Assembly (NCBI RefSeq): GCF_900099935.1
Contig: NZ_FNEK01000025.1
Location: forward strand, 1-64,000
Length of the DNA stretch: 64,000 nucleotides
Reading direction: 5' to 3'
Origin: Aliiruegeria lutimaris
Lineage (GTDB): Bacteria > Pseudomonadota > Alphaproteobacteria > Rhodobacterales > Rhodobacteraceae
Shown: piece by piece, positions 1-64,000 of the stretch
How the letters are laid out: every line of letters begins with the position of its first letter
Position numbering within the stretch: position 1 is the first letter of the stretch
Made by a program: the position numbers and the translations under genes
Notes under the pieces: model-generated
The model's input: only the letters and a program-made list of their open reading frames with translations
Told to the model about the DNA's origin: nothing
Database searches by the model: none

Positions 1-236
1 GTATCGCCAGCCAGCCGCCGCTTCCCGGCTTCAAGAAATTCCTTCGACCAGGCGTAGTACAGGCTCTCGGCGATCCCCTCACGGCGGCAAAGCGCGGCGA
101 TACTTTCCTCGCCACGAAGACCAGCCAGCACGATGCGGATCTTCTCTTCCGATGAGTAATGCTTGCGAGTCTTCCGCTTGATCCCCCTGACCAGCCTGTC
201 AGCGGAATCCTTCGATGTTCCGGGTTTCTTGTTCAT
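1..236 (-). CDS. IS3-family transposase OrfA, partial
   Basis: This is the N-terminal 78 residues of a small helix-turn-helix transposase subunit, beginning MNKKPGTSKDS and containing YSSEEKIRIVLAGLRGE, LCRREGI and YYAWSKEFLEAGKRRLAGD. That order (charged N-terminus, HTH with CRREGI, then YxWSKEFLEAGK) is typical of the OrfA proteins of IS3-family elements. The start is the ATG at 234-236 on the minus strand. The gene runs off the left edge, so OrfB is not seen. It is unlike the second IS3 element at 13349-14530, whose OrfA starts MARKRYSDED, so the two are different insertion sequences. Confidence 0.8.
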   Translation of the reverse strand, partial: MNKKPGTSKDSADRLVRGIKRKTRKHYSSEEKIRIVLAGLRGEESIAALCRREGIAESLYYAWSKEFLEAGKRRLAGD

Positions 237-320
237 CTTCGCTCCTTATCAGCTTCGATGAACCAGAACCCTCCGTTGCTCAAACCCCTAAATCTCTCCG
301 TCGGGTGCTGACGTCAGACA
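1..320 (-). mobile_element. IS3-family element, one end only (continues past the left edge)
   Basis: The fragment carries the 5' part of an IS3-type OrfA on the minus strand and about 84 bases of leader. Read on the minus strand, a plausible terminus is TGTCTGACGTCAGCACC ending at base 320. It fits the TG...CA rule of IS3-family ends, and the reading frame of the interrupted GTPase gene resumes just after it. The other terminus lies outside the window, so the inverted repeat and target duplication cannot be tested. The exact end point is inferred. Confidence 0.6.
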
Positions 321-429
321 GGTTGGATACGATCCCCGCGAGGACATCGCGCAATGTGCTGGCAGAAGTCACGCCCTCCTTGTTGTCGCGCGCAAAGACG
401 ATCCGGTCCAGGGAGAGATTGCAGAGATA

Positions 430-1140
430 TTGGCTGACATTCTGGCAGAAAGCCCACAGACGCCGGTCGGGGTCGTCCACACCGGTGCAGACCTGATCGA
501 TAACGACCAGGAGAGAAAGCGGGCCCGTCTGTCCAACCAGAAGATTTTTGAGAAAGCTGCCGAGACGGACCTTCCATCAGCTCAAACCTCGCTGGGAAAG
601 GACTCCGATACAAGCGAAGTCCTCGATCTGCTCTCACAATGGCTTCCACTGGTCGCATATTCCAAGCTGCGGGAAGACGGTCGCGACGCTGAATCCATGG
701 CGTTCAAGGAAGCGAGACCGATGATCCTGAAGTTCGCGACCGCAGCAGGTGCGGTCGATGTGGCACCGGCTGTAGGTCTCATTGGAGTCCCGGCGATCCA
801 GGGCACGATGCTTCGTAGCATTGGCAAGCATCACGGCGCTGAGTGGACCCGCAAGATGACCCTGGGCTTCGCCGGGACGCTGGGGGCGAGCACAGTGCTC
901 AGGTTCACTGCAAGCCTGGGGGTTCGTCAGGCGGCCAAGCTAGTACCGGGATGGGGACAAACCATCGGCGCTGCGTCGGCAGCTGCGATCAGTTTTTCCA
1001 CGACCTACGCATTGGGGCGTGCGGCTGCCTACTACCTGTTCAAGAGCGATCAGAACGAGGAGATCACTCACGACGAGCTAAAGGCCGTATTCGAGAAGGC
1101 ACTTAGAGGCGCAGGGCATGAGACAGCGCGGAAGGATTAA
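430..1140 (+). CDS. DUF697-like GTPase partner, 5' end lost to the IS element
   Basis: The open frame reaches back to about 292, with a TAA at 289 inside the IS end, and includes residues that look like the second half of a G domain: GYDPREDIAQCAG (after a lost DxPG), a hydrophobic ALLVVARKD strand, and VGVVHTGADLI where NKxD normally lies. The only start left is TTG at 430. The C-terminal half has glycine/alanine-rich membrane-like helices (DVAPAVGLIGVPAIQG, LVPGWGQTIGAASAAAISFSTTYALG) typical of the DUF697 tail of YcjF/Era-like GTPases. I infer that the P-loop half was removed by the IS insertion. The product may be a dead remnant or a truncated protein. It overlaps the next gene by 23 bases, so the two were probably translationally coupled. 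Confidence 0.6.
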   Translation: MADILAESPQTPVGVVHTGADLIDNDQERKRARLSNQKIFEKAAETDLPSAQTSLGKDSDTSEVLDLLSQWLPLVAYSKLREDGRDAESMAFKEARPMILKFATAAGAVDVAPAVGLIGVPAIQGTMLRSIGKHHGAEWTRKMTLGFAGTLGASTVLRFTASLGVRQAAKLVPGWGQTIGAASAAAISFSTTYALGRAAAYYLFKSDQNEEITHDELKAVFEKALRGAGHETARKD

Positions 1141-2692
1141 GGAACTACTCCTGAAGGCCGAGGTTGTCCTGGCATTTGTTGGTGTAGGGCTCCCGCTTTT
1201 GGCGGTCTTCATCTTGGGCTGGGTCTGGCTCCGGGAAAACGGGCTGCTGCTGCCCTTCGTGGCGACGATCGCGGGCTTCGTGGTCCTTGTGGCGGTGATC
1301 CATCGGACTCTGGGTAATCAGAGTTCTGAGGAGACCGGTCAGCCCTCCGAGGATCTGACGGAACTGCAAGTCGCTCCCGATCCAGAGTGGAACGACCGCC
1401 AGAAGACGGCCTACGATGCCGTATGCGCCCACATCGCTGAGAACCTGGTTGACCCTATCGAAGACCTTGGGGCTGCCCAGGATCTCGCCGTTTCCGTTGT
1501 CGAGACGGCAGCAAGGCAGTTCAAGGATTCCCGAAGAGATTGCTTCGACGCAACGCTTCCGGAGTTTCTCCTCTTCGCTGAACAGGTCCCAAGCCGCTAT
1601 CGGCGTATCCTCAAAAGGCATGTTCCATATGTTGATGCGATTTCCCTGTATCGCCCGGCGCAGGCCTGGCGAAACCGGCAGACCCTGCAAAACGTCTTTG
1701 AGACCGGTTCGGTTCTCTGGCGGGCTCAGCGGTTCCTGACGAACCCGGTGCACGGCGTGATCAGTGAGGTCTGGAGGTCGTCGCAGGACTACCTTGGTAT
1801 TTCGGTCTCCAGGGAACTCCTGCTCGAAATGCAGAGAGCACTCTTCGAGGTCGTCGGCCAGGTGGCTGTGGATCTGTATTCGGACAACCTCCGGCTATCC
1901 GACCAGGAGCTTCTGGAAATCCAACTCGAGGAGATCTCTGGGGACAGACGCCGTCTGGCGCGCCCCGACAGCGCGCTCAGGGTCGCTTTCGTGGGTCAGA
2001 TCAGTACGGGCAAGTCGAGCCTGATCAATCAGCTGACTGGTCAGGACATTGCCGAGGTTGATGTTCTACCGACGACCGATGCGCCAACGATCCATGAGGT
2101 CGCCGTCGACGATGCGAGCTTCAGGATTCTCGACACGCCCGGCCTGGATGGCAGCATCAAGATTGCGAAGCAGGTCGCGGAAGAAGCGGCAGACGCAGAT
2201 GTCGTCGTCTGGGTTCTGAGAGCGAACAGGCCGAGCCGGGAGATCGACAGGGCCTCACTGAAGCTGTTCAATGAGCACTTCGAGAACGAACCGGAGCGCC
2301 TCCAACCGCCAGTTCTGTTCGTACTCACATTCGTGGACAAGCTTGCCCCGATCTGGCCGTACGCGGAACACGCGCTACCCGCCGAAGTGCGTGACAGGTT
2401 CGAAGACGCCTGCAACGCTGCCGCCAATGAGCTGGAGATCCAGAAACCTATCCCGGCCTCGACTGGCGCGACCCCCTGGAACATTGCGTCCATACGCCGA
2501 GCCTTGATCGGGCTCTATGCCGATGGTCTGAAAACTCAGCGAAACAGAGCAAGACGAGAGGCACGAACAGATGGTATTTCCACCAACCTCAAACGCTCGG
2601 GAAGCGGAGCCTGGGAAGTCGTGAAAGCCGGAGCAAGGATCGCGAAGAGAGGCGTAAGTGGAGACAGTGGATCTGGGCCTTCCAGTCCCTGA
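1118..2692 (+). CDS. Membrane-anchored Era/dynamin-like GTPase
   Basis: The 524-residue protein has two N-terminal membrane segments (about 13-34 and 42-62), then about 220 residues of unrecognised helical sequence, then a G domain: GQISTGKSS (G1, about 292-300), an invariant-type TT before the switch II motif DTPGLDG (G3, about 337), and FVDKL (G4, about 404). The C-terminus is basic and serine-rich. The family resembles bacterial dynamin- and Era-like GTPases that act at membranes, but I cannot name the subfamily. ATG at 1118 is preceded by a purine-rich stretch and overlaps the truncated DUF697 gene, which is itself GTPase-like. The two therefore look like a paired GTPase system. Confidence 0.7.
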   Translation: MRQRGRIKELLLKAEVVLAFVGVGLPLLAVFILGWVWLRENGLLLPFVATIAGFVVLVAVIHRTLGNQSSEETGQPSEDLTELQVAPDPEWNDRQKTAYDAVCAHIAENLVDPIEDLGAAQDLAVSVVETAARQFKDSRRDCFDATLPEFLLFAEQVPSRYRRILKRHVPYVDAISLYRPAQAWRNRQTLQNVFETGSVLWRAQRFLTNPVHGVISEVWRSSQDYLGISVSRELLLEMQRALFEVVGQVAVDLYSDNLRLSDQELLEIQLEEISGDRRRLARPDSALRVAFVGQISTGKSSLINQLTGQDIAEVDVLPTTDAPTIHEVAVDDASFRILDTPGLDGSIKIAKQVAEEAADADVVVWVLRANRPSREIDRASLKLFNEHFENEPERLQPPVLFVLTFVDKLAPIWPYAEHALPAEVRDRFEDACNAAANELEIQKPIPASTGATPWNIASIRRALIGLYADGLKTQRNRARREARTDGISTNLKRSGSGAWEVVKAGARIAKRGVSGDSGSGPSSP

Positions 2693-2721
2693 TGGATGCA
2701 AGGGTTAGTGCCGTCACAGCC

Positions 2722-3219
2722 CTATTTTTGCAGAGTTTCTTCGACCTCGTTCAGGCGTGCATCAAACGCTCCGGGAGCGCTCTTGAGGAAGTTCAGAACC
2801 AGCGCCAGTTGAGACTTGGCCTCGTCCGGCAAATCACTGCTTGTTATCGCCTCATTGGCCTTGTCAAAGTCGATACCTTCGTCGGTCAGGATGCCGGTTG
2901 CTTTCCAGTCCGAAATCATCTGATCCAACGCTGCCTGAGCTTCAGCCGACGAACTGGAAATCCGGGCGGAGAGGTCGGCGCTGGCAGCTTCAAGTTGACC
3001 GGCAATCTCTTCCGCTGACTTACTCAAGTCCTCCGCAAGCGCGCCGGTCGCCTCGTTGGCGGCGTCCTTTAGAGCATCAACGGCATCCTTGGTGGCCTCT
3101 CCGGCTTGCTGCGCCGCTTCCTCGAGCCGTTCTTCGGGAGTCGGTTCCGGCTGGTTCATGAAGAAGAATACTGCGAACACGAGTGCTCCGCCGATGGCCG
3201 CTCCGATCAAGACTTTCAT
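2722..3219 (-). CDS. Small membrane-anchored coiled-coil protein, unknown function
   Basis: The 165-residue protein starts MKVLIGAAIGGALVFAVFFF, a single N-terminal membrane anchor or uncleaved signal. An alanine/glutamate-rich helical body follows (EERLEEAAQQAGEATKD, then further heptad-like repeats to about residue 110) with a short C-terminal domain (SDWKATGILTDEGIDFDKA). ATG at 3219 has an AAGGG ribosome binding site 9 bases upstream; a TTG seven codons earlier is less likely. I do not recognise a family. It lies convergent to the GTPase gene at 1118, so there is no operon link. Confidence 0.55.
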   Translation of the reverse strand: MKVLIGAAIGGALVFAVFFFMNQPEPTPEERLEEAAQQAGEATKDAVDALKDAANEATGALAEDLSKSAEEIAGQLEAASADLSARISSSSAEAQAALDQMISDWKATGILTDEGIDFDKANEAITSSDLPDEAKSQLALVLNFLKSAPGAFDARLNEVEETLQK

Positions 3220-3287
3220 TGATTTCGCCCTTTTGTTCAAAGTTTGGTTTGTGTCACCGATCCAACGGTCTCGGCATTTGTCTTGCC

Positions 3288-3785
3288 CTAGTCCTGATAG
3301 GCTCCAGCGGAGTAAGTCAGCTCATAGGAGTGGCTATAGAGTTCAAAGATGTTCCCGAACGGGTCTTCGCAATAGACCATCCTGTAAGGCTTCTCTCCTG
3401 GGTAATATTTCCGGACCTGCTGCATGCGCTGCCTGCCTCCCAAGGACTCGATGACCTTCACGCGCTCCTCCAGGTTTTCGTCCTGAATGCAGAAGTGGAA
3501 GAGACCTGGGCGCCAGTACTCGAACGGACGGTCCTCCTGCTCGGTGTTGGGAAATTCGAACAACTCGATCCCAATGCCATCACCGGTCGAAAGATGTGCG
3601 ATGCGAAACTTGCTCCAACCTGAGCCGAAAACGTCGTCGCACATCTGCCCGATGGCACTGTCGTCACGCTCCACTTCGGTTGGTGGCATGATGGTGTAGA
3701 AACCGAAGGCCTTGGTGTAGAAATCAACGGCACGATCCAGATCCGGCACGGTGATGCCAATGTGTGAGAATGTGTTCGCCGTCAT
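3288..3785 (-). CDS. VOC/glyoxalase-fold family protein
   Basis: A 165-residue protein of the vicinal oxygen chelate superfamily. It opens with FSHIGITVPDLDRAVDFYTK, the usual first beta-alpha unit with a metal-binding His, and has GLFHFCIQDENLEERV and YCEDPFGNIFELYSHSYE, where the second His and Glu ligands sit. The start MTANTF at 3785 follows a good AGGAGATA ribosome binding site; 12 codons upstream are open but unlikely to be used. Substrate cannot be inferred. Candidates are lactoylglutathione lyase-like, dioxygenase-like or fosfomycin/bleomycin-resistance-like roles. It stands alone. Confidence 0.75.
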   Translation of the reverse strand: MTANTFSHIGITVPDLDRAVDFYTKAFGFYTIMPPTEVERDDSAIGQMCDDVFGSGWSKFRIAHLSTGDGIGIELFEFPNTEQEDRPFEYWRPGLFHFCIQDENLEERVKVIESLGGRQRMQQVRKYYPGEKPYRMVYCEDPFGNIFELYSHSYELTYSAGAYQD

Positions 3786-3855
3786 CGTATATCTCCTGTT
3801 CAGGTGCCAGTCGAAATGCATGTCTTCGCGCGACGAAGGGCATTGTTCTGGTCAG

Positions 3856-4575
3856 CTAGTCCCAGTCCGTGCGTGCAAATTGAGAAAGTATCTCCGAGTC
3901 ACTTGAGAGCAAGACCATGACGAGATGGTGGGCTGAAACACGCGCTGCGCTCTCCAGCAGCTCGATGAACTCCGCTTCAGTTTCCATAACGTCTTGTGCG
4001 CACAAACTTCTGGTTGTTGCGATCTGACCAACAGAGATCGTGTCACGGTCTTGTTGGAAGGACCCCATGAGCTGATTGCAACCACCGCTTCCTCCGAAGC
4101 GCCCATCCGATCCGAACCTGACAATCAGTTCATCGTCGACCGGACGTCCGCCAATCCATGTCGCTCGCCATACCGAGCCTTGCATGTCGGAAAGAGCCTG
4201 TCCCGCCCGAAAGCGGTCGGTGTGGGTGCCTTCGGTCAGAAACCGTCCGGATGACCATCCGACCAGGCGATCATATCCAACAAGGCACCATCTCTTGAAA
4301 CTTGATGCTTCGCGTTCCTCCTCAGACGCTTCTGACCAATCTGCAAATGTCAGGCCTCCGATGCACCCAAGGTTCGCAACGCCATCCGCATCGTGCGGGA
4401 GTTCACCGATCTTCGGGAAATCAGCAGAGGGGCCAACTCGCATGTTCAACGTTTCGTCCGACGATACGTCGACGACCGCGAGGTAGTCAGGGCCGGTCGC
4501 GTCGGCTTCAACCAGGGTGGGTTGCGCAGCCAGGATGGGGAGAAGAAGTATGAACGCAAGGACCGTTCTGTTCAT
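3856..4575 (-). CDS. Secreted SH3-like plus META-domain protein
   Basis: The 239-residue precursor has an N-terminal signal peptide (MNRTVLAFILLLPILAAQPT). Residues about 33-117 look like a bacterial SH3 domain (DYLAVVDVSSDETLNMRVGPS, then WCLVGYDRLVGWSSGRFL). Residues about 128-235 look like a META/HslJ domain (GSVWRATWIGG, LIVRFGSDGRFGGSGGCNQ, TTRSLCAQDVMETE). META domains occur in envelope stress and heat-shock proteins such as HslJ. The protein is probably periplasmic and senses or tolerates stress, but no ligand can be named. It reads away from the large ATPase gene at 4646 and is not obviously co-transcribed. Confidence 0.7.
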   Translation of the reverse strand: MNRTVLAFILLLPILAAQPTLVEADATGPDYLAVVDVSSDETLNMRVGPSADFPKIGELPHDADGVANLGCIGGLTFADWSEASEEEREASSFKRWCLVGYDRLVGWSSGRFLTEGTHTDRFRAGQALSDMQGSVWRATWIGGRPVDDELIVRFGSDGRFGGSGGCNQLMGSFQQDRDTISVGQIATTRSLCAQDVMETEAEFIELLESAARVSAHHLVMVLLSSDSEILSQFARTDWD

Positions 4576-4645
4576 CCGGAAATCCCTCCACGATTTTCGC
4601 CTGCCAAGACGTCAGCGCCGGGCGCCACTACGCTTGCTCTCGCAT

Positions 4646-7240
4646 CTAAGCCGCCGTCTCAATGCTCAACTGCGTTCCACCAAGGTCGCGGAATGCGCGC
4701 TGCCGACAGGAGAACACGATGACCTGGAAATCCAGCGCCTGCCTGTTAAGCGTGTCAAACATCGTCTCGATGCGTTCATCGTCGGTGTAAACGATGGCAT
4801 CATCAAGAATGACAGGAGCAGGTCTGCCGTCTTTCGCCAGCATCTGCGCAAAGGCCAGGCGAACAAGAAGCGCGATCTGTTCACGAGTGCCGCCTGACAA
4901 CACGTCGAAGTCTTCCTCGGTGCCGCGCCGCACGAGCTTGGTCGGCATCACCGTTTCCGCGTCGATCTGAAGTTCGGCCTCTGGCCAGAGCAGGTCGATC
5001 AGCGGGCGCAACTCTTTGAGGACCGGCTCAACGTAGCGTTCACGGGCCTCTTCGCGAGCCGCATCCAGGGCATCCAGGAGTTTGCGGAGAACCGCGACTT
5101 CGGTTTCGATGGACGTCAGGGTTGCGCGCGCCTGATCACGTTTCTCCACGACGTCGGCAAGTTCCTCTTCAACGGCGTCCGACGCCAGGGCCCGGATCCG
5201 GGTATCCAGTTCAGCCAGTCTGACACGAATGTCTTCAACCCTGATGCGCGCGTTTTCGATGGCGGTTCTCGCCCGGTCACGCGTGATCTTCAGCGCCGAC
5301 ACGTCGGGGGTGTTGGCCTCCAGCGTAACCCGATCTTCAATGGCATTTGCCAGCTCCCCCCGGAATTTCGTAAGTTCTTCCTCTAGGTCCTTCGCCTCCT
5401 TTTCGGGATCGGACGAACTCTCCAAGGCCTGGGTGGCGCGGGCATTACGTTCACTTGCTGCCGCAAGCTCCGTTGAAGCGCGTGTCACCTCCCTGTGTGC
5501 GAGATCTTTCTCCGTACGCGCTTTTTCCAATTCCACGTTCGCGTCTGACAGCGCTTCGATGGCCATGGCTTCTGCCGCTTCAGCCTCGCCAACAGTCGGC
5601 AGATCTTCGTCACTTTCGGCGGGTTCCGGAATGGCCGCGATCTGTGCCTGAAGCGCCTCGATACCATCCGGCGCAGCCGCCTTCAGGTTGGCACTGGCGT
5701 TGCGAGCACGATCCTCCGCCTCGACACGGGATTTGACCGCCTCGTCCAGCGATGCGCGATCAGCGAAACCTGCTACCTCGAGAGCATCCGACAGAGCCCT
5801 TTCCGCTCTGCTGACTGCATCGGTGGTGGCGTCCGAGCCAGGTTGGACCAGTAAGCGGCCAACTCCGTCGATCTCCAGATCGGCGCCGTTCGGCAAGGCA
5901 ATGCGGGTATCTTCCTTCAATGCCTCACCATCTCTGCGAACGCGGCCATCGCCGGTATAGGAAACGGTCACGGATGGTGCGGACGCCTCCGCACCAATGC
6001 GTGCAACTTCCAAAGCTTGCGCGAGTTTGGCAATCCGTTCGACCGTCTTTGTATCTGGTCCGAGTACGATGTCCGCATTGGCTTTCTCGAGATCTTTGCG
6101 TGCAGCCTCTGCCGCAGACAGAACTTCCCGCAACTCAGTCCGTCGCGCCTCAGAGGATGCAGCCAGTTTCGCAAGCGTTGCGGCCTTCAGCACCGCCCGA
6201 GCGGCGTCTGTGGAAACTTCAGCGGCCTTTTGAAACCTGTTCGCGTTATCGAATGCTGTTTCGGCTGCTGCCAATCTTTCTTTGGCCGGATCCGCCGATT
6301 GTTGGGCCAACCGCAACGCTTCCTCGGCAAGATCGCGTTCACTGATGGCCTTGGTCAACCGATCAAGGCGTTCCTCCGTTCCCGCGACCTGGGCTTTGGC
6401 ACGTGCTGCTGTTTCCCGTGCTGCATTCAGCTTTTCGGTAGCACGTTCGGCATCGGCCAATGCTGTCTCGGCCTCTTTCAGGGCAGCAGACCTGCGCTCT
6501 CTCTCCTCGGGTTCCTCAAGCTCCTCCAGTTCTCCACGAAGACGGCGTCGGTCGCCCAGATCGTTGCTGAGGTCGTCGACGGCTGATTTCAAAGACGAAT
6601 GGCGTTGGTCAAGGTCTTCCAGTCTGTCCTGCGCCCGTGCCAGATCACCGTCCTTCTTCGGACGCCCTGTGCTCGTGAGATACCGGGCAAGAGACTCCTT
6701 AACGCCTGCGCGAATACCGTCCATCTTGCGCCCACCAGTCATGGCCTCAACCTCGCCAGTGACAGACGACAGCAGATCTCGCCGCACATTCTGCTCATCT
6801 CCCTTCTCCTCCAGTCCGACAAGACCCTGGCGTACCCAAAGGAGGCCTGCTGGCCCGCCCGCTTTGGGAGCTTTCAGAATGTCTGAGAGCATGGACTCGG
6901 CCTGGTCCTCCTGGCCGACAAGCACGTCGTCCTTCCAAAGCTTTACTTCCTTGCGGCTGGCCGTCCGGCTCCAGCGTTTAAGCAGTTTCCAGCGGCCCGC
7001 CGCCGTCGAGAATGAGACGGTCACCTCGGGATCGCCGCCAGCATGCGGGATCAGGGAGGCGACATCGGCCCGCATGGATTTCCGATCAAGGAAGAACGCC
7101 GCGTGCAGCGCATCGAAGATCGTCGACTTGCCGTGCTCGTTATGTGCGGACAGCACGTTGAGGCCAGGACCAATATCTGTGATCTCCACCGGATCGGTGA
7201 AGCGGCGAACGTTTTCCAGGCGGATCGAATGGATCTGCAT
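4646..7240 (-). CDS. YhaN-like SMC/Rad50-type ATPase (SbcC-like)
   Basis: The 864-residue coiled-coil ATPase starts MQIHSIRLENVRRF and has a Walker A variant NEHGKST at residues 34-40, a very long Ala/Glu/Arg-rich coiled coil, then a signature-like DVLSGGTREQIALLVR and a Walker B (PVILDDAIVYTDDER) near the C-terminus. This matches the YhaN/SbcC group that pairs with an Mre11/SbcD-type nuclease in DNA end repair. ATG at 7240 overlaps the stop of the nuclease gene as ATGA, so the two are translationally coupled. The first ORF methionine, nine codons earlier, lies inside the nuclease gene and is less likely. Confidence 0.8.
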   Translation of the reverse strand: MQIHSIRLENVRRFTDPVEITDIGPGLNVLSAHNEHGKSTIFDALHAAFFLDRKSMRADVASLIPHAGGDPEVTVSFSTAAGRWKLLKRWSRTASRKEVKLWKDDVLVGQEDQAESMLSDILKAPKAGGPAGLLWVRQGLVGLEEKGDEQNVRRDLLSSVTGEVEAMTGGRKMDGIRAGVKESLARYLTSTGRPKKDGDLARAQDRLEDLDQRHSSLKSAVDDLSNDLGDRRRLRGELEELEEPEERERRSAALKEAETALADAERATEKLNAARETAARAKAQVAGTEERLDRLTKAISERDLAEEALRLAQQSADPAKERLAAAETAFDNANRFQKAAEVSTDAARAVLKAATLAKLAASSEARRTELREVLSAAEAARKDLEKANADIVLGPDTKTVERIAKLAQALEVARIGAEASAPSVTVSYTGDGRVRRDGEALKEDTRIALPNGADLEIDGVGRLLVQPGSDATTDAVSRAERALSDALEVAGFADRASLDEAVKSRVEAEDRARNASANLKAAAPDGIEALQAQIAAIPEPAESDEDLPTVGEAEAAEAMAIEALSDANVELEKARTEKDLAHREVTRASTELAAASERNARATQALESSSDPEKEAKDLEEELTKFRGELANAIEDRVTLEANTPDVSALKITRDRARTAIENARIRVEDIRVRLAELDTRIRALASDAVEEELADVVEKRDQARATLTSIETEVAVLRKLLDALDAAREEARERYVEPVLKELRPLIDLLWPEAELQIDAETVMPTKLVRRGTEEDFDVLSGGTREQIALLVRLAFAQMLAKDGRPAPVILDDAIVYTDDERIETMFDTLNRQALDFQVIVFSCRQRAFRDLGGTQLSIETAA

Positions 7241-8364
7241 CACACGTCCTCCTGGGCGAGAGTCCACAGTCGGTCGAGAGCTCGTGCTGCGATCAGCCGA
7301 TCAGTCTCACTGGCAGCCTCGTTCTCCGCTTCGTTTCGAAGAAGGTCCGCAGCGCTTCGCAGGGCTCCACCCGTCGCGATGGCGTCCAGATCACCCGCTT
7401 CGACTTCGGTCGTCAGGTCGTCTGTGAGCAATCTGAAAAGCCCAAAGCTGTCGGCGACGGACTTTCCGGAGGTAATCAACTTACCCTTTTCAGGCAAACG
7501 GAGGGTGCCGTTGGCTCGGATCGTCAGCAACATGTCCCGACGCTTTACGGCGTCTTCTGGTACATGAGCAGACAGGAGGGTGCCGACATCGGCATCCGGA
7601 GTCAGGGTCAGGTCCACGTCCTGCCAGTCAAAGCGTCCGGTCTCGATAGTTTCAATCTCGGGTGTTCCACCGTCGAGCGTCACAACAAGGCAGGATCCCG
7701 GCCCATTGTGCTTGAACCGATCCCGTTCAGGCGTTCCGGAGTAGTGCGTGCGTTGATCGACTGTCAGGGCTCCATGCCAATCGCCCAGAGCAAGATAGTC
7801 CAAACCGGCACTGGCCGCACGATTGGGGGGGATGATGTCCCGCGTATCCGCATCCTCATGAAAGCTCTGCACGCGCCCATGCGCCAGGCCAATTCGAAGC
7901 GCTCCTTCCGAAGATTCCGCACTAGGCATCCAATCGGTGAGATCTCTACCCGGAAAACGATGCGGGAGCGGGGCGGGCAGCAGAAATACCTGGGGTGCAA
8001 TTTCCACCAGTTCTGGCTTCGTCAGGACACGGACATTCGAGGGCGCATCCACTTCCACCCGTTCCCAGAGGGTTTCAGCCGAGAGACTGTCGTGGTTTCC
8101 GGGGATGATCCACCAGCTCAGATCCGGATCGGATCCCATCGCGGCTAAGGCCTGAACACGCACATTGTCCGAGGGAGTTTCGGTGTCGAATGTGTCGCCC
8201 GCTACGAGGACATGTCTTGCATCGCGTGATCGTGCAACGTCCGCAACCCGAGCAATGGACTCGTGTCGTGCCTCGACCAGCCTGCTGCGGATCGTATCCG
8301 GCATGGTGCCAAAACGCTTGCCGAGGTGAAGGTCGGAAGTGTGAACAAATCGAATGCTGGGCAT
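7240..8364 (-). CDS. YhaO/SbcD-like DNA exonuclease (metallophosphatase)
   Basis: The 374-residue protein has the calcineurin-like phosphoesterase motifs of Mre11/SbcD nucleases: HTSDLHLGKRF (residues 8-18), VAGDTFDTETPSD, IPGNHDS, GLAHGRVQ and LALGDWHG. The C-terminal third is a small mixed domain that would clamp the partner ATPase. It is the first gene of a two-gene operon with the YhaN-like ATPase at 4646, and its TGA overlaps that gene's ATG. Expected role: ATP-regulated processing of DNA ends or hairpins. The pair is YhaO/YhaN-like rather than classical SbcDC, judged by ATPase length and the loose SGGTREQ signature. Confidence 0.82.
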   Translation of the reverse strand: MPSIRFVHTSDLHLGKRFGTMPDTIRSRLVEARHESIARVADVARSRDARHVLVAGDTFDTETPSDNVRVQALAAMGSDPDLSWWIIPGNHDSLSAETLWERVEVDAPSNVRVLTKPELVEIAPQVFLLPAPLPHRFPGRDLTDWMPSAESSEGALRIGLAHGRVQSFHEDADTRDIIPPNRAASAGLDYLALGDWHGALTVDQRTHYSGTPERDRFKHNGPGSCLVVTLDGGTPEIETIETGRFDWQDVDLTLTPDADVGTLLSAHVPEDAVKRRDMLLTIRANGTLRLPEKGKLITSGKSVADSFGLFRLLTDDLTTEVEAGDLDAIATGGALRSAADLLRNEAENEAASETDRLIAARALDRLWTLAQEDV

Positions 8365-8494
8365 GTCTGTGGGATTTCACCTTTCGTGATCGTTCTCAAG
8401 TTGGATTCCAAAAGAAAATAATGTCTCTACAGGAGATTACCCGTGGCGCAGCTCCGCGACAGAGACTCGATACGTTCTGGTTTTGAAGCCGGGC

Positions 8495-9487
8495 TCAACA
8501 GAATCTCTCAGGCCCCTCCCACTGTGTTGCATTGTATCGATCACCATGCGCCCAACCGACGGGGAGCGCCTTGTCGATCTCGTCTAGAGCATCTTCTGAC
8601 AAGGTGATTTCAGTGCCGCGAACGAGCTCTGCGAGGTGGGCCGTGTTCTTGGTTCCGGGGATTGGAAGGACGTGATCCCCTCGCGAGATCAGCCATGCAA
8701 TGGCAAGCGCGGCAGTGGGTTCTCCTATCTCGGTTGCAAGCGCCCGCAGCCGATCCGTCGCCGAAATGTTTGCAGTGTAGTTTGGTTCGATGAAGCGCGG
8801 ATTGGATTTTGTGAAGGCCATGGATTGCGCGCGCTCAAAGCTGAACGGATCATCGGTAAGGAAGGCGCGACCGACCGGTGAGAAGGCGACGAGCGTTGTA
8901 CCAAGCTCCGCGCAGGTCTGAACGAGACCAAGCTCAGGCGCACGCGTTGAAAGAGAGTACTCGGATTGGACCGCCGCGATTGGGCATTCCGAGGAGGCCC
9001 GACGGAGTGTGCTTGGGGCGATTTCTGAGAAGCCCACGGCCTTGGTTTTGCCTGAATCGATAAGACGCTTCAGCGATCCAGCAACCTCCTCGGGGCTGTG
9101 GGCACGGTCATAGCGATGGACGTAGAACAGATCGACGTGATCGACTCCCAATCTCTCCAGGCTTTGATCCAGTGACGCCTCCAGATGCTCGGCATCATTG
9201 TTGAATCGACGTTTCGGATCCCGTGTGATCCCAGCTTTCGTAGCCAACGCCATCTCGTCCCGAGCGGCTGGATTGGCTGCAAACCAACTGCCTATGATCT
9301 CTTCTGAGCGCCCGTTCCCATAGACATTCGCCGTGTCGATGTGGGTAACGCCCGCGTTGCGACAGGCGTCCAAAACGGCATGGCTTTCTTCGACCGTCGC
9401 GTCGCCGTAGAGGCCCGCGAAGGACATTGCGCCGATCCCGAACTGCGAGACCTCGGGGCCATCGGGCCCAAGCCGTGTCGTTTTCAT
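8495..9487 (-). CDS. Aldo/keto reductase
   Basis: A 330-residue NADPH-dependent AKR-superfamily TIM barrel. The catalytic tetrad is visible: Asp in THIDTANVYGNG, Tyr in the same segment, Lys in LATKAG and His in DLFYVHRYDR. The C-terminal cofactor loop is IPGTKNTAHLAEL. The start MKTTRLG at 9487 has a GGGAGG ribosome binding site about 7 bases upstream; six more upstream codons are open. The sequence is of the YajO/Tas-like general type, so an aldehyde or ketone substrate is expected but unknown. It stands alone, next to a decayed region. Confidence 0.85.
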   Translation of the reverse strand: MKTTRLGPDGPEVSQFGIGAMSFAGLYGDATVEESHAVLDACRNAGVTHIDTANVYGNGRSEEIIGSWFAANPAARDEMALATKAGITRDPKRRFNNDAEHLEASLDQSLERLGVDHVDLFYVHRYDRAHSPEEVAGSLKRLIDSGKTKAVGFSEIAPSTLRRASSECPIAAVQSEYSLSTRAPELGLVQTCAELGTTLVAFSPVGRAFLTDDPFSFERAQSMAFTKSNPRFIEPNYTANISATDRLRALATEIGEPTAALAIAWLISRGDHVLPIPGTKNTAHLAELVRGTEITLSEDALDEIDKALPVGWAHGDRYNATQWEGPERFC

Positions 9488-9542
9488 CGGGGACCTCCCG
9501 TACATTGCGATTAAAGAGAAGGCTTCTGCCTATCTACCAACT

Positions 9543-9576
9543 TGTCCAACCCCATTTCTATGGGCAATTGCTTGAA
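9543..9576 (+). repeat. Solitary IS-end-like sequence
   Basis: About 34 bases here, beginning tgtccaaccccatttctatg, match the orfB-side terminus of the complete IS3 element at 13349, which begins tgtccagccccatttctatg, in the same orientation. By eye only about five positions differ. There is no transposase next to it, so it is likely a scar of a related IS copy lost by deletion or recombination. Confidence 0.65.
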
Positions 9577-9989
9577 CCAAAAATAGGGAGGTTGATTGGC
9601 TAAATTCTTGGCAAAACACTGAAGTTTTCTGAGATTGCCAAGTGAATTTTGGTCTCTCTGGACGCGCGGCACATGTGATAGGTTCGAGACTTTCAACCGA
9701 AGCCTTCGACTGATGGAAAACGGAGGGCGATTTCCTTAATCCTGTCACAAGTGTCACAGATCGAAGCAGGTGGAAATCGATTGAGATGGATGCCAAGGGC
9801 GTAGTTCAATCCCCTTGAAGCTTCTTGCCGTGTTCGTCTTGGCGTTGGTGTATCCGCCGTTTCTCGAGTTCGGTATCCTGTTCATGCTCAGAGATCGTCA
9901 CGTTGAACGGGACAAGCAGCACTCTTCTCTGGATCGCTGTATCGACGCTCTGGATGTCTGGGCGATTGACAACGCCAACACGGATGGAA

Positions 9990-10184
9990 TGGAGCCCGCA
10001 CACTAATCGGCGTACCTTCGCCACCGTGGCAATGGAGGCCGGCGTGCTGGAAGAGATTGTCGGTCGATTGCTCAACCATACGCCGCTCTCGATTACTGGC
10101 CAGCGATACACCAAACCGTCAATTGAGGCCCTTAGGCCGGCGATGGCGACAGTGTGTGAGGAGCTGCGCCGCCGGACGAGGTGA
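9990..10184 (+). pseudogene. Tyrosine recombinase (phage-type integrase), C-terminal remnant
   Basis: This frame encodes about 60 residues that resemble the end of a tyrosine integrase. SPHTNRRTFATVAMEAG carries the HxxR-type catalytic box (His followed by Arg-Arg), EIVGRLLNHTP follows, where the second catalytic His sits, and ITGQRYTKPS holds the likely nucleophile Tyr. Upstream in this frame the sequence is not integrase-like, so the N-terminal and most catalytic parts are missing. It marks a former integrative element or prophage. Confidence 0.7.
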
Positions 10185-10252
10185 ACGGCCAATACCGTAT
10201 CCGTCAAATGCGGTCGGGAAAGAACATTATCAGATTTACCGAAGCGTAACAG

Positions 10253-11152
10253 TTAGTGCAGACAACACTTTTTGTACTTCTTGCCGCTGCCGCAAGGGCA
10301 AGGATCATTCCGGCCTACTTTCGGCAGCACGGTCTGAAATGTGTCGCTCGATAGCCCAAGCGAATCTCCAGTCCGTGCGGAACCGTCCGACTTGCTCTCA
10401 AGAAACTCCGGCGAGAAGCAGTACCAGCCGGACAACTCGTCAATCGCGCTGTCGATAGGCTGGCCGACACGCCGTCGCTCGAACCAGAGCGGTCGGCCTG
10501 CGGAAAGTGTTTGTTCAAGGCAACGTTCGAAATACGGGAAATCGCTGTCGTCTGGCGGTATCCGGCCAGCGCCGTAGATCTTTCGCACCGCTGGTTTCAA
10601 ATCAGAGAGCCCGAGCGCGGCAATGGAAAACGCCCACGCACTGAGTATGGACGCCTCTGAATCCTTCGTTCTGGGGCCTTCGAAATTGCTAAGAAACTCA
10701 TAGACCTGGGATCGCTTTGACGGGTCTGAGAGGGCAAGCGCGGTCATTGCGTCAAACATCTGCGAACGGACAAATTCGTCGGCCGTTTCATCACATGCGG
10801 CGTCGAAGATTGGTTGAAGGTCTCCGTCGCAAACGCCGGCCACGACCCGAGCGGTTGCTTCGGTAAGCGCGTCCCCAAGCACAGTCTCTAGCAGGTCGGG
10901 ATTGCACCTCAGCAGGCTCACAAGAGGACGGTAGCTTCGCGGATCACACCATTCCCCAAGCAGGTAGTAGACGAAGAGAAACGCATTTAGGTCGCTTTTC
11001 AGCGCGGTGTCTGTATCGGCCGTCTGAAGCCGTTCGATGCAGGCCAGAAACTCAAAGATCATTGCCTCTCTGGACCGCCCAGCCGCTTCCATGGCCTTGC
11101 GCGGCAGCGGTCCCGGTTCTGCCAGTGCTTCCATGATTTCTGTCGGTGTCAT
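10253..11152 (-). CDS. SEC-C motif protein (DUF1186-like)
   Basis: A 299-residue protein that begins [20 protein letters not shown] and ends with a zinc-binding SEC-C motif, [17 protein letters not shown] (three Cys plus Cys/His), as in SecA C-termini and many HEAT-like proteins. The body is helical, with repeats such as [20 protein letters not shown] and [19 protein letters not shown], consistent with a HEAT-like DUF1186 fold. The start at 11152 was chosen because the family begins this way; 34 upstream codons are open but look like noise. Function unknown; SEC-C suggests protein or ribosome contact. Confidence 0.7.
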
Positions 11153-11290
11153 GCTCGATACCTCGCAAAGAGACGAACTCGATTGTCGGAACTGGACCCG
11201 TGGGACAAACGCCATACCGCATCGGCCAATGCCTGCCGACCAGCGCAGAGGCACCTGCGAATCTGATCCAACTCTATCGGGAAGACCCGG

Positions 11291-11716
11291 CTAAGACAGG
11301 CGAAAGCTCTCGGAACAGTCGCGAAAGTCGCGGACCGGCTGCTGGGCACCAGCAAGAGAAAACGCAACGGTCTGGCTTTCGGTGAAGGCCGTCGCGGTGC
11401 CGTTGAACTCCAGCCCATCGAGCACGTTTCCAAAGCCGCTATCAGCGACGCTCAGCGTTGAGCCATCTGTTCGGTGTCGGTTGGTGCCGATCGTAAGTTT
11501 TGCGCCGCCCTGGAAGGCAATGCCAAATGTTCCACTCGTGGCCCAGGAGTCCCCGTTCAGATTTATCTCCAACCGATATTCCGGAACGGCGGGATCGTGA
11601 GTGATCACCAGTTTGGCCTCGTCTGTTTTATGAGACAGCGTGCAGATGGGCGTTGGGGAAAACTCCCATGCCAGCGCCTGGAAAGGCGCAAAGGTCAACA
11701 GCAAAACCAGTCTCAT
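11291..11716 (-). CDS. Small secreted protein, unknown function
   Basis: A 141-residue precursor with an N-terminal signal peptide (MRLVLLLTFAPFQALA, cleavage expected after ALA). The mature part begins WEFSPTPICTLSH and has two cysteines, one near each end (PICTL and RDCSES), possibly a disulfide. The middle is beta-rich (LTIGTNRHRTDGSTLSV). I recognise no family. Start ATG at 11716 puts the signal peptide at the N-terminus; twelve upstream codons are open. It stands alone on the minus strand, between the SEC-C and HdeD-like genes. Confidence 0.55.
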   Translation of the reverse strand: MRLVLLLTFAPFQALAWEFSPTPICTLSHKTDEAKLVITHDPAVPEYRLEINLNGDSWATSGTFGIAFQGGAKLTIGTNRHRTDGSTLSVADSGFGNVLDGLEFNGTATAFTESQTVAFSLAGAQQPVRDFRDCSESFRLS

Positions 11717-11825
11717 GCAGAAAGACCTAGCGTGCTCCCGACCGGAATCCAAAGAACGTGTTTCGCCTTAGGAGCTGGCGTCGTTGCAACACCACCGGCA
11801 AGATCGTTGTGCACGCTCTCGGCCG

Positions 11826-12434
11826 CTACCGATTAACGACCCGCATCTGTAGCCGTTCATTCGCCCGCTTGAACCGCGTTGCCAGCCAGAACATCACAGC
11901 GGCGATTGCAATCGCAGCAAATGCGATCGCCCAGCCGAGAGCCACCAACCCTGATCCAGGCCAGAAGATGAGCACCAACCCGACAAGCGACGCCAGTAAC
12001 CCGACGCCGCGTGCGGTTGAGCGTTCGGGGTCCCATTCGGGCATTTGCCACCAGGTGATCAGAGACCCGATGCCGATAAACAACGCCCAGGCGCCAAGAA
12101 GGAAGAAGGCAAACCGCGCCGTTCCCTCGGGCCAGATCAGGAGCACCAGGCCGATCAGGATTGCCCCGATCCCGACGCCTCCTGCAGCGCCCTTGCGACC
12201 GAAGCCGAACAAGGTCAGTGCGCCGTCCAGAAGCAACAGCACGCCGACGAGTTGAAGCAAGAGGGAGATGCTGCCGGTCGGCCAGAAAAGGGCGGCAATG
12301 CCAACAACCCCGGCAAGGATTCCCCGCAGCACGAAGGTCCACCACAGGCCGGCCAGTCTGTCGCTCAGCAGTTCTCGGGCATGGGTTTGCTCGGGATCGA
12401 CTATCTCAGCTTCGAGTTGCTCAGGCGGTTTCAT
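11826..12434 (-). CDS. HdeD-like integral membrane protein
   Basis: A 202-residue protein with about six membrane helices in three pairs, starting near LWWTFVLRGILAGVVGIAALFWP. Each pair carries the WP or WPxG turn (ALFWPTGS, LLIWPEG, LIFWPGSG) typical of the HdeD/DUF308 family. HdeD in enterobacteria is linked to acid resistance; the role here is not shown. The N-terminus is a soluble acidic tail (MKPPEQLEAEIVDPEQ). Next to a cytochrome c gene on the same strand with a 36-base gap, so co-transcription is possible. Confidence 0.75.
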   Translation of the reverse strand: MKPPEQLEAEIVDPEQTHARELLSDRLAGLWWTFVLRGILAGVVGIAALFWPTGSISLLLQLVGVLLLLDGALTLFGFGRKGAAGGVGIGAILIGLVLLIWPEGTARFAFFLLGAWALFIGIGSLITWWQMPEWDPERSTARGVGLLASLVGLVLIFWPGSGLVALGWAIAFAAIAIAAVMFWLATRFKRANERLQMRVVNR

Positions 12435-12470
12435 GGGTGTCCTCTTAGTGCGGATATGGACGTAGTGCGC

Positions 12471-12881
12471 TCATTGCGCCTGCAACGTCTCCAGATAGCT
12501 GATCAGATCGGCCAGCGTCTGGTTCATCATCATCGACTGCCCGCTCGGCAATCGAATGATCACGTCGGTTCCAACATCGAAAAACGGTCCGAACAGCGGC
12601 ATGTCTCCGCCATGCGCGAGCACAAGCGATCGACCATCGATCTTCATCGCGACCTCTGCGGTCGGGAAGACGCCGCCGTTGCCTTTGGCGAGAATCGTCA
12701 GGTCTGGAGTGATGACGTTTAGCAGTTCGGCCATTGGTCCGGCGCCCTCTCCGTCGAACCCATGGCACTGTACGCAGTACGACATGAAGATGTCTCGCCC
12801 GGCGTCAGGATCTGCGACCTGGGCCGAGACCGCACCTGCGCCGACCGCTGCGAATAAAGCAGTGATTACTCGAACGAGCAT
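12471..12881 (-). CDS. Small periplasmic c-type cytochrome
   Basis: The 136-residue precursor has a signal peptide (MLVRVITALFAAVGAGAVSA) and one heme-binding CxxCH, CVQCHGFDGEGAG, at mature-side residues 36-40. A candidate distal Met lies in the run MMMNQT near the C-terminus. This is a class I mono-heme cytochrome c of about 12 kDa after processing. Electron partners cannot be told from context. It lies just upstream of the HdeD-like gene on the same strand. Start ATG at 12881 gives a normal signal peptide; the 16 codons before it are not signal-like. Confidence 0.8.
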   Translation of the reverse strand: MLVRVITALFAAVGAGAVSAQVADPDAGRDIFMSYCVQCHGFDGEGAGPMAELLNVITPDLTILAKGNGGVFPTAEVAMKIDGRSLVLAHGGDMPLFGPFFDVGTDVIIRLPSGQSMMMNQTLADLISYLETLQAQ

Positions 12882-13348
12882 TTGGTTCACCTCCGTAGAG
12901 ACGTTAGCAGCATTGTCCGAACTTCGCACCGGTGGTTGGTCGAGCCACTTTTGATAGAATCAATCAGGATGCCGCCGAACGTCAAACGATGATGTGAGTG
13001 CCGAACGACGCTCTTTTTTGGGTGGATTTCTTTCGTCTCCAGTTCTTTTTGTGACAAATCTGTGAACGTTTTTTTGGGTTTCGAATAACGCAATTTGGCA
13101 GTTCGTTTCTCTAATAAGCTTTTGAATTTAGACAATACCAACCTCAACGAAAATGTGAAATGTCAACCAAAGAGTGAAGAAAACTGTTTTATAACAAATG
13201 CTTAGCCGGTTGACGCCTGGCGAATGTTATGGAATCTGTTTAGGCAGAATGAAAAGATGAGGTAACAGAAATGAGCATGAAGTCCATTGGAACTCCAATG
13301 AACCCAGACGGTTCTAATTCAATTCTTTCCGACTATCTCCGGCCCAAA
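12882..13348. other. AT-rich gap, no gene supported
   Basis: About 470 bases lie between the cytochrome c gene and the IS3 element. They are clearly more AT-rich than the rest of the window, with runs such as ttttttgggt and gttttataacaaatg. An 86-codon minus-strand frame (12887-13147) is lysine-rich, has no recognisable domain and overlaps the cytochrome promoter, so I do not call it. No terminator or tRNA is seen. The composition suggests foreign or relaxed DNA. Confidence 0.5.
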
Positions 13349-13363
13349 TGTCCAGCCCCATTT

Positions 13364-14203
13364 CTATGGGCCACTTCTTGATAGGGTTTCAGGCACAGGA
13401 GGCCGCATTCCGAGTGCCTGATGCGGACGGGTGTGGTTGTACTGCTTGAGCCAGCAGTTGATGACGATCTGGGCCTGCCTGGTCGTCGTGAACCATTCCG
13501 CATTGAGGACTTCCCGGCGTAGCGTTCCGTTGAACCGTTCGTTGTATCCATTCTCCCATGGTGAGCCCGGATAGATCCGGATTGGCTTCACACCGACCTT
13601 CTCAAGCCATCCCTGTGTCGCTTCCGATGCGAACTCTGGGCCGTTGTCGCTCCGGACGAACTCCGGTTTTCCGTGGCGCAGGAACAGCCCGTAGAGGACC
13701 TCCAGCACATCCTCAGAACCCATGCGGGTGCGGACTTCTACTGCCAGCGCCTGGCGGGTGTATTCGTCCAGCACCGTCAGCATCTTGTAGCTGCGGCCAT
13801 TGCTGAGTTTGTCGTGAACGAAATCAACGCTCCACACATGGTTCGGATGTGTCGGTCGCAACCGAATGATCGAACTGTCCTCGTGGTAAAGGCGCCGCTT
13901 CTTCTTGTGCCGCTGTGGCTGTTGCAGCCCTTCCTCGCCCCAGAGCCGCTCCACCTTCTTGTGGTTCACGCGCCAGCCCTCGACCCGCAGCAACTCTGCC
14001 ACCTTTCGATAGCCATAACGCCCATAGCTCTTCGCCAGTCGGATCATGGCAAGCCGCAGCTCATCGTCGTTCTGTTCGACAGCTCGGTACTGCATGGAAC
14101 TGCGGGCAAGTCCGATCACCTTGCAGGTCCGGCGTTCGGACGTGGCGAGTTTCTGACGCGTGTGAATGACGGCCTGACGAAGCTGGCTCGTCGTCAGGCC
14201 CTC
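13364..14203 (-). CDS. IS3-family transposase OrfB (DDE integrase domain)
   Basis: The orfB frame opens near 14203 (EGLTTSQLRQAVIHTRQ) and lies -1 relative to orfA, the usual arrangement for an OrfAB fusion made by ribosomal frameshifting. An HTH_21-type segment (YGRYGYRKVAELLRVEGW) precedes the DDE core: WSVDFVHD (first Asp), FVRSDNGPEF (second Asp), and ENGYNERFNGTLRREVL (Glu). The frame is intact to the C-terminus (GMRPPVPETL). A GTG at 14119 could also start a shorter OrfB. The transposase appears intact, so the element may still be mobile. Confidence 0.85.
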   Translation of the reverse strand, partial: EGLTTSQLRQAVIHTRQKLATSERRTCKVIGLARSSMQYRAVEQNDDELRLAMIRLAKSYGRYGYRKVAELLRVEGWRVNHKKVERLWGEEGLQQPQRHKKKRRLYHEDSSIIRLRPTHPNHVWSVDFVHDKLSNGRSYKMLTVLDEYTRQALAVEVRTRMGSEDVLEVLYGLFLRHGKPEFVRSDNGPEFASEATQGWLEKVGVKPIRIYPGSPWENGYNERFNGTLRREVLNAEWFTTTRQAQIVINCWLKQYNHTRPHQALGMRPPVPETLSRSGP

Positions 14204-14481
14204 GGCTTTAGGTGGTTCAGGCTTTCCTTGAGGATCAGCTTGTCGAGTTCCAACTCGGCCACGATCTTCTTCAGTCTTACGTTCTCTTTTTCAAGAGTGC
14301 GCATTTCCGACAGCTGAGACCTGCCCATCCCGCCGAACCGACGCCGCCAGTTGTAATAGGTTGCGTCGCTGACACCGACCGAACGACAGGCCGTTCGCAC
14401 GTCATTACCATCCGCCAGCTTCAACTCGATCTCTCGAAGCAGCTTGAGGACGTCCTCATCCGAATACCGTTTCCGAGCCAT
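14194..14481 (-). CDS. IS3-family transposase OrfA
   Basis: A 95-residue protein beginning MARKRYSDEDVLKLLREIELKL, with a helix-turn-helix (CRSVGVSDATYYNWRRRFGGM) and a leucine-zipper-like C-terminus (LSEMRTLEKENVRLKKIVAEL) ending NHLKPRA. This is the standard OrfA of the IS3 family, IS407-like group. It overlaps the start of orfB by about ten bases in the -1 frame. The gene is complete. Confidence 0.85.
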   Translation of the reverse strand: MARKRYSDEDVLKLLREIELKLADGNDVRTACRSVGVSDATYYNWRRRFGGMGRSQLSEMRTLEKENVRLKKIVAELELDKLILKESLNHLKPRA

Positions 14482-14520
14482 CTCTCTTCCCCCATTCCTA
14501 GTCCAATCAATGGCCCAGTT

Positions 14521-14712
14521 TTAGGGGGCAGGCACAGTGGAGTTGGTCAGGAAACGGATCGGTAAGCCGGTGTCCCGAAGGCGCCTTACAGCCTCGACGG
14601 CGCCCGGGATCGCCACGTCTCCCTGGTAGAGAACGCCAGAGATGTCGAGTAACACGCCTCCGATCATTTCGAACTGGTCCTCCTCGAACTCTCGCGTCGC
14701 CGCTCTACCCAT
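14521..14712 (-). pseudogene. HAD hydrolase (LHPP/TIGR01458-like), truncated by the IS
   Basis: About 60 residues remain, with the first HAD motif DISGVLYQGDV (replacing DxDG by DISG, as in this subfamily) and RFLTNST, motif II. The frame then runs into the IS end and stops after STVPAP. A full family member is about 250 residues, so three quarters are missing, and nothing HAD-like is seen beyond the left end of the IS. Start: ATG at 14712 (or GTG at 14715), overlapping the TGA of the upstream membrane protein gene as ATGA, so the two formed an operon. Confidence 0.75.
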
Positions 14713-15551
14713 CACCTTAGCATCCGGAAGAGGCTGACTCCGGCATCTGAAATGTCCGCGAGCCGCGCGAGAACATGTTCCCGGGCCAGGACAGGTCCGG
14801 CCGCGTCGCTCGCGTCGAGATCTTCAAGAAGCCGCAACAGACGTCTGCGATGGATGCCGAGATATGCCTGGATCGGGTCGGCGATGATCCCAGCGAAGGT
14901 CGTGACAAGCGAGGCGACAAGAGCGAGACTGATCCCAACGGTGATCACATAACTCAAGGATCGCACGGGTGGAAACGCTGCGTACCACATCTGCCCGAGC
15001 CCCTGACCAAACGGAAAGTTCGCGACAGCCGAGGTTTGCGTCATGAGGTCGGAAACGAACGGGGTCAACGAGACGATACCCGGCGTCGGATTTCGAAACA
15101 GGTAGAAGCCGAGCGCAAGCACGACGAGAGTGGTGAATATCTCGGCAACAGAGGTTCGAACGCTGGTGTAATCTCTCAGAAGTTGCCTCTGCCGATCGTT
15201 CAGTGACGCCTTTTGCGGCGAGACTGCAGGCCAGAGTTCGAACTCGATCCGTTGCTCAACGGCGCGTGCGACCGCTGAGTGGAGAAAGATCGGGTAAGCG
15301 AGGATCCACTGACTGGCTCGCCTAACGCGGAGCGCGGCCAGTACCAGTGCAGTCAGTCGAGAGAGCAGGAATATCGGCGCCAGCATCACGTTGAGAGGCG
15401 CGGCCAGCAGGTCCCAGCCGATAGCCGCCCGATGCAGGCGAAACGTCCCGAGCACGCCGAAGTGTTTCGTGACGAATCTGTCCACGCCGTCATTGCTGGC
15501 GGCGATCTCTCCGTCTTCCGCTCCAATGATCACCGCGTCTGTTTCGGACAT
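14712..15551 (-). CDS. Membrane protein of unknown function (DUF6635-like)
   Basis: A 279-residue protein with a short soluble N-terminus (MSETDAVIIGAEDGE), membrane-like helices around 50-75 and 85-105, an amphipathic middle (SLNDRQRQLLRDYTSVRTSVAE), two further membrane segments (IFTTLVVLALGFYLF and LSYVITVGISLALVASLVTTF), and a charged C-terminus. I do not recognise a function. The start ATG at 15551 follows a strong GGAGGTGA site; the longer open frame upstream runs through the tRNA gene and is not coding. It is the first gene of the pair with the truncated HAD gene. Confidence 0.65.
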   Translation of the reverse strand: MSETDAVIIGAEDGEIAASNDGVDRFVTKHFGVLGTFRLHRAAIGWDLLAAPLNVMLAPIFLLSRLTALVLAALRVRRASQWILAYPIFLHSAVARAVEQRIEFELWPAVSPQKASLNDRQRQLLRDYTSVRTSVAEIFTTLVVLALGFYLFRNPTPGIVSLTPFVSDLMTQTSAVANFPFGQGLGQMWYAAFPPVRSLSYVITVGISLALVASLVTTFAGIIADPIQAYLGIHRRRLLRLLEDLDASDAAGPVLAREHVLARLADISDAGVSLFRMLR

Positions 15552-15626
15552 CGTCGTCACCTCCAGATGAATCGTCAGCCAGTCCTTGACCTCGGAACAC
15601 CCATGAAATAAGCCGTACTCTGCTGA

Positions 15627-15700
15627 GCGGGCGTTGTGTAGTGGTAAGACCTTAGCCTTCCAAGCTAATGACGCGGGTTCGATTCCCGCCGCCCGCTCCA
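15627..15700 (+). tRNA. tRNA-Gly(TCC)
   Basis: The 74-base gene folds as a full cloverleaf. The acceptor arms gcgggcg and cgcccgc pair, the D arm contains agtggtaag, and the anticodon stem ttagc/gctaa encloses the loop cttccaa with anticodon TCC at loop positions 3-5. The T arm is gcgggttcgattcccgc, and the 3' CCA is encoded. It reads GGA/GGG glycine codons. It stands alone, upstream of the pfl leader; a decayed tRNA-like 3' half lies 88 bases downstream. Confidence 0.95.
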
Positions 15701-15787
15701 GAAATCCATTTCCGACACAATGCCTGCAAAACACGCCAGATGTTGGCGATATGTATCTGAATATATTTATAAATATCCGATTTGCAC

Positions 15788-15837
15788 GTTTGTCTTCCAA
15801 GCAGGCTATGTCGGTTCGATTCCGTCTACCCACTCCA
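15788..15837 (+). pseudogene. Decayed tRNA 3' half
   Basis: The bases contain tcttccaagc, like the anticodon loop and stem of tRNA-Gly(TCC), then the T-arm core ggttcgattcc and the end cactcca. Relative to the intact tRNA at 15627-15700, about two thirds of the 50 positions agree by eye. No matching D arm or 5' acceptor arm (tgggtag) is found upstream, so it cannot be a functional tRNA. It may be an attachment-site remnant of an integrated element. Confidence 0.55.
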
Positions 15838-16292
15838 CGAACTCCGTCCCCATATACCTCCTGTAATCACAACGGTTTTTATTCGATTCCGGCATCGGGA
15901 TACTGGATGTCATCAAGACCCGATCCCGGGCCTATGTCTCTCGACAATCCGAAAGCGAGATCGGGAGCATCAGGTCGCCCGAGCAGGCTTCGTCCCGGTC
16001 GCGATTGCCGCTTGTCCCGTGGTGAAAAAATGTGCGTCCCGTGGAACTTGGTGGCATTCCCTCTCGGGGACTCGGCTTTTTGCCGTGCGTTCCGCTCCGA
16101 GGAGGGAGAAGATTTGGAAAGACAGGATCTTTCGTTATTCCCTCCGTGGGGGTTGCAATATGTCGTCAGGTAATTTTCCGCATTTGGATGGGGGTTGAAC
16201 GAAACGAGATTACTCGAATCGTTCTATGCAAACGGCGCAATGCCGCCTCAACCGTTCTGGCATCATATTGAAATTTAAAGGAAAAAAATATG

Positions 16293-16311
16293 TTACCGGA
16301 AACAACGGTAA
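16293..16311. promoter_or_regulatory. Candidate operator: 6-bp inverted repeat upstream of pflB
   Basis: A perfect inverted repeat, TTACCG-N7-CGGTAA, lies in the AT-rich part of the pflB leader, about 170 bases before the start codon. Short perfect arms with a 7-base spacer are typical of dimeric regulator sites, but no consensus I know fits. The assignment is inference. Confidence 0.3.
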
Positions 16312-16483
16312 TTGAAGCATTATTCTGTCTGACCCTATGTTTGTCGCAAGGCGGCGTGATGCCGTAACGTAAGGGTCGGGAAGGCGCCAAGTGGCTGGTG
16401 CGGTTTGATGCCTTCGGGCCCCGGTTCGGATTTCAAGGACTGTCGCGGAGCAGATTCGCGCAATGGATCGTCAGGATACGAGA

Positions 16484-18739
16484 ATGAACGTCATGACTCA
16501 AAGCACAATTTCCGATCCCTGGGAGGGATTCTCCGACGGCGTCTGGCGCAGCAAGGTGGATGTGCGCGGCTTCATTCAGGAGAACTACACGCCGTATGAA
16601 GGCAATGACAGCTTCCTGGTGGGCCCGACCGAGCGCACGACCGCGCTTTGGGCAGAGCTTGGCGAGCTTCTGAAACAGGAACGCGCTGCGGGCGTTCTGG
16701 ACGTCTCTGCCGACAAGCCGTCGACCATCACCGCGCATGATGCCGGCTATATCAACAAGGATCTGGAGATCATCGTCGGCCTGCAGACCGACGCGCCGCT
16801 CAAACGCGCCATCATGCCGAACGGTGGCCTGCGCATGGTCGAGAACGGTCTGGAGGCCTATGGTTTCAAGTCGGACGAGACCGTCCACGAGATCTGGACC
16901 AAGTACCGCAAGAGCCACAACCAGGGCGTTTTCGACGTCTATTCTCCCGACATCACCGCCTGCCGGAAATCGGGTGTGATAACCGGCCTGCCGGATGCCT
17001 ATGGCCGCGGCCGGATTATTGGTGACTATCGCCGGGTCGCGCTCTACGGCATCGACTTCCTCAAGGAAGACAAGCTGCGCGAGCATCGTGAGCTGGACGA
17101 CGCGGTGTTTGACGAGGAAACGATCCGCGCCCGCGAGGAACTGGCCGAGCAGTATCGCGCACTCGAAGAACTGCGCGAGATGGGCCTGAAATACGGGATC
17201 GACATGTCGAAACCGGCCGAGACCGCCCGCGAAGCGATCCAGTTCACCTATCTCGGCTATCTTGCCGCGGTGAAGGAACAGAACGGCGCGGCCATGTCCA
17301 TCGGCCGGATCTCGACCTTCCTCGACGTCTATATCGAGCGCGATTTTGCCCGTGGTACGCTGACCGAGGAAGCCGCGCAGGAGATGATCGACGACATGGT
17401 CATCAAGCTGCGCATCGTCCGTTTCCTGCGCACGCCGGATTACGACGAGCTGTTTTCGGGCGACCCGACCTGGGTGACCGAGGCCATCGGAGGCATGGGC
17501 AAGGACGGCCGCACGCTGGTCTCCAAGACTTCCATGCGGGTGCTGCACACGCTCTACAACCTCGGTCCCGCGCCGGAGCCGAACCTGACGGTTCTGTGGT
17601 CCTCCAAGCTGCCGCGCGGCTTCAAGGATTTCTGCGCCAAGGTTTCCAAGGACACCTCGGCCATCCAGTACGAGAACGACGACCTGATGCGCCCGAAATG
17701 GGGCGACGATTACGGTATCGCCTGCTGTGTTTCGGCCATGGCCATCGGCAAGCAGATGCAATTCTTCGGTGCCCGCGCTAACCTCGCCAAGGCGCTTCTC
17801 TACGCGATCAACGGTGGTGTGGACGAGAAGTCCGGCCAACTGGTCGCAGCGGGTCTGGAGCCGATCACCGGCGATGTGCTCGAATATGACGAGGTTGTCG
17901 CCAAGTTCGAGATCGCCATGGACTGGCTGGCCAAGACCTATGTCAAGGCGCTGAACGTCATCCACTATATGCATGACAAATACGCCTACGAGCGTATCGA
18001 GATGGCGCTGCACGATCGCGACATCCTTCGCACCATGGCCTGCGGCATTGCCGGGCTGTCGATCGCCGCGGACTCCCTCTCGGCCATCAAGCACGCCAAG
18101 GTGCACGTGATCCGCAACGAGGACGGCCTGGCTGTCGATTACAGGATCGAGGGCGAGTACCCGGCTTTCGGCAATAACGACAACACGGTCGACAATATCG
18201 CCGTCTGGCTCACCGAGGTCTTCATGAAGAAGGTCGAAAGCCAGCCGCATTTCTACCGCAAGTCGATGCCGACCCAGTCGGTGCTGACCATCACCTCCAA
18301 CGTGGTCTACGGCAAGAAGACCGGCGCGACGCCGGATGGCCGCGAGGCCGGCGAGCCCTTCGCCCCGGGCGCCAACCCGATGAACGGGCGCGACAAGAAC
18401 GGCTTCGTTGCCGCCGGGGCTTCGGTCGCCAAGCTGCCCTACGAGTTCGCAAAGGACGGCATCTCCTGGACCGCTTCGGCCACACCGGACTCGATGGGGC
18501 ACACGGAGAAGGAGCAGATGCGCAACCTGTCGAACTGCCTCGACGCCTTCTTCGACGCGGACGGCTTCCACGTGAACGTCAACATGCTCAGCCGCGAAAC
18601 GCTGATGCACGCGATGGATCACCCGGAAGAGTATCCGCAGCTGACCGTGCGTGTCTCGGGCTATGCGGTGAACTTCGTCAAGCTCTCGCGCGAGCAACAG
18701 CTCGATGTGATCGGTCGGACCTTCCACAACCAGATGTAA
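16484..18739 (+). CDS. pflB: Formate C-acetyltransferase (pyruvate formate-lyase)
   Basis: The 751-residue protein (family usually about 760) converts pyruvate and CoA to acetyl-CoA and formate under anoxia. It has the paired catalytic cysteines [10 protein letters not shown] (about residues 416-418) and the C-terminal glycyl radical loop RVSGYAVNF (Gly near 726) ending GRTFHNQM. The N-terminus [20 protein letters not shown] is typical. Start ATG at 16484 follows a GGATACGAGA site; seven open codons upstream are unlikely. It heads the module with its activase pflA 55 bases downstream; a small GC hairpin lies in that gap. Confidence 0.95.
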
Positions 18740-18794
18740 GTCAACCGGGCGGGGCGCTCTCCGGCGCCCCATCCAAACCGCCGGAGAAGACATC

Positions 18795-19574
18795 ATGACC
18801 GCATTGGTCCCCGAGACGGCATTCGACGCCACGCATCAAGCGGATTGCCACGGCTTTCTGCATTCGGTGGAATCGGGTGCGGCGGTCGACGGACCGGGGA
18901 TGCGTTTCGTCTTCTTCATGGCCGGGTGCCAGTTCCGCTGCCTCTATTGCCATAACCCCGATACCTGGAAGCTCCACAACGGCATCCGTGTGGAACTTAA
19001 GGACATGCTGGCGAAGGTGCGGAAATACTCTTCCTTCCTGAAATTCGCCGGCGGCGTCACCTTCTCGGGCGGCGAGCCCCTCATGCAGGCGGAATTCGTC
19101 GGCCGCACGGCGGCGGCGATCAAGAAACGCTGGGGTCTGCATATCGCGCTCGATACGCAGGGCTTCCTGCATGGCAAGGTCGAGGACTCGTGGTTCGACC
19201 CGATCGATCTGGTGATGCTGGACATCAAGCATATCGACCCGGAACGCTACCTGAAGCTCACCGCCCAGCCGCTCCAACCGACGCTTGATTTTGCCGAGCG
19301 CCTCGTGCGGCTCGGCAAGCAGATGCGCATCCGCTACGTGCTGGTGCCCGGCTGGACCGACGCGCCCGACGACGTGACGAAAATGGCGGATCTCGTGGCC
19401 AGTTACGGCGATGCGGTCGAGCTGGTCGAGGTCCTTCCTTTCCACCAGCTCGGCACGTCCAAATGGGACCGGCTGGGGCTGGAATACAAGCTTCGCGACA
19501 CCCGCACTCCGTCCAACGATGAAACCGAGGCCGCGCGGGAGATTTTTCGCGCCCGTGGCTTGGAAGCGACCTGA
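18795..19574 (+). CDS. pflA: Pyruvate formate-lyase activating enzyme
   Basis: A 259-residue radical SAM activase. The 4Fe-4S motif is CQFRCLYC (Cys45, Cys49, Cys52), followed by the SAM-binding VTFSGGEPLMQ. The later segments DLVMLDIKHID and YVLVPGWTD match PflA. It installs the glycyl radical on PflB. A good GGAGAAGACATC site precedes the ATG at 18795. It is the second gene of the pflB-pflA-focA module. Confidence 0.95.
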   Translation: MTALVPETAFDATHQADCHGFLHSVESGAAVDGPGMRFVFFMAGCQFRCLYCHNPDTWKLHNGIRVELKDMLAKVRKYSSFLKFAGGVTFSGGEPLMQAEFVGRTAAAIKKRWGLHIALDTQGFLHGKVEDSWFDPIDLVMLDIKHIDPERYLKLTAQPLQPTLDFAERLVRLGKQMRIRYVLVPGWTDAPDDVTKMADLVASYGDAVELVEVLPFHQLGTSKWDRLGLEYKLRDTRTPSNDETEAAREIFRARGLEAT

Positions 19575-19622
19575 CACGCGGCAAAGAAGCGACAGCGCCC
19601 GACCGCATCAAAGAGAACACGC

Positions 19623-20489
19623 ATGGACATGCAGCACCAACCCTTCGATCCCATATTGCCGCCGGAGATGGCCAAGAAGGCCGAGGATCTCGGCGTGGCA
19701 AAGGCAACGAAACGCCCACGCAACGCTTTCGCACTGGCGATCTCGGCAGGCTTTTTCATCGGCATCGCCTTCATTTTCTATACCGTGGTGACGACCGGAA
19801 ATCCGAACATGGGCTGGGGCGCGAGCAAGATGCTCGGCGGCCTCGCCTTCTCGCTTGGCCTGATGCTGGTTGTGGTCAATGGCGGTGAGCTTTTCACCTC
19901 GTCCGTGCTGACCGTGGTGGCCAAGGCCAGCGGCAAGATCACCTGGGGGCAGCTCGGAAAGAACTGGGTGCTGGTCTATGTCGGGAACTTCATCGGCTGC
20001 CTTGCGCTTGTCGCCATCATGCAGGTGGCGCAGCACTACGAGTTTGCCGGCGGACAGCTTGGCCTGAACTACATGAAGATCGCGCAGCACAAGCTGCACC
20101 ATGATTTCAGCCAGGCCATCGCGCTCGGCATCATGTGCAACGTGATGGTGTGCCTCGGTGTCTGGATGACCTTCTCGGCGCGCACGGTGACCGACAAGCT
20201 GCTGGCGGTGACGATGCCGGTGGCAATGTTCGTTGCTGCCGGTTTTGAGCACTGCGTTGCCAACATGTTCCAGATCCCGATGGCGATCCTGACCAAGAAC
20301 GCGGTTGGCCCGGAATTCTGGGAAGCGACCGGTGCCACTGCAGCCCAGTTCGCCGACCTGACCTGGGGCCATTTCTTCCTCGACAACCTCTTGCCGGTGA
20401 CGATCGGAAACATCATCGGCGGTGGGCTGTTCGTCGGGCTGCTTTACTGGTTCATCTATTTGCGGCCAGGAGAGGAACAGCGCCACTGA
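19623..20489 (+). CDS. focA: Formate/nitrite transporter family channel
   Basis: A 288-residue FNT-family membrane protein with six expected helices. Recognisable parts are LGGLAFSLGLMLVVVNGGELF, LTVVAKASGKITWGQLGKNW and GLYWFIYLRPGEEQRH at the end. FNT channels conduct formate or nitrite; directly after pflB-pflA it is most likely the formate exporter/importer. Start at MDMQHQPFDPI. An efficient hairpin terminator follows about 90 bases after the stop. Confidence 0.9.
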   Translation: MDMQHQPFDPILPPEMAKKAEDLGVAKATKRPRNAFALAISAGFFIGIAFIFYTVVTTGNPNMGWGASKMLGGLAFSLGLMLVVVNGGELFTSSVLTVVAKASGKITWGQLGKNWVLVYVGNFIGCLALVAIMQVAQHYEFAGGQLGLNYMKIAQHKLHHDFSQAIALGIMCNVMVCLGVWMTFSARTVTDKLLAVTMPVAMFVAAGFEHCVANMFQIPMAILTKNAVGPEFWEATGATAAQFADLTWGHFFLDNLLPVTIGNIIGGGLFVGLLYWFIYLRPGEEQRH

Positions 20490-20579
20490 GGAGCGCAAGG
20501 ACGCCAGCGCGGCCATTTGGAAAAGTGCGGGTGGCGGAGTCCATCTAAACGATCACAATCGGCTCTCAGCTGAGACATG

Positions 20580-20607
20580 AAACGGGCGGCCCGGAGGCCG
20601 CCCGTTT
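20580..20607. terminator. Bidirectional rho-independent terminator after focA
   Basis: A perfect 12-bp stem, AAACGGGCGGCC / GGCCGCCCGTTT, with loop CGGA. The A and T runs at its ends serve both strands. It lies between the convergent focA gene and the membrane-protein gene at 20630. Confidence 0.9.
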
Positions 20608-20629
20608 CGTTTGCGCACTTGGGAGAAGA

Positions 20630-21850
20630 CTATTCGGCGGGAACCGCGACGTTCTTCTTGTCGCTGGATGAGTAGCCGAAATGTTGTTTGTTGAGCCTCA
20701 GGACCAGCGCGATCATGGCGACCTGGAAAGCCACGGCGAGTACGGAGATCAGCCAGAAGGCAAGCGAGTACTTGTCCACGACACCGGCCGCGACGAGGCC
20801 TTTGTTCAGCCAGAATTGCAGCATGACCGACAGGGCGACACCGGGGCAGACGAGGGCATAGGAGCCAGGCGAGGTCTTGGGGCCGAAGACGAACTCCTTG
20901 AAATATCCCTGGCGGCGCAGGACGAGCAGGCCGAGCATCAGGAAGATCACCTGCACCGTAAGCAGCCGCGACAGCAACATCAGCGAGTCGGCGGTGCTGC
21001 CATGGGCTTCGAAAGTCACGTGCAGGCCGTGGCTTTGGCGCAGGAAGGTGATGCCGAGGATGGTCATGATCGGAACGATCACCATCAGCGTCGGCCCGGA
21101 TTCCTTGGCGGTTCCGTGATGCAACATGGAATTGAAGGCCGTGATCATGGCGACAACCATGTAGAGCGCTGCGGCGACCGAGAAGAAGGTCGAAAGTACC
21201 AGCGCGATGCCGACGGTCACGGTGCTTTGGCTCATCGCGGCGGGCGCGGCGAAGCCGACACCGACCATGGAAAGCGCAAAGGCCGGCGTGAGTTGGGCGA
21301 AGGAATTATGCGCGGTCACGTCGAACACGCCGCCCTTGGTCAGCACGCGGCCGAGGAAATCGCCGATGATGTTCAGCGCCAGAATGCCGACGAGGCCGAA
21401 GGCGATCATGGCGAGCGGGAAGAGATACTCGACGATGGACCATAGGCCCGGCACGAAGGCCAGACCGGCTACGAACAGGCCGTTGATCGTCATGGCCATC
21501 GCCAGCGGCATGGCGGTGATGGTCGTTTCGGCATTGGAGTTGCGCAGCTTCTGGTAGGCGTCGGTCTTCTTGAAGGCCGAGAAGGCGTTCAGGTTCCAGA
21601 TCAGGTATTTCAGGTTCAGGAAGACGAAGAAGGCGATACCGGCCCAGGCGATCAGGATCGCAGCCTGTTGCAGCGGGCCGCCGGTCGTCAGCGCTGCCCA
21701 GATATGCTCGAAAGTCGGCACGGGGATGCCCTTATGCGGCACCCACATGAACAGGTACATGAAAAAGGTCACCGACAGGCCGCCTGCACCAAGCGAGCCA
21801 AGGAAATAGAGCGGTGAATAATTGTCTGAAGGACGGGTGGGGGTGCTCAT
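20630..21850 (-). CDS. Ten-or-so-helix membrane protein under an SqrR-type operator
   Basis: A 406-residue protein with about ten hydrophobic helices (for example LSVTFFMYLFMWVPHKG, AILIAWAGIAFFVFLNLKYL, ALYMVVAMITAFNSML, and FWLISVLAVAFQVAMIALVL). The N-terminus is MSTPTRPSDNYSPLYFLG. I do not recognise the exact family; it looks like a putative anion or sulfur-compound permease of the multi-pass, SLAC1-like sort, but that is weak. ATG at 21850 follows AGGAGCGCC. The operator at 21873-21888 is of the kind bound by persulfide-responsive ArsR-type repressors, so it is probably induced by sulfide. Confidence 0.6.
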   Translation of the reverse strand: MSTPTRPSDNYSPLYFLGSLGAGGLSVTFFMYLFMWVPHKGIPVPTFEHIWAALTTGGPLQQAAILIAWAGIAFFVFLNLKYLIWNLNAFSAFKKTDAYQKLRNSNAETTITAMPLAMAMTINGLFVAGLAFVPGLWSIVEYLFPLAMIAFGLVGILALNIIGDFLGRVLTKGGVFDVTAHNSFAQLTPAFALSMVGVGFAAPAAMSQSTVTVGIALVLSTFFSVAAALYMVVAMITAFNSMLHHGTAKESGPTLMVIVPIMTILGITFLRQSHGLHVTFEAHGSTADSLMLLSRLLTVQVIFLMLGLLVLRRQGYFKEFVFGPKTSPGSYALVCPGVALSVMLQFWLNKGLVAAGVVDKYSLAFWLISVLAVAFQVAMIALVLRLNKQHFGYSSSDKKNVAVPAE

Positions 21851-21872
21851 GGGGCGCTCCTTTCGTATTCAC

Positions 21873-21888
21873 ATTCGTAAATATGAAT
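21873..21888 (-). promoter_or_regulatory. SqrR/BigR-type operator (ATTC-N8-GAAT)
   Basis: The sequence attcgtaaatatgaat is a perfect ATTC-N8-GAAT palindrome, with a second ATTC just outside (21867-21870). This consensus is known for the SqrR/BigR persulfide- or sulfide-responsive repressors of Rhodobacter and related bacteria. It lies 23 to 38 bases before the ATG of the membrane-protein gene, so it could overlap its promoter. Binding by such a repressor is inference; the regulator is not in the window. Confidence 0.55.
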
Positions 21889-22085
21889 ACATGGGATGTG
21901 CCGTCTTGCAAGAGAATTTGAACTGCACGGTTCAGTTTTGTTTCTGGGGTCACCTCATCATGGGAATCCGTAATAGATATTGTGGATAACTCGGTGGAAA
22001 TCCCCACATTCTGGGCCAAGACTTGACTCTGGTGCAGGCTTTGCAAAGATCCGTCACCATTTGACGACTCGAGCAGGACAGGCTT

Positions 22086-25000
22086 TTGCGATTCTCACGG
22101 CTGCGACTCAACGGCTTCAAGAGCTTCGTGGACCCGACCGATCTGGTGATCGCGGACGGGCTGACGGGAGTTGTGGGTCCGAATGGCTGCGGCAAGTCCA
22201 ACCTGCTGGAAGCGCTGCGCTGGGTAATGGGCGAGAACCGCCCGACCGCGATGCGCGGCGGCGGGATGGAGGACGTGATCTTTGCCGGTGCCTCCAGCCG
22301 GCCAGCGCGCAACTTTGCCGAAGTCGTCCTGAGCATCGACAATTCGGAGCGGCTCGCGCCCTCGGGGTTCAACGATTCCGACGTGCTCGAAGTGGTGCGC
22401 CGGATCACCCGCGATGCAGGCTCCGCCTACAAGGCGAACACGCGGGACGTGCGGGCCCGCGACATCCAGATGCTGTTCGCCGATGCTTCGACCGGTAGCC
22501 AGTCGCCGGCGCTGGTCCGGCAGGGGCAGATCGCTGAACTGATCAACGCCAAGCCGAAAAATCGTCGCCGGATCCTCGAAGAAGCGGCCGGAATCTCGGG
22601 GCTCTACCAGCGGCGCCACGAGGCGGAGCTCAAGCTGAACGGGGCGGAACAGAACCTCGCCCGTGTCGATGACGTTGTCGAGCAACTGGCCGGTCAGTTG
22701 GCGCAACTGGCCCGGCAGGCCAAGCAGGCGGAGCGCTATCGCACCATTGGCACCGACCTGCGCAAGGCCGAGGGCATGTTGCTCTATCGCCGCTGGCGCG
22801 AGGCGGCCGATGCGTTGGAAGCTGCACGGGCGGAGTTGCGCGAGCGTATGACGGCAGCGGCCAAGGCGGAGCGTCTGGCGGTGGAGGCGGCCCGCAAGCG
22901 CGAGGTGTCGGATGCGGCCCTGCCGCCGCTACGCGAAGAAGAGGCGATCGCGGCGGCGGTTCTGCAACGGCTCCAGGTCGAGCTGGGCGCCATCGGTGAG
23001 GAGGAGGCGCGCGCGCAGGAGAGCATCGCCACGCTGGAACGGCAAATCCTGCAGATGTCCAAGGATATCGAGCGCGAGGCCGGTCTGAACCGGGATGCCG
23101 GCGAGACGATTTCGCGGCTGGTTGAGGAGCGAGAGGAGCTTGCCGTCGCCAATGATGGGCACGAGGAGAAGCTCGAGGCGGCGGTAGAGGCGGCGCGGAT
23201 TGCGGCCTCGAACCTGCAGGGCAAGGAGCGCGCGCTGGCCGAGCTGACGGAAGATGTCGCCCGGCTCGCGGCGCGACACCAATCCGCTGAACGGATGGAG
23301 GCAGACGCGACGCGCGCCGTTGCCCGCCATGAACAGGAAGCGCAGAAAGCCTCGGGAACGGCCGAACATGCGCGCTCGGTGCTGGAGGCTTCCGAGGAAG
23401 CGTTGGAAATGGCGGAAGCCGGGCTTTCGGAGGCGACGGAGGCCGCCGAGGCTGCCGAGTATGCGCTGGCCGAGGCCGATGCGGCGCGCGCCGAATGTGC
23501 CGCGTGCGAGGCCGAGGCGCGAGCGGAGCGCTCCGGCGCCGAGGGCGAGGCGCAGGCATTGCGCGCCGAGGTGGCCGCGCTGGCACGGCTCGTGGAACGC
23601 GATGCCAGCGAAGGCGACCAGGTGATGGATCACCTGCGGGTCGATGCTGGCTTTGAGAAGGCACTCGGCGCAGCGCTAACCGATGACCTGCGCGCGCCGG
23701 AGATCGGCGAGGACGACGGGTCGGGCTGGGTGGCTCTGCCGCCCTATGATGCCTCCCAGTCGCTGCCGGAAGGTGTGCCGTCGCTGGCCGACCGGATGGA
23801 CGTTCCGGAGGTTCTGCGCCGCCGGATGTCGCAGGTCGGCGTGGTTCCAGCCGAGCAGGGCGCGCGTCTGCAACCATTGCTGAAACCAGGGCAGAGGCTG
23901 GTGAGCCTCGAAGGCGATCTCTGGCGGTGGGACGGCCTGCGCGCCGCGGCGGAGGATGCGCCCTCGGCGGCGGCGCTGCGCCTGCAGCAGCTAAACCGGC
24001 TTGTCGAGCTCAAGCGTGACTTGGAAGAGGTCGCGGCCCGTTCCGAGGGCGCCGCACAGGCCCACGAGATGCTGCACCGTCAATTGCAGGACCTGACTGA
24101 AGCCGATCGCCGCGCGCGGCAGGCGCGCAAGGACGCCGACACGGCGGTGGCTGCAGCCAGCCGGGCGCTTTCCAAGGCCGAGAACGAACGCTCCATGGCC
24201 GGGGCGCGGCTTGAGGCGGCGGAAATGGCCGTCGCGCGCCACCAGGAAGAAGCGGCGGCGGCGCGAGAGCGGCTGGAAGAGGCTGTCGAGGCGCGGGCGG
24301 AACTGCCGGACCTTACCGAGGAACGGCTTCGCATCGAGCAGGCCAAGACCGAGGTCGAAGGCTCGCGGCGAGACATGATGGCCGCGCGTGCCGCGCAGGA
24401 CGAACTGCGCCGCGTGGGCGAGGCGCGTGATCGCCGGATCAAGGAGATCCAGCGCGATATCGACGGCTGGCAGAAGCGGCTCGACAATGCCGAGGCGCGC
24501 ACGGCCGACCTGGAAGAGCGCAAGGAAGACGCGATGGAGCAGATCGAGCTGGCGCGCGCCGCGCCGGAGGAGATCGCCGCGCGTCGCGAGAAGCTCGCCG
24601 AAGGGCTGGAAGTAGCCGAGGCGCGGCGTCGCTCGGCTGCGGATGCGCTGGCCACGGCGGAGACCGTGTTTCGGGAGGCGGAGCGCGCCGAGCGCGATGC
24701 CGAGAAATTCGCCAGCCATGCGCGCGAGGCGCGGGCGGCCTCCGAGGCGCGGGCCGAGGCGGCGCGGGAGACGCTTGAGGGCGCTGTCACCTGGATCCGC
24801 GAGGAGCTGGAGACCACGCCCGAGGCGCTGCTGGAGTCGCTCGACGCCGACCCGGAAGAGATGCCTGCGACCGAAGCGATCGAGGCCGATATCGCCCGGC
24901 TGCGCCGCTCGCGCGACGCGCTTGGCGCGGTGAACCTGCGGGCGGAAGAGGATGCCAAGGAGGTTTCGGCCGAACACGGGGCGTTGGTCGACGAGAAGCG

Positions 25001-25541
25001 GGACCTTGAGGAGGCGATCCGCACCCTGCGCAACGGCATTGCCAGCCTGAACCGCGAAGGGCGTGAGCGGCTGCTGACCGCGTTCGAGGAAGTGAACGGC
25101 AATTTCCGGCTGCTCTTTACCCACCTGTTCGGCGGTGGCGAGGCGAAACTGGAACTGGTTGAGAGCGACGATCCGCTGGAGGCGGGGCTGGAGATCATGT
25201 GCATGCCGCCGGGCAAGAAGCTCTCTACGCTGTCGCTGCTCTCGGGCGGCGAGCAGACGCTGACCGCGATGGCCCTGATCTTTGCTGTCTTCCTCGCCAA
25301 CCCGGCGCCGATCTGCGTGCTGGACGAGGTGGACGCGCCTTTGGACGACGCGAACGTGACCCGTTTTTGCGACCTGCTCGACGAGATGGTACAGCGGGCC
25401 GACACCCGGTTCCTGATCATCACTCACCACGCGGTGACGATGAGCCGGATGGACCGGCTGTTTGGCGTGACGATGCAGGAGCAGGGCGTGAGCCAACTCG
25501 TATCGGTCGATCTCAAGAAGGCGGAGGCGCTGGTCGCCTGA
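22086..25541 (+). CDS. smc: Chromosome segregation protein SMC
   Basis: The 1151-residue SMC ATPase condenses and segregates chromosomes with ScpA/ScpB, which are not in the window. Walker A GPNGCGKSN sits at 31-39, the long Ala/Glu/Arg-rich coiled coil is interrupted by a hinge-like globular part at about 515-620 (VDAGFEKALGAALTDDLRAP), then the signature LSGGEQ (near 1051) and Walker B CVLDEVDAPLDD. Length is normal for alphaproteobacterial SMC. The start is TTG at 22086, with AGGACAGG upstream; no better ATG gives the conserved MRFSRLRLNGFKSF. Confidence 0.95.
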   Translation: MRFSRLRLNGFKSFVDPTDLVIADGLTGVVGPNGCGKSNLLEALRWVMGENRPTAMRGGGMEDVIFAGASSRPARNFAEVVLSIDNSERLAPSGFNDSDVLEVVRRITRDAGSAYKANTRDVRARDIQMLFADASTGSQSPALVRQGQIAELINAKPKNRRRILEEAAGISGLYQRRHEAELKLNGAEQNLARVDDVVEQLAGQLAQLARQAKQAERYRTIGTDLRKAEGMLLYRRWREAADALEAARAELRERMTAAAKAERLAVEAARKREVSDAALPPLREEEAIAAAVLQRLQVELGAIGEEEARAQESIATLERQILQMSKDIEREAGLNRDAGETISRLVEEREELAVANDGHEEKLEAAVEAARIAASNLQGKERALAELTEDVARLAARHQSAERMEADATRAVARHEQEAQKASGTAEHARSVLEASEEALEMAEAGLSEATEAAEAAEYALAEADAARAECAACEAEARAERSGAEGEAQALRAEVAALARLVERDASEGDQVMDHLRVDAGFEKALGAALTDDLRAPEIGEDDGSGWVALPPYDASQSLPEGVPSLADRMDVPEVLRRRMSQVGVVPAEQGARLQPLLKPGQRLVSLEGDLWRWDGLRAAAEDAPSAAALRLQQLNRLVELKRDLEEVAARSEGAAQAHEMLHRQLQDLTEADRRARQARKDADTAVAAASRALSKAENERSMAGARLEAAEMAVARHQEEAAAARERLEEAVEARAELPDLTEERLRIEQAKTEVEGSRRDMMAARAAQDELRRVGEARDRRIKEIQRDIDGWQKRLDNAEARTADLEERKEDAMEQIELARAAPEEIAARREKLAEGLEVAEARRRSAADALATAETVFREAERAERDAEKFASHAREARAASEARAEAARETLEGAVTWIREELETTPEALLESLDADPEEMPATEAIEADIARLRRSRDALGAVNLRAEEDAKEVSAEHGALVDEKRDLEEAIRTLRNGIASLNREGRERLLTAFEEVNGNFRLLFTHLFGGGEAKLELVESDDPLEAGLEIMCMPPGKKLSTLSLLSGGEQTLTAMALIFAVFLANPAPICVLDEVDAPLDDANVTRFCDLLDEMVQRADTRFLIITHHAVTMSRMDRLFGVTMQEQGVSQLVSVDLKKAEALVA

Positions 25542-25596
25542 TCCTCGCTTGGAGCAATGCCGGGCAAGGGGGCACTCCGCTCGTTGGGGGCGGCCC

Positions 25597-25631
25597 GCCT
25601 TCGGTGTGCCGGGGCGCGCCGTACCGAAGGC
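25597..25631. terminator. Stem-loop between convergent smc and mltB-like genes
   Basis: Arms gccttcggt and accgaaggc form a 9-bp stem around a GC-rich loop of 17 bases. It lacks a T run on either strand, so it may be a weak terminator or a palindromic repeat. Its place, just after smc and just after the end of the leftward transglycosylase gene, fits a transcription barrier. Confidence 0.4.
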
Positions 25632-25637
25632 CCGGGC

Positions 25638-26813
25638 TCAGAGCGCGCCCAGAAGCTCCGATGTCGGCCAGGCATCCGCAGGTAGACCCAGCCTGACTTG
25701 CTCGGCCTGAACGGCGGCGCGGGTGCGGGAACCGAGGATGCCGTCAATGCCGCCAACGTCATACCCACGGGATTCCAGCTTGCGTTGCAGCGACTGGATC
25801 TGCTCGCCCGACAAGGCGGGGGCAGGGCTGCCTGCCTCGTAGACAGGGGCGCCTTCCAGCCGGGTTGCGAAATAGGCGGCGGTCAGCACGTAGGTGAAGC
25901 TCTGGTTCCACTCGAAATAAACGTTGAAGTTGGGATAGGCGAGGAAGGCCGGCCCGTTGCGGCCCTGCGGCAGCAGGAGCGAGGCGGGCAGGTCGGGGGC
26001 GGCCAGCGCGCCCGAGCGCGGGGTAACGCCGAGTGCCGCCCATTCGGAGGCGGGCAGGGGGTGATCGAGCCCGGTGCGGGACCAGTCGAGCCCTCGCGGC
26101 ACGCGCACCTCCTGCAGCCACGGCTCGTTGGGCCGCCAGCCAAGGTCCTGCAGCATGGCGCCACCGGACAGAAGCGCATCCGGCACGGAGGTTTTCAGCG
26201 AGACCTTGCCGTCGCCGTCGCCATCCACCCCGTTTTCGAGAATGTCGCGCGGCAGCATCTGCACCATGCCGATCTCGCCGGCCCAGGCGCCGGTCGTCGT
26301 GGCCGGAACGAAATCGCCGCGTTCGAACAACTCCAGCGCGGCATAGACCTGCGGCTGGAAAAGCTCGGGGCGGCGACAATCATGGCTGAGCGTCAGCAGG
26401 GAGTTCAGCGTGTTGAAATTGCCCTGCACCGCGCCGTAATCGGTCTCCAGCGCCCAGAAGGCGAGAAGCACGCCGGGGCTGACGCCGTATTCCAGTTGAA
26501 CCCGCTCAAAGGTCGCGGCGTGCTTGCGCAGGTTGGCCTGTCCGTTCTGGATGCGGTTCTGGCTGATGACGCGACGGGAGAAGTCGATGAAGGGAAGCTG
26601 GAAGATGCCCTGTGCGCGGTCGGCGCGAAGCACCTTGGGGTCCTGCGCGGTGCCGCGGAAAAAGGCGTCCACACTCGCAGGCGTATGGCCCCGGGAAATC
26701 GCCTCGGCTTTCATGGCCGCGGTGAAATCGGCGAAGCTGCCGCCGCAGGGGATTTCCGCTACGGCCGCCGTGGCCATTTGGGCGAGAAGAAGCGAGGCGA
26801 TCATCCGTTTCAT
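25638..26813 (-). CDS. Lytic murein transglycosylase (MltB family) with peptidoglycan-binding domain
   Basis: A 391-residue periplasmic enzyme that cleaves peptidoglycan glycan strands. Signal peptide MKRMIASLLLAQMATAAVA, SLT_2 domain with catalytic Glu123 in ALETDYGAVQGNFNT, GEIGMVQMLPRDILENGVDGDGDG as in MltB, and a C-terminal peptidoglycan-binding domain (IQSLQRKLESRGYDVGGIDGILGSRTRAAVQ). Start ATG at 26813 gives the signal peptide. The soluble-lytic type is likely, since no lipobox cysteine follows the signal. Confidence 0.88.
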   Translation of the reverse strand: MKRMIASLLLAQMATAAVAEIPCGGSFADFTAAMKAEAISRGHTPASVDAFFRGTAQDPKVLRADRAQGIFQLPFIDFSRRVISQNRIQNGQANLRKHAATFERVQLEYGVSPGVLLAFWALETDYGAVQGNFNTLNSLLTLSHDCRRPELFQPQVYAALELFERGDFVPATTTGAWAGEIGMVQMLPRDILENGVDGDGDGKVSLKTSVPDALLSGGAMLQDLGWRPNEPWLQEVRVPRGLDWSRTGLDHPLPASEWAALGVTPRSGALAAPDLPASLLLPQGRNGPAFLAYPNFNVYFEWNQSFTYVLTAAYFATRLEGAPVYEAGSPAPALSGEQIQSLQRKLESRGYDVGGIDGILGSRTRAAVQAEQVRLGLPADAWPTSELLGAL

Positions 26814-26903
26814 GCGGCTCTCCGATATGCGGTTCGGCGCCACCCTAGCGAAGTGCCGGAGCGCGGCAAGCGCAAGCGGTTGAACTCTCGGTGAACCGCT
26901 CGC

Positions 26904-28193
26904 TCAGCCGGGGCCGATCACATGCGCATAGGACCCCGCGACCTTGCCCACCCGCAGCCCCATGTCGCGCAGCGGCGTTCCGGCTGCGTCGGTTGCGATG
27001 AAAAGCCGCTCGGCCGCGCCTTCCTGCAGGATCGTGGCATAGTGGAATTCATGCCCGCGCAGCGCGCCCTTCCACGGCGCGCCGGGCAGGGGGGTCAGAC
27101 GGCGATAGCCGAGCGTGAGGCGGCGCTTCTGGAAGGAGGTCGCCAGCGGGAGCAGGCCGAGCATCTCGTGCCGCTTGCCATCGGCATCGATAAGCCCGTT
27201 GCCGAGCGCCATGAACCCGCCGCACTCGCCATAGATGCGCGCGCCGCGCTCGGCGGCCTGCCGGGTCCGGGCCAGGAATTTCCCGGCCGCTGCCAGTTGT
27301 CCGGCGAACAGCTCAGGGTAGCCGCCGGGCAGGTAGACGGCATCGGCCAGCGGGTCTGGCCCCTTGTTGTCGAGCGGCGAGAAGGGGAGAATCTGCGCCC
27401 CTTGTGCGTGCCAGTCCGCCAGCAGATGCGGATAGCCAAAGGCGAAGGCGGCGTCACTGGCAACAGCAATCCGGTGGCCCAGCGGGGCAAGGCGGGGGAA
27501 ATCCTGCTCGGGTGGGATCAGGGGGCCGGCAGCCTGCAGGAGCGCGTCGAGATCGAGCGATTTCTCCACGATTTCGGCGGCGTGGTCGAGAAAGGCGTCG
27601 AGTCCTTCCGTCTCACCGGCCTGCACAAGGCCCAGATGGCGCTCGGGCAGGTGCAGCGTGCTGTCGCGCAGGAGCGCGCCGAAGACGTCGGTTCCGGCTT
27701 CCTCCAGTGGCGCGCGCGCCATCTCGGCGTGGGAACGCGTGCCGGCACGGTTCAGGATCACGCCCGCCAGCGGCAGCTCCGGGCGCAGCGCCTGCAGGCC
27801 GATGGCCGGCAAAAGCGCGGATTGCCCGGCCTTGGCGATGTCGAGTACGAGCACGATCGGCAGGCCGAGCGCTTGCGCCAGGTCGGCCGCCGAGCCCTTG
27901 CCGTCGCGCCCGGCATCGAGCACGCCCATCGCGCCTTCGACCACGAGGATCTCGCCGCCCTGCGCTGCTGCCCGTGCCCTGAGCGCATTCGGCGGCATGG
28001 CCCAGGCATCGAGATTGACGGAAGGCGCGCCGCAGGCGGCGGCGTGAAAAGCGGGGTCAATGTAATCCGGGCCGCTCTTGGCCGCGCGCACATCCAGCCC
28101 GCGCCGCTTCAGCGCCCGGAGCAGCCCCAGCGTCAGGGTTGTCTTGCCCGCGCCCGAGGTCGCGGCGGCGATCACGAAGCCGCGTGCGCTCAT
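26904..28193 (-). CDS. cobB: Cobyrinate (hydrogenobyrinate) a,c-diamide synthase
   Basis: The 429-residue enzyme amidates the a and c side chains of hydrogenobyrinate using glutamine and ATP. The N-terminal P-loop is AATSGAGKTTLTLG, with GAMGVLDAG in the ATPase part, and the C-terminal glutaminase domain contains YGECGGFMALG with the nucleophilic Cys. ATG at 28193 overlaps the TGA of cobA. It follows cobA in a two-gene leftward operon. Confidence 0.93.
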   Translation of the reverse strand: MSARGFVIAAATSGAGKTTLTLGLLRALKRRGLDVRAAKSGPDYIDPAFHAAACGAPSVNLDAWAMPPNALRARAAAQGGEILVVEGAMGVLDAGRDGKGSAADLAQALGLPIVLVLDIAKAGQSALLPAIGLQALRPELPLAGVILNRAGTRSHAEMARAPLEEAGTDVFGALLRDSTLHLPERHLGLVQAGETEGLDAFLDHAAEIVEKSLDLDALLQAAGPLIPPEQDFPRLAPLGHRIAVASDAAFAFGYPHLLADWHAQGAQILPFSPLDNKGPDPLADAVYLPGGYPELFAGQLAAAGKFLARTRQAAERGARIYGECGGFMALGNGLIDADGKRHEMLGLLPLATSFQKRRLTLGYRRLTPLPGAPWKGALRGHEFHYATILQEGAAERLFIATDAAGTPLRDMGLRVGKVAGSYAHVIGPG

Positions 28194-29050
28194 GAGACCT
28201 GACTGGAAGCCTCCGTGCCGAGCGGATCCATGTCGCGAACCGCTTCGCCGCGCAGCTGGCCCATCCAGTCGATCACCTGCCGCATCGCGACCACCCGGCC
28301 AAGGCAGACGATCGCGGGGGCCTGCATGTCATTGGCCTGTGCATCGGCGGCGGCCCGACCAAGCGTGGTTTCCAGCACCTTCATATCCGGCAGGGTCGCG
28401 TTGGAGACGATGGCGAGAGGCTCGTTCGCGTCGCGTCCCATTTCCAGCAGGTTGCCGGTGATCTGGTCGAGATGTTTCATCGCCATGTACATGACGATCA
28501 CCGGGCTGCCGCGTGACAGCGCCTCCCAGTCGATGGCCGAGGGGGTCAGCCCGGATTGATCGTGCCCGGTCAGGAAGGTTACGGCCTGGTTCACGTCGCG
28601 GTGGGTGACCGGGATGCCGGCAAAGGCCAGCCCACCGATTCCGGCCGAGATGCCCGGCGTCAGCCGAATCGGCACACCGGCTTGCACCAGCGTCTGCGCC
28701 TCCTCGCCGCCGCGGCCAAAGACGAAAGGGTCGCCGCCCTTGAGCCTGAGCACGCGCTTGCCGGAGCGCGAAAGCTCGATCAGCCGCAGGGAAATGTCGC
28801 GCTGGACAGCCGACGGACGCCCGCCGCGCTTGCCGGCATATTCCAACTCGGTTCCGGGACGGCGCCAGTCGAGAATGCGCGGATCCACCAGCGCGTCATG
28901 TACGATGATATCGGCGCTGCGTAGCGCATGGAGCGCCTGCAGCGTCAGCAGGCCAGGCTCGCCCGGACCCGCACCCACCAGCCAGACGAGGCCGGCTGGG
29001 AAGTCGGGCCAGTCATGCGCCGGCAGGGAAATCTGGGTGTCGTCGATCAT
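28190..29050 (-). CDS. cobA: Uroporphyrinogen-III C-methyltransferase
   Basis: The 286-residue SUMT adds methyl groups at C2 and C7 to give precorrin-2. Motifs VGAGPGEPGLLTL (near 28), RVLRLKGGDPFVFGRGGEE and RLTPGISAGIGG are those of CobA/CysG. Start taken at MIDDTQISLP (29050). Other in-frame starts lie 4 and 10 codons upstream; the shorter form leaves the usual spacing to the first motif. It begins the cobA-cobB operon and shares a divergent intergenic region with cbiD. Confidence 0.93.
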   Translation of the reverse strand: MIDDTQISLPAHDWPDFPAGLVWLVGAGPGEPGLLTLQALHALRSADIIVHDALVDPRILDWRRPGTELEYAGKRGGRPSAVQRDISLRLIELSRSGKRVLRLKGGDPFVFGRGGEEAQTLVQAGVPIRLTPGISAGIGGLAFAGIPVTHRDVNQAVTFLTGHDQSGLTPSAIDWEALSRGSPVIVMYMAMKHLDQITGNLLEMGRDANEPLAIVSNATLPDMKVLETTLGRAAADAQANDMQAPAIVCLGRVVAMRQVIDWMGQLRGEAVRDMDPLGTEASSQVS

Positions 29051-29112
29051 GGCGCGAAGCATATCGCTGCGCAGCGGCAATGGCGAGATGGCGGAGGCCG
29101 CTTCTTTGCCCC

Positions 29113-29128
29113 TGTCGCGACATGTCGC
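29113..29128. promoter_or_regulatory. Overlapping palindromes between divergent cobA and cbiD
   Basis: The sequence tgtcgcgacatgtcgc holds two overlapping perfect palindromes, TGTCGCGACA (29113-29122) and GCGACATGTCGC (29117-29128). It lies in the 98-base gap between the starts of cobA and cbiD and could be an operator or a promoter element. No known site matches by eye. Confidence 0.3.
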
Positions 29129-29148
29129 AATCCGGCTATACCGCGCGC

Positions 29149-30237
29149 ATGACTCGCAAACCCGCAGGAGAGCTACGCACCGGCTTCACCACCGGTGCCT
29201 GTGCCACCGCCGCCGCCACCGCCGCCGCGGGGGCGCTTGTGACGGGCGAATGGGTCGACCCGGTGGAGATCACCCTGCCGCGGGGTCAGAAGGTGTTGTT
29301 TCCGCTCGAGTCCCGTGCCGAGGGCGCAGGCTGGGCGCGGGCCGTGGTGGTCAAGGATGCTGGCGACGATCCTGATGTGACCCATGGCGCAAATGTCACC
29401 GCGACGGTCGCGCGCGGCGCAACCGGAGGGGGCTTGCGCTTTTTCGCGGGCGAGGGGGTGGGCACGGTGACGCGGCCCGGCCTGCCTGTGCCCGTCGGTG
29501 AGCCCGCCATCAACCCGGTGCCGCGCGAGATGATCGGGCGGTCGCTGGCGGATCTTGCAGAAGCGGCGGGAATCAGCGCCGATTTCGACGTGACACTCTC
29601 GGTTCCTGGTGGCGCGGAATTGGCCGAACGCACCTGGAACCCGCGGCTGGGCATTCTCGGCGGGCTCTCCATTCTCGGCACGACCGGAATCGTGCGCCCG
29701 TTCTCCTGCGCGGCCTGGATCGCCTCGATCCATCGCGGGGTGGATGTGGCGCGGGCGGCGGGTCTCGCTCATGTTGCGGGCGCCACCGGCGCCACCTCGG
29801 AAAAGGTCGCGCAGGCTCGGTTCGGCTTGCCAGATCACGCCATGTTGGACATGGGCGATTTCGCCGGCGGCATGCTCAAATACATCGCCCGCCACCCCGT
29901 GCCGCGCGTGACTATCGCCGGCGGCTTCGGCAAGCTGACCAAGCTGGCGCAGGGGGCGATGGACCTGCATTCGGGCCGCAGCCAGGTCGATTTCGAGCAA
30001 CTGGCCGATCTTGCCGCAACGCTTGGCGCCGACCGGGCCGAGATCGCGGCATGTAATACCGCGAACCAGGCGCTCGGCATTGTCGGCGCGCCGCTGGCTT
30101 GCGCCATCGCCGAGGCGGCGCGAATGAAGGCACAAGCCGTGCTGTCCGACGCGCCGGTGGAGGTCGATATCCTGCTGATCGACCGGGCCGGCAACCTCGT
30201 CGCGCTCGCCGATTCCAAGGGAGTCCATGTACCATGA
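29149..30237 (+). CDS. cbiD: Cobalt-precorrin-5B C1-methyltransferase
   Basis: A 362-residue CbiD-type methyltransferase. It begins with the family N-terminus TGFTTGACATAAATAAA, and has GAATGGGL-like, VPREMIGRSLADLAE, GILGGLSILGTTGIVRPFS and AACNTANQALG segments. CbiD methylates C1 in the early-cobalt pathway, yet cobN, cobK and cobQ here are from the late-cobalt (aerobic) one, so it may replace CobF. ATG at 29149 follows the divergent gap; its stop overlaps the start of cobK. Confidence 0.9.
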   Translation: MTRKPAGELRTGFTTGACATAAATAAAGALVTGEWVDPVEITLPRGQKVLFPLESRAEGAGWARAVVVKDAGDDPDVTHGANVTATVARGATGGGLRFFAGEGVGTVTRPGLPVPVGEPAINPVPREMIGRSLADLAEAAGISADFDVTLSVPGGAELAERTWNPRLGILGGLSILGTTGIVRPFSCAAWIASIHRGVDVARAAGLAHVAGATGATSEKVAQARFGLPDHAMLDMGDFAGGMLKYIARHPVPRVTIAGGFGKLTKLAQGAMDLHSGRSQVDFEQLADLAATLGADRAEIAACNTANQALGIVGAPLACAIAEAARMKAQAVLSDAPVEVDILLIDRAGNLVALADSKGVHVP

Positions 30238-30998
30238 ACAAGCCGCACATCCTGTTGCTGGCCGGAACCGCGGAAGCGCGGCACCTCGCCGAGGCCTTGT
30301 CCGAGTGGCCCGTTCGCCTCACCGTGTCGCTTGCCGGGGCGACGAGCGTGCCGGCCCGCTATCCTGGAGAGGTCCGGATGGGCGGCTTTGGTGGCGAAGA
30401 CGGGCTCGCGGAGTGGTTGAAGAAGGAAGATATCTCGCTTCTGCTCGACGCGACCCATCCCTATGCCGAACGGATCTCGCCCAATGCCTCCCGAGCCGCG
30501 AAGCGCAAGGACTGCCCGCTCCTGCGTTTCACCCGACCTGCCTGGGAACCCGAGGAGGGCGAGGACTGGCAGCCCCATCCTTCCTTGGAAGCGGCCATCG
30601 AAGCCCTTCCGGCGGGCGCGCGGGCATTTCTCGCAACCGGCTCCGGCTCGCGGGATGTGTTGGGGATTCGGTCCGACCTGCACCTGGTCCTGCGGGCTAT
30701 CGAACCGCTCGAAGACCTGCCCGAGCATGTCGAGGCGCTCGTCGCCCGTCCGCCCTTTTCCGAGGCGCAGGAGCGGGAGTTGATGAAAAGCCGGGCGGTG
30801 ACGCATCTGGTGACGCGCAATTCCGGCGGGGGCGGGCGGGCGAAACTCGCGGCAGCGGCGGCGCTTGGCCTGCCGATCCTGATGATCGAGCGGCCAGGGA
30901 CGTCCGGCATCGCGCCAGACTTTCACGACATGGCGGATATCCTACGGGCCGTTGCAATGTGGCTCGCGCTTGACACGCCTTCCGGCCCGACCCCATAA
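30234..30998 (+). CDS. cobK: Precorrin-6A reductase
   Basis: A 254-residue NADPH-dependent reductase that turns precorrin-6A into precorrin-6B. The first strand and loop ILLLAGTAEARHLAEAL, then LLDATHPYAERIS, ITNA-like RFTRPAWEPEEGED and LVTRNSGGGGRAKLAAA are CobK/CbiJ-family segments. ATG at 30234 overlaps the cbiD stop (ATGA), so the pair is translationally coupled. A riboswitch for the next transcription unit begins only 5 bases after its stop. Confidence 0.88.
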   Translation: MNKPHILLLAGTAEARHLAEALSEWPVRLTVSLAGATSVPARYPGEVRMGGFGGEDGLAEWLKKEDISLLLDATHPYAERISPNASRAAKRKDCPLLRFTRPAWEPEEGEDWQPHPSLEAAIEALPAGARAFLATGSGSRDVLGIRSDLHLVLRAIEPLEDLPEHVEALVARPPFSEAQERELMKSRAVTHLVTRNSGGGGRAKLAAAAALGLPILMIERPGTSGIAPDFHDMADILRAVAMWLALDTPSGPTP

Positions 30999-31002
30999 CC
31001 CC

Positions 31003-31187
31003 CGTCACGAGGTTCCCGGGCACCCCCGGGCCAAGAGGGAATGCGGAAGCCTGGGATTCGGCAGGCCGAACCGCAGCCGCCCCCGCGACTGTATGCGGTG
31101 AGCCGACCCCCGGTGCCACTGGTGCGCGACGCGCCGGGAAGGCTGGGCCGGCGCTGACCCGCGAGCCAGGAGACCTGCCTCGTGACG
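31003..31187 (+). promoter_or_regulatory. Cobalamin (B12) riboswitch
   Basis: The conserved elements are in order: gaatgcgg, gccgcccccgcgactgta, the gccactgg box, gccgggaaggc, and gcgagccaggagacctgcc. The outer stem P1 is cgtcacgagg/cctcgtgacg. A strong GC hairpin cgccggcc/ggccggcg follows (31186-31205), which may act in the switch. It heads cobW-GNAT-cobN-cobO-cobQ, so B12 would repress that operon. Confidence 0.93.
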
Positions 31188-31313
31188 CCGGCCCGCTGGC
31201 CGGCGCGGGGTGTGGTCCGGGCGGGGTGCTCTGGGACGCGCTCGGGCCTCGGCCCGTCCCCGCGAACGAACGATCCGCACCCAAAGACAGGCGCTTCAAA
31301 GGAGCCAGACAAA

Positions 31314-32375
31314 ATGGCACAGAAGATACCCGCAACGGTCGTGACCGGCTTCCTCGGGGCCGGCAAGACGACGTTGATCCGGCATCTGGTCGAGAATGCC
31401 AATGGCAAGCGCATCGCGCTGATCATCAATGAATTCGGCGATCTCGGCGTCGATGGCGAAATCCTCAAGGGTTGCGGCATCAAGGGTTGCAAGGACGAGG
31501 ACGTGGTGGAGCTTTCCAACGGCTGCATCTGTTGCACCGTGGCCGAGGATTTCCTGCCCGCGATACAGAAGCTGATCGACCGGGACGAGGCGCCCGATCA
31601 CATCGTGATCGAGACCTCCGGACTTGCCCTGCCGCAGCCGCTGGTGCGCGCCTTCAACTGGCCCGATATTCGCACCCGCGTAACCGTGGACGGGGTGGTC
31701 GCCGTGGTCGATGGCCCGGCGCTTTCCGAGGGGCGTTTCGCCGCCAACGAGGCCGCCGTGGATGCGCAGAGGGAGGCCGATGACACGATCGACCACGAGA
31801 CGCCGCTTTCCGAGTTGTTCGAAGACCAGCTGGCCTGTGCCGACATGGTCATCATCAACAAGGCGGACCTGCTGGGCGCCGAGGCTTCGGCCCGGCTGAC
31901 CGAGAAGCTGCGCGGTGAAGTGCGCGACGGCGTTTCCGTCCTGCATGCGGAGATGGGCGTGGTGGATCCGGCGGTCCTGCTGGGGATGGGCATCGGCTCC
32001 GAGGACGACATGGACGGGCGCCACGAGGTGCATCATCATCACCACGACGACGATCATGAAGAGCACGATCATGAGCACGCCCATGGCCATGACGAGTTCG
32101 AAAGCTTCGTTGTCACCCGCGCCGAGATCCTCGACCCGAAAGTCTTCTCCGAGCAGGTCGCCGAGGTGATCCGCGCGCATGACATCCTGCGCCTGAAGGG
32201 ATTTGCCGCGGTCGTTGGCAAGCCGATGCGCCTGACGCTTCAGGCCGTCGGTCCAAGGATCGACAGCTATTTCGACCGTCCATTCGCCGCCGCCGACCAG
32301 CGCGAAACCCGTCTCGTGGTGATCGGGCAGGCCGGGCTGGACCGGCTGGCCATCGAGAAGGCGCTTCAGGTATGA
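31314..32375 (+). CDS. cobW: CobW metallochaperone GTPase
   Basis: The 353-residue G3E GTPase has a P-loop GFLGAGKTT (residues 12-20), the metal-binding CxCC motif NGCICC, and the NKADLLG motif. A His-rich stretch (HEVHHHHHDDDHEEHDHEH, about residues 236-260) would bind metal. CobW is thought to deliver cobalt to the CobN chelatase. ATG at 31314 follows AGGAGCC; a longer frame through the riboswitch is rejected. Its stop overlaps the next start as ATGA. Confidence 0.9.
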   Translation: MAQKIPATVVTGFLGAGKTTLIRHLVENANGKRIALIINEFGDLGVDGEILKGCGIKGCKDEDVVELSNGCICCTVAEDFLPAIQKLIDRDEAPDHIVIETSGLALPQPLVRAFNWPDIRTRVTVDGVVAVVDGPALSEGRFAANEAAVDAQREADDTIDHETPLSELFEDQLACADMVIINKADLLGAEASARLTEKLRGEVRDGVSVLHAEMGVVDPAVLLGMGIGSEDDMDGRHEVHHHHHDDDHEEHDHEHAHGHDEFESFVVTRAEILDPKVFSEQVAEVIRAHDILRLKGFAAVVGKPMRLTLQAVGPRIDSYFDRPFAAADQRETRLVVIGQAGLDRLAIEKALQV

Positions 32376-32827
32376 CAGATTTTTCCATTCGCCGCGCGAA
32401 CCCGCGAGAACCCGGGGCGACGTCCCTTCTGAAGGCCAGCCATGGGCTGATGGAGGAGCTGTATCCCAGCGACGCCAACTACTTCCTGCCGATTGACGCG
32501 CTCTGCATGCCTGGCATCCATTTCTACGTTGCCGAGCGCGGCGGACGGAGCCTTGGATGCGTGGCGCTGGCCGAGCGGGAGGGTTATGGCGAGATCAAGT
32601 CGATGTTCGTCGATCCGGATGCGCGCGGCATGGGCATTGCCGACCGGCTGTTGGAGCAACTGACTTCGCTGGCCCGCGAACGGGGCATAACGTTGTTACG
32701 GCTGGAGAGCGGCAATACGCTGGAACTGGCGCATCGGCTCTATCGCCGTCACGGGTTCACCGAGTGCGAGCGTTTCGGCGAATACCCCGAAAGCCCGCAT
32801 TCCATCTTCATGGAAAAGGCGATCTGA
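32372..32827 (+). CDS. GNAT-family N-acetyltransferase
   Basis: A 151-residue acetyltransferase with the acetyl-CoA motif MFVDPDARGMGIADRLLEQL (Q/RxxGxG/A) and a C-terminal LYRRHGFTECERFGEYP. The substrate is unknown. It lies between cobW and cobN, its ATG overlaps the cobW stop and its TGA is followed directly by cobN ATG, so it is co-translated with them. Its presence inside a B12-regulated operon suggests a role linked to cobalamin or cobalt, but could be incidental. Confidence 0.8.
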   Translation: MTDFSIRRANPREPGATSLLKASHGLMEELYPSDANYFLPIDALCMPGIHFYVAERGGRSLGCVALAEREGYGEIKSMFVDPDARGMGIADRLLEQLTSLARERGITLLRLESGNTLELAHRLYRRHGFTECERFGEYPESPHSIFMEKAI

Positions 32828-35800
32828 ATGCATCTGCTTGCGGCCACGCCCGGCCAGATCTCGGACGGGAGCGAACCGGTCGATCCGGGGCAGTCGCCGG
32901 CTGATGTGATTTTCCTCTCGGCGGCCGATACCGAGCTGGCCGCGCTCTCTGAGGCGCGGCAGTCGCTGGGCGCGGAAGCGCCGAGCCTGCGGCTGGCTAA
33001 TCTCGGCTGGCTGTCGCACCCGTTCTCGGTCGACAAGTATATCGGCGATACGGCGGAGCGTTCGCGGCTGGTCGTGGTGCGGGTTCTGGGCGGGGCGGCC
33101 TATTGGTCCTATGCCGTCGAGCAACTGGCCGCGCGGCTTCTGGAAGCGGGCGTGCCGCTGGCGCTCCTGCCCGGCGATGACAAGCCCGACCCGGAATTGC
33201 TCTCGCTTTCCACCGTGTCCACGGAGGATTGGCAGGCGCTCTGGGCTTATTGCATCGAGGGCGGGCCGCAGAATGCCACGCGCTTCCTGCAACTTGCCCG
33301 CCACATGCTGGGCGAGGGCGAACGCCCGCCCGAAGCTGAGCCGCTGTTGCGTGCCGGGCTTTACTGGCCGGGCGAGGCGCTGGCCGATCTGGACCTTTTG
33401 CGTCGGCACTGGCAGGACGGCGCGCCGGTGATTGCGATCACCTTTTACCGCGCCCTGCTGCAAGGGGCGGGGCTGCACCCGGTCAACCAGCTGGTCAAGG
33501 CGCTGCTCCGGCGCGGGTTGAACCCGCTGCCGGTTTTCGTGGCCTCGCTGAAGGATCCGGTGTCGGTTTCGACGCTGGAGCAGATCTTTGCCGAGCATGC
33601 GCCGGACGTGGTTCTGAACGGCACCAGTTTCGCCGTTTCCTCGCCCGACCCGGCCCGCTGGCAGCAGGGCGAGCGACCGGCCACCGTTCTGGACGCAACC
33701 GGCGCGCCGGTTTTGCAGGTAATCCTTTCGGGGAGCTCCGAGGAGGCCTGGGAGGATGCCGAGCGCGGGCTGTCGGCGCGCGACATCGCGATGAACGTGG
33801 CCCTGCCGGAAGTCGATGGGCGGATCCTGACCCGGGCGATCAGCTTCAAGGGGCAGGCCTATTTCGACGAGGCGACCGAAAGCGCCATCGCAGCCTACCG
33901 GGCGCGCGGCGACCGGGTGCAGTTCGTGGCCGATCTGGCGGCGAACTGGGCGGCTTTGCGCAAAGCGGCGCGGAGCGAACGGCAGGTCGCGATCATCCTC
34001 GCGAATTACCCCAACAAGGACGGCCGGCTGGCGAATGGTGTCGGGCTGGACACGCCGGCCGCGACCGTCACCGTGCTGAATGCCCTGCGCGACGCGGGCT
34101 ACACGGTATCGGGGGCGCCAGAGACATCGGCGGAGCTGATGGAACAGATCCTCGCAGGCCCGACGAACTGGCTGACCGATCGCGCAGTGCGGCAGGGTGG
34201 TGAAACGCTGTCGCTTGACGCGTATCGCGCGCTGTATGATCGCCTGCATCTGGACGTTCGCCAATCCATGGAAGACCGCTGGGGGGCGCCGGAGAACGAC
34301 CCTTTCTGCGGCGATGACGGGTTCGCACTGTCGATACTGCGCTATGGCAATGTCGTGGTCGGTATCCAGCCAGCGCGCGGCTACAATATCGATCCCGAGC
34401 AGACCTATCACGCGCCGGACCTCGTGCCGCCGCATAACTACCTCGCCTTCTATTTCTGGCTGCGGGGGAGCCTCAAGGCCCACGCCATCATCCACATGGG
34501 CAAGCATGGCAACCTTGAGTGGTTACCCGGCAAGGCGGTTGCGCTCTCGGAGAGTTGCTTCCCGGAAGCCGTGCTCGGCCCGCTGCCGCATGTCTACCCG
34601 TTCATCGTCAACGATCCGGGCGAGGGGACGCAGGCGAAGCGGCGTAGCCAGGCGGTGATCGTCGATCACCTGACGCCGCCGCTCACCCGTGCGGAGAGCT
34701 ATGGCCCGCTGCGCGATCTCGAAGCGCTGGTGGACGAGTACTACCAGGCGGCGGGCGTGGACCCGCGGCGGATTTCCTACTTGCGCGACGAGATCCTGTC
34801 GCTGATGGAGTCCACCGGTCTTACGGTCGATGCCGGTATCAAGGCGGGAGACGATTCCGACAGCCGCTTGCAGAAGCTCGACGCCTATCTCTGCGAACTG
34901 AAAGAAAGCCAGATCCGCGACGGGTTGCATATCTTCGGCCAGGCGCCGGAAGGGCGGCTCGCGACCGACCTGATTGTCGCGCTGACGCGGGTGCCGCGCG
35001 GGGACGGGCAAGGCAAGGACGCATCGTTGCTGCGGGCGTTGGCAGCGGATTTCTGTATGGATTTCGATCCGCTGGATTGCGACATGGCGGCGCCTTGGAA
35101 CGGTCCCCGACCGGACGCCCTTGCCAGTTTGGACGTTTCGCCTGCTGGCGCAGGCGACCCGGTGGGGGAGGCGGGCGCGCTGCGCGCGCCCGCCTCCCCC
35201 ACCGCCCCGCGCTCTCCGAAGGGAGAGCGCAATCCCTGGCGCAGCCACGGTGACAGTGTCGAACGGCTGGAATTGTTCGCGGCACGTCTTGTTGCAGGAG
35301 AGGAACCCTCGGCGCCGGGGCCTCGATCCGCCGCGGTTCTTGAAGGGATCGATACGTGGCTGCGCAGGGTTGTCTCCCGGACGGGGCAATCGGAAATGGC
35401 CGGGCTGTTGCGCGCCTTGAACGGTGAGTTCCTTTCTCCCGGTCCCTCTGGCGCGCCGACGCGGGGACGGCTGGATGTGCTTCCCACGGGGCGAAACTTC
35501 TTCTCCGTCGACAGCCGCGCCATCCCTACCCGCGCCGCCTGGTCGCTGGGGTGGAAATCGGCCAGCCTGTTGATCGACCGCCATTTGCAGGAACATGGCG
35601 ACTGGCCGCGCGCCATGGCGCTGACGGCCTGGGGCACCGCGAATATGCGGACCGGCGGCGATGACATCGCCCAGGCGCTCGCGCTAATGGGTGTTAAGCC
35701 GAAATGGGACGAAATGTCGGGCCGCGTCACCGGTTTCGAGATCATCCCGATCTCGGCGCTGGGCCGGCCGCGTGTCGATGTCACGCTGCGGGTGTCGGGC

Positions 35801-36640
35801 TTTTTCCGGGACGCCTTTCCGGCGCAGATGGACCTCGTGGCTTCGGCGGCCAAGGCCGTCATGAAGTTGGACGAAGCAGAGGCGGACAACCCGGCCGCTG
35901 CGCGGTTCCGCGCGGAAGCGGCGGAGGTCGGCGAGACCCGTGCCGCCTTCCGCGTTTTCGGTTCCAAGCCGGGTGCCTATGGTGCGGGTCTTCAGGCGAT
36001 GATCGACGAAAAACTCTGGGCGAACCGCTCGGATCTCGCTTCCTCCTTCCTGACCTGGGGCGGCTATGCCTATGGCGAAAGCGCCGAGGGCACCGCCGCG
36101 CGGGAGGATTTCGCCGAGCGTCTGGGCAAGGTCGAAGCCGTGGTCCAGAACCAGGACAATCGCGAACATGACCTGCTCGACAGCGACGACTATTACCAGT
36201 TCGAAGGCGGCATGGCCGCGACGGTCGAGACGCTGCGTGGCGAGGCGCCGGAGGTTTATCACAACGATCATTCCCGCCCCGAACGCCCCGTGATCCGCAC
36301 GCTGGACGAGGAGATTGGCAGGGTGGTCCGTTCCCGTGCGGCCAATCCGAAATGGATCGATGGCATCAAGCGGCATGGCTACAAGGGCGCTTTCGAAATG
36401 GCAGCGACGGTCGATTACCTCTTTGCCTTCGCAGCAACGACCCATTCGGTGCGCAACCACCATTTCGACCTCGTCTACGACGCCTACCTGGAGGATGACG
36501 AGACGCGCGAGTTCATTGCCGAGGCCAATGCGCCCGCCTTGCGCGAAATGGCCGAGCGTTTCCAGGAGGCGATCGACCGTGGGCTCTGGTCGCCGCGGTC
36601 CAACTCGGCACGCGCGCGACTGGCGGAGTTGGCGTCGTGA
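32828..36640 (+). CDS. cobN: Aerobic cobaltochelatase subunit CobN
   Basis: The 1270-residue large chelatase subunit inserts cobalt into hydrogenobyrinate a,c-diamide with ATP, together with CobS/CobT (not in the window). Recognisable CobN parts are AVLFYRALLQGAG-like EDGAPVIAITFYRALLQG, NYPNKDGRLANGVGLDTPA, HIGKHGNLEWLPGKAV, and YFQFEGGMAATVE-like segments near the C-terminus. Between about residues 768 and 801 an in-frame palindromic insertion encodes a Pro/Ala/Gly-rich segment. ATG at 32828 directly follows the GNAT stop. Confidence 0.93.
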   Translation: MHLLAATPGQISDGSEPVDPGQSPADVIFLSAADTELAALSEARQSLGAEAPSLRLANLGWLSHPFSVDKYIGDTAERSRLVVVRVLGGAAYWSYAVEQLAARLLEAGVPLALLPGDDKPDPELLSLSTVSTEDWQALWAYCIEGGPQNATRFLQLARHMLGEGERPPEAEPLLRAGLYWPGEALADLDLLRRHWQDGAPVIAITFYRALLQGAGLHPVNQLVKALLRRGLNPLPVFVASLKDPVSVSTLEQIFAEHAPDVVLNGTSFAVSSPDPARWQQGERPATVLDATGAPVLQVILSGSSEEAWEDAERGLSARDIAMNVALPEVDGRILTRAISFKGQAYFDEATESAIAAYRARGDRVQFVADLAANWAALRKAARSERQVAIILANYPNKDGRLANGVGLDTPAATVTVLNALRDAGYTVSGAPETSAELMEQILAGPTNWLTDRAVRQGGETLSLDAYRALYDRLHLDVRQSMEDRWGAPENDPFCGDDGFALSILRYGNVVVGIQPARGYNIDPEQTYHAPDLVPPHNYLAFYFWLRGSLKAHAIIHMGKHGNLEWLPGKAVALSESCFPEAVLGPLPHVYPFIVNDPGEGTQAKRRSQAVIVDHLTPPLTRAESYGPLRDLEALVDEYYQAAGVDPRRISYLRDEILSLMESTGLTVDAGIKAGDDSDSRLQKLDAYLCELKESQIRDGLHIFGQAPEGRLATDLIVALTRVPRGDGQGKDASLLRALAADFCMDFDPLDCDMAAPWNGPRPDALASLDVSPAGAGDPVGEAGALRAPASPTAPRSPKGERNPWRSHGDSVERLELFAARLVAGEEPSAPGPRSAAVLEGIDTWLRRVVSRTGQSEMAGLLRALNGEFLSPGPSGAPTRGRLDVLPTGRNFFSVDSRAIPTRAAWSLGWKSASLLIDRHLQEHGDWPRAMALTAWGTANMRTGGDDIAQALALMGVKPKWDEMSGRVTGFEIIPISALGRPRVDVTLRVSGFFRDAFPAQMDLVASAAKAVMKLDEAEADNPAAARFRAEAAEVGETRAAFRVFGSKPGAYGAGLQAMIDEKLWANRSDLASSFLTWGGYAYGESAEGTAAREDFAERLGKVEAVVQNQDNREHDLLDSDDYYQFEGGMAATVETLRGEAPEVYHNDHSRPERPVIRTLDEEIGRVVRSRAANPKWIDGIKRHGYKGAFEMAATVDYLFAFAATTHSVRNHHFDLVYDAYLEDDETREFIAEANAPALREMAERFQEAIDRGLWSPRSNSARARLAELAS
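35161..35230. repeat. Palindromic insertion within cobN
   Basis: Two adjacent hairpins lie in the coding frame. The first has 20-bp perfect arms (35161-35180 and 35184-35203) with a 3-base loop. The second has 9-bp arms gcgctctcc/ggagagcgc (35209-35217 and 35222-35230) with loop gaag. In translation they give a Pro/Ala/Gly-rich stretch between LASLDVSPAG and NPWRSHGDSVERLE, where other CobN proteins seem continuous. This resembles the in-frame palindromic elements (RPE-like) known in Rickettsia, but no second copy was seen in this window. Confidence 0.6.
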
Positions 36641-36715
36641 GTTCAAAGCAAGAAGACGGACGCTGCCATCGCCGCTTCAGGCAGCCATGTTCCCAACAGT
36701 TCAGGAGATTTTCCC

Positions 36716-37324
36716 ATGACCGACGATGTTGAACGCCATAACGCCAAGATGGCCAAGAAGAAGGCAGCGCGGGACAAGATCATGGCCGGCAAGACCGAGG
36801 AAAAGGGGCTGATCATCGTCCACACCGGCAAGGGCAAGGGCAAGAGTTCGGCCGCCTTCGGCATGATTTTCCGTTGCATCGCCCATGACATGCCCTGCGC
36901 CGTGGTGCAGTTCATCAAGGGCGGCATGGATACCGGCGAGCGCAACCTGATCCAGGCGCATTTCGCCGACAAGTGCCAGTTCTACACGATGGGCGAGGGC
37001 TTCACCTGGGAGACGCAGGACAAGTCGCGCGATATCGAAATGGCGCAGGCGGCCTGGGCGAAAGCCAAGGAGCTGATCCTTGATGAGACAAACCGCATGG
37101 TGCTGCTCGACGAGATCAATATCGCGCTGCGCTACGACTATATCGACACGGCCGAGGTGATCGCCTTCCTCGCCGAGCACAAACCGCCGATGACCCATGT
37201 CGTGCTGACCGGGCGCAATGCCAGCGAAGCGCTCATCGAGGCGGCGGATCTGGCCACCGAGATGGAGCTGCTGAAACACCCGTTCCGCTCGGGCGTGAAG
37301 GCGCAGGCCGGCGTCGAGTTCTGA
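36716..37324 (+). CDS. cobO: Cob(I)yrinic acid a,c-diamide adenosyltransferase
   Basis: A 202-residue CobA/CobO/BtuR-type adenosyltransferase. P-loop [12 protein letters not shown] at about residues 37-48, then [15 protein letters not shown], and the D-containing [14 protein letters not shown]. It attaches the 5'-deoxyadenosyl group of ATP to cobalt. Start [10 protein letters not shown] at 36716, 75 bases after cobN. Confidence 0.92.
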
Positions 37325-37355
37325 GCAGAACGGATATCGGAAAGAGGGCCGGCTG

Positions 37356-38810
37356 ATGGCTAAGGGCTTGATGATACAGGGTGCCGGCTCCAATGTCGGC
37401 AAATCGCTGATGGTGGCGGGGCTTGCGCGGGCCTTCGCTAAGCGTGGGCTCAAGGTCCGCCCCTTCAAGCCGCAGAACATGTCCAATAATGCTGCCGTCA
37501 CGGTGGACGGCGGCGAGATCGGGCGGGCACAGGCGCTTCAGGCACTGGCCTGCGGCGTCGACCCGGTGGTGGATATGAATCCCGTCCTGCTCAAGCCTGA
37601 AACCGATATCGGCGCGCAGGTGATCCTGCTGGGCAAGCGCGTGGCGACGGTGCCGGCGCGCGAGTTTTCGGCGATGAAGCCAAAGCTCCTGGCCGCGGTT
37701 TTGGAGAGCTTTCAAAGGTTGGGGCAGGAGGCAGACCTGGTCCTTGTCGAAGGGGCGGGCAGTCCGGCCGAGGTGAACCTGCGCGCGGGCGACATTGCCA
37801 ATATGGGCTTTGCCCGTGCCGCGAATTGTCCGGTCGTGCTGGTCGGCGACATCGACCGTGGTGGCGTGATCGCGCAGCTCATCGGCACGCAGGAAGTGCT
37901 CGACCCCGAGGATGCCGCAATGATCGCCGGCTTTGCCATCAACAAGTTCCGCGGCGACCCGACGCTTTTCGATGATGGCTATCGCCTGATCGCGGAGCGC
38001 ACGGGCTGGCAGAGACTGGGCGTGGTGCCGTGGTTTGCCGATGCGCGCAAACTCCCGGCGGAGGATGCGCTGGATATCAGCGGTTCGGACAGCAATGGCG
38101 CGCTGCATGTTGCTTGCCTCGTGCTTTCGCGGATTGCCAATTTCGACGATCTCGACCCTTTAGGTCTGGAACAGGGCGTCAGGCTGAGCATGATCGAGGC
38201 CGGCGACGTGATCCCGCCCGACACTGACCTCGTGATCATCCCGGGCACGAAATCCACACGTGGGGACCTCGCTTTCCTGCGGGCACAGGGCTGGGACGTG
38301 GATATTGCCGCGCATGTGCGGCGCGGTGGGCGGGTGCTGGGCCTGTGCGGCGGCTACCAGATGCTTGGCCGCCGGATCGTGGATCCCGGGGGGCTGGAAG
38401 GCCCGGCGGGCGAGACGGAGGGGCTCGGCCTGCTCGATATCGAAACCGTGATGGTACCGGACAAGCGGCTGACACGCGTGCAGGCGCGCCATGTCGCCAG
38501 CGGTGAGGCCGTCTCGGGCTACGAGATCCATATCGGGCGCAGCGATGGGCCGGATCGGGCGCGCCCCTTTGCCGAGGTGGCGGGAAGCCCGGAAGGCGCG
38601 ATCTCGCCGGACGGACGCATCATCGGCAGCTACCTGCACGGGCTGTTCTCGGATGACGGCTTCCGCGCCGCCTTCCTGCGCAGCATTGGCGGTGAGGCGT
38701 CCGGATTTGGTTATGACGCGGCAGTCGAGGAGACTTTGGACAAGCTGGCCGACCACCTGGAACGGCACATGTCGCTGGACGCAATGCTGGCACTTGCCCG
38801 ACCGATCTGA
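37356..38810 (+). CDS. cobQ: Cobyric acid synthase
   Basis: The 484-residue amidotransferase makes adenosylcobyric acid by amidating the b, d, e and g side chains. N-terminal P-loop [36 protein letters not shown], and C-terminal glutaminase [11 protein letters not shown] with Cys near residue 327, plus [10 protein letters not shown]. It is the last gene of the B12-regulated unit, 31 bases after cobO, and converges on the DUF1636 gene. Confidence 0.93.
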
Positions 38811-38816
38811 TCCGGG

Positions 38817-39176
38817 TCAGTCGAGGGGCGGCACCCGCGAGACGAAACGCCCCTTCACCCCCTGCGGCCACTGGCGAAAGGGTACAACGCCTTTCTCGTT
38901 CTCACTGTAAAGTGTTGCATATTCCACCAGCGCCTGCGCGTCCTCCTCGGTGCCATCGAAGCGACCAAGCACGTAGGTCATCTTGCCTTCGGCGGAGATT
39001 GCGGTGTTGCAGCCATGAGCGCAGCCCATCAGACAGGCCACCCCCCGCAGTTTCACCGGCGCATCCTTTGCCGCCGCCTGCACGGTTTCGAGAAAGGCTT
39101 CGCCTGTCGGGCTGCCATCCTTGCTGCCGCGGGTCGCTTCGTTGCGGCAGGTTGTGCAGACAGTAATTATGGTCAT
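38817..39176 (-). CDS. DUF1636 small metal-binding-like protein
   Basis: A 119-residue protein of the DUF1636 family, with two paired cysteines near the N-terminus (VCTTCRNEATRG) and two more in CLMGCAHGCNTA. Such cysteine spacing is like thioredoxin-fold ferredoxins, so an iron-sulfur or metal role is plausible. It ends six bases from the cobQ stop, convergent with it. Members of the family often sit near cobalamin genes, so a link to cobalt metabolism is inferred. ATG at 39176. Confidence 0.75.
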   Translation of the reverse strand: MTIITVCTTCRNEATRGSKDGSPTGEAFLETVQAAAKDAPVKLRGVACLMGCAHGCNTAISAEGKMTYVLGRFDGTEEDAQALVEYATLYSENEKGVVPFRQWPQGVKGRFVSRVPPLD

Positions 39177-39319
39177 CGGATCTCCGCTGATTTTGCGCTT
39201 GCCGGGGATGGAAGCCAGAAACGGCTACGAGTGGCAAGGAGATTTGGCGGCTCTTTTGCCGGGATCAATTGCTGGACGCCGTTCGTGAGCCTTGCGTCAG
39301 TTTCATTTAGTGCGTGGTA

Positions 39320-39436
39320 ACGATCCTGCGGATCGTGCCTCTGGTAGGGATATTTGTTGTCAGAAGAAGTCCAGGGCGCTCCCTTGTTTTCTTCTGACAG
39401 GAAATATACCGGGGGATTGGGGGCAGCGCCCCCAAT
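39320..39436. repeat. Cluster of palindromic intergenic repeats
   Basis: Three inverted repeats follow one another: acgatcc-tgc-ggatcgt (39320-39336); an 18-bp imperfect pair tatttgttgtcagaagaa/ttcttctgacaggaaata (39351-39368 and 39389-39406); and attgggggc-agc-gcccccaat (39416-39436). A related agaagaa-type half occurs near 63405. They sit between the DUF1636 and fahA genes, both leftward, and may be intergenic repeat units or a transcription barrier. Confidence 0.55.
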
Positions 39437-39463
39437 AGTCTTCCGTTGGGAGCCAGCGCCCGG

Positions 39464-40717
39464 TCAAAAGTCCGGGAGACCGGAAGCAGGAAGAACCGTC
39501 CCGGTGCATTCCCCGAAGCCGATGCGATACCCAGTACCTTGGGCATGGCCCTCCAAGCTCAGCCGGTCGCCGTCCTCGATAAAGGTCCGCTCTTCGCCAT
39601 CGGCCAGCTTCAGCGGTTCCTGTCCGCCCCAGGTCAGTTCCAGCAACGAGCCGAAACTGTCTTTCTCAGGTCCGGAAATAGTGCCGGAGCCGAGCAGGTC
39701 GCCAACTCGCATGGCACAACCTGACGACGCGTGGTGGGCAAGCTGTTGTGCGGCGGAGTAATACATCTCGCGGAAATTCGTTCGCGTGATCGTCGTGGGG
39801 GCTTTCCGCCCGGAAGGGGTGAGCGTCACCGACAGGTTGATGTCGTAAAGCATCGGTCCTGGCTCCGCCAGATAGGGGAGCAGCGGCACCTCGCGCGGAG
39901 GGGGCGAGCAACGGAATGGTTCCAGTGCGGCGCGGGTAACGACCCATGGGCTGATCGAAGTGGCGAAGGCCTTGGACTGGAACGGGCCCAGCGGCTGGTA
40001 TTCCCAAGCCTGGATGTCGCGCGCGGACCAGTCATTGAGCAGCACATAGCCGAAAATCATCTGGTCGGCTTCGGCAACGGTGATGGGCTTGCCCATCTGC
40101 GAAGGTTGTCCGACAACCGTGCCCATTTCCAGCTCGATATCGAGCCGTCGCGACGAACCGAAGAAGGGAATGTCGGCTTCCTTCGGCTTGATCTGGCCCA
40201 TCGGGCGCCGAATATCGGTGCCGGATACGACGATTGTGGAGGCGCGACCGTTATAGCCGATCGGGATGTGCAGCCAGTTCGGCGGCAGTGCATTTTCCGG
40301 GCCGCGGAACATGGAGCCGACATTGAAGGCGTGGTGGCGACTGGAATAGAAATCCGTGTATTCGGACACCCGGAAGGGCAGGTGCATCCTCACCTCCTCC
40401 ATCGGGAAGAGATGCGGCAGAACCATTGCCGCGGCGTCGCTTCCCTCTCCGAGAAAGCCGAAAAGTGTCACCCGCAGGCTGTCCCAGGCCTCTGGCCCCT
40501 GCTCCATCAGGCCGTTCAGTGCCGGCTCTGTCAGCCCGAGAGGTTCCAGCAACCCGGCGCGCTGCATCCCGCCAAGGTCCAGCACCTTGTCTCCGATCGC
40601 GGTGCAGCAACGCGGCGCGCTGTCCTTGTGGGTAAAGACGCCATAGGGGAGGTTGTTGAGCGGAAACGGGCATTCTGGATCATTCGCGGTCTCGATCCAG
40701 CTTCTCAATAGGGTCAT
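39464..40717 (-). CDS. fahA: Fumarylacetoacetase
   Basis: The 417-residue enzyme hydrolyses fumarylacetoacetate to fumarate and acetoacetate, the last step of tyrosine breakdown. Recognisable parts are SWIETANDPECPFPLNNLPY, DFYSSRHHAFNVGSMFRG (metal and catalytic His region), LPPNWLHIPIGYNGR, and DWSARDIQAWEYQPLGPF. Start MTLLRSW at 40717 has a strong GGAGGAA site; 36 upstream codons are open but lack one. No homogentisate dioxygenase or maleylacetoacetate isomerase is next to it. Confidence 0.93.
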   Translation of the reverse strand: MTLLRSWIETANDPECPFPLNNLPYGVFTHKDSAPRCCTAIGDKVLDLGGMQRAGLLEPLGLTEPALNGLMEQGPEAWDSLRVTLFGFLGEGSDAAAMVLPHLFPMEEVRMHLPFRVSEYTDFYSSRHHAFNVGSMFRGPENALPPNWLHIPIGYNGRASTIVVSGTDIRRPMGQIKPKEADIPFFGSSRRLDIELEMGTVVGQPSQMGKPITVAEADQMIFGYVLLNDWSARDIQAWEYQPLGPFQSKAFATSISPWVVTRAALEPFRCSPPPREVPLLPYLAEPGPMLYDINLSVTLTPSGRKAPTTITRTNFREMYYSAAQQLAHHASSGCAMRVGDLLGSGTISGPEKDSFGSLLELTWGGQEPLKLADGEERTFIEDGDRLSLEGHAQGTGYRIGFGECTGTVLPASGLPDF

Positions 40718-40943
40718 GCATTTCCTCCAGATCTCTACGGCCGGGCTCGTCCCGGGTAACCGCGGATTCCGCGGGAATAATCTCGTTGCTTTTACAACGA
40801 TGTTTTTCCCTGCCGCAACGGGCAAGACAGATCCCGTTACAGATCAGGGGGCAAGCAGCAGGAGAAGCCCGACGGCGGAAAACGTCTTGCGCTCGCGCCG
40901 GGGGCGCGTATCCCTTGGCGCTGACCGGATGACAGGAGCGAAC

Positions 40944-41987
40944 ATGCTGAAAACGACATTGGGGACTTCGGATCTGGAGGTCAGCCAACTCTGCCTCGGA
41001 ACGATGACCTACGGCACCCAGACGAGCGAGCAGGACGCCAATCGCCAGATCGACATGGCGCTCGCCGCGGGCATCAATTTCGTCGACACCGCGGAAATGT
41101 ACCCGGTGAACCCGGTCAAACCCGAGACTATTGGCAAGACCGAAGAGATTGTCGGGCGCTGGATCGCGGAGTCGGGGCGGCGCAACGAGATGGTGCTGGC
41201 CACCAAGATTATTGGCAACAACAAGGGGCACACGCGTGGTGGGCGCGGGATCGACGGCGAGACTATCGTCGAGGCAGTAGAAGGCTCGCTGCGGCGGCTG
41301 CAGACGGACGTGATCGACCTCTACCAGCTGCATTGGCCCAATCGCGGCTCCTATCATTTCCGCCAATACTGGACCTACAAGCCAGGCGATCAGAACAAGC
41401 AAGAGATCGAGGCCAACATGGTCGAGGTACTCGAAGCCATGCGGGAGCTGCAGGAGGCAGGGAAGGTCCGCCATTTCGGCCTGTCGAACGAGAGCGCCTG
41501 GGGCACGTCGGAATGGCTGCGGCTGGCGCGGCAGACGGGGGCGCCGGAGATGGTCGCGATCCAGAACGAATACTCGATGATGTGCCGGATTTTCGACACC
41601 GACCTGGCTGAGCTTTGCGTGCGCGAAAATATCGGCCTGCTGGCCTATTCGCCGCTGGCGACGGGCCTGCTGACGGGGAAATACCGCGGCGGTGCCGTGC
41701 CCGAGGGCAGCCGGATGTCGATCAATGCGTCTCTGGGCGACCGGGTGAACGAGCGCTCGACCGCTGCCGTGGAGGCCTATGCGGAGATCGCGGAACGGCA
41801 TTGTCTGGACCTTGCGCAAATGGCGCTGGCTTTTTGTGTCGCGCGGCCCTTCATGGGCTCGGTGATCTTCGGAGCGACCAATGCCGTGCAACTGGCGCAT
41901 ATCCTTGAAGGCGCGGATCTGACACTCACCGAAGAGCAACTGGCCGAGATCGACGCGGCCTACCGGACCCACCCGATGCCTTTCTGA
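40944..41987 (+). CDS. Aldo/keto reductase (Tas/YdjG-like)
   Basis: A 347-residue AKR with the catalytic Tyr in FVDTAEMYPVNP, Lys in LATKIIG, and His in DLYQLHWPNRG; the middle GLLAYSPLATGLLTGKY and C-terminal GSVIFGATNAVQLA are typical of the Tas subgroup. ATG at 40944 follows AGGAGCG. Substrate unknown. It is the second AKR in the window and differs clearly from the one at 8495. Confidence 0.87.
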   Translation: MLKTTLGTSDLEVSQLCLGTMTYGTQTSEQDANRQIDMALAAGINFVDTAEMYPVNPVKPETIGKTEEIVGRWIAESGRRNEMVLATKIIGNNKGHTRGGRGIDGETIVEAVEGSLRRLQTDVIDLYQLHWPNRGSYHFRQYWTYKPGDQNKQEIEANMVEVLEAMRELQEAGKVRHFGLSNESAWGTSEWLRLARQTGAPEMVAIQNEYSMMCRIFDTDLAELCVRENIGLLAYSPLATGLLTGKYRGGAVPEGSRMSINASLGDRVNERSTAAVEAYAEIAERHCLDLAQMALAFCVARPFMGSVIFGATNAVQLAHILEGADLTLTEEQLAEIDAAYRTHPMPF

Positions 41988-42003
41988 TGCCCGGAGCGGT
42001 GAG

Positions 42004-42348
42004 ATGCGCATAACGACATACCTGTTGGCGGGGGTCCTGGTTCTGGGGGCCTGCATGCTGTCGTCCAAGGCGCCGGAACCCACGGCGCCGCCGGGCACGG
42101 CGGAGTTTCTCGAACAGCAGCGCGCCAATTGCGCAGCCCGTGGCGGCACCTTCAGCAATGCCCCGGGCGATGCCAGCAAGATCTGTTTAATCACGCCGAA
42201 GGATGCCAATCAGGCCTGTCGGCAGGAATCCGATTGTGAAGGGTACTGCCTCGCGCGTTCGCAGACCTGTGCGCCTGTCACGCCCCTCTTCGGCTGCCAC
42301 GAGGTTCTGGTTTCCGGCGGGCGGCGGGCGACGGTCTGTCTGGACTGA
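42004..42348 (+). CDS. Cysteine-rich lipoprotein, unknown function
   Basis: A 114-residue precursor starting MRITTYLLAGVLVLGACM. LGAC is a lipobox, with the lipid-bearing Cys at residue 17. The mature part has several cysteines (NCAARGG, CQ-like ACRQESDCEGYCLARSQTC, FGCHE, VCLD), probably disulfide-bonded outside the membrane. I recognise no family. It lies 16 bases after the aldo/keto reductase and just ahead of a transporter gene. Confidence 0.6.
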   Translation: MRITTYLLAGVLVLGACMLSSKAPEPTAPPGTAEFLEQQRANCAARGGTFSNAPGDASKICLITPKDANQACRQESDCEGYCLARSQTCAPVTPLFGCHEVLVSGGRRATVCLD

Positions 42349-42356
42349 CCAGCGCC

Positions 42357-43271
42357 ATGGAGCCCTGGATCGCCGCCACCCTTGCCGCCGTCTGTTTCCA
42401 GACGGCGCGCTTCTCCATCCAGAAACGGCTGAAAACGGCGGGTCTTTCGGCGGCCGGGGCGACATGGGCGCGGTTCGTATACTCGGCGCCGCCGCTGGTG
42501 GTCGCCCTGTTCGGGGTGCAGCGGGTATCGGGGGCGCAGTTGCCATTTCCGAACACGGAATTCTGGGCTTATGGCCTGATGGGCGGGGTGGCCCAGATCC
42601 TGGCGACGATCTGTGTCGTCGCGCTCTTTTCGCGGCGCAATTTCGCCGTGGGCATAACGCTCAAGAAATCCGAAGTGCTGATGACGGCGCTGGTGGGGTG
42701 GCTGGTTCTGGGAGAGGCGGTGTCGTTGGCCGGTTTCGGCGCGCTGCTGCTCGGCGCGGTGGCGCTTCTGGTGCTTTCCAGGGAAACGGTGGCGCAGGGT
42801 GGGGCGCGGCAGAGCCTTGCGCGGCGCCTGTTGACCCCTTCGGCCGTGCTGGGGCTGACGAGCGGGCTGTTCTTTGCGCTTGCCGGCGTCGGCTATCGCG
42901 GCGCGATGCTGGCGCTCGGCGACGATCCGCTCTGGTTGCGCTCCGCGCTGGCGCTGACCTTGATCAGCCTGTCGCAGATGCTGCTCATGCTGGGCTGGTT
43001 TCTCTGGCGCGACCGGGCGGAAATCGCTCGCGTGCTTGCCGCCCGGCGTCCGGGGGTCGCGATGGGGCTGACCAGCCTTGGCGGCAGCTTTTTCTGGTTC
43101 ACCGCCTTCGCGCTGCAGAACGCGGCCTATGTCTATGCCGTCGGGCAGGTGGAGCTGTTGCTCAGCATCCTTGGCGGGGCGGTGTTCTTTGGCGAGAGGC
43201 TTTCGCGGCGCGAGGTCTCGGGCGTTGTCCTGCTGGGGGGCAGCGTGCTCGTGCTGGCGTTCGTCGTCTGA
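42357..43271 (+). CDS. DMT-superfamily (EamA) permease
   Basis: A 304-residue protein with about ten hydrophobic helices in two EamA-like halves. The first half has FSIQKRLKTAGLSAAGATW and GITLKKSEVLMTALVGWLVLGE; the second has AMGLTSLGGSFFWFTAFALQN and LLSILGGAVFFGERLSRREVSG. The acidic GE near the end of each half is typical. Substrate unknown (drug/metabolite export). It follows the lipoprotein gene after 8 bases, so the two are likely co-transcribed. Confidence 0.8.
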   Translation: MEPWIAATLAAVCFQTARFSIQKRLKTAGLSAAGATWARFVYSAPPLVVALFGVQRVSGAQLPFPNTEFWAYGLMGGVAQILATICVVALFSRRNFAVGITLKKSEVLMTALVGWLVLGEAVSLAGFGALLLGAVALLVLSRETVAQGGARQSLARRLLTPSAVLGLTSGLFFALAGVGYRGAMLALGDDPLWLRSALALTLISLSQMLLMLGWFLWRDRAEIARVLAARRPGVAMGLTSLGGSFFWFTAFALQNAAYVYAVGQVELLLSILGGAVFFGERLSRREVSGVVLLGGSVLVLAFVV

Positions 43272-43274
43272 CGA

Positions 43275-43955
43275 TCAGGCCAGCCGGGTAATGCCGGAGA
43301 CGACATCGTCATTGCGCACGAAGGGAACCGTCTTGGGCAGCCCGCCTCGTGCGATCAGCGGCGCCAGTTCGGCAAGCACGACCTCGGTGATGAAGGGCAA
43401 GTCGAAATCGCGGGCGCTGGCGAGCGGGATCCATTGCAAGTGGCGCAGTTCGTCGCAGGCATGGGTGAAGTCTTCCGGATCGCCCTGCACCGCGCTGGCG
43501 GAGACGAGGAAGAACCGCGCATCGAAGCGGCGCGGCCGGCCCGGAGGGGTGATCGCGCGGAACACGTAGGACAACCCCGCCGCCGAGGGCGCGAAACCGG
43601 ACGCGGCAAAACCCGCCCAATCCGGGTTGGGTGCTTCCCACGCGGCCTTGCGGCCCAGCACCAGCCCGGTTTCTTCCCAGACCTCACGGATGGCCCCGGC
43701 CAGAAGCGCCGGAACGCGGGCGCGATCAGTCTCTATCGCAAGCCGGCGCAGGCAGGTGGCGTCCGGCTTTCCGGCCAGTTTCACATCCGCGTCCGCGTCG
43801 TCGATCGCGCCGCCGGGAAAGACGAACTTGTTGGGCATGAAGGCCGCGCCGGAGCCGCGCTGGCCCATCAGCACTTCGGGCCCTGCGCGCCCCTTGCGCC
43901 ACAGGATGACCGTTGAGGCGTCGCGAATGGCAGTCTTGTCGATGGTCTCGGCCAT
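43275..43955 (-). CDS. Nudix hydrolase
   Basis: A 226-residue protein with a Nudix-like fold. FVFPGGAIDDAD is followed after an insertion by AGAIREVWEETGLVLG, where the REVWEETG core has the two catalytic Glu. The long spacer between GG and the core is like NUDT7/19-type CoA or nucleotide pyrophosphatases. Start MAETIDKTAI at 43955 with AGGAGC upstream. The longer frame upstream is not coding. It converges on the DMT permease. Confidence 0.8.
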   Translation of the reverse strand: MAETIDKTAIRDASTVILWRKGRAGPEVLMGQRGSGAAFMPNKFVFPGGAIDDADADVKLAGKPDATCLRRLAIETDRARVPALLAGAIREVWEETGLVLGRKAAWEAPNPDWAGFAASGFAPSAAGLSYVFRAITPPGRPRRFDARFFLVSASAVQGDPEDFTHACDELRHLQWIPLASARDFDLPFITEVVLAELAPLIARGGLPKTVPFVRNDDVVSGITRLA

Positions 43956-44067
43956 GTGGCGCTCCTGTAGAGTTTTGCCTTCAATCTGAAATACCACGTA
44001 ACGCCTTTTGCGTTCGAGGCGAAGCCGAGAGGCAGTGAAAGGCGATTCCGGTTTAAGGCGAAAACCG

Positions 44068-44478
44068 CTAGTGGCTGTAGCCGGCGCCGCTCGTGTCGCC
44101 CCCAAAGCCATGCATGCGGCGGGCCCATTGCAACCCGATAAAGGCGCCCTTGATCCGGGGCAACAGGTAGAGCGAGAGCGCAACGCAGAGAACCGACAGG
44201 ATCGATGCCATCACCAGCGGCTCAAGATGGAGTCGCGCATAGAAAACATGGATCAGCGGCGCCATAATATGCCCGACGATCAGGATGGTGATATAGGCCG
44301 GGCCGTCATCGGCCCGCTGGTGGTGAAATTCCTGCTCGCAGACGGGGCAGTGATCGGCAACCTTGAGATAGCCCGACAGCAGCGGTCCACGGCCGCAATT
44401 GGGGCAACGGCGTCTCCAGCCACGCGCCATGGCCGGCCGGACGGGCCGTTCTTCGGGCGTCTGCTGTACAGCGCACAT
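44068..44478 (-). CDS. DUF983 membrane protein with zinc-ribbon N-terminus
   Basis: A 136-residue protein with four cysteines in two CPNC/CPVC pairs (RRRCPNCGRGPLLSGY and DHCPVCEQEF) and two membrane helices (ITILIVGHIMAPLIHVF and PLVMASILSVLCVALSLYLL). This is the DUF983 family, found next to cytochrome oxidase and Nudix genes; function unsettled. ATG at 44478 follows AAGAAGG. It reads the same way as the Nudix gene, with 112 bases between. Confidence 0.8.
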   Translation of the reverse strand: MCAVQQTPEERPVRPAMARGWRRRCPNCGRGPLLSGYLKVADHCPVCEQEFHHQRADDGPAYITILIVGHIMAPLIHVFYARLHLEPLVMASILSVLCVALSLYLLPRIKGAFIGLQWARRMHGFGGDTSGAGYSH

Positions 44479-44712
44479 ATCGAAGCCTTCTTCTTTCTGC
44501 CCGAAAGGGCGTTTCCTGTTCGCAGCCCATAACATGGCACCTTTCAACGGTTTTGGCAGGGTCTTGCGCGGTCTTGCGGCGCGATGTCGCGAAAGGGGTA
44601 CCGAAAAAAAGTTGCACCCGAAGCGACGGAACTGCCGCGTCCGGGCGTTGGAGAAGCATAACGGGGTGCGAAAACGCCGCGTTCGAGCGAAAAAGAAACC
44701 GAGAACAGGAAA

Positions 44713-45306
44713 ATGGAAATGACCCGTATCGTGCTTTTGACGACCGCTATTGTGACAGGTCTGGTCGCAGCAAATTCCGCCGTTGCTTTCGGCGGGCCGA
44801 TGGGCCCCGAGGACCGTCCGGGCTTTGCGCAGATCGACACCGATGGCGATGGCAAGATCTCGGCCGAAGAGCTGAAGGGCTTCCCCGCTGCCCGCGCGGC
44901 CGAGCGTTTCAAAGCTGCCGACACCGATGGCGACGGCAAGATCTCCAAGGAAGAGATGGCAGCCGAGATCGAAACCATGAGAGCCGCCCGCGAGAATAAC
45001 CGTCTGGATAACATGATTGCACGTTTTGATACCGACAAGGACGGGTTCATCAGCCAGGAGGAAATGGAAGCCGCGATGGGCCAGGGTCGCGCGCAGCGGG
45101 ATCCGGGCGACCGGATGATGCAGTTCGCCGACACCGACAAGGATGGCGCGATCAGCGAAGCGGAATACGCTGCCATGGCCGAGCGGATGCAACAGCGCGG
45201 TGATCGCGGCAATTTCGGCAAGCGTGGCGAGCCCGGTGAGCGTGGCATGCGTGGTGGCCGTGGAGACCAGCGGGGCGGCGACTGGATGCCGTTCTGGCGC
45301 AACTGA
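44713..45306 (+). CDS. Periplasmic EF-hand protein
   Basis: A 197-residue protein with a signal peptide (MTRIVLLTTAIVTGLVAANSAVA) and four EF-hand loops: DTDGDGKISAEE, DTDGDGKISKEE, DTDKDGFISQEE and DTDKDGAISEAE. The C-terminus is basic and Gly/Arg-rich (GDRGNFGKRGEPGERGMRGG). It should bind Ca2+. Upstream of an ECF sigma factor on the same strand, so it could be a member of that sigma's regulon. Confidence 0.85.
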   Translation: MEMTRIVLLTTAIVTGLVAANSAVAFGGPMGPEDRPGFAQIDTDGDGKISAEELKGFPAARAAERFKAADTDGDGKISKEEMAAEIETMRAARENNRLDNMIARFDTDKDGFISQEEMEAAMGQGRAQRDPGDRMMQFADTDKDGAISEAEYAAMAERMQQRGDRGNFGKRGEPGERGMRGGRGDQRGGDWMPFWRN

Positions 45307-45407
45307 GCTTGCAATGAAAACCTGCTTCGCGCGGCAAGCGGCCGCGCGGGGCCTTCCGCAACGGACCATTGCGTCCGGAGGGAGATCAAGGCTAGGCCAC
45401 GGATACC

Positions 45408-46007
45408 ATGACCATGCCATTCGATGCCGACTCCGAACTAACGGACGAAGCCCTCCTGGCGCTCTATGCGAGCGGCAACCGGGCGGCGGCCCGCACGCTG
45501 ACGATGCGGTTGACGCCGCGGGTCCTGTCGGTGGCGGCACGGATGCTGGGCGACCGCTCCGAGGCCGAGGACGTGGCACAGGAAGCCATGTTGCGGCTGT
45601 GGAAGATTGCGCCGGAGTGGCGCACGGGCGAGGCGCAGGTCTCGACCTGGCTTTACCGGGTGGCGTCGAACCTGTGCACGGACAGGTTGCGCCGGCGGCG
45701 CGGGGTCGGATTGGACGACGCTTTCGGAGACGGTGTCGCGCCCGCGGACGAGCAGCCGCCCGCGGAGGAACGGATGCAGACGGCGGTCCGAGCCACGGCC
45801 TTGCAAGAGGCGCTGGCCGAGTTGCCGGACCGGCAGCGGCAGGCAGTGGTGCTTCGTCACCTGGAGGGGTTGTCGAACCCCGAGATCGCGGCTGTGATGG
45901 AAATCGGCGTCGAGGCGGTCGAAAGTCTGACCGCTCGAGGCAAACGCGCATTGTCCGCCCTGTTGAAGGGACGGCGTGCTGAACTGGGGTTGAGCGATGA
46001 CGGCTGA
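45408..46007 (+). CDS. ECF-type RNA polymerase sigma factor
   Basis: A 199-residue sigma factor with sigma-2 (MLGDRSEAEDVAQEAMLRLW) and sigma-4 (LPDRQRQAVVLRHLEGLSNPEIA). It would direct RNA polymerase to stress promoters. Start ATG at 45408; a second ATG two codons on is possible. Its end overlaps the next gene by 11 bases, so they are coupled. Confidence 0.88.
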   Translation: MTMPFDADSELTDEALLALYASGNRAAARTLTMRLTPRVLSVAARMLGDRSEAEDVAQEAMLRLWKIAPEWRTGEAQVSTWLYRVASNLCTDRLRRRRGVGLDDAFGDGVAPADEQPPAEERMQTAVRATALQEALAELPDRQRQAVVLRHLEGLSNPEIAAVMEIGVEAVESLTARGKRALSALLKGRRAELGLSDDG

Positions 46008-46398
46008 ATTCGAAAAGCAGAACGAGCTGGAACTGGAAGCGCTGTTCGATGCGCTGCGGGACGAGCCCGAAGAGCCCTCCTCGGACCTTCTGGCCCGCGT
46101 GCTGGCGGATGCTTACGAGGCGCAGGATGCACGGGCGGCCAAGGCCATGCCCGAACCCGTCTCAAGCGGCCCGCAGCCTGCCCGACGCGGACGGATCCGT
46201 GGCCTGCTGGACATGATCGGCGGCTGGCCGGCGGTGGCTGGGCTGGTCACGGCAACGGTGGCCGGTGTCTGGATCGGATATAACCCGCCCGCCGCGCTGG
46301 ATGACCTGACGCTGTCGGTCATGGAGAGCAGCTACAGTTATGACGCCAGCCTCGGCTCGATGCTTCCGGTATATTCCGAACTGCTGGCCGAAGGATAG
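45997..46398 (+). CDS. Putative membrane anti-sigma factor
   Basis: A 133-residue protein with a Glu-rich N-terminus (KQNELELEALFDALRDEP), one membrane helix (about 78-95, AGLVTATVAGVWIGY), and a short C-terminal tail. No Cys/His ZAS motif is seen. Its position directly after, and overlapping, the ECF sigma gene is the usual one for an anti-sigma. The assignment is from context. Confidence 0.65.
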   Translation: MTAEFEKQNELELEALFDALRDEPEEPSSDLLARVLADAYEAQDARAAKAMPEPVSSGPQPARRGRIRGLLDMIGGWPAVAGLVTATVAGVWIGYNPPAALDDLTLSVMESSYSYDASLGSMLPVYSELLAEG

Positions 46399-46410
46399 GA
46401 ACCGCAGAAG

Positions 46411-46968
46411 ATGACGGATCAAACGACGATGCCCGAAGAACAGGACGAGCCGCGCCGCCGCACCGGGCTGCGCGTGCTGCTGTTCATTTCGCTGGCACTG
46501 AACATGGTGATCCTCGGCGTTGCCGGCGGAGCCTGGCTGAATTTCTCGCGCGGCGAGGACCATCCAAGGCTAATCGCGCGCGACCTGGGGCTTGGGCCCT
46601 ACCTGATGGCGCTCGAACCGCAGAACCGCAGGCAACTCGAACAGGCGGCCCGCTCGCAGCGTGGCAAGGTCAACGTCAACCGGGCGGAGTGGCGGAATCT
46701 CTATACCGAGACCCTTGAGGCGTTGCGTGCGGACCCGTTCGACGCGGAACGCCTGCGGGCCGCGATTGCCCGGCAGTCCGAACTGGCGGCACGCAGTCGC
46801 GAGGTTGGGCTGGAGGTGATGGTCTCCCAACTTGAAGCCATGACTCCCGAGGAGCGCTCAGCTTTTGCCGATCGCCTTGAGACGGGCGCACAACGTGGTC
46901 CAGGTATGCGTGATGGAAAACGTGGCGACGGCATGCGTCCCGCCATGCCGCCGCGCCCGCCGCAATGA
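46411..46968 (+). CDS. Membrane-anchored heavy-metal/stress sensor (CnrX/Spy-like)
   Basis: A 185-residue protein with an N-terminal membrane helix (LRVLLFISLALNMVILGVAGG) and a helical periplasmic part ending in a Gly/Pro-rich tail (MRPAMPPRPPQ). The part EQAARSQRGKVNVNRAEWRNLY and ARQSELAARSREVGLEVM resembles periplasmic adaptor/CnrX-type sensor folds, with LTxxQ-like heptads. It follows the anti-sigma gene after 12 bases, suggesting a sigma/anti-sigma/sensor unit. Confidence 0.65.
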   Translation: MTDQTTMPEEQDEPRRRTGLRVLLFISLALNMVILGVAGGAWLNFSRGEDHPRLIARDLGLGPYLMALEPQNRRQLEQAARSQRGKVNVNRAEWRNLYTETLEALRADPFDAERLRAAIARQSELAARSREVGLEVMVSQLEAMTPEERSAFADRLETGAQRGPGMRDGKRGDGMRPAMPPRPPQ

Positions 46969-47015
46969 CGAAGGTGCCGGCCGCGCGTCTCAATGGCTGA
47001 TCTTCGGCGTGCCTG

Positions 47016-48428
47016 TTACGCCGCTTCCTGGCCGGACGCCTTGATCACTACCCGGTTCCGACCCAGGCTCTTGGCGTGGTAGAGCGCCTTGTCCGCGCGA
47101 TCCAACAGTTCCGACAGCGATGCGTGCGTGCCGGCCGGCCCGCAACCATCCGTGACCAGGCCGACGGAGATCGTCTGTATCAACGTCAAGGGAGTAGCCT
47201 GCCCGTTTTTCCGGGGCAGGGTGATCGGCGCGGTGCAAACCTTTTCCCGAAGCCGCTCGGCGGCACTGAGCGCGGCGTCCGGAAAGATGTCAGGCAGGAT
47301 GGCGATGAACTCCTCGCCGCCGATCCGCGCCACCAGATCGACGCTCCGCAAGTTGCAGCTCAGCGTCTCGGCGACGGTCTTGAGCACTTCGTCCCCGGCC
47401 GCGTGTCCATGCGTGTCGTTGACCTGCTTGAAGTGATCGAGGTCGATCATCATCACCGCAAAACTGCGATCATTCGCGATCGCCCGCTCGCGGACACGTG
47501 TCAGGTGCGACATGGCATAGCGGCGGTTGTAAAGCCCGGTCAGAGGATCGGTTACCGCCATCTGCAGCCCGTCGCGGACCCGTGACCGCAGCCGGTCTCC
47601 CTGGCGTTTGCGGGCAAGCTGCGCCCGCAGACGAAGAGCCAACTCGTCATAGTCAAATGGCAGGGTGATGATGTCCGAGGCGCCCATGTCCAGCGCCATC
47701 GTGGCCGGCATACGGGCGTCCTCGTCGATCGCGATGAGAATCCCGGCATGGCGCGTGGTCTGGCGCGAGCGCAGCTCGGACAGCAACATGAGCCCTTCGT
47801 TGCTGCGCGAAAGATCCGCCGCGATCACGTAGAGATCCGGCAGCTTCGGCCCGTTGGCGTTCTTCAGCACTTCGCCGGGGGAGTGGACCTCGATCTTGTC
47901 GTGCAGTTTGCCGTCCAGCCCCCGGCGCCAGGCAAGCGCGGTGGCTTCATCGGCCGCAACAAGGCAGATCCGTCCCGCAGCCACGAATCCGCTCGTCGGT
48001 TCGGCAAAGCCGAGCGCCTGCCGGGTGCCTTCTCGCAGGGCCAGCTCAGCGGCGACGCCGCGTGCCCGTATCAACGAGCGGACCCGGGCCAGAAGACCCA
48101 GATCGTCGAGCGGCTTTGTCATGAAATCCTCGGCGCCGGCTTCCAGTGCGGCGATCTTGGAGGCAGGATCGTTGAAGGCGGTTACCATGATCACGGGTAT
48201 GTCGGCTGTGCGATGGTCGGCCTTCAGCCGCCGACAGACTTCCAGCCCATCAAGTTCGGGCATGGAAATATCCAGAAGGATCAGGTCCGGCATGTCCCGC
48301 TGCGCCAACTTCAGAGCTTCCGCGCCGCTTCCGGCCTGAAGCACGTCATAGGCGGCGCCGGCAAGTTTCACCTTCAGGATGATCCTGTTGGTGGCAACAT
48401 CGTCGACGACCAGTATTCTACCGGGCAT
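47016..48428 (-). CDS. pleD: PleD-like response regulator, diguanylate cyclase
   Basis: A 470-residue protein of REC-REC-GGDEF type. REC1 has ILVVDDVATN and LILLDISMPELDGLE (phospho-acceptor Asp), REC2 is degenerate (RICLVAADEATALAWR), and the GGDEF motif is GGEEF near residue 369, with an RxxD inhibitory site (RSVD) five residues before it. It makes c-di-GMP and is feedback-inhibited. ATG at 48428. It diverges from the DUF3572 gene. Confidence 0.9.
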   Translation of the reverse strand: MPGRILVVDDVATNRIILKVKLAGAAYDVLQAGSGAEALKLAQRDMPDLILLDISMPELDGLEVCRRLKADHRTADIPVIMVTAFNDPASKIAALEAGAEDFMTKPLDDLGLLARVRSLIRARGVAAELALREGTRQALGFAEPTSGFVAAGRICLVAADEATALAWRRGLDGKLHDKIEVHSPGEVLKNANGPKLPDLYVIAADLSRSNEGLMLLSELRSRQTTRHAGILIAIDEDARMPATMALDMGASDIITLPFDYDELALRLRAQLARKRQGDRLRSRVRDGLQMAVTDPLTGLYNRRYAMSHLTRVRERAIANDRSFAVMMIDLDHFKQVNDTHGHAAGDEVLKTVAETLSCNLRSVDLVARIGGEEFIAILPDIFPDAALSAAERLREKVCTAPITLPRKNGQATPLTLIQTISVGLVTDGCGPAGTHASLSELLDRADKALYHAKSLGRNRVVIKASGQEAA

Positions 48429-48528
48429 TGCGCCGCACTCCCCTCATGAGCCCCCGCGAACTCTTGTGGTGCTCATTCTTTGTTGAGATTGGTTAAAGAA
48501 ACCTTTCCCGAATCTTCACGAGGCTTTG

Positions 48529-48807
48529 ATGCAGAGCGAAACCGCGGAAACCTTGGCTATACTGGCGCTTGCGTGGCTTTCCGGAAACGACGAGTTGCTG
48601 CCGGTCTTTCTCGGAGCGACCGGTGCGAGCCTGGATGACATGAAAACCCGGGCAGAAGATGCCGATTTTTTGGGCTCCGTGCTCGATTTCATAATGATGG
48701 ACGATGCCTGGGTCATGGCCTTCTGCGAATCACAAGGCCTGCGTTACGACGAACCGATGGCGGCTCGGCAGGCTCTGCCCGGTGGCGCATCGCCGGACTG
48801 GACCTAG
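48529..48807 (+). CDS. DUF3572 family protein
   Basis: A 92-residue acidic protein of the small alphaproteobacterial family DUF3572, starting MQSETAETLAILALAWLSGND. Helical, no known function. It is divergent to the PleD-like gene and just before a HAD hydrolase. A TTG one codon before the ATG is another possible start. Confidence 0.75.
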   Translation: MQSETAETLAILALAWLSGNDELLPVFLGATGASLDDMKTRAEDADFLGSVLDFIMMDDAWVMAFCESQGLRYDEPMAARQALPGGASPDWT

Positions 48808-48821
48808 CTGGAGGCGTATCG

Positions 48822-49517
48822 ATGTCCGAAATCCGCGGGCTTCTATTCGACAAGGACGGCACGCTTTTTGACTTCCAGGCAACCTGGGGCGGCTGGGCGT
48901 CCGATCTCATGCTAGAATTGGGTGAGGGTGACGAGGCGGTTGCGGAGCACCTTGCTCGACGGATCCACCTGAACCGTGCGGAGCGGCAGTTCGCGCCCGA
49001 GTCCGTCGTGATCGCCGGAACCGTCGACGACGCTGTGATGGCTCTGCTTCCGGGGCTGCCCCATCTCGACTATGGCAAGCTGTTCGCATGGATCGTCGAA
49101 GCCTCCGAACGCATTTCGCCGGCGCCGGCGGTTCCGCTCCTTCCGTTGATGGAACGGTTCCGGGCCGAAGGAATCGTGCTCGGCGTGGCGACTAATGACG
49201 CCGAGAGCGCCGCGCGTGTGCAGTTGGAGACGATCGGCGCATTGGGTATTTTCGATTTCGTCGTTGGAGCCGATAGCGGCTTCGGCGCCAAGCCCGAACC
49301 GGGCCAGTGCCTGGCCTTTTGCGAGGCCGTGGGCCTGCGCCCGGAGCAGGTCGCCATGATCGGGGACAGCACGCATGACCTCCATGCCGGCAAGGCTGCG
49401 GGAATGGTTCCGGTTGCTGTGCTGACGGGCCCGGCAAAGCACGAGGATCTCGCGCCATTTGCCTCCGCCGTGTTGCCCGATATCGGCCATTTACCCCGCT
49501 GGCTCGCCGGGAGCTGA
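48822..49517 (+). CDS. HAD-superfamily phosphatase (phosphoglycolate phosphatase-like)
   Basis: A 231-residue HAD hydrolase with nucleophile motif DKDGTLFDF (first Asp replaced by the pair at 10-12), motif II LGVATND, motif III Lys in FGAKPEP, and motif IV MIGDSTHDLHAG. Close to Gph-like phosphatases; substrate unknown. ATG at 48822 has GGAGGCG upstream and is 14 bases after DUF3572, so the two are likely co-transcribed. Confidence 0.82.
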   Translation: MSEIRGLLFDKDGTLFDFQATWGGWASDLMLELGEGDEAVAEHLARRIHLNRAERQFAPESVVIAGTVDDAVMALLPGLPHLDYGKLFAWIVEASERISPAPAVPLLPLMERFRAEGIVLGVATNDAESAARVQLETIGALGIFDFVVGADSGFGAKPEPGQCLAFCEAVGLRPEQVAMIGDSTHDLHAGKAAGMVPVAVLTGPAKHEDLAPFASAVLPDIGHLPRWLAGS

Positions 49518-49612
49518 GCCAAAGCCACCCGTTTCCGACATGCCCGGTCGCATTCCGGCACTCCGTTGCATCGCACCTGCGGGCATTCTGGCAGGACCAA
49601 GGGGGGCGCGGA

Positions 49613-51205
49613 ATGAGCGGCGACATGAACAGGGACGCGGAAACTGTCGGGGAGAAGGGCGCGCGCCGTCGGGGGCGCGGCGGAGGACGTGCCGGCAATG
49701 CCCGGCGGCAGGCCGGCGGCGTGATCGAACAGATGCCCTGGCATCTTCCGCAGAATACGGACCGGCCGACCGAACCCCTCGGCGAAGAAGGCGTTCTGGC
49801 GATTCATGACGGCGCGATGCGGGTTCTCGAAGAGATCGGAATCGAGTTTCTGAACAAGGAAGCGCTCGATCTTTTCCGGGCTGCAGGCTGTCGCGTCGAC
49901 GGCACCAATGTCCGCATGGGGCGCGATTGGGTGATGGAGATGGTGCGCAAGGCACCGGACAGTTTCACGATCACCCCGCGCAATCCGGCTCGAAGGATCA
50001 CGATCGGCGGGCGCAACATCCTGTTTGGAAATGTCTCCTCGCCGCCGAATTACTGGGATATCGAGCATGGGAAGCTGCCTGGAACCCGCAAGCAATGCGC
50101 AGACCTCCTGAAACTGACCCAATATTTCAACTGTATCCACTTCGCGGGCGGCTATCCCGTGGAGCCGGTGGATATCCATGCCTCCGTGCGTCATCTCGAT
50201 GTGCTCCACGACAAGCTGGTGCTGACGGACAAGGTCGTTCACGCCTATTCGCTCGGGCCTGAGCGGGTCGAGGACGTGATGGAGATGGTGCGCCTTGCCG
50301 GGGGGCTGAGCCACGAGGAATTCGAGACCACACCGCGGATGTACACCAACATCAACTCCACCTCGCCGCTCAAACATGACGTCCCGATGATCGACGGCTG
50401 CCTGCGGCTGATTCGGCGCGGGCAGGCGGTCATCGTGACGCCCTTTACGCTCGCCGGAGCGATGGCGCCTGTGACCATGGCGGGTGCTGTGACCCAATCC
50501 ATCGCCGAGGCGCTGTCCGCGATTGCCCTGTTTCAATGGGTTCGTCCCGGCTGCCCCTGCGTGATCGGAACCTTCACGTCTAATGTTGACATGAAGTCCG
50601 GTGCGCCGGCTTTTGGTACGCCGGAATACATGCGGGCAACGCAGATGACCGGCCAGATGGCGCGGTTCTATGGTTTGCCGCTCCGGGCCAGCGGTTCCAG
50701 CGCGGCGAATGTGCCCGACGGGCAAGCTATTTGGGAGACCTCCAACGCCCTGTGGTCGGCCGTGCAATCGGGGACAAATATCGTCTATCACGCCGCTGGT
50801 TGGCTGGAGGGGGGCTTGATCGCTAGCCCCGCGAAATTCGTCATGGATTGCGAAATTATACAGCAAATTCAACGATATTTTGATCCCGCCCTGACGGCGA
50901 CTGGCCCGGAGGATATCGCCGTGGAGGCGATCGCCGAAGTCGGATCGGAGGGGCACTTCTTCGGCACGCCGCATACCCAGGACCGATATAGCACGGCTTT
51001 CTACCAGCCGATCCTGTCCGATTGGCGCAATTACGAGGCCTGGGCGCTGGATGGCGGCAGGTGGACAGCAGAGCGTGCGCATGCGCTCTGGAAGCGGATC
51101 GTCGCGGATTTCGAACCACCGGCTCTGGAGGCCGGTATCGCCGACGAGTTGGCCGACTTCGTCGCGCGCCGGAAATCCGAAGGTGGTGCGCCGACCGATT
51201 TCTGA
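49613..51205 (+). CDS. MttB-family methyltransferase without pyrrolysine
   Basis: The 530-residue protein is of the trimethylamine methyltransferase MttB superfamily, here without an in-frame TAG, so it belongs to the non-pyrrolysine group that includes glycine betaine methyltransferase. Family segments are EDSFTITPRNPAR-like DSFTITPRNPARRITIGG, GGYPVEPVDIHA, SAANVPDGQAIWETSNAL, and HFFGTPHTQDRY. It transfers a methyl group to a corrinoid protein, which links it to the cobalamin genes. Disordered Arg/Gly-rich N-terminus (RRRGRGGGRAGNARRQ). It stands alone. Confidence 0.85.
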   Translation: MSGDMNRDAETVGEKGARRRGRGGGRAGNARRQAGGVIEQMPWHLPQNTDRPTEPLGEEGVLAIHDGAMRVLEEIGIEFLNKEALDLFRAAGCRVDGTNVRMGRDWVMEMVRKAPDSFTITPRNPARRITIGGRNILFGNVSSPPNYWDIEHGKLPGTRKQCADLLKLTQYFNCIHFAGGYPVEPVDIHASVRHLDVLHDKLVLTDKVVHAYSLGPERVEDVMEMVRLAGGLSHEEFETTPRMYTNINSTSPLKHDVPMIDGCLRLIRRGQAVIVTPFTLAGAMAPVTMAGAVTQSIAEALSAIALFQWVRPGCPCVIGTFTSNVDMKSGAPAFGTPEYMRATQMTGQMARFYGLPLRASGSSAANVPDGQAIWETSNALWSAVQSGTNIVYHAAGWLEGGLIASPAKFVMDCEIIQQIQRYFDPALTATGPEDIAVEAIAEVGSEGHFFGTPHTQDRYSTAFYQPILSDWRNYEAWALDGGRWTAERAHALWKRIVADFEPPALEAGIADELADFVARRKSEGGAPTDF

Positions 51206-51282
51206 TCTCACCGAACCCAGGCGCCTGTTTTCGATTTCTTAAACCCGCCAACCTAGCCTCCTTCGAAAGAAAAGGCATCGGT

Positions 51283-51891
51283 ATGCATGGATTAGTAAAC
51301 AAGTCGATCCAGTGTTTCGTTCAGGACAATTACGGGCAGGTCGTCTGGATCGAGATCGCCCGGCAGATCGGAATCGAGGTCAGCGGTTTCGAGTCCATGC
51401 TGACATATGAGGACGCGCTCACGAATGCCCTGATCGAGGCCGCCTCCTGCCTGCTCGACAAGCCGGAAGATATGTTTCTGGAGGATGTGGGGACCTATCT
51501 TGTGAGCCATCCGAACACGGAAGCGATTCGGCGATTGCTGCGTTTCGGGGGGCAGACTTTCTCTGAGTTCCTGCTGTCGCTGGATGACCTGCCAGACAGG
51601 GTCCGTTTGGCGGTTCCGGATCTTCTGCTTCCGAACCTGGAATTGCTGGGAGGAGAAGACGGGCAATTCGAACTGCGTGTGGGCGGGCCGGAGCCGCGCT
51701 ATGCCTGCGTGCTCGTGGGTATCCTGCGTGCCATGGCGGATGATTTTGGCGCACTTGCCTTTCTGGAACAGGAAAGCACGACGGGCAATGGGCCGACGAT
51801 CCGCATCAGCTTGCTCGATAGCGCCTTTTCCGAAGGCCGAAGTTTCTCGCTTGCGCGCCCGACAGCCAATGCGCCGGAGCCGCAAGCATGA
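51283..51891 (+). CDS. H-NOX-like protein lacking the heme-ligand histidine
   Basis: A 202-residue protein of the H-NOX (heme-NO/oxygen-binding) family, with the N-terminus MHGLVNKSIQCFVQDNYG, YEDALTNALIEAASCLLDK, and RLLRFGGQTFSEFLLSLD. Where family members have the proximal heme His in the xxLHxRV motif, this one reads DDLPDRV with Pro104 from a CCA codon. The YxSxR propionate motif is not kept (QFELR at 128-132; only Arg may remain). It probably cannot bind heme in the normal way. ATG at 51283; its stop overlaps the diguanylate cyclase start. Confidence 0.8.
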   Translation: MHGLVNKSIQCFVQDNYGQVVWIEIARQIGIEVSGFESMLTYEDALTNALIEAASCLLDKPEDMFLEDVGTYLVSHPNTEAIRRLLRFGGQTFSEFLLSLDDLPDRVRLAVPDLLLPNLELLGGEDGQFELRVGGPEPRYACVLVGILRAMADDFGALAFLEQESTTGNGPTIRISLLDSAFSEGRSFSLARPTANAPEPQA

Positions 51892-52943
51892 GTTGCCCCG
51901 ATCATATCGCCTTGCCAATCATTACCGGCTCTGTCGGATGTCCTGCCGCACTGCCCCCTGTGTCGTTGGACGCCACCTCGCTGCAACGGCTGATGCCCAT
52001 GCATCTGGTCTTGTCTCCGGATGGCCGGATCCTCCGGCTTGGGCGAAGTTTGCGGAAATTGCGACCGGACGGAGATCTGGAAGGCGCAAATTTCTTCGAC
52101 GTTTTCGAGTTGCGCCGACCACGGGGCGCCCGAAGCGTTTCCGAGTTGCAGGCCGTCGAAGGCGGTCGTCTTTCGCTGCATTTGCGTGACCAGGCCAATG
52201 GTTGCTTCAAGGGCGTGGTCGTTCCGCTGTCAAATAGTGGCGAGGTTTTGCTCAACCTCTCCTTCGGCTTCTCCCTCGTCGAGGCGGTGCGCAGCTTCGA
52301 TCTGACAGCGGCCGATTTTGCCGGGACCGATCTTGCCATCGAGATGCTCCACCTGGTTGAGGCAAAATCGGCGGCGCTCCAGGAGTCCAAGAAACTGAAC
52401 CAGCGGCTCCAGGGGGCAATGATCGCGGCGGAGGAACAGGCCTTCACAGATACGCTGACCGGTTTGAAGAACCGGCGCGCGATGGATCATGTTCTAACCC
52501 GGCTTGGTACGGACGGCATTCCGTTCGGCCTTCTTCATCTCGATCTCGATTATTTCAAGCAGGTCAACGATACCCATGGTCATGCCGCCGGCGACGAGGT
52601 TCTTCAGGCCGTCGCCAAGATTCTTGTTCACGAGACACGTGAAAAGGACATCGCGGCGCGGGTCGGTGGCGACGAATTCATTTTGATCTTTCAGAAGTTG
52701 GTCGATGTCATGATCTTGTCAGACATTGGGGACCGGATCATCCGGCGGCTGGAGGTCCCGATTCCCTACGGCGACACGCGGCTTCGAATTTCCGGAAGCA
52801 TCGGTATCACGACCAGTGCGCATAATCCGAAAGCGGATCCCGAGAATATCCTGGAAACCGCGGATCTTGCCCTTTACGCGTCGAAACGGGCCGGGCGAAG
52901 CCGGGCGACAGTCGCACCGATTGGCGTCGGCCCGGCGGCATGA
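51888..52943 (+). CDS. H-NOX-associated diguanylate cyclase
   Basis: A 351-residue protein with an N-terminal HNOBA-like domain (LMPMHLVLSPDGRILRLGRSLRK), a coiled-coil linker (ESKKLNQRLQGAMIAAEEQAF), and a GGDEF domain (DTLTGLKNRRAMDHVL, RVGGDEF near 259) with an RxxD inhibitory site (REKD). It makes c-di-GMP and would be controlled by the H-NOX protein. The ATG overlaps the H-NOX TGA (ATGA), so they are coupled. The catalytic motif is intact. Confidence 0.9.
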   Translation: MSCPDHIALPIITGSVGCPAALPPVSLDATSLQRLMPMHLVLSPDGRILRLGRSLRKLRPDGDLEGANFFDVFELRRPRGARSVSELQAVEGGRLSLHLRDQANGCFKGVVVPLSNSGEVLLNLSFGFSLVEAVRSFDLTAADFAGTDLAIEMLHLVEAKSAALQESKKLNQRLQGAMIAAEEQAFTDTLTGLKNRRAMDHVLTRLGTDGIPFGLLHLDLDYFKQVNDTHGHAAGDEVLQAVAKILVHETREKDIAARVGGDEFILIFQKLVDVMILSDIGDRIIRRLEVPIPYGDTRLRISGSIGITTSAHNPKADPENILETADLALYASKRAGRSRATVAPIGVGPAA

Positions 52944-53056
52944 GCCGGGAAGTACTGCATTTCGGATCTTAGAGCCCCGAGGAACCGACAGCGGACAGAT
53001 CCATCGTGAGTATGGCGGGGCGGCGGGCGTTGCCCGCAGCCCAGGCCTATATCGCC

Positions 53057-53733
53057 TTACTTCATCCAGCTGTCGTAGTCGCTGACCAGAAGATGCGTCG
53101 GGTCGGTATCCTCTGCGATATTGCAGAAGCGGCCGATAGGGGCGCGGAAGATATTGTCGGCCAGATCGTTATTGACCGTGTTGACCTCTCCTATCAGCAC
53201 ATCAGCCCCTTCGCCGCAGAAAGCACGCCAGTCGCCCGGTATCAGGGTGACGCTCTCGCCGGGCTGGAACAGCAGAACCTCGCCGGGCTTGTCGTCGCGC
53301 ACCGCACATCACGGTGCCGCCCGCAGTTTCGTCGAAATTCCCATCCGCATCGGAGCCATAAAGCTCGATCGCCATCGTCGCGCCGCCACGGTTGATGATG
53401 TCCTCGGCTTTGATCACGTGGGTGTGGAAGGGGCTGACCTGGTCCTAGCGGGAAATCACCAGCTTCTCGGCAGCACATAGCTCTGCCGCTTTGCAGGTCG
53501 CTCAGCCGTCCATTGCGAAAGGTGAAGAGAAACAGGCCCAGCTTGTCAAAATCGCCCTGTCCGTAATCGGTGATGTCCCACCTCAGGCGGGCGTCGATCA
53601 CGCTCCGGGCGATCTCGCTCCTGGCCCTGAATTCATCCGGTGTCCAATAGGCAAAGGGCGGAAGAACGAAGCCGAATTGACGGATCCTCTCGTCCGCCGA
53701 GGCCATGATCTCGTTAATCCGGGAGCGTTTCAT
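53057..53733 (-). pseudogene. D-lyxose ketol-isomerase, frameshifted
   Basis: Three partial frames together match a D-lyxose isomerase: MKRSRINEIMASADERIRQ to GRLSDLQSG (53469-53733), then IIKAEDIINRGGATMAIELYG with GSDADGNFDETAGGT in a second frame, then GESVTLIPGDWRAFCGEGAD to LVSDYDSWMK in the third. At least two frameshifts separate them, one near 53450 and one near 53290. The gene is dead. A LacI-like fragment and operator lie just upstream. Confidence 0.8.
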
Positions 53734-53866
53734 TCTGGAGCATCCTGCGGCTGCCGGGCGTCAGTCGCATGCGCTCGGTCATGGTGGGACCGAAGGGTGC
53801 GGCCTTCGACATGCTCGCGTTCGATGTTTGCCTCCCATTGGAAACCGACGCGAAGGATCATGGTTG

Positions 53867-53880
53867 TTGTAACGCTTCAA
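53867..53880. promoter_or_regulatory. LacI-family operator
   Basis: The sequence ttgtaacgcttcaa is a near-perfect palindrome with the central CG that LacI-family proteins recognise. It lies between the dead lyxose isomerase gene and the LacI fragment, the expected place for a repressor of a sugar locus. Confidence 0.55.
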
Positions 53881-53940
53881 TAATGTCCGTTAGCGACAGA
53901 CATCCTTGTTGCAGAGGATGTTTCACAATCGGAGATCAAG

Positions 53941-54087
53941 ATGTCGCCAGGACGCCCGACACTCAAGACGGTCGCAGAACTGTCCGGTCTTGCGGTGGCG
54001 ACGGTATCGCGGGCGCGCGCCAATGATCCCAGGATCGCCAAGGCGGCGCGCCGGTTGCGGACCGGAAAGACGATGGTCATCGACTGA
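53941..54087 (+). pseudogene. LacI-family regulator, truncated N-terminal fragment
   Basis: About 48 residues start MSPGRPTLKTVAELSGLAVATVSRA, the LacI helix-turn-helix, then continue RANDPRIAKAARRLRTGKTMVID and stop. Compared with intact proteins, a hinge-helix stretch of about 20 residues is missing between NDPRIA and the LRTGKT segment, and the sugar-binding core is gone. It is a remnant of the regulator of the lyxose locus. Confidence 0.7.
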
Positions 54088-54613
54088 AAACGCGCTCAGG
54101 CCTACTGGTCCGCACAAGGGGCGGCTCCGCCATGGCGCGCGCATGGTGGTGGCTCTGCTCGGGCAGCTTTTCCAGGTTCAGCGCGGTACGAATGCGGTGG
54201 TTTTCCATGCCCTGACGTTGCAGGTGCTCGGCAATGATAAGGCGGCAGGTCTTGAGAAGCTTCGGCGATCCTATGCCGTTGAGAGAGGCTTCAGCCGGAA
54301 TTTCAGCCTTGAAGCGGTGTTCCAGCTTGAGCGCCTGCGCGCGGCTGTCCGTGTAGGCCTTGACTTCGAACTCCATTGGCCAGCCCTCGATCACTGCGGC
54401 GGCCGAGACGATGTGGATCGCCCGGCTGTGATGCGATTTGGTTGGGGGAACGCCGCGCAGTACCCGGTCCACCTCCCGACAGGCACGATTGCGGATGGCC
54501 GCGAGCTTGCAGGTTGTGCGCCCTGTATAGGTCAATCGCCCTTCGGGATAGTCCATGTGGATCTGGTAGATCACGTAGCAGGGGCCGTTTTCAGGCCGTT
54601 CAACCCGTGCCAT
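54077..54613 (-). CDS. GIY-YIG-like nuclease-fold protein
   Basis: A 178-residue protein whose first 100 residues fit the GIY-YIG outline: CYVIYQIHMDYPEG, then RLTYTGRTTCKLAAIRNRA, then MEFEVKAYTDSRAQALKLEHRFKAEIP with a possible catalytic Glu. GIY/YIG tripeptides are replaced by VIY/YTG, so it is divergent. The C-terminal part has helical repeats and a basic tail (RTSRPERVFSR). ATG at 54613 follows GGGAGG. It overlaps the MarR-like gene start-side by 14 bases, so they are coupled. Function unknown. Confidence 0.55.
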   Translation of the reverse strand: MARVERPENGPCYVIYQIHMDYPEGRLTYTGRTTCKLAAIRNRACREVDRVLRGVPPTKSHHSRAIHIVSAAAVIEGWPMEFEVKAYTDSRAQALKLEHRFKAEIPAEASLNGIGSPKLLKTCRLIIAEHLQRQGMENHRIRTALNLEKLPEQSHHHARAMAEPPLVRTSRPERVFSR

Positions 54614-55064
54614 GTTGCGCCTCCCCCTTGAGATCAATTCTTGGCAGGGCAATCTCCCGGGCGCTTGTGTCGAGACGCGAGAGCATGCTGGCAAGGCTCA
54701 CTATCTCTGCGCGTGTCAGGCGTACCTCCTGCCGAAACAGCTTTGAAAACCGTTCGATCAGATGCTCGTGAGTGTTGTGCCCGGCGTCGGTCAACCCCAG
54801 CAGCCAAACCTCTCCGTCCCGCGAGGCGCGGCGCCGTCCTGCGAGCCCTTTCTCTTCGAGCGAGGCAGCGATGGCCGTCCCGGAGGAGCGAAGCGCCGCC
54901 ACCTGTCGCGCGATGAAATGCAGCGGCTGAGGATGTTCGAAGATGCCTATCTCCTGTCGCTCCATTCGCGACAGGGGCGGTTCGATTTTCGCTTTTTCAA
55001 CAAACCCTTGCATCCGCGAATAGAGCGAATGCAGACTCATGAACGCACTCCGTTCCGGCGACAT
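54600..55064 (-). CDS. MarR-like winged-helix regulator
   Basis: A 154-residue protein with the MarR-type winged helix (AALRSSGTAIAASLEEKGLAGRR then DGEVWLLGLTDAGHNTHEHL) after an N-terminal helix (LYSRMQGFVEKAKIEPPLSRME). Start ATG at 55064 (MSPERSAF) has GGGGAG just upstream; a TTG lies five codons earlier and an ATG eight later. It is co-directional with the GIY-YIG-like gene, which it overlaps. Target genes unknown; cbbO lies upstream on the same strand, 144 bases away. Confidence 0.65.
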   Translation of the reverse strand: MSPERSAFMSLHSLYSRMQGFVEKAKIEPPLSRMERQEIGIFEHPQPLHFIARQVAALRSSGTAIAASLEEKGLAGRRRASRDGEVWLLGLTDAGHNTHEHLIERFSKLFRQEVRLTRAEIVSLASMLSRLDTSAREIALPRIDLKGEAQHGTG

Positions 55065-55207
55065 TCGACGTCTCCCCAAGGCAGCGTGTGGAGAACGATG
55101 ATTTTAATATACATCGGAAGTGCGACTTATCAAGTTGCTTCACGATCTGAACGATTTATCCGGGCCGCGTTGCGGGAGACAGGCCGCGGGATCGGCGAGA
55201 AAAGGCC

Positions 55208-57550
55208 TCAGCGTGTCAGGCTTGCGAACAGGGCGGGCAACTTTTCGGGAAGCCGGGCGACCTGGTCCATGATGGTGTAGTTGTTGATACCGAAGATCCG
55301 TTTGACATAGCTGTCGGCTTCCGGATCGAGCGTCAGGCAATAGGTAAGCACCCCTTTCGCCTGTAATTCCTCCACCGCTTTCTTGGTGTCATGGCGCAGG
55401 TGCTGCGGGTCGCGCTCGTCGATATCGGCGGGGGCGCCATCGGTCACCAGCAGGATCAGCTTGCGCTGCTGGGGCTGTTTCGAGAGCCCGGCCCCGGCAT
55501 GTCGGAGCGCCGCGCCCATGCGGGTCGAGAGCCCCCCCTTCATCCCGTCGAGCCGCGCCTTGGCCTCGTCGTCGAAGCGCTGGTTGAAGTCCTTGAAGCG
55601 ATAGTAATGCACGTCATGCCGCCCGTCGGAGGCGAAACCGTGGATCGCGAATGGGTCGCCGATGCCCGACATGGCCGTGGCCACGAGCGTCGCGGCTTCC
55701 CGGGTCAACTCCAGCACGGTCTTGTCGCTGCCCGGGGCGGCGTCGTTCGTGCTCTCGGAGAGGTCCAGCAGGAGCGTGACGGCAAGGTCGCGGGAGTTGA
55801 TCACGTTGCGCATGGTGATGCGCGGGTTGGGCTGCTTGCCCATGCGAATCGCGATCATTGCGTCCACGGCGGCGTTGAGGTCGATCTCGTCGCCATCTTC
55901 CATGTTGCGTACCCGTTGCACGCCCGCCGGCGTCAGCATGTCGATGATCTGGCGGATGCGATGCGCGACGGGCCGGTGCTCGGCGAGGATCGCCTCGACA
56001 TTGCCCGCATCGCCCTTGCTCGCGCGACGTTCATAGACCGTGGCCCAATCCGGCCGGTGCAACTGCACCTGGTAGTCCCACTCGTGGTAGTGGAAGGGGG
56101 CCGAGATCGGCTCCTTGCCCCACATGTCGTTGAAGCTGGTCGTCGCTTCGCCGGCATCCTCGTAGGGCATGAACTCGTCCTTGCAGACCCAGATCTCCTG
56201 CGCATCGTCGCCGGCCAGTTCGGCATCGACCTCATGGGCCATCTCCATCACGGAGACATATTTGCGGACCTGCCGCTGGCTGGCCGGGATGTACTCGGCG
56301 CCGTGCGAGGCCCAGTCGAACTCCTCGAACTCCCAGACGAAACGGTTGTCGTCGCGATAGGGGATACGGATGGCGTTGAGAATGCGCAGGCTCGGTACAT
56401 CGCGGTTGGCAGCGAAAATGTGGAACAACTCCAGTCCCAGGTGCGAGGACAGGTTATTGTCATCGGAGCGGGCGGAGAGTTCTTCATGGAACTTCGCCCC
56501 GAGCGCGTCGAGCGCCTCCCGCCCGGTCACCGCTTTAGGATCGTTCAGCAGGGCCGTGAACTTCTCCAGCCATTCGATGGTTTCATGTTCCACGCGCTTC
56601 TCATGCGGGCGCTTGAGCAACCGCCCCCAGAGCTTGGCCAAGCCCGGAAAGTCCCGCGCCGCCAGCCATTCCACCCGCGCATCCTCGATCAGGCCGATGA
56701 AGAACATCTGCGCCGGCGTCAGTTGCTCGGCGGAGATCGGCACAGAGGTGTATTGCATATGCGCGGCCTGATGCGCGGCCATGGCGCGGTAAAGCTCGGT
56801 CCCGGTCACGTCGCCCAGGTCGTCCAGCGCATCCGGCAGATGCATGACGTGGTGCTCGATATAGGGGCGGAACCCCTCGTGATCGGCGGCTGTCGGGCGC
56901 AGGAAGAAGTCGCGCCCCCAGAGCGCGCGCAGGTAGAAATTCAGCTTCCGCTGGCTGTCGATGAAGAGCGTTCCGCGCCGCTCCTGCTGCAGCATCTTGC
57001 GGGAATCGGCGCTTTCCAGCGCGAAGTAGCGGGTCAGGTTGGGCAGGTCGCGGCGATAGGCTTCCGCCCCGAAATTGGACCAGCGGCGCAGGCCCGAAAG
57101 GGTAAGCTTGGACAGAAGCTCGTCGATATTGGAGAGCATGGGCCGCAACCCGCGCGCCGCCTTGGCCGAGAGCGAATGGATCAGCGCGAGGTAGCCACGC
57201 AGCAACTCCGGATCGCCCAGACGGCGCGCGGCGGTGGGCAGCGAGGAGAACAGCAGCGCGATCACTTCGCCCGAGGTCATCGAGCTGAGTTTCATCGCTG
57301 CCGACAGGCAGTCGCGGATCACGTCCTCGCCGCATTCCTTGACGACGAGTGGCATGTTCTCCAGCCAGGCGAAAACGAGGTCATAGCCGCGCCCGAGATT
57401 GGTGAGCCCCCGCGCGCCCTCCATGTAATCGGACAGGCCCGCCGGGCTCATCACCCGCGCCGCATCGTGAAAGACCGGCTCGATCGTCTCGGTCAGTTCG
57501 GGCGGCGCCTTGGCGAAGCAATCGCGATATTCGTCGAGGGTGATGGTCAT
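55208..57550 (-). CDS. cbbO: RuBisCO activation protein CbbO (VWA domain)
   Basis: A 780-residue protein that, with the AAA+ CbbQ, activates RuBisCO. The C-terminus is a von Willebrand A domain with MIDAS DLSESTND (about residue 595) and LILLVTDGAPADIDERD. The N-terminal 500 residues are the CbbO/NorD helical part (DYMEGARGLTNLGRGYDLVF, PISAEQLTPAQMFFIGLIEDARVEW). ATG at 57550, 10 bases after the cbbQ stop. The last gene of cbbL-cbbS-cbbQ-cbbO. Confidence 0.92.
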   Translation of the reverse strand: MTITLDEYRDCFAKAPPELTETIEPVFHDAARVMSPAGLSDYMEGARGLTNLGRGYDLVFAWLENMPLVVKECGEDVIRDCLSAAMKLSSMTSGEVIALLFSSLPTAARRLGDPELLRGYLALIHSLSAKAARGLRPMLSNIDELLSKLTLSGLRRWSNFGAEAYRRDLPNLTRYFALESADSRKMLQQERRGTLFIDSQRKLNFYLRALWGRDFFLRPTAADHEGFRPYIEHHVMHLPDALDDLGDVTGTELYRAMAAHQAAHMQYTSVPISAEQLTPAQMFFIGLIEDARVEWLAARDFPGLAKLWGRLLKRPHEKRVEHETIEWLEKFTALLNDPKAVTGREALDALGAKFHEELSARSDDNNLSSHLGLELFHIFAANRDVPSLRILNAIRIPYRDDNRFVWEFEEFDWASHGAEYIPASQRQVRKYVSVMEMAHEVDAELAGDDAQEIWVCKDEFMPYEDAGEATTSFNDMWGKEPISAPFHYHEWDYQVQLHRPDWATVYERRASKGDAGNVEAILAEHRPVAHRIRQIIDMLTPAGVQRVRNMEDGDEIDLNAAVDAMIAIRMGKQPNPRITMRNVINSRDLAVTLLLDLSESTNDAAPGSDKTVLELTREAATLVATAMSGIGDPFAIHGFASDGRHDVHYYRFKDFNQRFDDEAKARLDGMKGGLSTRMGAALRHAGAGLSKQPQQRKLILLVTDGAPADIDERDPQHLRHDTKKAVEELQAKGVLTYCLTLDPEADSYVKRIFGINNYTIMDQVARLPEKLPALFASLTR

Positions 57551-57560
57551 GGCCTATGCC

Positions 57561-58370
57561 TCAGACGAAGAAGGTTTCCACGGCGGCCTGCAGCGTCTGG
57601 CGCATGTCCGGATCGTCGGTCAGCGGTGTGACCAGCGTCATCTGGCAGGCGGCGACAGGCTCCACGCCTTCGGCGATCATCTGGCCGGCATAGACGAGCA
57701 ACCGGGTCGAGATCCCCTCGTCGAGCCCGTGCCCCTTGAGGTTGCGGGTGCGGTGGGCAACTTGCACCAGCTTGCCGGCGGTCTCGCTATCGACCCCGGT
57801 TTCCCTTGCCACGATCTCTGCTTCCAGTTCCGCTTCCGGATAGTCGAAATCCAGCGCCGCGAAGCGTTGCTTCGTGGACTGCTTCAGGTCCTTCATCAGC
57901 GACTGGTAGCCGGGGTTGTAGCTGATCACGAGCTGGAAATCCGGATGCGCTTCGAGCAACTCGCCCTTCTTGTCGAGCGGCAACTGGCGGCGGTGATCGG
58001 TGAGCGGGTGGATGACGACGGTCGTGTCCTGCCGCGCCTCGACCACCTCGTCGAGGTAGCAGATCGCCCCGATCCGCGCGGCGGTGGTGAGCGGGCCGTC
58101 CTGCCAGACGGTGCCATCCTTGTCGAGCAAGTAGCGCCCGACCAGATCGGAGGCCGTCATGTCCTCGTTGCAGGCCACCGTGATCAGTGGCCGGCCAAGT
58201 TTCCATGCCATGTATTCGACGAAACGGGACTTCCCACAGCCCGTAGGCCCCTTGAGCATCACCGGCATCCGGCGGGCATAGGCGGCTTCATAAAGCGCGT
58301 CTTCGCCGGCGGTCACCCGGTAGAAGGGTTCGGCGCCGACACGGTACTGTTCGATGTTCTGGACGTTCAT
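57561..58370 (-). CDS. cbbQ: RuBisCO activase AAA+ protein CbbQ
   Basis: The 269-residue MoxR-type AAA+ ATPase forms the CbbQO activase that removes inhibitory sugar phosphates from RuBisCO. Walker A GPTGCGKS at 41-48, Walker B ICYLDEV near 103-109, sensor-like VISYNPGY, and arginine finger region [12 protein letters not shown] at 58370 (MNVQNIEQY) fits family length; the longer frame upstream runs through cbbS and is rejected. Confidence 0.93.
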
Positions 58371-58426
58371 GTTCGCTCCCCCGAATTGCCCCCGGCCGGT
58401 GGTAACGGGCCAGGGGCTTGATGCGA

Positions 58427-58783
58427 TCAGACCGGCTTGCCGCGATAGACGACCATTTCCGCGCCCTTGGACTGCTTGTAATTGTCGAAACCGACCAGCC
58501 GGACATGGTTGGCGGGATGCGCCTTGTGGCAGGCCTCGGCCTCGGCCAGGATCAGGTCCACGTCGGTCTCGCCGAACATCGGCAGCTTCCACATGTACCA
58601 GTAATGGCCGAAGGCGTTTTCGGGCTCTGTATGTTCGATGGCGGGGTTCCACCCCTTGGAAACGATGTATTCCACCTGCTTGCGGATGCTCGCGGCATCC
58701 ATTTCCGGTAGGTAGGAGAAGGTTTCGAACTTGCGGCTGCTGACGTCGGAGAGCGACGATTGATAGTCTTGCATGGCGCTCAT
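58427..58783 (-). CDS. cbbS: RuBisCO small subunit
   Basis: A 118-residue form I small subunit with [49 protein letters not shown], and [16 protein letters not shown]. It pairs with cbbL as the L8S8 enzyme. ATG at 58783 has an AAAGGA site. It lies 67 bases after cbbL and precedes cbbQ. Confidence 0.95.
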
Positions 58784-58850
58784 TTTGGGGTCCTTTCGAA
58801 TGTCTGGTCTGGCCGGCCCGCAAGTGGGGCCGGCGGGAATGTCGGCAAGA

Positions 58851-60281
58851 TCAGCGGTGCTGGACGTCGAGCTTGTCGACCGTGTCGAACTCGAACTTGA
58901 TCTCTTTCCAGGTCTCCATCGCGGTGGCGAGTTCGGGGCTGGATTTGGCTGCAGCGGTCAGGATGTCCTTGCCTTCCTTCTCCAGCTCGCGGCCCTCGTT
59001 GCGGGCCTGAACGCAGGCCTCGACCGCCACGCGGTTGGCCGCGGCACCCGCCGCATTGCCCCATGGGTGGCCCAGCGTGCCGCCGCCGAACTGGAGCACG
59101 GCATCATCGCCGAAAATGTTGACCAGCGCCGGCATGTGCCAGACATGGATGCCGCCCGAGGCCACGGCGAAGGCGCCGGGCATGGAGCCCCAGTCTTGGT
59201 CGAAGAAGATGCCGCGGGAGCGGTCTTCCTTGATGCACTTCTCCCGTAGCAGATCGATCCAGCCCAGCGTCGAGGCACGATCCCCTTCCAGTTTGCCGAC
59301 CACGGTGCCGGTGTGCAGGTGATCGCCACCCGACAGGCGCAGCATCTTGGTCAGCACGCGGAAATGGATGCCGTGGTTCGGGTTGCGGTCCAGAACGGCG
59401 TGCATGGCGCGGTGGATATGCAGCAGCATTCCGTTGTCGCGGCACCAGTTGGCAAGCCCCGTGTTGGCCGTGAAACCGCCGGTCAGGTAGTCATGCATGA
59501 TGATCGGCGCGCCGAGTTCCTTGGCATATTCGGCCCGCTTGTACATCTCCTCCGGGGTCGGCGCGGTAACGTTCAGGTAGTGGCCCTTGCGCTCGCCCGT
59601 TTCGGCCTCCGCCTTGTGGATCGCTTCCATCACGAAGTCGAACCGCTGGCGCCAGCGCATGAAGGGCTGGGAGTTGACGTTCTCGTCATCCTTGGTGAAA
59701 TCCAGTCCGCCACGCAGACCCTCATAGCAGGCACGCCCGTAATTCTTGGCAGAAAGGCCGAGCTTGGGCTTGATCGTGCAGCCGAGCAGCGGGCGGCCAT
59801 ACTTGTTCATGATATCCCGCTCGACCTGAATGCCGTGGGGCGGGCCGCCGCAGGTCATGACATAGGCGATGGGGATGCGCACATCCTCCAGCCGCAAAGC
59901 GCGGACAGCCTTGAAGCCGAAGACATTGCCAACCAGCGAGGTCATGACGTTGACGACCGAGCCTTCCTCGAACAGGTCGATCGGGTAGGCGATGAAGGCA
60001 TAGAAAGCCTCGTCGCTGCCCGGCACGTCCTCGATGGCGTAGGCGCGGCCCTTGTAGTGGTCGAGATCGGTCAGCAGGTCGGTCCAGACGGTGGTCCAGG
60101 TGCCGGTCGAGCTTTCGGCGGCGACGGCGGCAGCGGCCTCCTCGCGCGGCACGCCCTCCTGCGGGATGATCTTGAAGCAGGCCAGGAAATCGGTGTCGCG
60201 GGGCGTGTATTCCGGCGTCCAGTAGGTCTCCCGGTATTCCTTCACGCCAGCACTGTAGGATTTCACTCCATCTTTCGGCAT
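58851..60281 (-). CDS. cbbL: RuBisCO large subunit, form IA
   Basis: The 476-residue carboxylase fixes CO2 onto ribulose bisphosphate. Active-site parts: GCTIKPKLG (Lys171, Lys173), [10 protein letters not shown] (carbamylated Lys197, Asp199, Glu200), HIHRAMHAV (His290), [15 protein letters not shown] (loop 6 Lys330). The N-terminus [21 protein letters not shown] marks form IA. ATG at 60281; the preceding 33 codons of open frame are the cbbR-cbbL gap. Regulated by the divergent cbbR. Confidence 0.97.
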
Positions 60282-60336
60282 CTCGATATTCCCTCCCTGT
60301 ATTCGAGTGTTGAAATCAGGGTAGTTGACCGGAATG

Positions 60337-60372
60337 CTAAGTAAAATTAGATTGTTTTTATCTATATCATAG
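60337..60372. promoter_or_regulatory. CbbR operator candidates between cbbL and cbbR
   Basis: The 101-base AT-rich gap holds ctaagtaaaattag (60337-60350), with CTAA-N6-TTAG arms, and ctatatcatag (60362-60372), with CTAT-N3-ATAG arms. LysR-type regulators bind T-N11-A sites in such divergent gaps. The pair sits where a CbbR site should, and the cbbL promoter must be close. Confidence 0.5.
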
Positions 60373-60382
60373 AGAAACACGT

Positions 60383-61297
60383 ATGTTTAAGCTTGTCCCG
60401 CCGACTTTCCAACAGATGCGCCTGTTCGAGGCCGTTGCGCGGCACGGATCGGTCACCCGTGCCGCCGAGGAGGTGCATCTCGCCCAGCCATCGGTTTCCA
60501 TGCAGGTGAAGGCGCTCGAGGAGAAGCTCGGCCTGCCGTTGACGGACAAGGTCGGGCGTGCACTGTTCCTGACCCCGGCGGGGGAGGAAGTGGCGGCGGC
60601 CTCGCGCGACATCCTCGCGCGGCTCACCGAGATGCAGGCCAGCTTGGAGGATATGCACCGGGAAATCGCCGGGCCGCTCTCCATTTCAGCCGTTTCCACG
60701 GCGAAATACCTGCTGCCGCAGCTCCTGGGGCAGTTCAAGCGACGCCATCCGCGCGTGGAGCCGCGCATGCAGTTCACCAACCGCGAGACGGTTCTGGCGC
60801 GGATCGCGGAGAATGCCGATGATCTGTACATTATCGGTCGCCCGGCAGAGGAGGAGACAGTCATCGTCGAGCCCTTCCTCGAGAACAGGATCGTCTTCAT
60901 CGCCGCGGCGAGCCATCCGCTGGCAGGTGTGCGGGGAATTTCCGCGGAACGGATCGCGGCGGAGAACGTGATCCAGCGCGAACGCGGATCGGGCACGCGG
61001 CTTGCGGTCGAGCGGGTTTTTCGGGAGGCCGGTGTGGAGCTTTCCGCGCATATGGAATTCGACGACGTCGAAGCGATCAAGCAGGGCGTGGTATCCGGGC
61101 TGGGCGTGGCCTACCTGTCGCTCCATTCGCTGCGTCTGGAGCTCGCGGCGGGCGAAGTCGTGGTGCTCGACGTTGCGGGGTTTCCGCTGGAACGGCGGTG
61201 GTATGCCGGGCGGCGCAAGGGGCGGAGGTTGAGCAACGCGGCGCAGGCCTTCCTGGAATACATCCTGCAGGAAGGCGATCTCGCCGCGCCTGCATAG
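60383..61297 (+). CDS. cbbR: CbbR LysR-type regulator
   Basis: A 304-residue LysR protein with the helix-turn-helix [22 protein letters not shown] at about 23-44, and a C-terminal inducer domain ([42 protein letters not shown]). Divergent from cbbL, so it is the expected activator of the Calvin genes. ATG at 60383; converges on the CbbY-like gene. Confidence 0.92.
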
Positions 61298-61306
61298 CGA
61301 AACGCT

Positions 61307-62026
61307 TCAGGCGGATGTCCTGGCGGGCTGGTTGCTCGCGGCCACGACATCACGCAGGAAATCCGGCAAATCCGCCGATTGGTAACTGTCTGCCCGCCAT
61401 TGTGCCTCGGAGAAATCCTCTGCCCCGGTGAAGGAGGAAGGAACCGCAAGGGTCGCAATCCCGGCGCCTTGTGCCGAGAGGAGGCCATTTCGGCTGTCCT
61501 CCAAGGCAACGGCCTGTTCCGGCGCAATCCGCAACCGTTCCAAAGCAAGCGTGTAGACATCCGGCGCCGGCTTCTTGCGGGACACCTCGTCGCCGGCGGC
61601 GATTACTTCGAACAGCGCTTCTGCCGGTTGGCCCCAACACGCCGCGCAGAGTGAATCCACGTTGGGACGGTTCGTCGTGGTGGCTATGGCCAGCCGCAAG
61701 CCGGAGCGGCGAGCGCCCGCCACCAACTCGCGAACGCCCGGGCGCAGCGCCAGCCCGCCAGCGGCGATCATCCCGGCATAGCGTTCGGTCTTTGCCGCAT
61801 GCAGTTCGGCGATCTCAGCATCGGTGGGACGCGCCGCGCCGATCTCCTGCCGGTAGCTGCGCATCCGCTCCTTGCCGCCGGTCGTCCGCAGCAGGCGGGT
61901 GTAATCCTCCGGCGACCACTGCCAGCCAAGGCCGGATGCGGCGAAGGTTGCATTGAAGGCCTGCCGGTGAACTTCCTCGGTCTCGGCCAACGTTCCGTCC
62001 ACGTCGAATATCAGCGCGCGCAACAT
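61307..62026 (-). CDS. cbbY: CbbY-like HAD phosphatase
   Basis: A 239-residue HAD hydrolase with DVDGTLAETEEVHRQAFN (nucleophile Asp and acid Asp), motif II IATTTNRPN, Lys in SRKKPAPDVYTL, and ALEDSRNGLLSAQGAG. CbbY dephosphorylates xylulose-1,5-bisphosphate, an inhibitor of RuBisCO. ATG at 62026 overlaps the gph TGA (ATGA). Last gene of the operon fba-rpe-gph-cbbY. Confidence 0.85.
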   Translation of the reverse strand: MLRALIFDVDGTLAETEEVHRQAFNATFAASGLGWQWSPEDYTRLLRTTGGKERMRSYRQEIGAARPTDAEIAELHAAKTERYAGMIAAGGLALRPGVRELVAGARRSGLRLAIATTTNRPNVDSLCAACWGQPAEALFEVIAAGDEVSRKKPAPDVYTLALERLRIAPEQAVALEDSRNGLLSAQGAGIATLAVPSSFTGAEDFSEAQWRADSYQSADLPDFLRDVVAASNQPARTSA

Positions 62027-62682
62027 CACGCGGCCCGCCGTAGCATGGCCTCGACCAGGCCGGGCAAGAACGGATAGCGGGAGAATGTCGCCGTATAAGG
62101 CAGGGCGCTCATCCTGACCTTGCTATAGCCCTCGGTGAAGAAGACGAAGGGGATGCCGGCCCGCTTCGCGGTTTCGCCATCGATCTCGCTGTCGCCGATG
62201 AAAAACGCGGGCCCGTCTCCCATGCTGTCCAGCGTGTGCAGGAGCGGTGCGGGGTCGGGCTTGTGCACCGGCAGGCTGTCACCGGCGGTGATGGCATCGA
62301 AGTAGGTGTCGATCTCCAGATGCCGCAGCAGCGCCATACAGGGGCCCAGCGGTTTGTTGGTACACAGGCCAAGGCTGTGACCGGATTCCTTCAGCCGCGA
62401 CAGGATCTCGATGGCACCGGGATAGGGCTGGGTGTGTTCGACGGCGTTTTCGTAGAGCGCCATGAAACTGGCGAGCAGGCGGGGCTGTTCGCTGTCGGGT
62501 ATACCGCGCCGGGCGCGCATCTTGCGGACGAAGACGGCGGTGCCCTCGCCGATGAAGTCACGGGCCTCGTCGAGAGAAATCGGGGCAAAGCCTTCGCCCG
62601 ACAGCACCTGGTTTGCGACTGCCTGCAGGTCGGGGGCACTGTCGACGAGCGTTCCGTCGAGATCGAAGACGAGCCGGGCCAT
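62026..62682 (-). CDS. gph: Phosphoglycolate phosphatase
   Basis: A 218-residue HAD phosphatase with FDLDGTLVDSAPDLQAVAN, LGLCTNKPLG, and FIGDSEIDGETAKRAG. It removes 2-phosphoglycolate made by RuBisCO oxygenation (CbbZ in Calvin operons). ATG at 62682 overlaps the rpe TGA (ATGA) and its TGA overlaps cbbY. Confidence 0.88.
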   Translation of the reverse strand: MARLVFDLDGTLVDSAPDLQAVANQVLSGEGFAPISLDEARDFIGEGTAVFVRKMRARRGIPDSEQPRLLASFMALYENAVEHTQPYPGAIEILSRLKESGHSLGLCTNKPLGPCMALLRHLEIDTYFDAITAGDSLPVHKPDPAPLLHTLDSMGDGPAFFIGDSEIDGETAKRAGIPFVFFTEGYSKVRMSALPYTATFSRYPFLPGLVEAMLRRAA

Positions 62683-63377
62683 CAGGCGACCTTGCCGATC
62701 GACTGGGCGGAGTCGCGAATGGTGCGGATGTTCTCGCCATAGGCAGCGGGATTATCCACCGAGCCTCCCCGAAATACCGCCGAACCAGCGACCAGCACAT
62801 CCGCCCCGGCAGCGGTGACGAAGGGGGCGGTTACCGGATCGACTCCACCGTCAATCTCGATATGGATCGGACGGTCACCGATCATCGCGCGCAGGGCGCG
62901 GATCTTGGCCGTCATGTCGAGGAATTTCTGCCCGCCGAAGCCGGGATTGACCGTCATGACACATACCAGGTCGGTCAGATCCAGAAGGTGTTCCACCGCC
63001 TCGGCAGGCGTGCCGGGATTCAGCGCCACCCCGGCCTTCATGCCAGCGGCCCGGATGGCCTGCAGGGTGCGGTGGGTGTGGGGTCCCGCTTCGACATGCG
63101 CGGTCAGGATATCGGCGCCCGCTTCTGCATAGGCGTCGATATAGGGATCGACCGGCGCGATCATGAGATGCACGTCCATGACCGTTGTCACATGCGGGCG
63201 GAAGGCTTTCACCGCCGGCGGGCCGAAGGTGAGATTGGGGACGAAATGGCCATCCATCACGTCCACGTGCACCCAGTCGCAACCCTGCGCCTCGATGGCG
63301 CGGATCTCGGCGCCGAAATTGGCGAAATCTGCGGAGAGGATTGACGGGGCGATCTTGATGGAACGGTCGAAGGACAT
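62682..63377 (-). CDS. rpe: Ribulose-phosphate 3-epimerase
   Basis: A 231-residue TIM barrel that interconverts ribulose-5-phosphate and xylulose-5-phosphate. Motifs KIAPSILSADFANFG, VHVDVMDGHFVPNLTFGP, VDVHLMI-like MDVHLMIAPVDPYI, VMTVNPGFGGQKF and IEIDGGV. ATG at 63377, with AGGAGATCTCC upstream. Confidence 0.95.
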   Translation of the reverse strand: MSFDRSIKIAPSILSADFANFGAEIRAIEAQGCDWVHVDVMDGHFVPNLTFGPPAVKAFRPHVTTVMDVHLMIAPVDPYIDAYAEAGADILTAHVEAGPHTHRTLQAIRAAGMKAGVALNPGTPAEAVEHLLDLTDLVCVMTVNPGFGGQKFLDMTAKIRALRAMIGDRPIHIEIDGGVDPVTAPFVTAAGADVLVAGSAVFRGGSVDNPAAYGENIRTIRDSAQSIGKVA

Positions 63378-63404
63378 GGAGATCTCCTGCCTGTGGTTAG
63401 GTTG

Positions 63405-63460
63405 CGAGTGAGTATTTTGGCCAAGAAGAATGGCAGGCCGCGCGCCGGGGGGCGGCCTGC
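63405..63460 (-). terminator. Intercistronic hairpin between fba and rpe
   Basis: A 9-bp stem, gcaggccgc/gcggcctgc (63433-63441 and 63452-63460), is followed on the minus strand by CATTCTTCTTGG, a U-rich stretch. It could partly terminate or process the aldolase message before rpe. A related sequence occurs near 39351-39406. Confidence 0.5.
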
Positions 63461-63468
63461 GTGTCTGT

Positions 63469-64000
63469 TCAGGCGGCGCGGGCCGTTGCGGGATGCGGAT
63501 CGAGCGCGCCAGCGGCATAGCGGGCGGCCATGTCATCCATCGGGATGATGCGGATCCGGCTGGCACGTCCCGCGGTGCCGAAACGTTCGAAACGGTCGCG
63601 GCAAAGCTCCTGCATGGCGTCCCGGGCGGGCTTGAGGAATTTGCGCGGGTCGAACTCGCTGGGGTTCTCCTGCGCGACCCGGCGGAACTGCGCGGTCATT
63701 GCCATCCGGCAGTCGGTATCGATATTCACCTTGCGCACGCCGTGGCGGATTCCGCGTTCGATCTCCTCGACAGGCACGCCGTAGGTCTGGGGCATCTCGC
63801 CGCCATGGGCGTTGATGATGTCCTGCATTTCCTGCGGCACCGAGGAGGAGCCGTGCATAACGAGGTGCGTGTCCGGCAGGCGGGCGTGGATAGCCTCGAT
63901 CACGTCCATGGCGAGGATGTCGCCGGTGGGCTTGCGCGAGAACTTGTAGGCGCCGTGCGAGGTGCCGCAGGCGATGGCCAGCGCGTCGACCTTGGTATGG
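63469..64000 (-). CDS. cbbA: Fructose-bisphosphate aldolase class II, partial
   Basis: The C-terminal 176 or so residues of a class II (Zn-dependent) aldolase: [56 protein letters not shown], and [15 protein letters not shown]. The gene runs off the right edge, so its start is not seen. It splits or forms fructose-1,6-bisphosphate (and sedoheptulose bisphosphate in the Calvin cycle). It heads the operon with rpe, gph and cbbY. Confidence 0.93.

Follow-up and report, generated by a model that had tools for sequence, protein, structure and literature searches.

How does an H-NOX protein act on the diguanylate cyclase encoded beside it once the histidine that ligates heme has been lost? The window analysed here, a 64,000-nucleotide stretch of the Aliiruegeria lutimaris genome, raises this question through two overlapping genes, the first of which encodes an H-NOX protein with proline at the proximal-ligand position. 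The features on which the argument draws are as follows.

48822–49517, + strand: HAD-family hydrolase gene, upstream of the MttB-family gene
49613–51205, + strand: MttB-family (trimethylamine methyltransferase) gene, directly upstream of the pair; Pfam MTTB, E 1.2e-217
51283–51891, + strand: H-NOX (HNOB) gene, encoding a putative pseudo-H-NOX of 202 aa in which Pro104 replaces the proximal His
51286–51288, + strand: codon of His2, a residue that is His in 142 of 146 relatives
51529–51546, + strand: R83 R84 L85 L86 R87 F88, a group-specific block with invariant Arg and Phe
51592–51594, + strand: codon CCA of Pro104, whose counterpart in both Alr2278 and sGC beta1 is His105; alignment ungapped around the site
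51679–51693, + strand: VGGPE, residues 133–137, at the YxSxR position of heme-binding H-NOX proteins; motif absent
51888–52943, + strand: diguanylate cyclase gene of 351 aa, with an HNOBA/PAS-like domain, a signalling helix and GGDEF

The heme-ligand site

The window protein belongs to the HNOB/H-NOX fold family by both profile and predicted fold. Pfam HNOB (PF07700) matches residues 2–155 with an E-value of 4.5e-22 and 79.1 bits, against a curated cut-off of 25.5, and phmmer matches the protein to Nostoc Alr2278 at 9e-18; NCBIfam returned no match for it. In the gap-free alignment with Alr2278, 'DNLHARV' lies opposite 'DDLPDRV', which places P104 directly under the proximal histidine of canonical heme-binding H-NOX proteins and confirms what an earlier note on this DNA had read from the CCA codon. 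The same note held that YxSxR is lost, and this part stands, but the segment it named, 'QFELR', is not the aligned one: 'YQSTR' of Alr2278 falls on 'VGGPE'. The motif is kept in all six outgroup proteins and in none of 146 relatives, the window protein included.

A sequencing error at codon 104 is rejected because the 92% identical protein of Aliiruegeria sabulilitoris also carries proline, as does most of the group. A replacement His or Cys at or next to position 104 was likewise considered and discarded, none being conserved in the group.

The partner cyclase

The two reading frames, 51283–51891 and 51888–52943, overlap as ATGA, as previously described. The second encodes a protein matched by Pfam GGDEF (E 1.7e-39), and its sequence displays the features of a diguanylate cyclase: the GGDEF signature at residues 260–264, the substrate and metal residues, and an RxxD I-site. 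Across 49 relatives, the GGDEF residues, D219 and D254 are invariant and R251 is near-invariant, in agreement with the claim that the cyclase is intact. GGDEF is preceded by HNOBA (PF07701), a domain absent from the earlier note, which matches residues 26–80 (E 3.2e-7; 30.5 bits against a cut-off of 23.4) through profile positions 2–56 of 216 only, and which is matched in 37 of the 49 relatives at E 0.01. The predicted cyclase model (pLDDT 91) consists of a PAS-like domain, a long helix spanning residues 149–185 and the GGDEF domain.

A published group in which proline prevails

Within a single family of bacteria from sea and soil, the Pro-type pair is the common form. A homologue of the H-NOX protein is present in 291 of 396 sampled genomes of the same family. 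Among 60 relatives searched, 28 carry the protein, all 28 from that family, while a class-wide draw of 289 genomes gave seven matches, five from the same family and two weak ones (L070 and L071) that are canonical H-NOX proteins with His. Position 104 is Pro in 120 of 146 distinct aligned relatives and His in eight (seven in a first set of 146, eight in a later set of 146 to which Dinoroseobacter shibae was added); the remaining proteins carry Q, S, R, N, G, A, D, E or K, so that the survey counts 11 residue types. In contrast, canonical H-NOX proteins sampled from the phylum keep His in 33 of 33 cases, so chance is no issue for its loss here.

With 24 changes on the tree and rank 78 of 192, the rate of change at site 104 is average. 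Thirteen sites are changeless: G3, W22, Y42, D68, G70, R83, R84, R87, F88, G146, D153, G156 and F188. A cyclase homologue adjoins the H-NOX gene in 145 of 146 cases, and the H-NOX gene ends in ATGA at 80 of 149 loci.

Loss of the ligand is therefore not an oddity of a single pair, as the earlier note had taken it to be, but the state of most members of an entire group already in the literature. Kumar and Spiro described the H-NOX protein of Paracoccus denitrificans as devoid of the axial His, as in Rhodobacter sphaeroides, with its gene overlapping dgcA (PMC5588039). A 2022 review takes Pden_3719 as the founding example of a large H-NOX 'group 5', in which fewer than 10% of the proteins have the His, Pro predominates and Cys is not conserved; it also raises the question of how such proteins could sense at all (PMC8738867). 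On its sequence, the window protein is a member of group 5, given its homology to Pden_3719, a position 104 that is mostly Pro, the lack of conserved Cys and the GGDEF neighbour, and the ligand loss itself is already published. A homology search with the window protein finds the P. denitrificans protein (H6/L072) at 5e-25; it is 40% identical over 161 residues, carries Pro and differs by sequence divergence only. Pden_3719 and DgcA (Pden_3720) share with the window pair the Pro, the absence of conserved Cys, the overlap with a GGDEF gene and the family (PMC8738867, PMC5588039). In P. denitrificans this Pro-type protein affects biofilm formation and is interpreted as a DgcA inhibitor; an NO effect persists in hnoX and dgc mutants, and Kumar and Spiro propose an NO-dependent pathway through H-NOX (PMC5588039). 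Our analysis adds to this group the His type of D. shibae, the scattered His tips, the kept pocket with its His2 and Arg block, and a second, canonical H-NOX protein in the same genome.

Dinoroseobacter shibae and the histidine minority

Genome G065, which we take to be D. shibae DFL12, encodes an H-NOX protein (L186) with His104 (LDDLHDRARL) and no YxSxR, and genes of the MttB and HAD families occur near its pair, as they do in the window. The D. shibae protein is reported to be a heme-based NO sensor that inhibits Dgc1 (PMC8846402, PMC7232146). The D. shibae H-NOX/Dgc1 pair (Bedrunka 2018) belongs to the same orthologous group as the window pair and shares its arrangement, its MttB/HAD surroundings and its lack of YxSxR, but differs in having His104 and in being reported as a heme-based NO sensor. 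A His-bearing member reportedly binds heme and NO, so the pocket of the group is not destroyed. This reported NO response nonetheless belongs to the His minority, and the result should therefore not be carried over to the other members, Paracoccus among them.

The eight tips that carry His are dispersed: they require eight changes on the H-NOX tree and six to seven on the tree built from H-NOX plus cyclase. The His label is no more clustered than shuffled labels (171/500). Because of this scatter, the sequence data favour a group ancestor that carried proline, His having been regained repeatedly by single steps. A single ancient loss of His, with the His-bearing tips forming one clade that kept it, is disfavoured by the eight changes for eight tips and by the shuffling, although the AU test of a single His clade does not formally reject it (p 0.107 for H-NOX alone with outgroup; 0.056 for H-NOX plus cyclase) on trees limited by poor support and by the long branches of L029 and L039.

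Predicted structure and proposed mechanism

The AlphaFold model of the H-NOX protein (pLDDT 93.4) has a helix at residues 93–110 that runs unbroken through Pro104. Its top Foldseek match is Nostoc H-NOX (2o09, 1.4e-12) and its top VIA match is human sGC beta1 (Z up to 22), and both are matched over residues 1–179. VIA Z scores are 22.0 and 21.7 for NO-activated sGC (8hbf and 8hbh), and 20.4 and 19.9 for unactivated sGC (8hbe and 6jt0); the predicted model is thus marginally closer to the NO-activated conformation, in what are near-ties.

Taking sequence, model and analogy together, we consider it probable that the window protein is a heme-free pseudo-H-NOX that binds the cyclase and holds it at a set, probably low, activity independent of NO. 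The pair would constitute a split sGC-like signalling unit, distributed over two genes and with GGDEF as its output. With both the heme ligand and the propionate anchor lost, the pseudo-H-NOX would dock, heme-free, onto the HNOBA/helix portion of its cyclase and adopt a conformation resembling that of an H-NOX protein with a broken Fe–His bond. Candidate modulators, if there are any, are a protein that acts as its partner and a ligand other than heme lodged in the kept hydrophobic pocket. The suggestion in the earlier note that the regulator is fixed, or its input something other than NO, survives in this form as the best reading.

This mechanism is consistent with the two motif losses, the frequency of His in canonical proteins (33/33) versus relatives (8/146), the average rate of site 104, the 13 changeless sites, the co-occurrence of the cyclase and its HNOBA match. 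Precedent comes from sGC, in which the beta H105C variant is heme-free and activated-like in both structure and activity, and in which the alpha domain is itself a heme-free 'pseudo-H-NOX' (PMC8196705). The order of H-NOX fold, HNOBA/PAS, helix and cyclase in the window pair is that of sGC beta. In contrast, sGC is a single chain with a guanylate cyclase output, whereas here two genes lead to GGDEF, and the N-terminal extension that excludes heme from sGC alpha is absent from the window protein. Canonical stand-alone H-NOX proteins (Shewanella, Vibrio, Legionella and that at L184:3485-4030) share the fold, the hinge glycines and the pairing with c-di-GMP enzymes or kinases, but they keep His and YxSxR, of which the window protein keeps neither.

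Several observations weigh against the proposed mechanism. The hydrophobic residues that contact heme are largely kept, and the His-bearing D. shibae member reportedly binds heme and responds to NO despite lacking YxSxR. In addition, the preference for activated sGC consists of near-ties on a predicted model, and Kumar and Spiro's own proposal is an NO-dependent pathway. The literature searched contained no purified Pro-type protein, and we therefore infer the absence of heme; complex formation and the direction of the effect on the cyclase are likewise presumed.

The kept pocket and alternative readings

The pocket-lining residues L4, F96, L100, L103, P117 and L148 are kept at 96–99% across 146 relatives. 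In the human and Nostoc H-NOX proteins, Y2 and Y83 belong to the pocket (PMC6225106), and the first of these positions has become His2 in the group. A Pro-type protein could accordingly still bind heme, with the heme held solely by the hydrophobic pocket or anchored by a different residue such as His2, and sense NO or heme in a five-coordinate or ligand-switched state, much as the D. shibae member is reported to be a heme/NO protein without YxSxR. We regard this as unlikely, given that both known heme anchors are gone, that Nostoc Trp74 is Leu in the window protein and that site 104 varies much as any ordinary position does; D. shibae, because it has His104, says little about Pro-type proteins.

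The invariant, group-specific residues R83/R84/R87-F88 include an Arg triplet adjoining the position of Tyr83. Together with the conserved His2 and the kept hydrophobic lining, they would suit a pocket re-used for another small ligand, probably acidic or hydrophobic, whose binding is read through these residues. The recurrent MttB and HAD neighbours could suggest a metabolite as this ligand, and the HAD–MttB order is shared with Phaeobacter sp. G2 (L073) and the D. shibae-like genome (L188). However, the MttB gene is found in 27 of the 64 relatives' loci with at least 1400 nt of upstream sequence, that is, in fewer than half, and the invariant residues could equally form an interface with the cyclase, which leaves the re-used pocket a rather doubtful option. 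An elaborate variant is more doubtful still: heme would have been swapped for another ligand or re-anchored by His2, R83/R84/R87-F88 would relay the state of the pocket to the cyclase, and D. shibae-like lineages would have regained His and NO sensing.

Redox or zinc sensing by cysteines, raised by the earlier note and with precedent in the heme-free signalling of Vibrio cholerae H-NOX (PMC7108781, PMC8738867), is highly improbable and is rejected as a conserved mechanism, since the group alignment holds no conserved Cys column (the best are about half Cys) and hence no Vc-type zinc site of three Cys plus His/Gln, the window protein has Cys at residues 11, 56 and 142 only, and the review describes group 5 as lacking conserved Cys (PMC8738867).

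Three blocks of the window protein, RRLLRF (83–88), LRAMADDYGxL (148–158) and GRxFxL (185–190), are specific to the group and were not seen in the sampled canonical H-NOX proteins. From its position in the C-terminal tail, GRxFxL could be a contact with the cyclase.

The pair represents a very common alphaproteobacterial c-di-GMP switch, most members of which are annotated as heme NO sensors without what a heme sensor needs, and D. shibae, the one NO-responsive example reported, falls in the rare His minority. Because nature offers both Pro and His at this single site, next to the same cyclase, the function of a heme-free H-NOX protein is directly testable.

Genome context

The same genome encodes a second H-NOX protein (L184:3485-4030), which is canonical and retains both His (EIHVEVL) and YSSPR. 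Its gene is followed after 11 bases by that of a hybrid histidine kinase (L184:4042-5769) that combines kinase and receiver parts with a probable Hpt part, recognised from sequence motifs rather than by a profile search. NO sensing in this cell therefore has a candidate of its own.

Other genes near the pair were also recorded. A PleD-type diguanylate cyclase with receiver domains and GGDEF is encoded at 47016-48428 on the − strand, about 2.9 kb from the pair, and adjoins a DUF3572 gene. In Phaeobacter sp. G2 (L073), a GcvT-type gene follows the cyclase. Downstream of the window pair, a D-lyxose isomerase-like gene (53057-53760, − strand) has parts seemingly in three reading frames, with the Pfam match in one frame confined to positions 1–85 of 222; from its sequence, it looks broken by frameshifts or sequencing errors.
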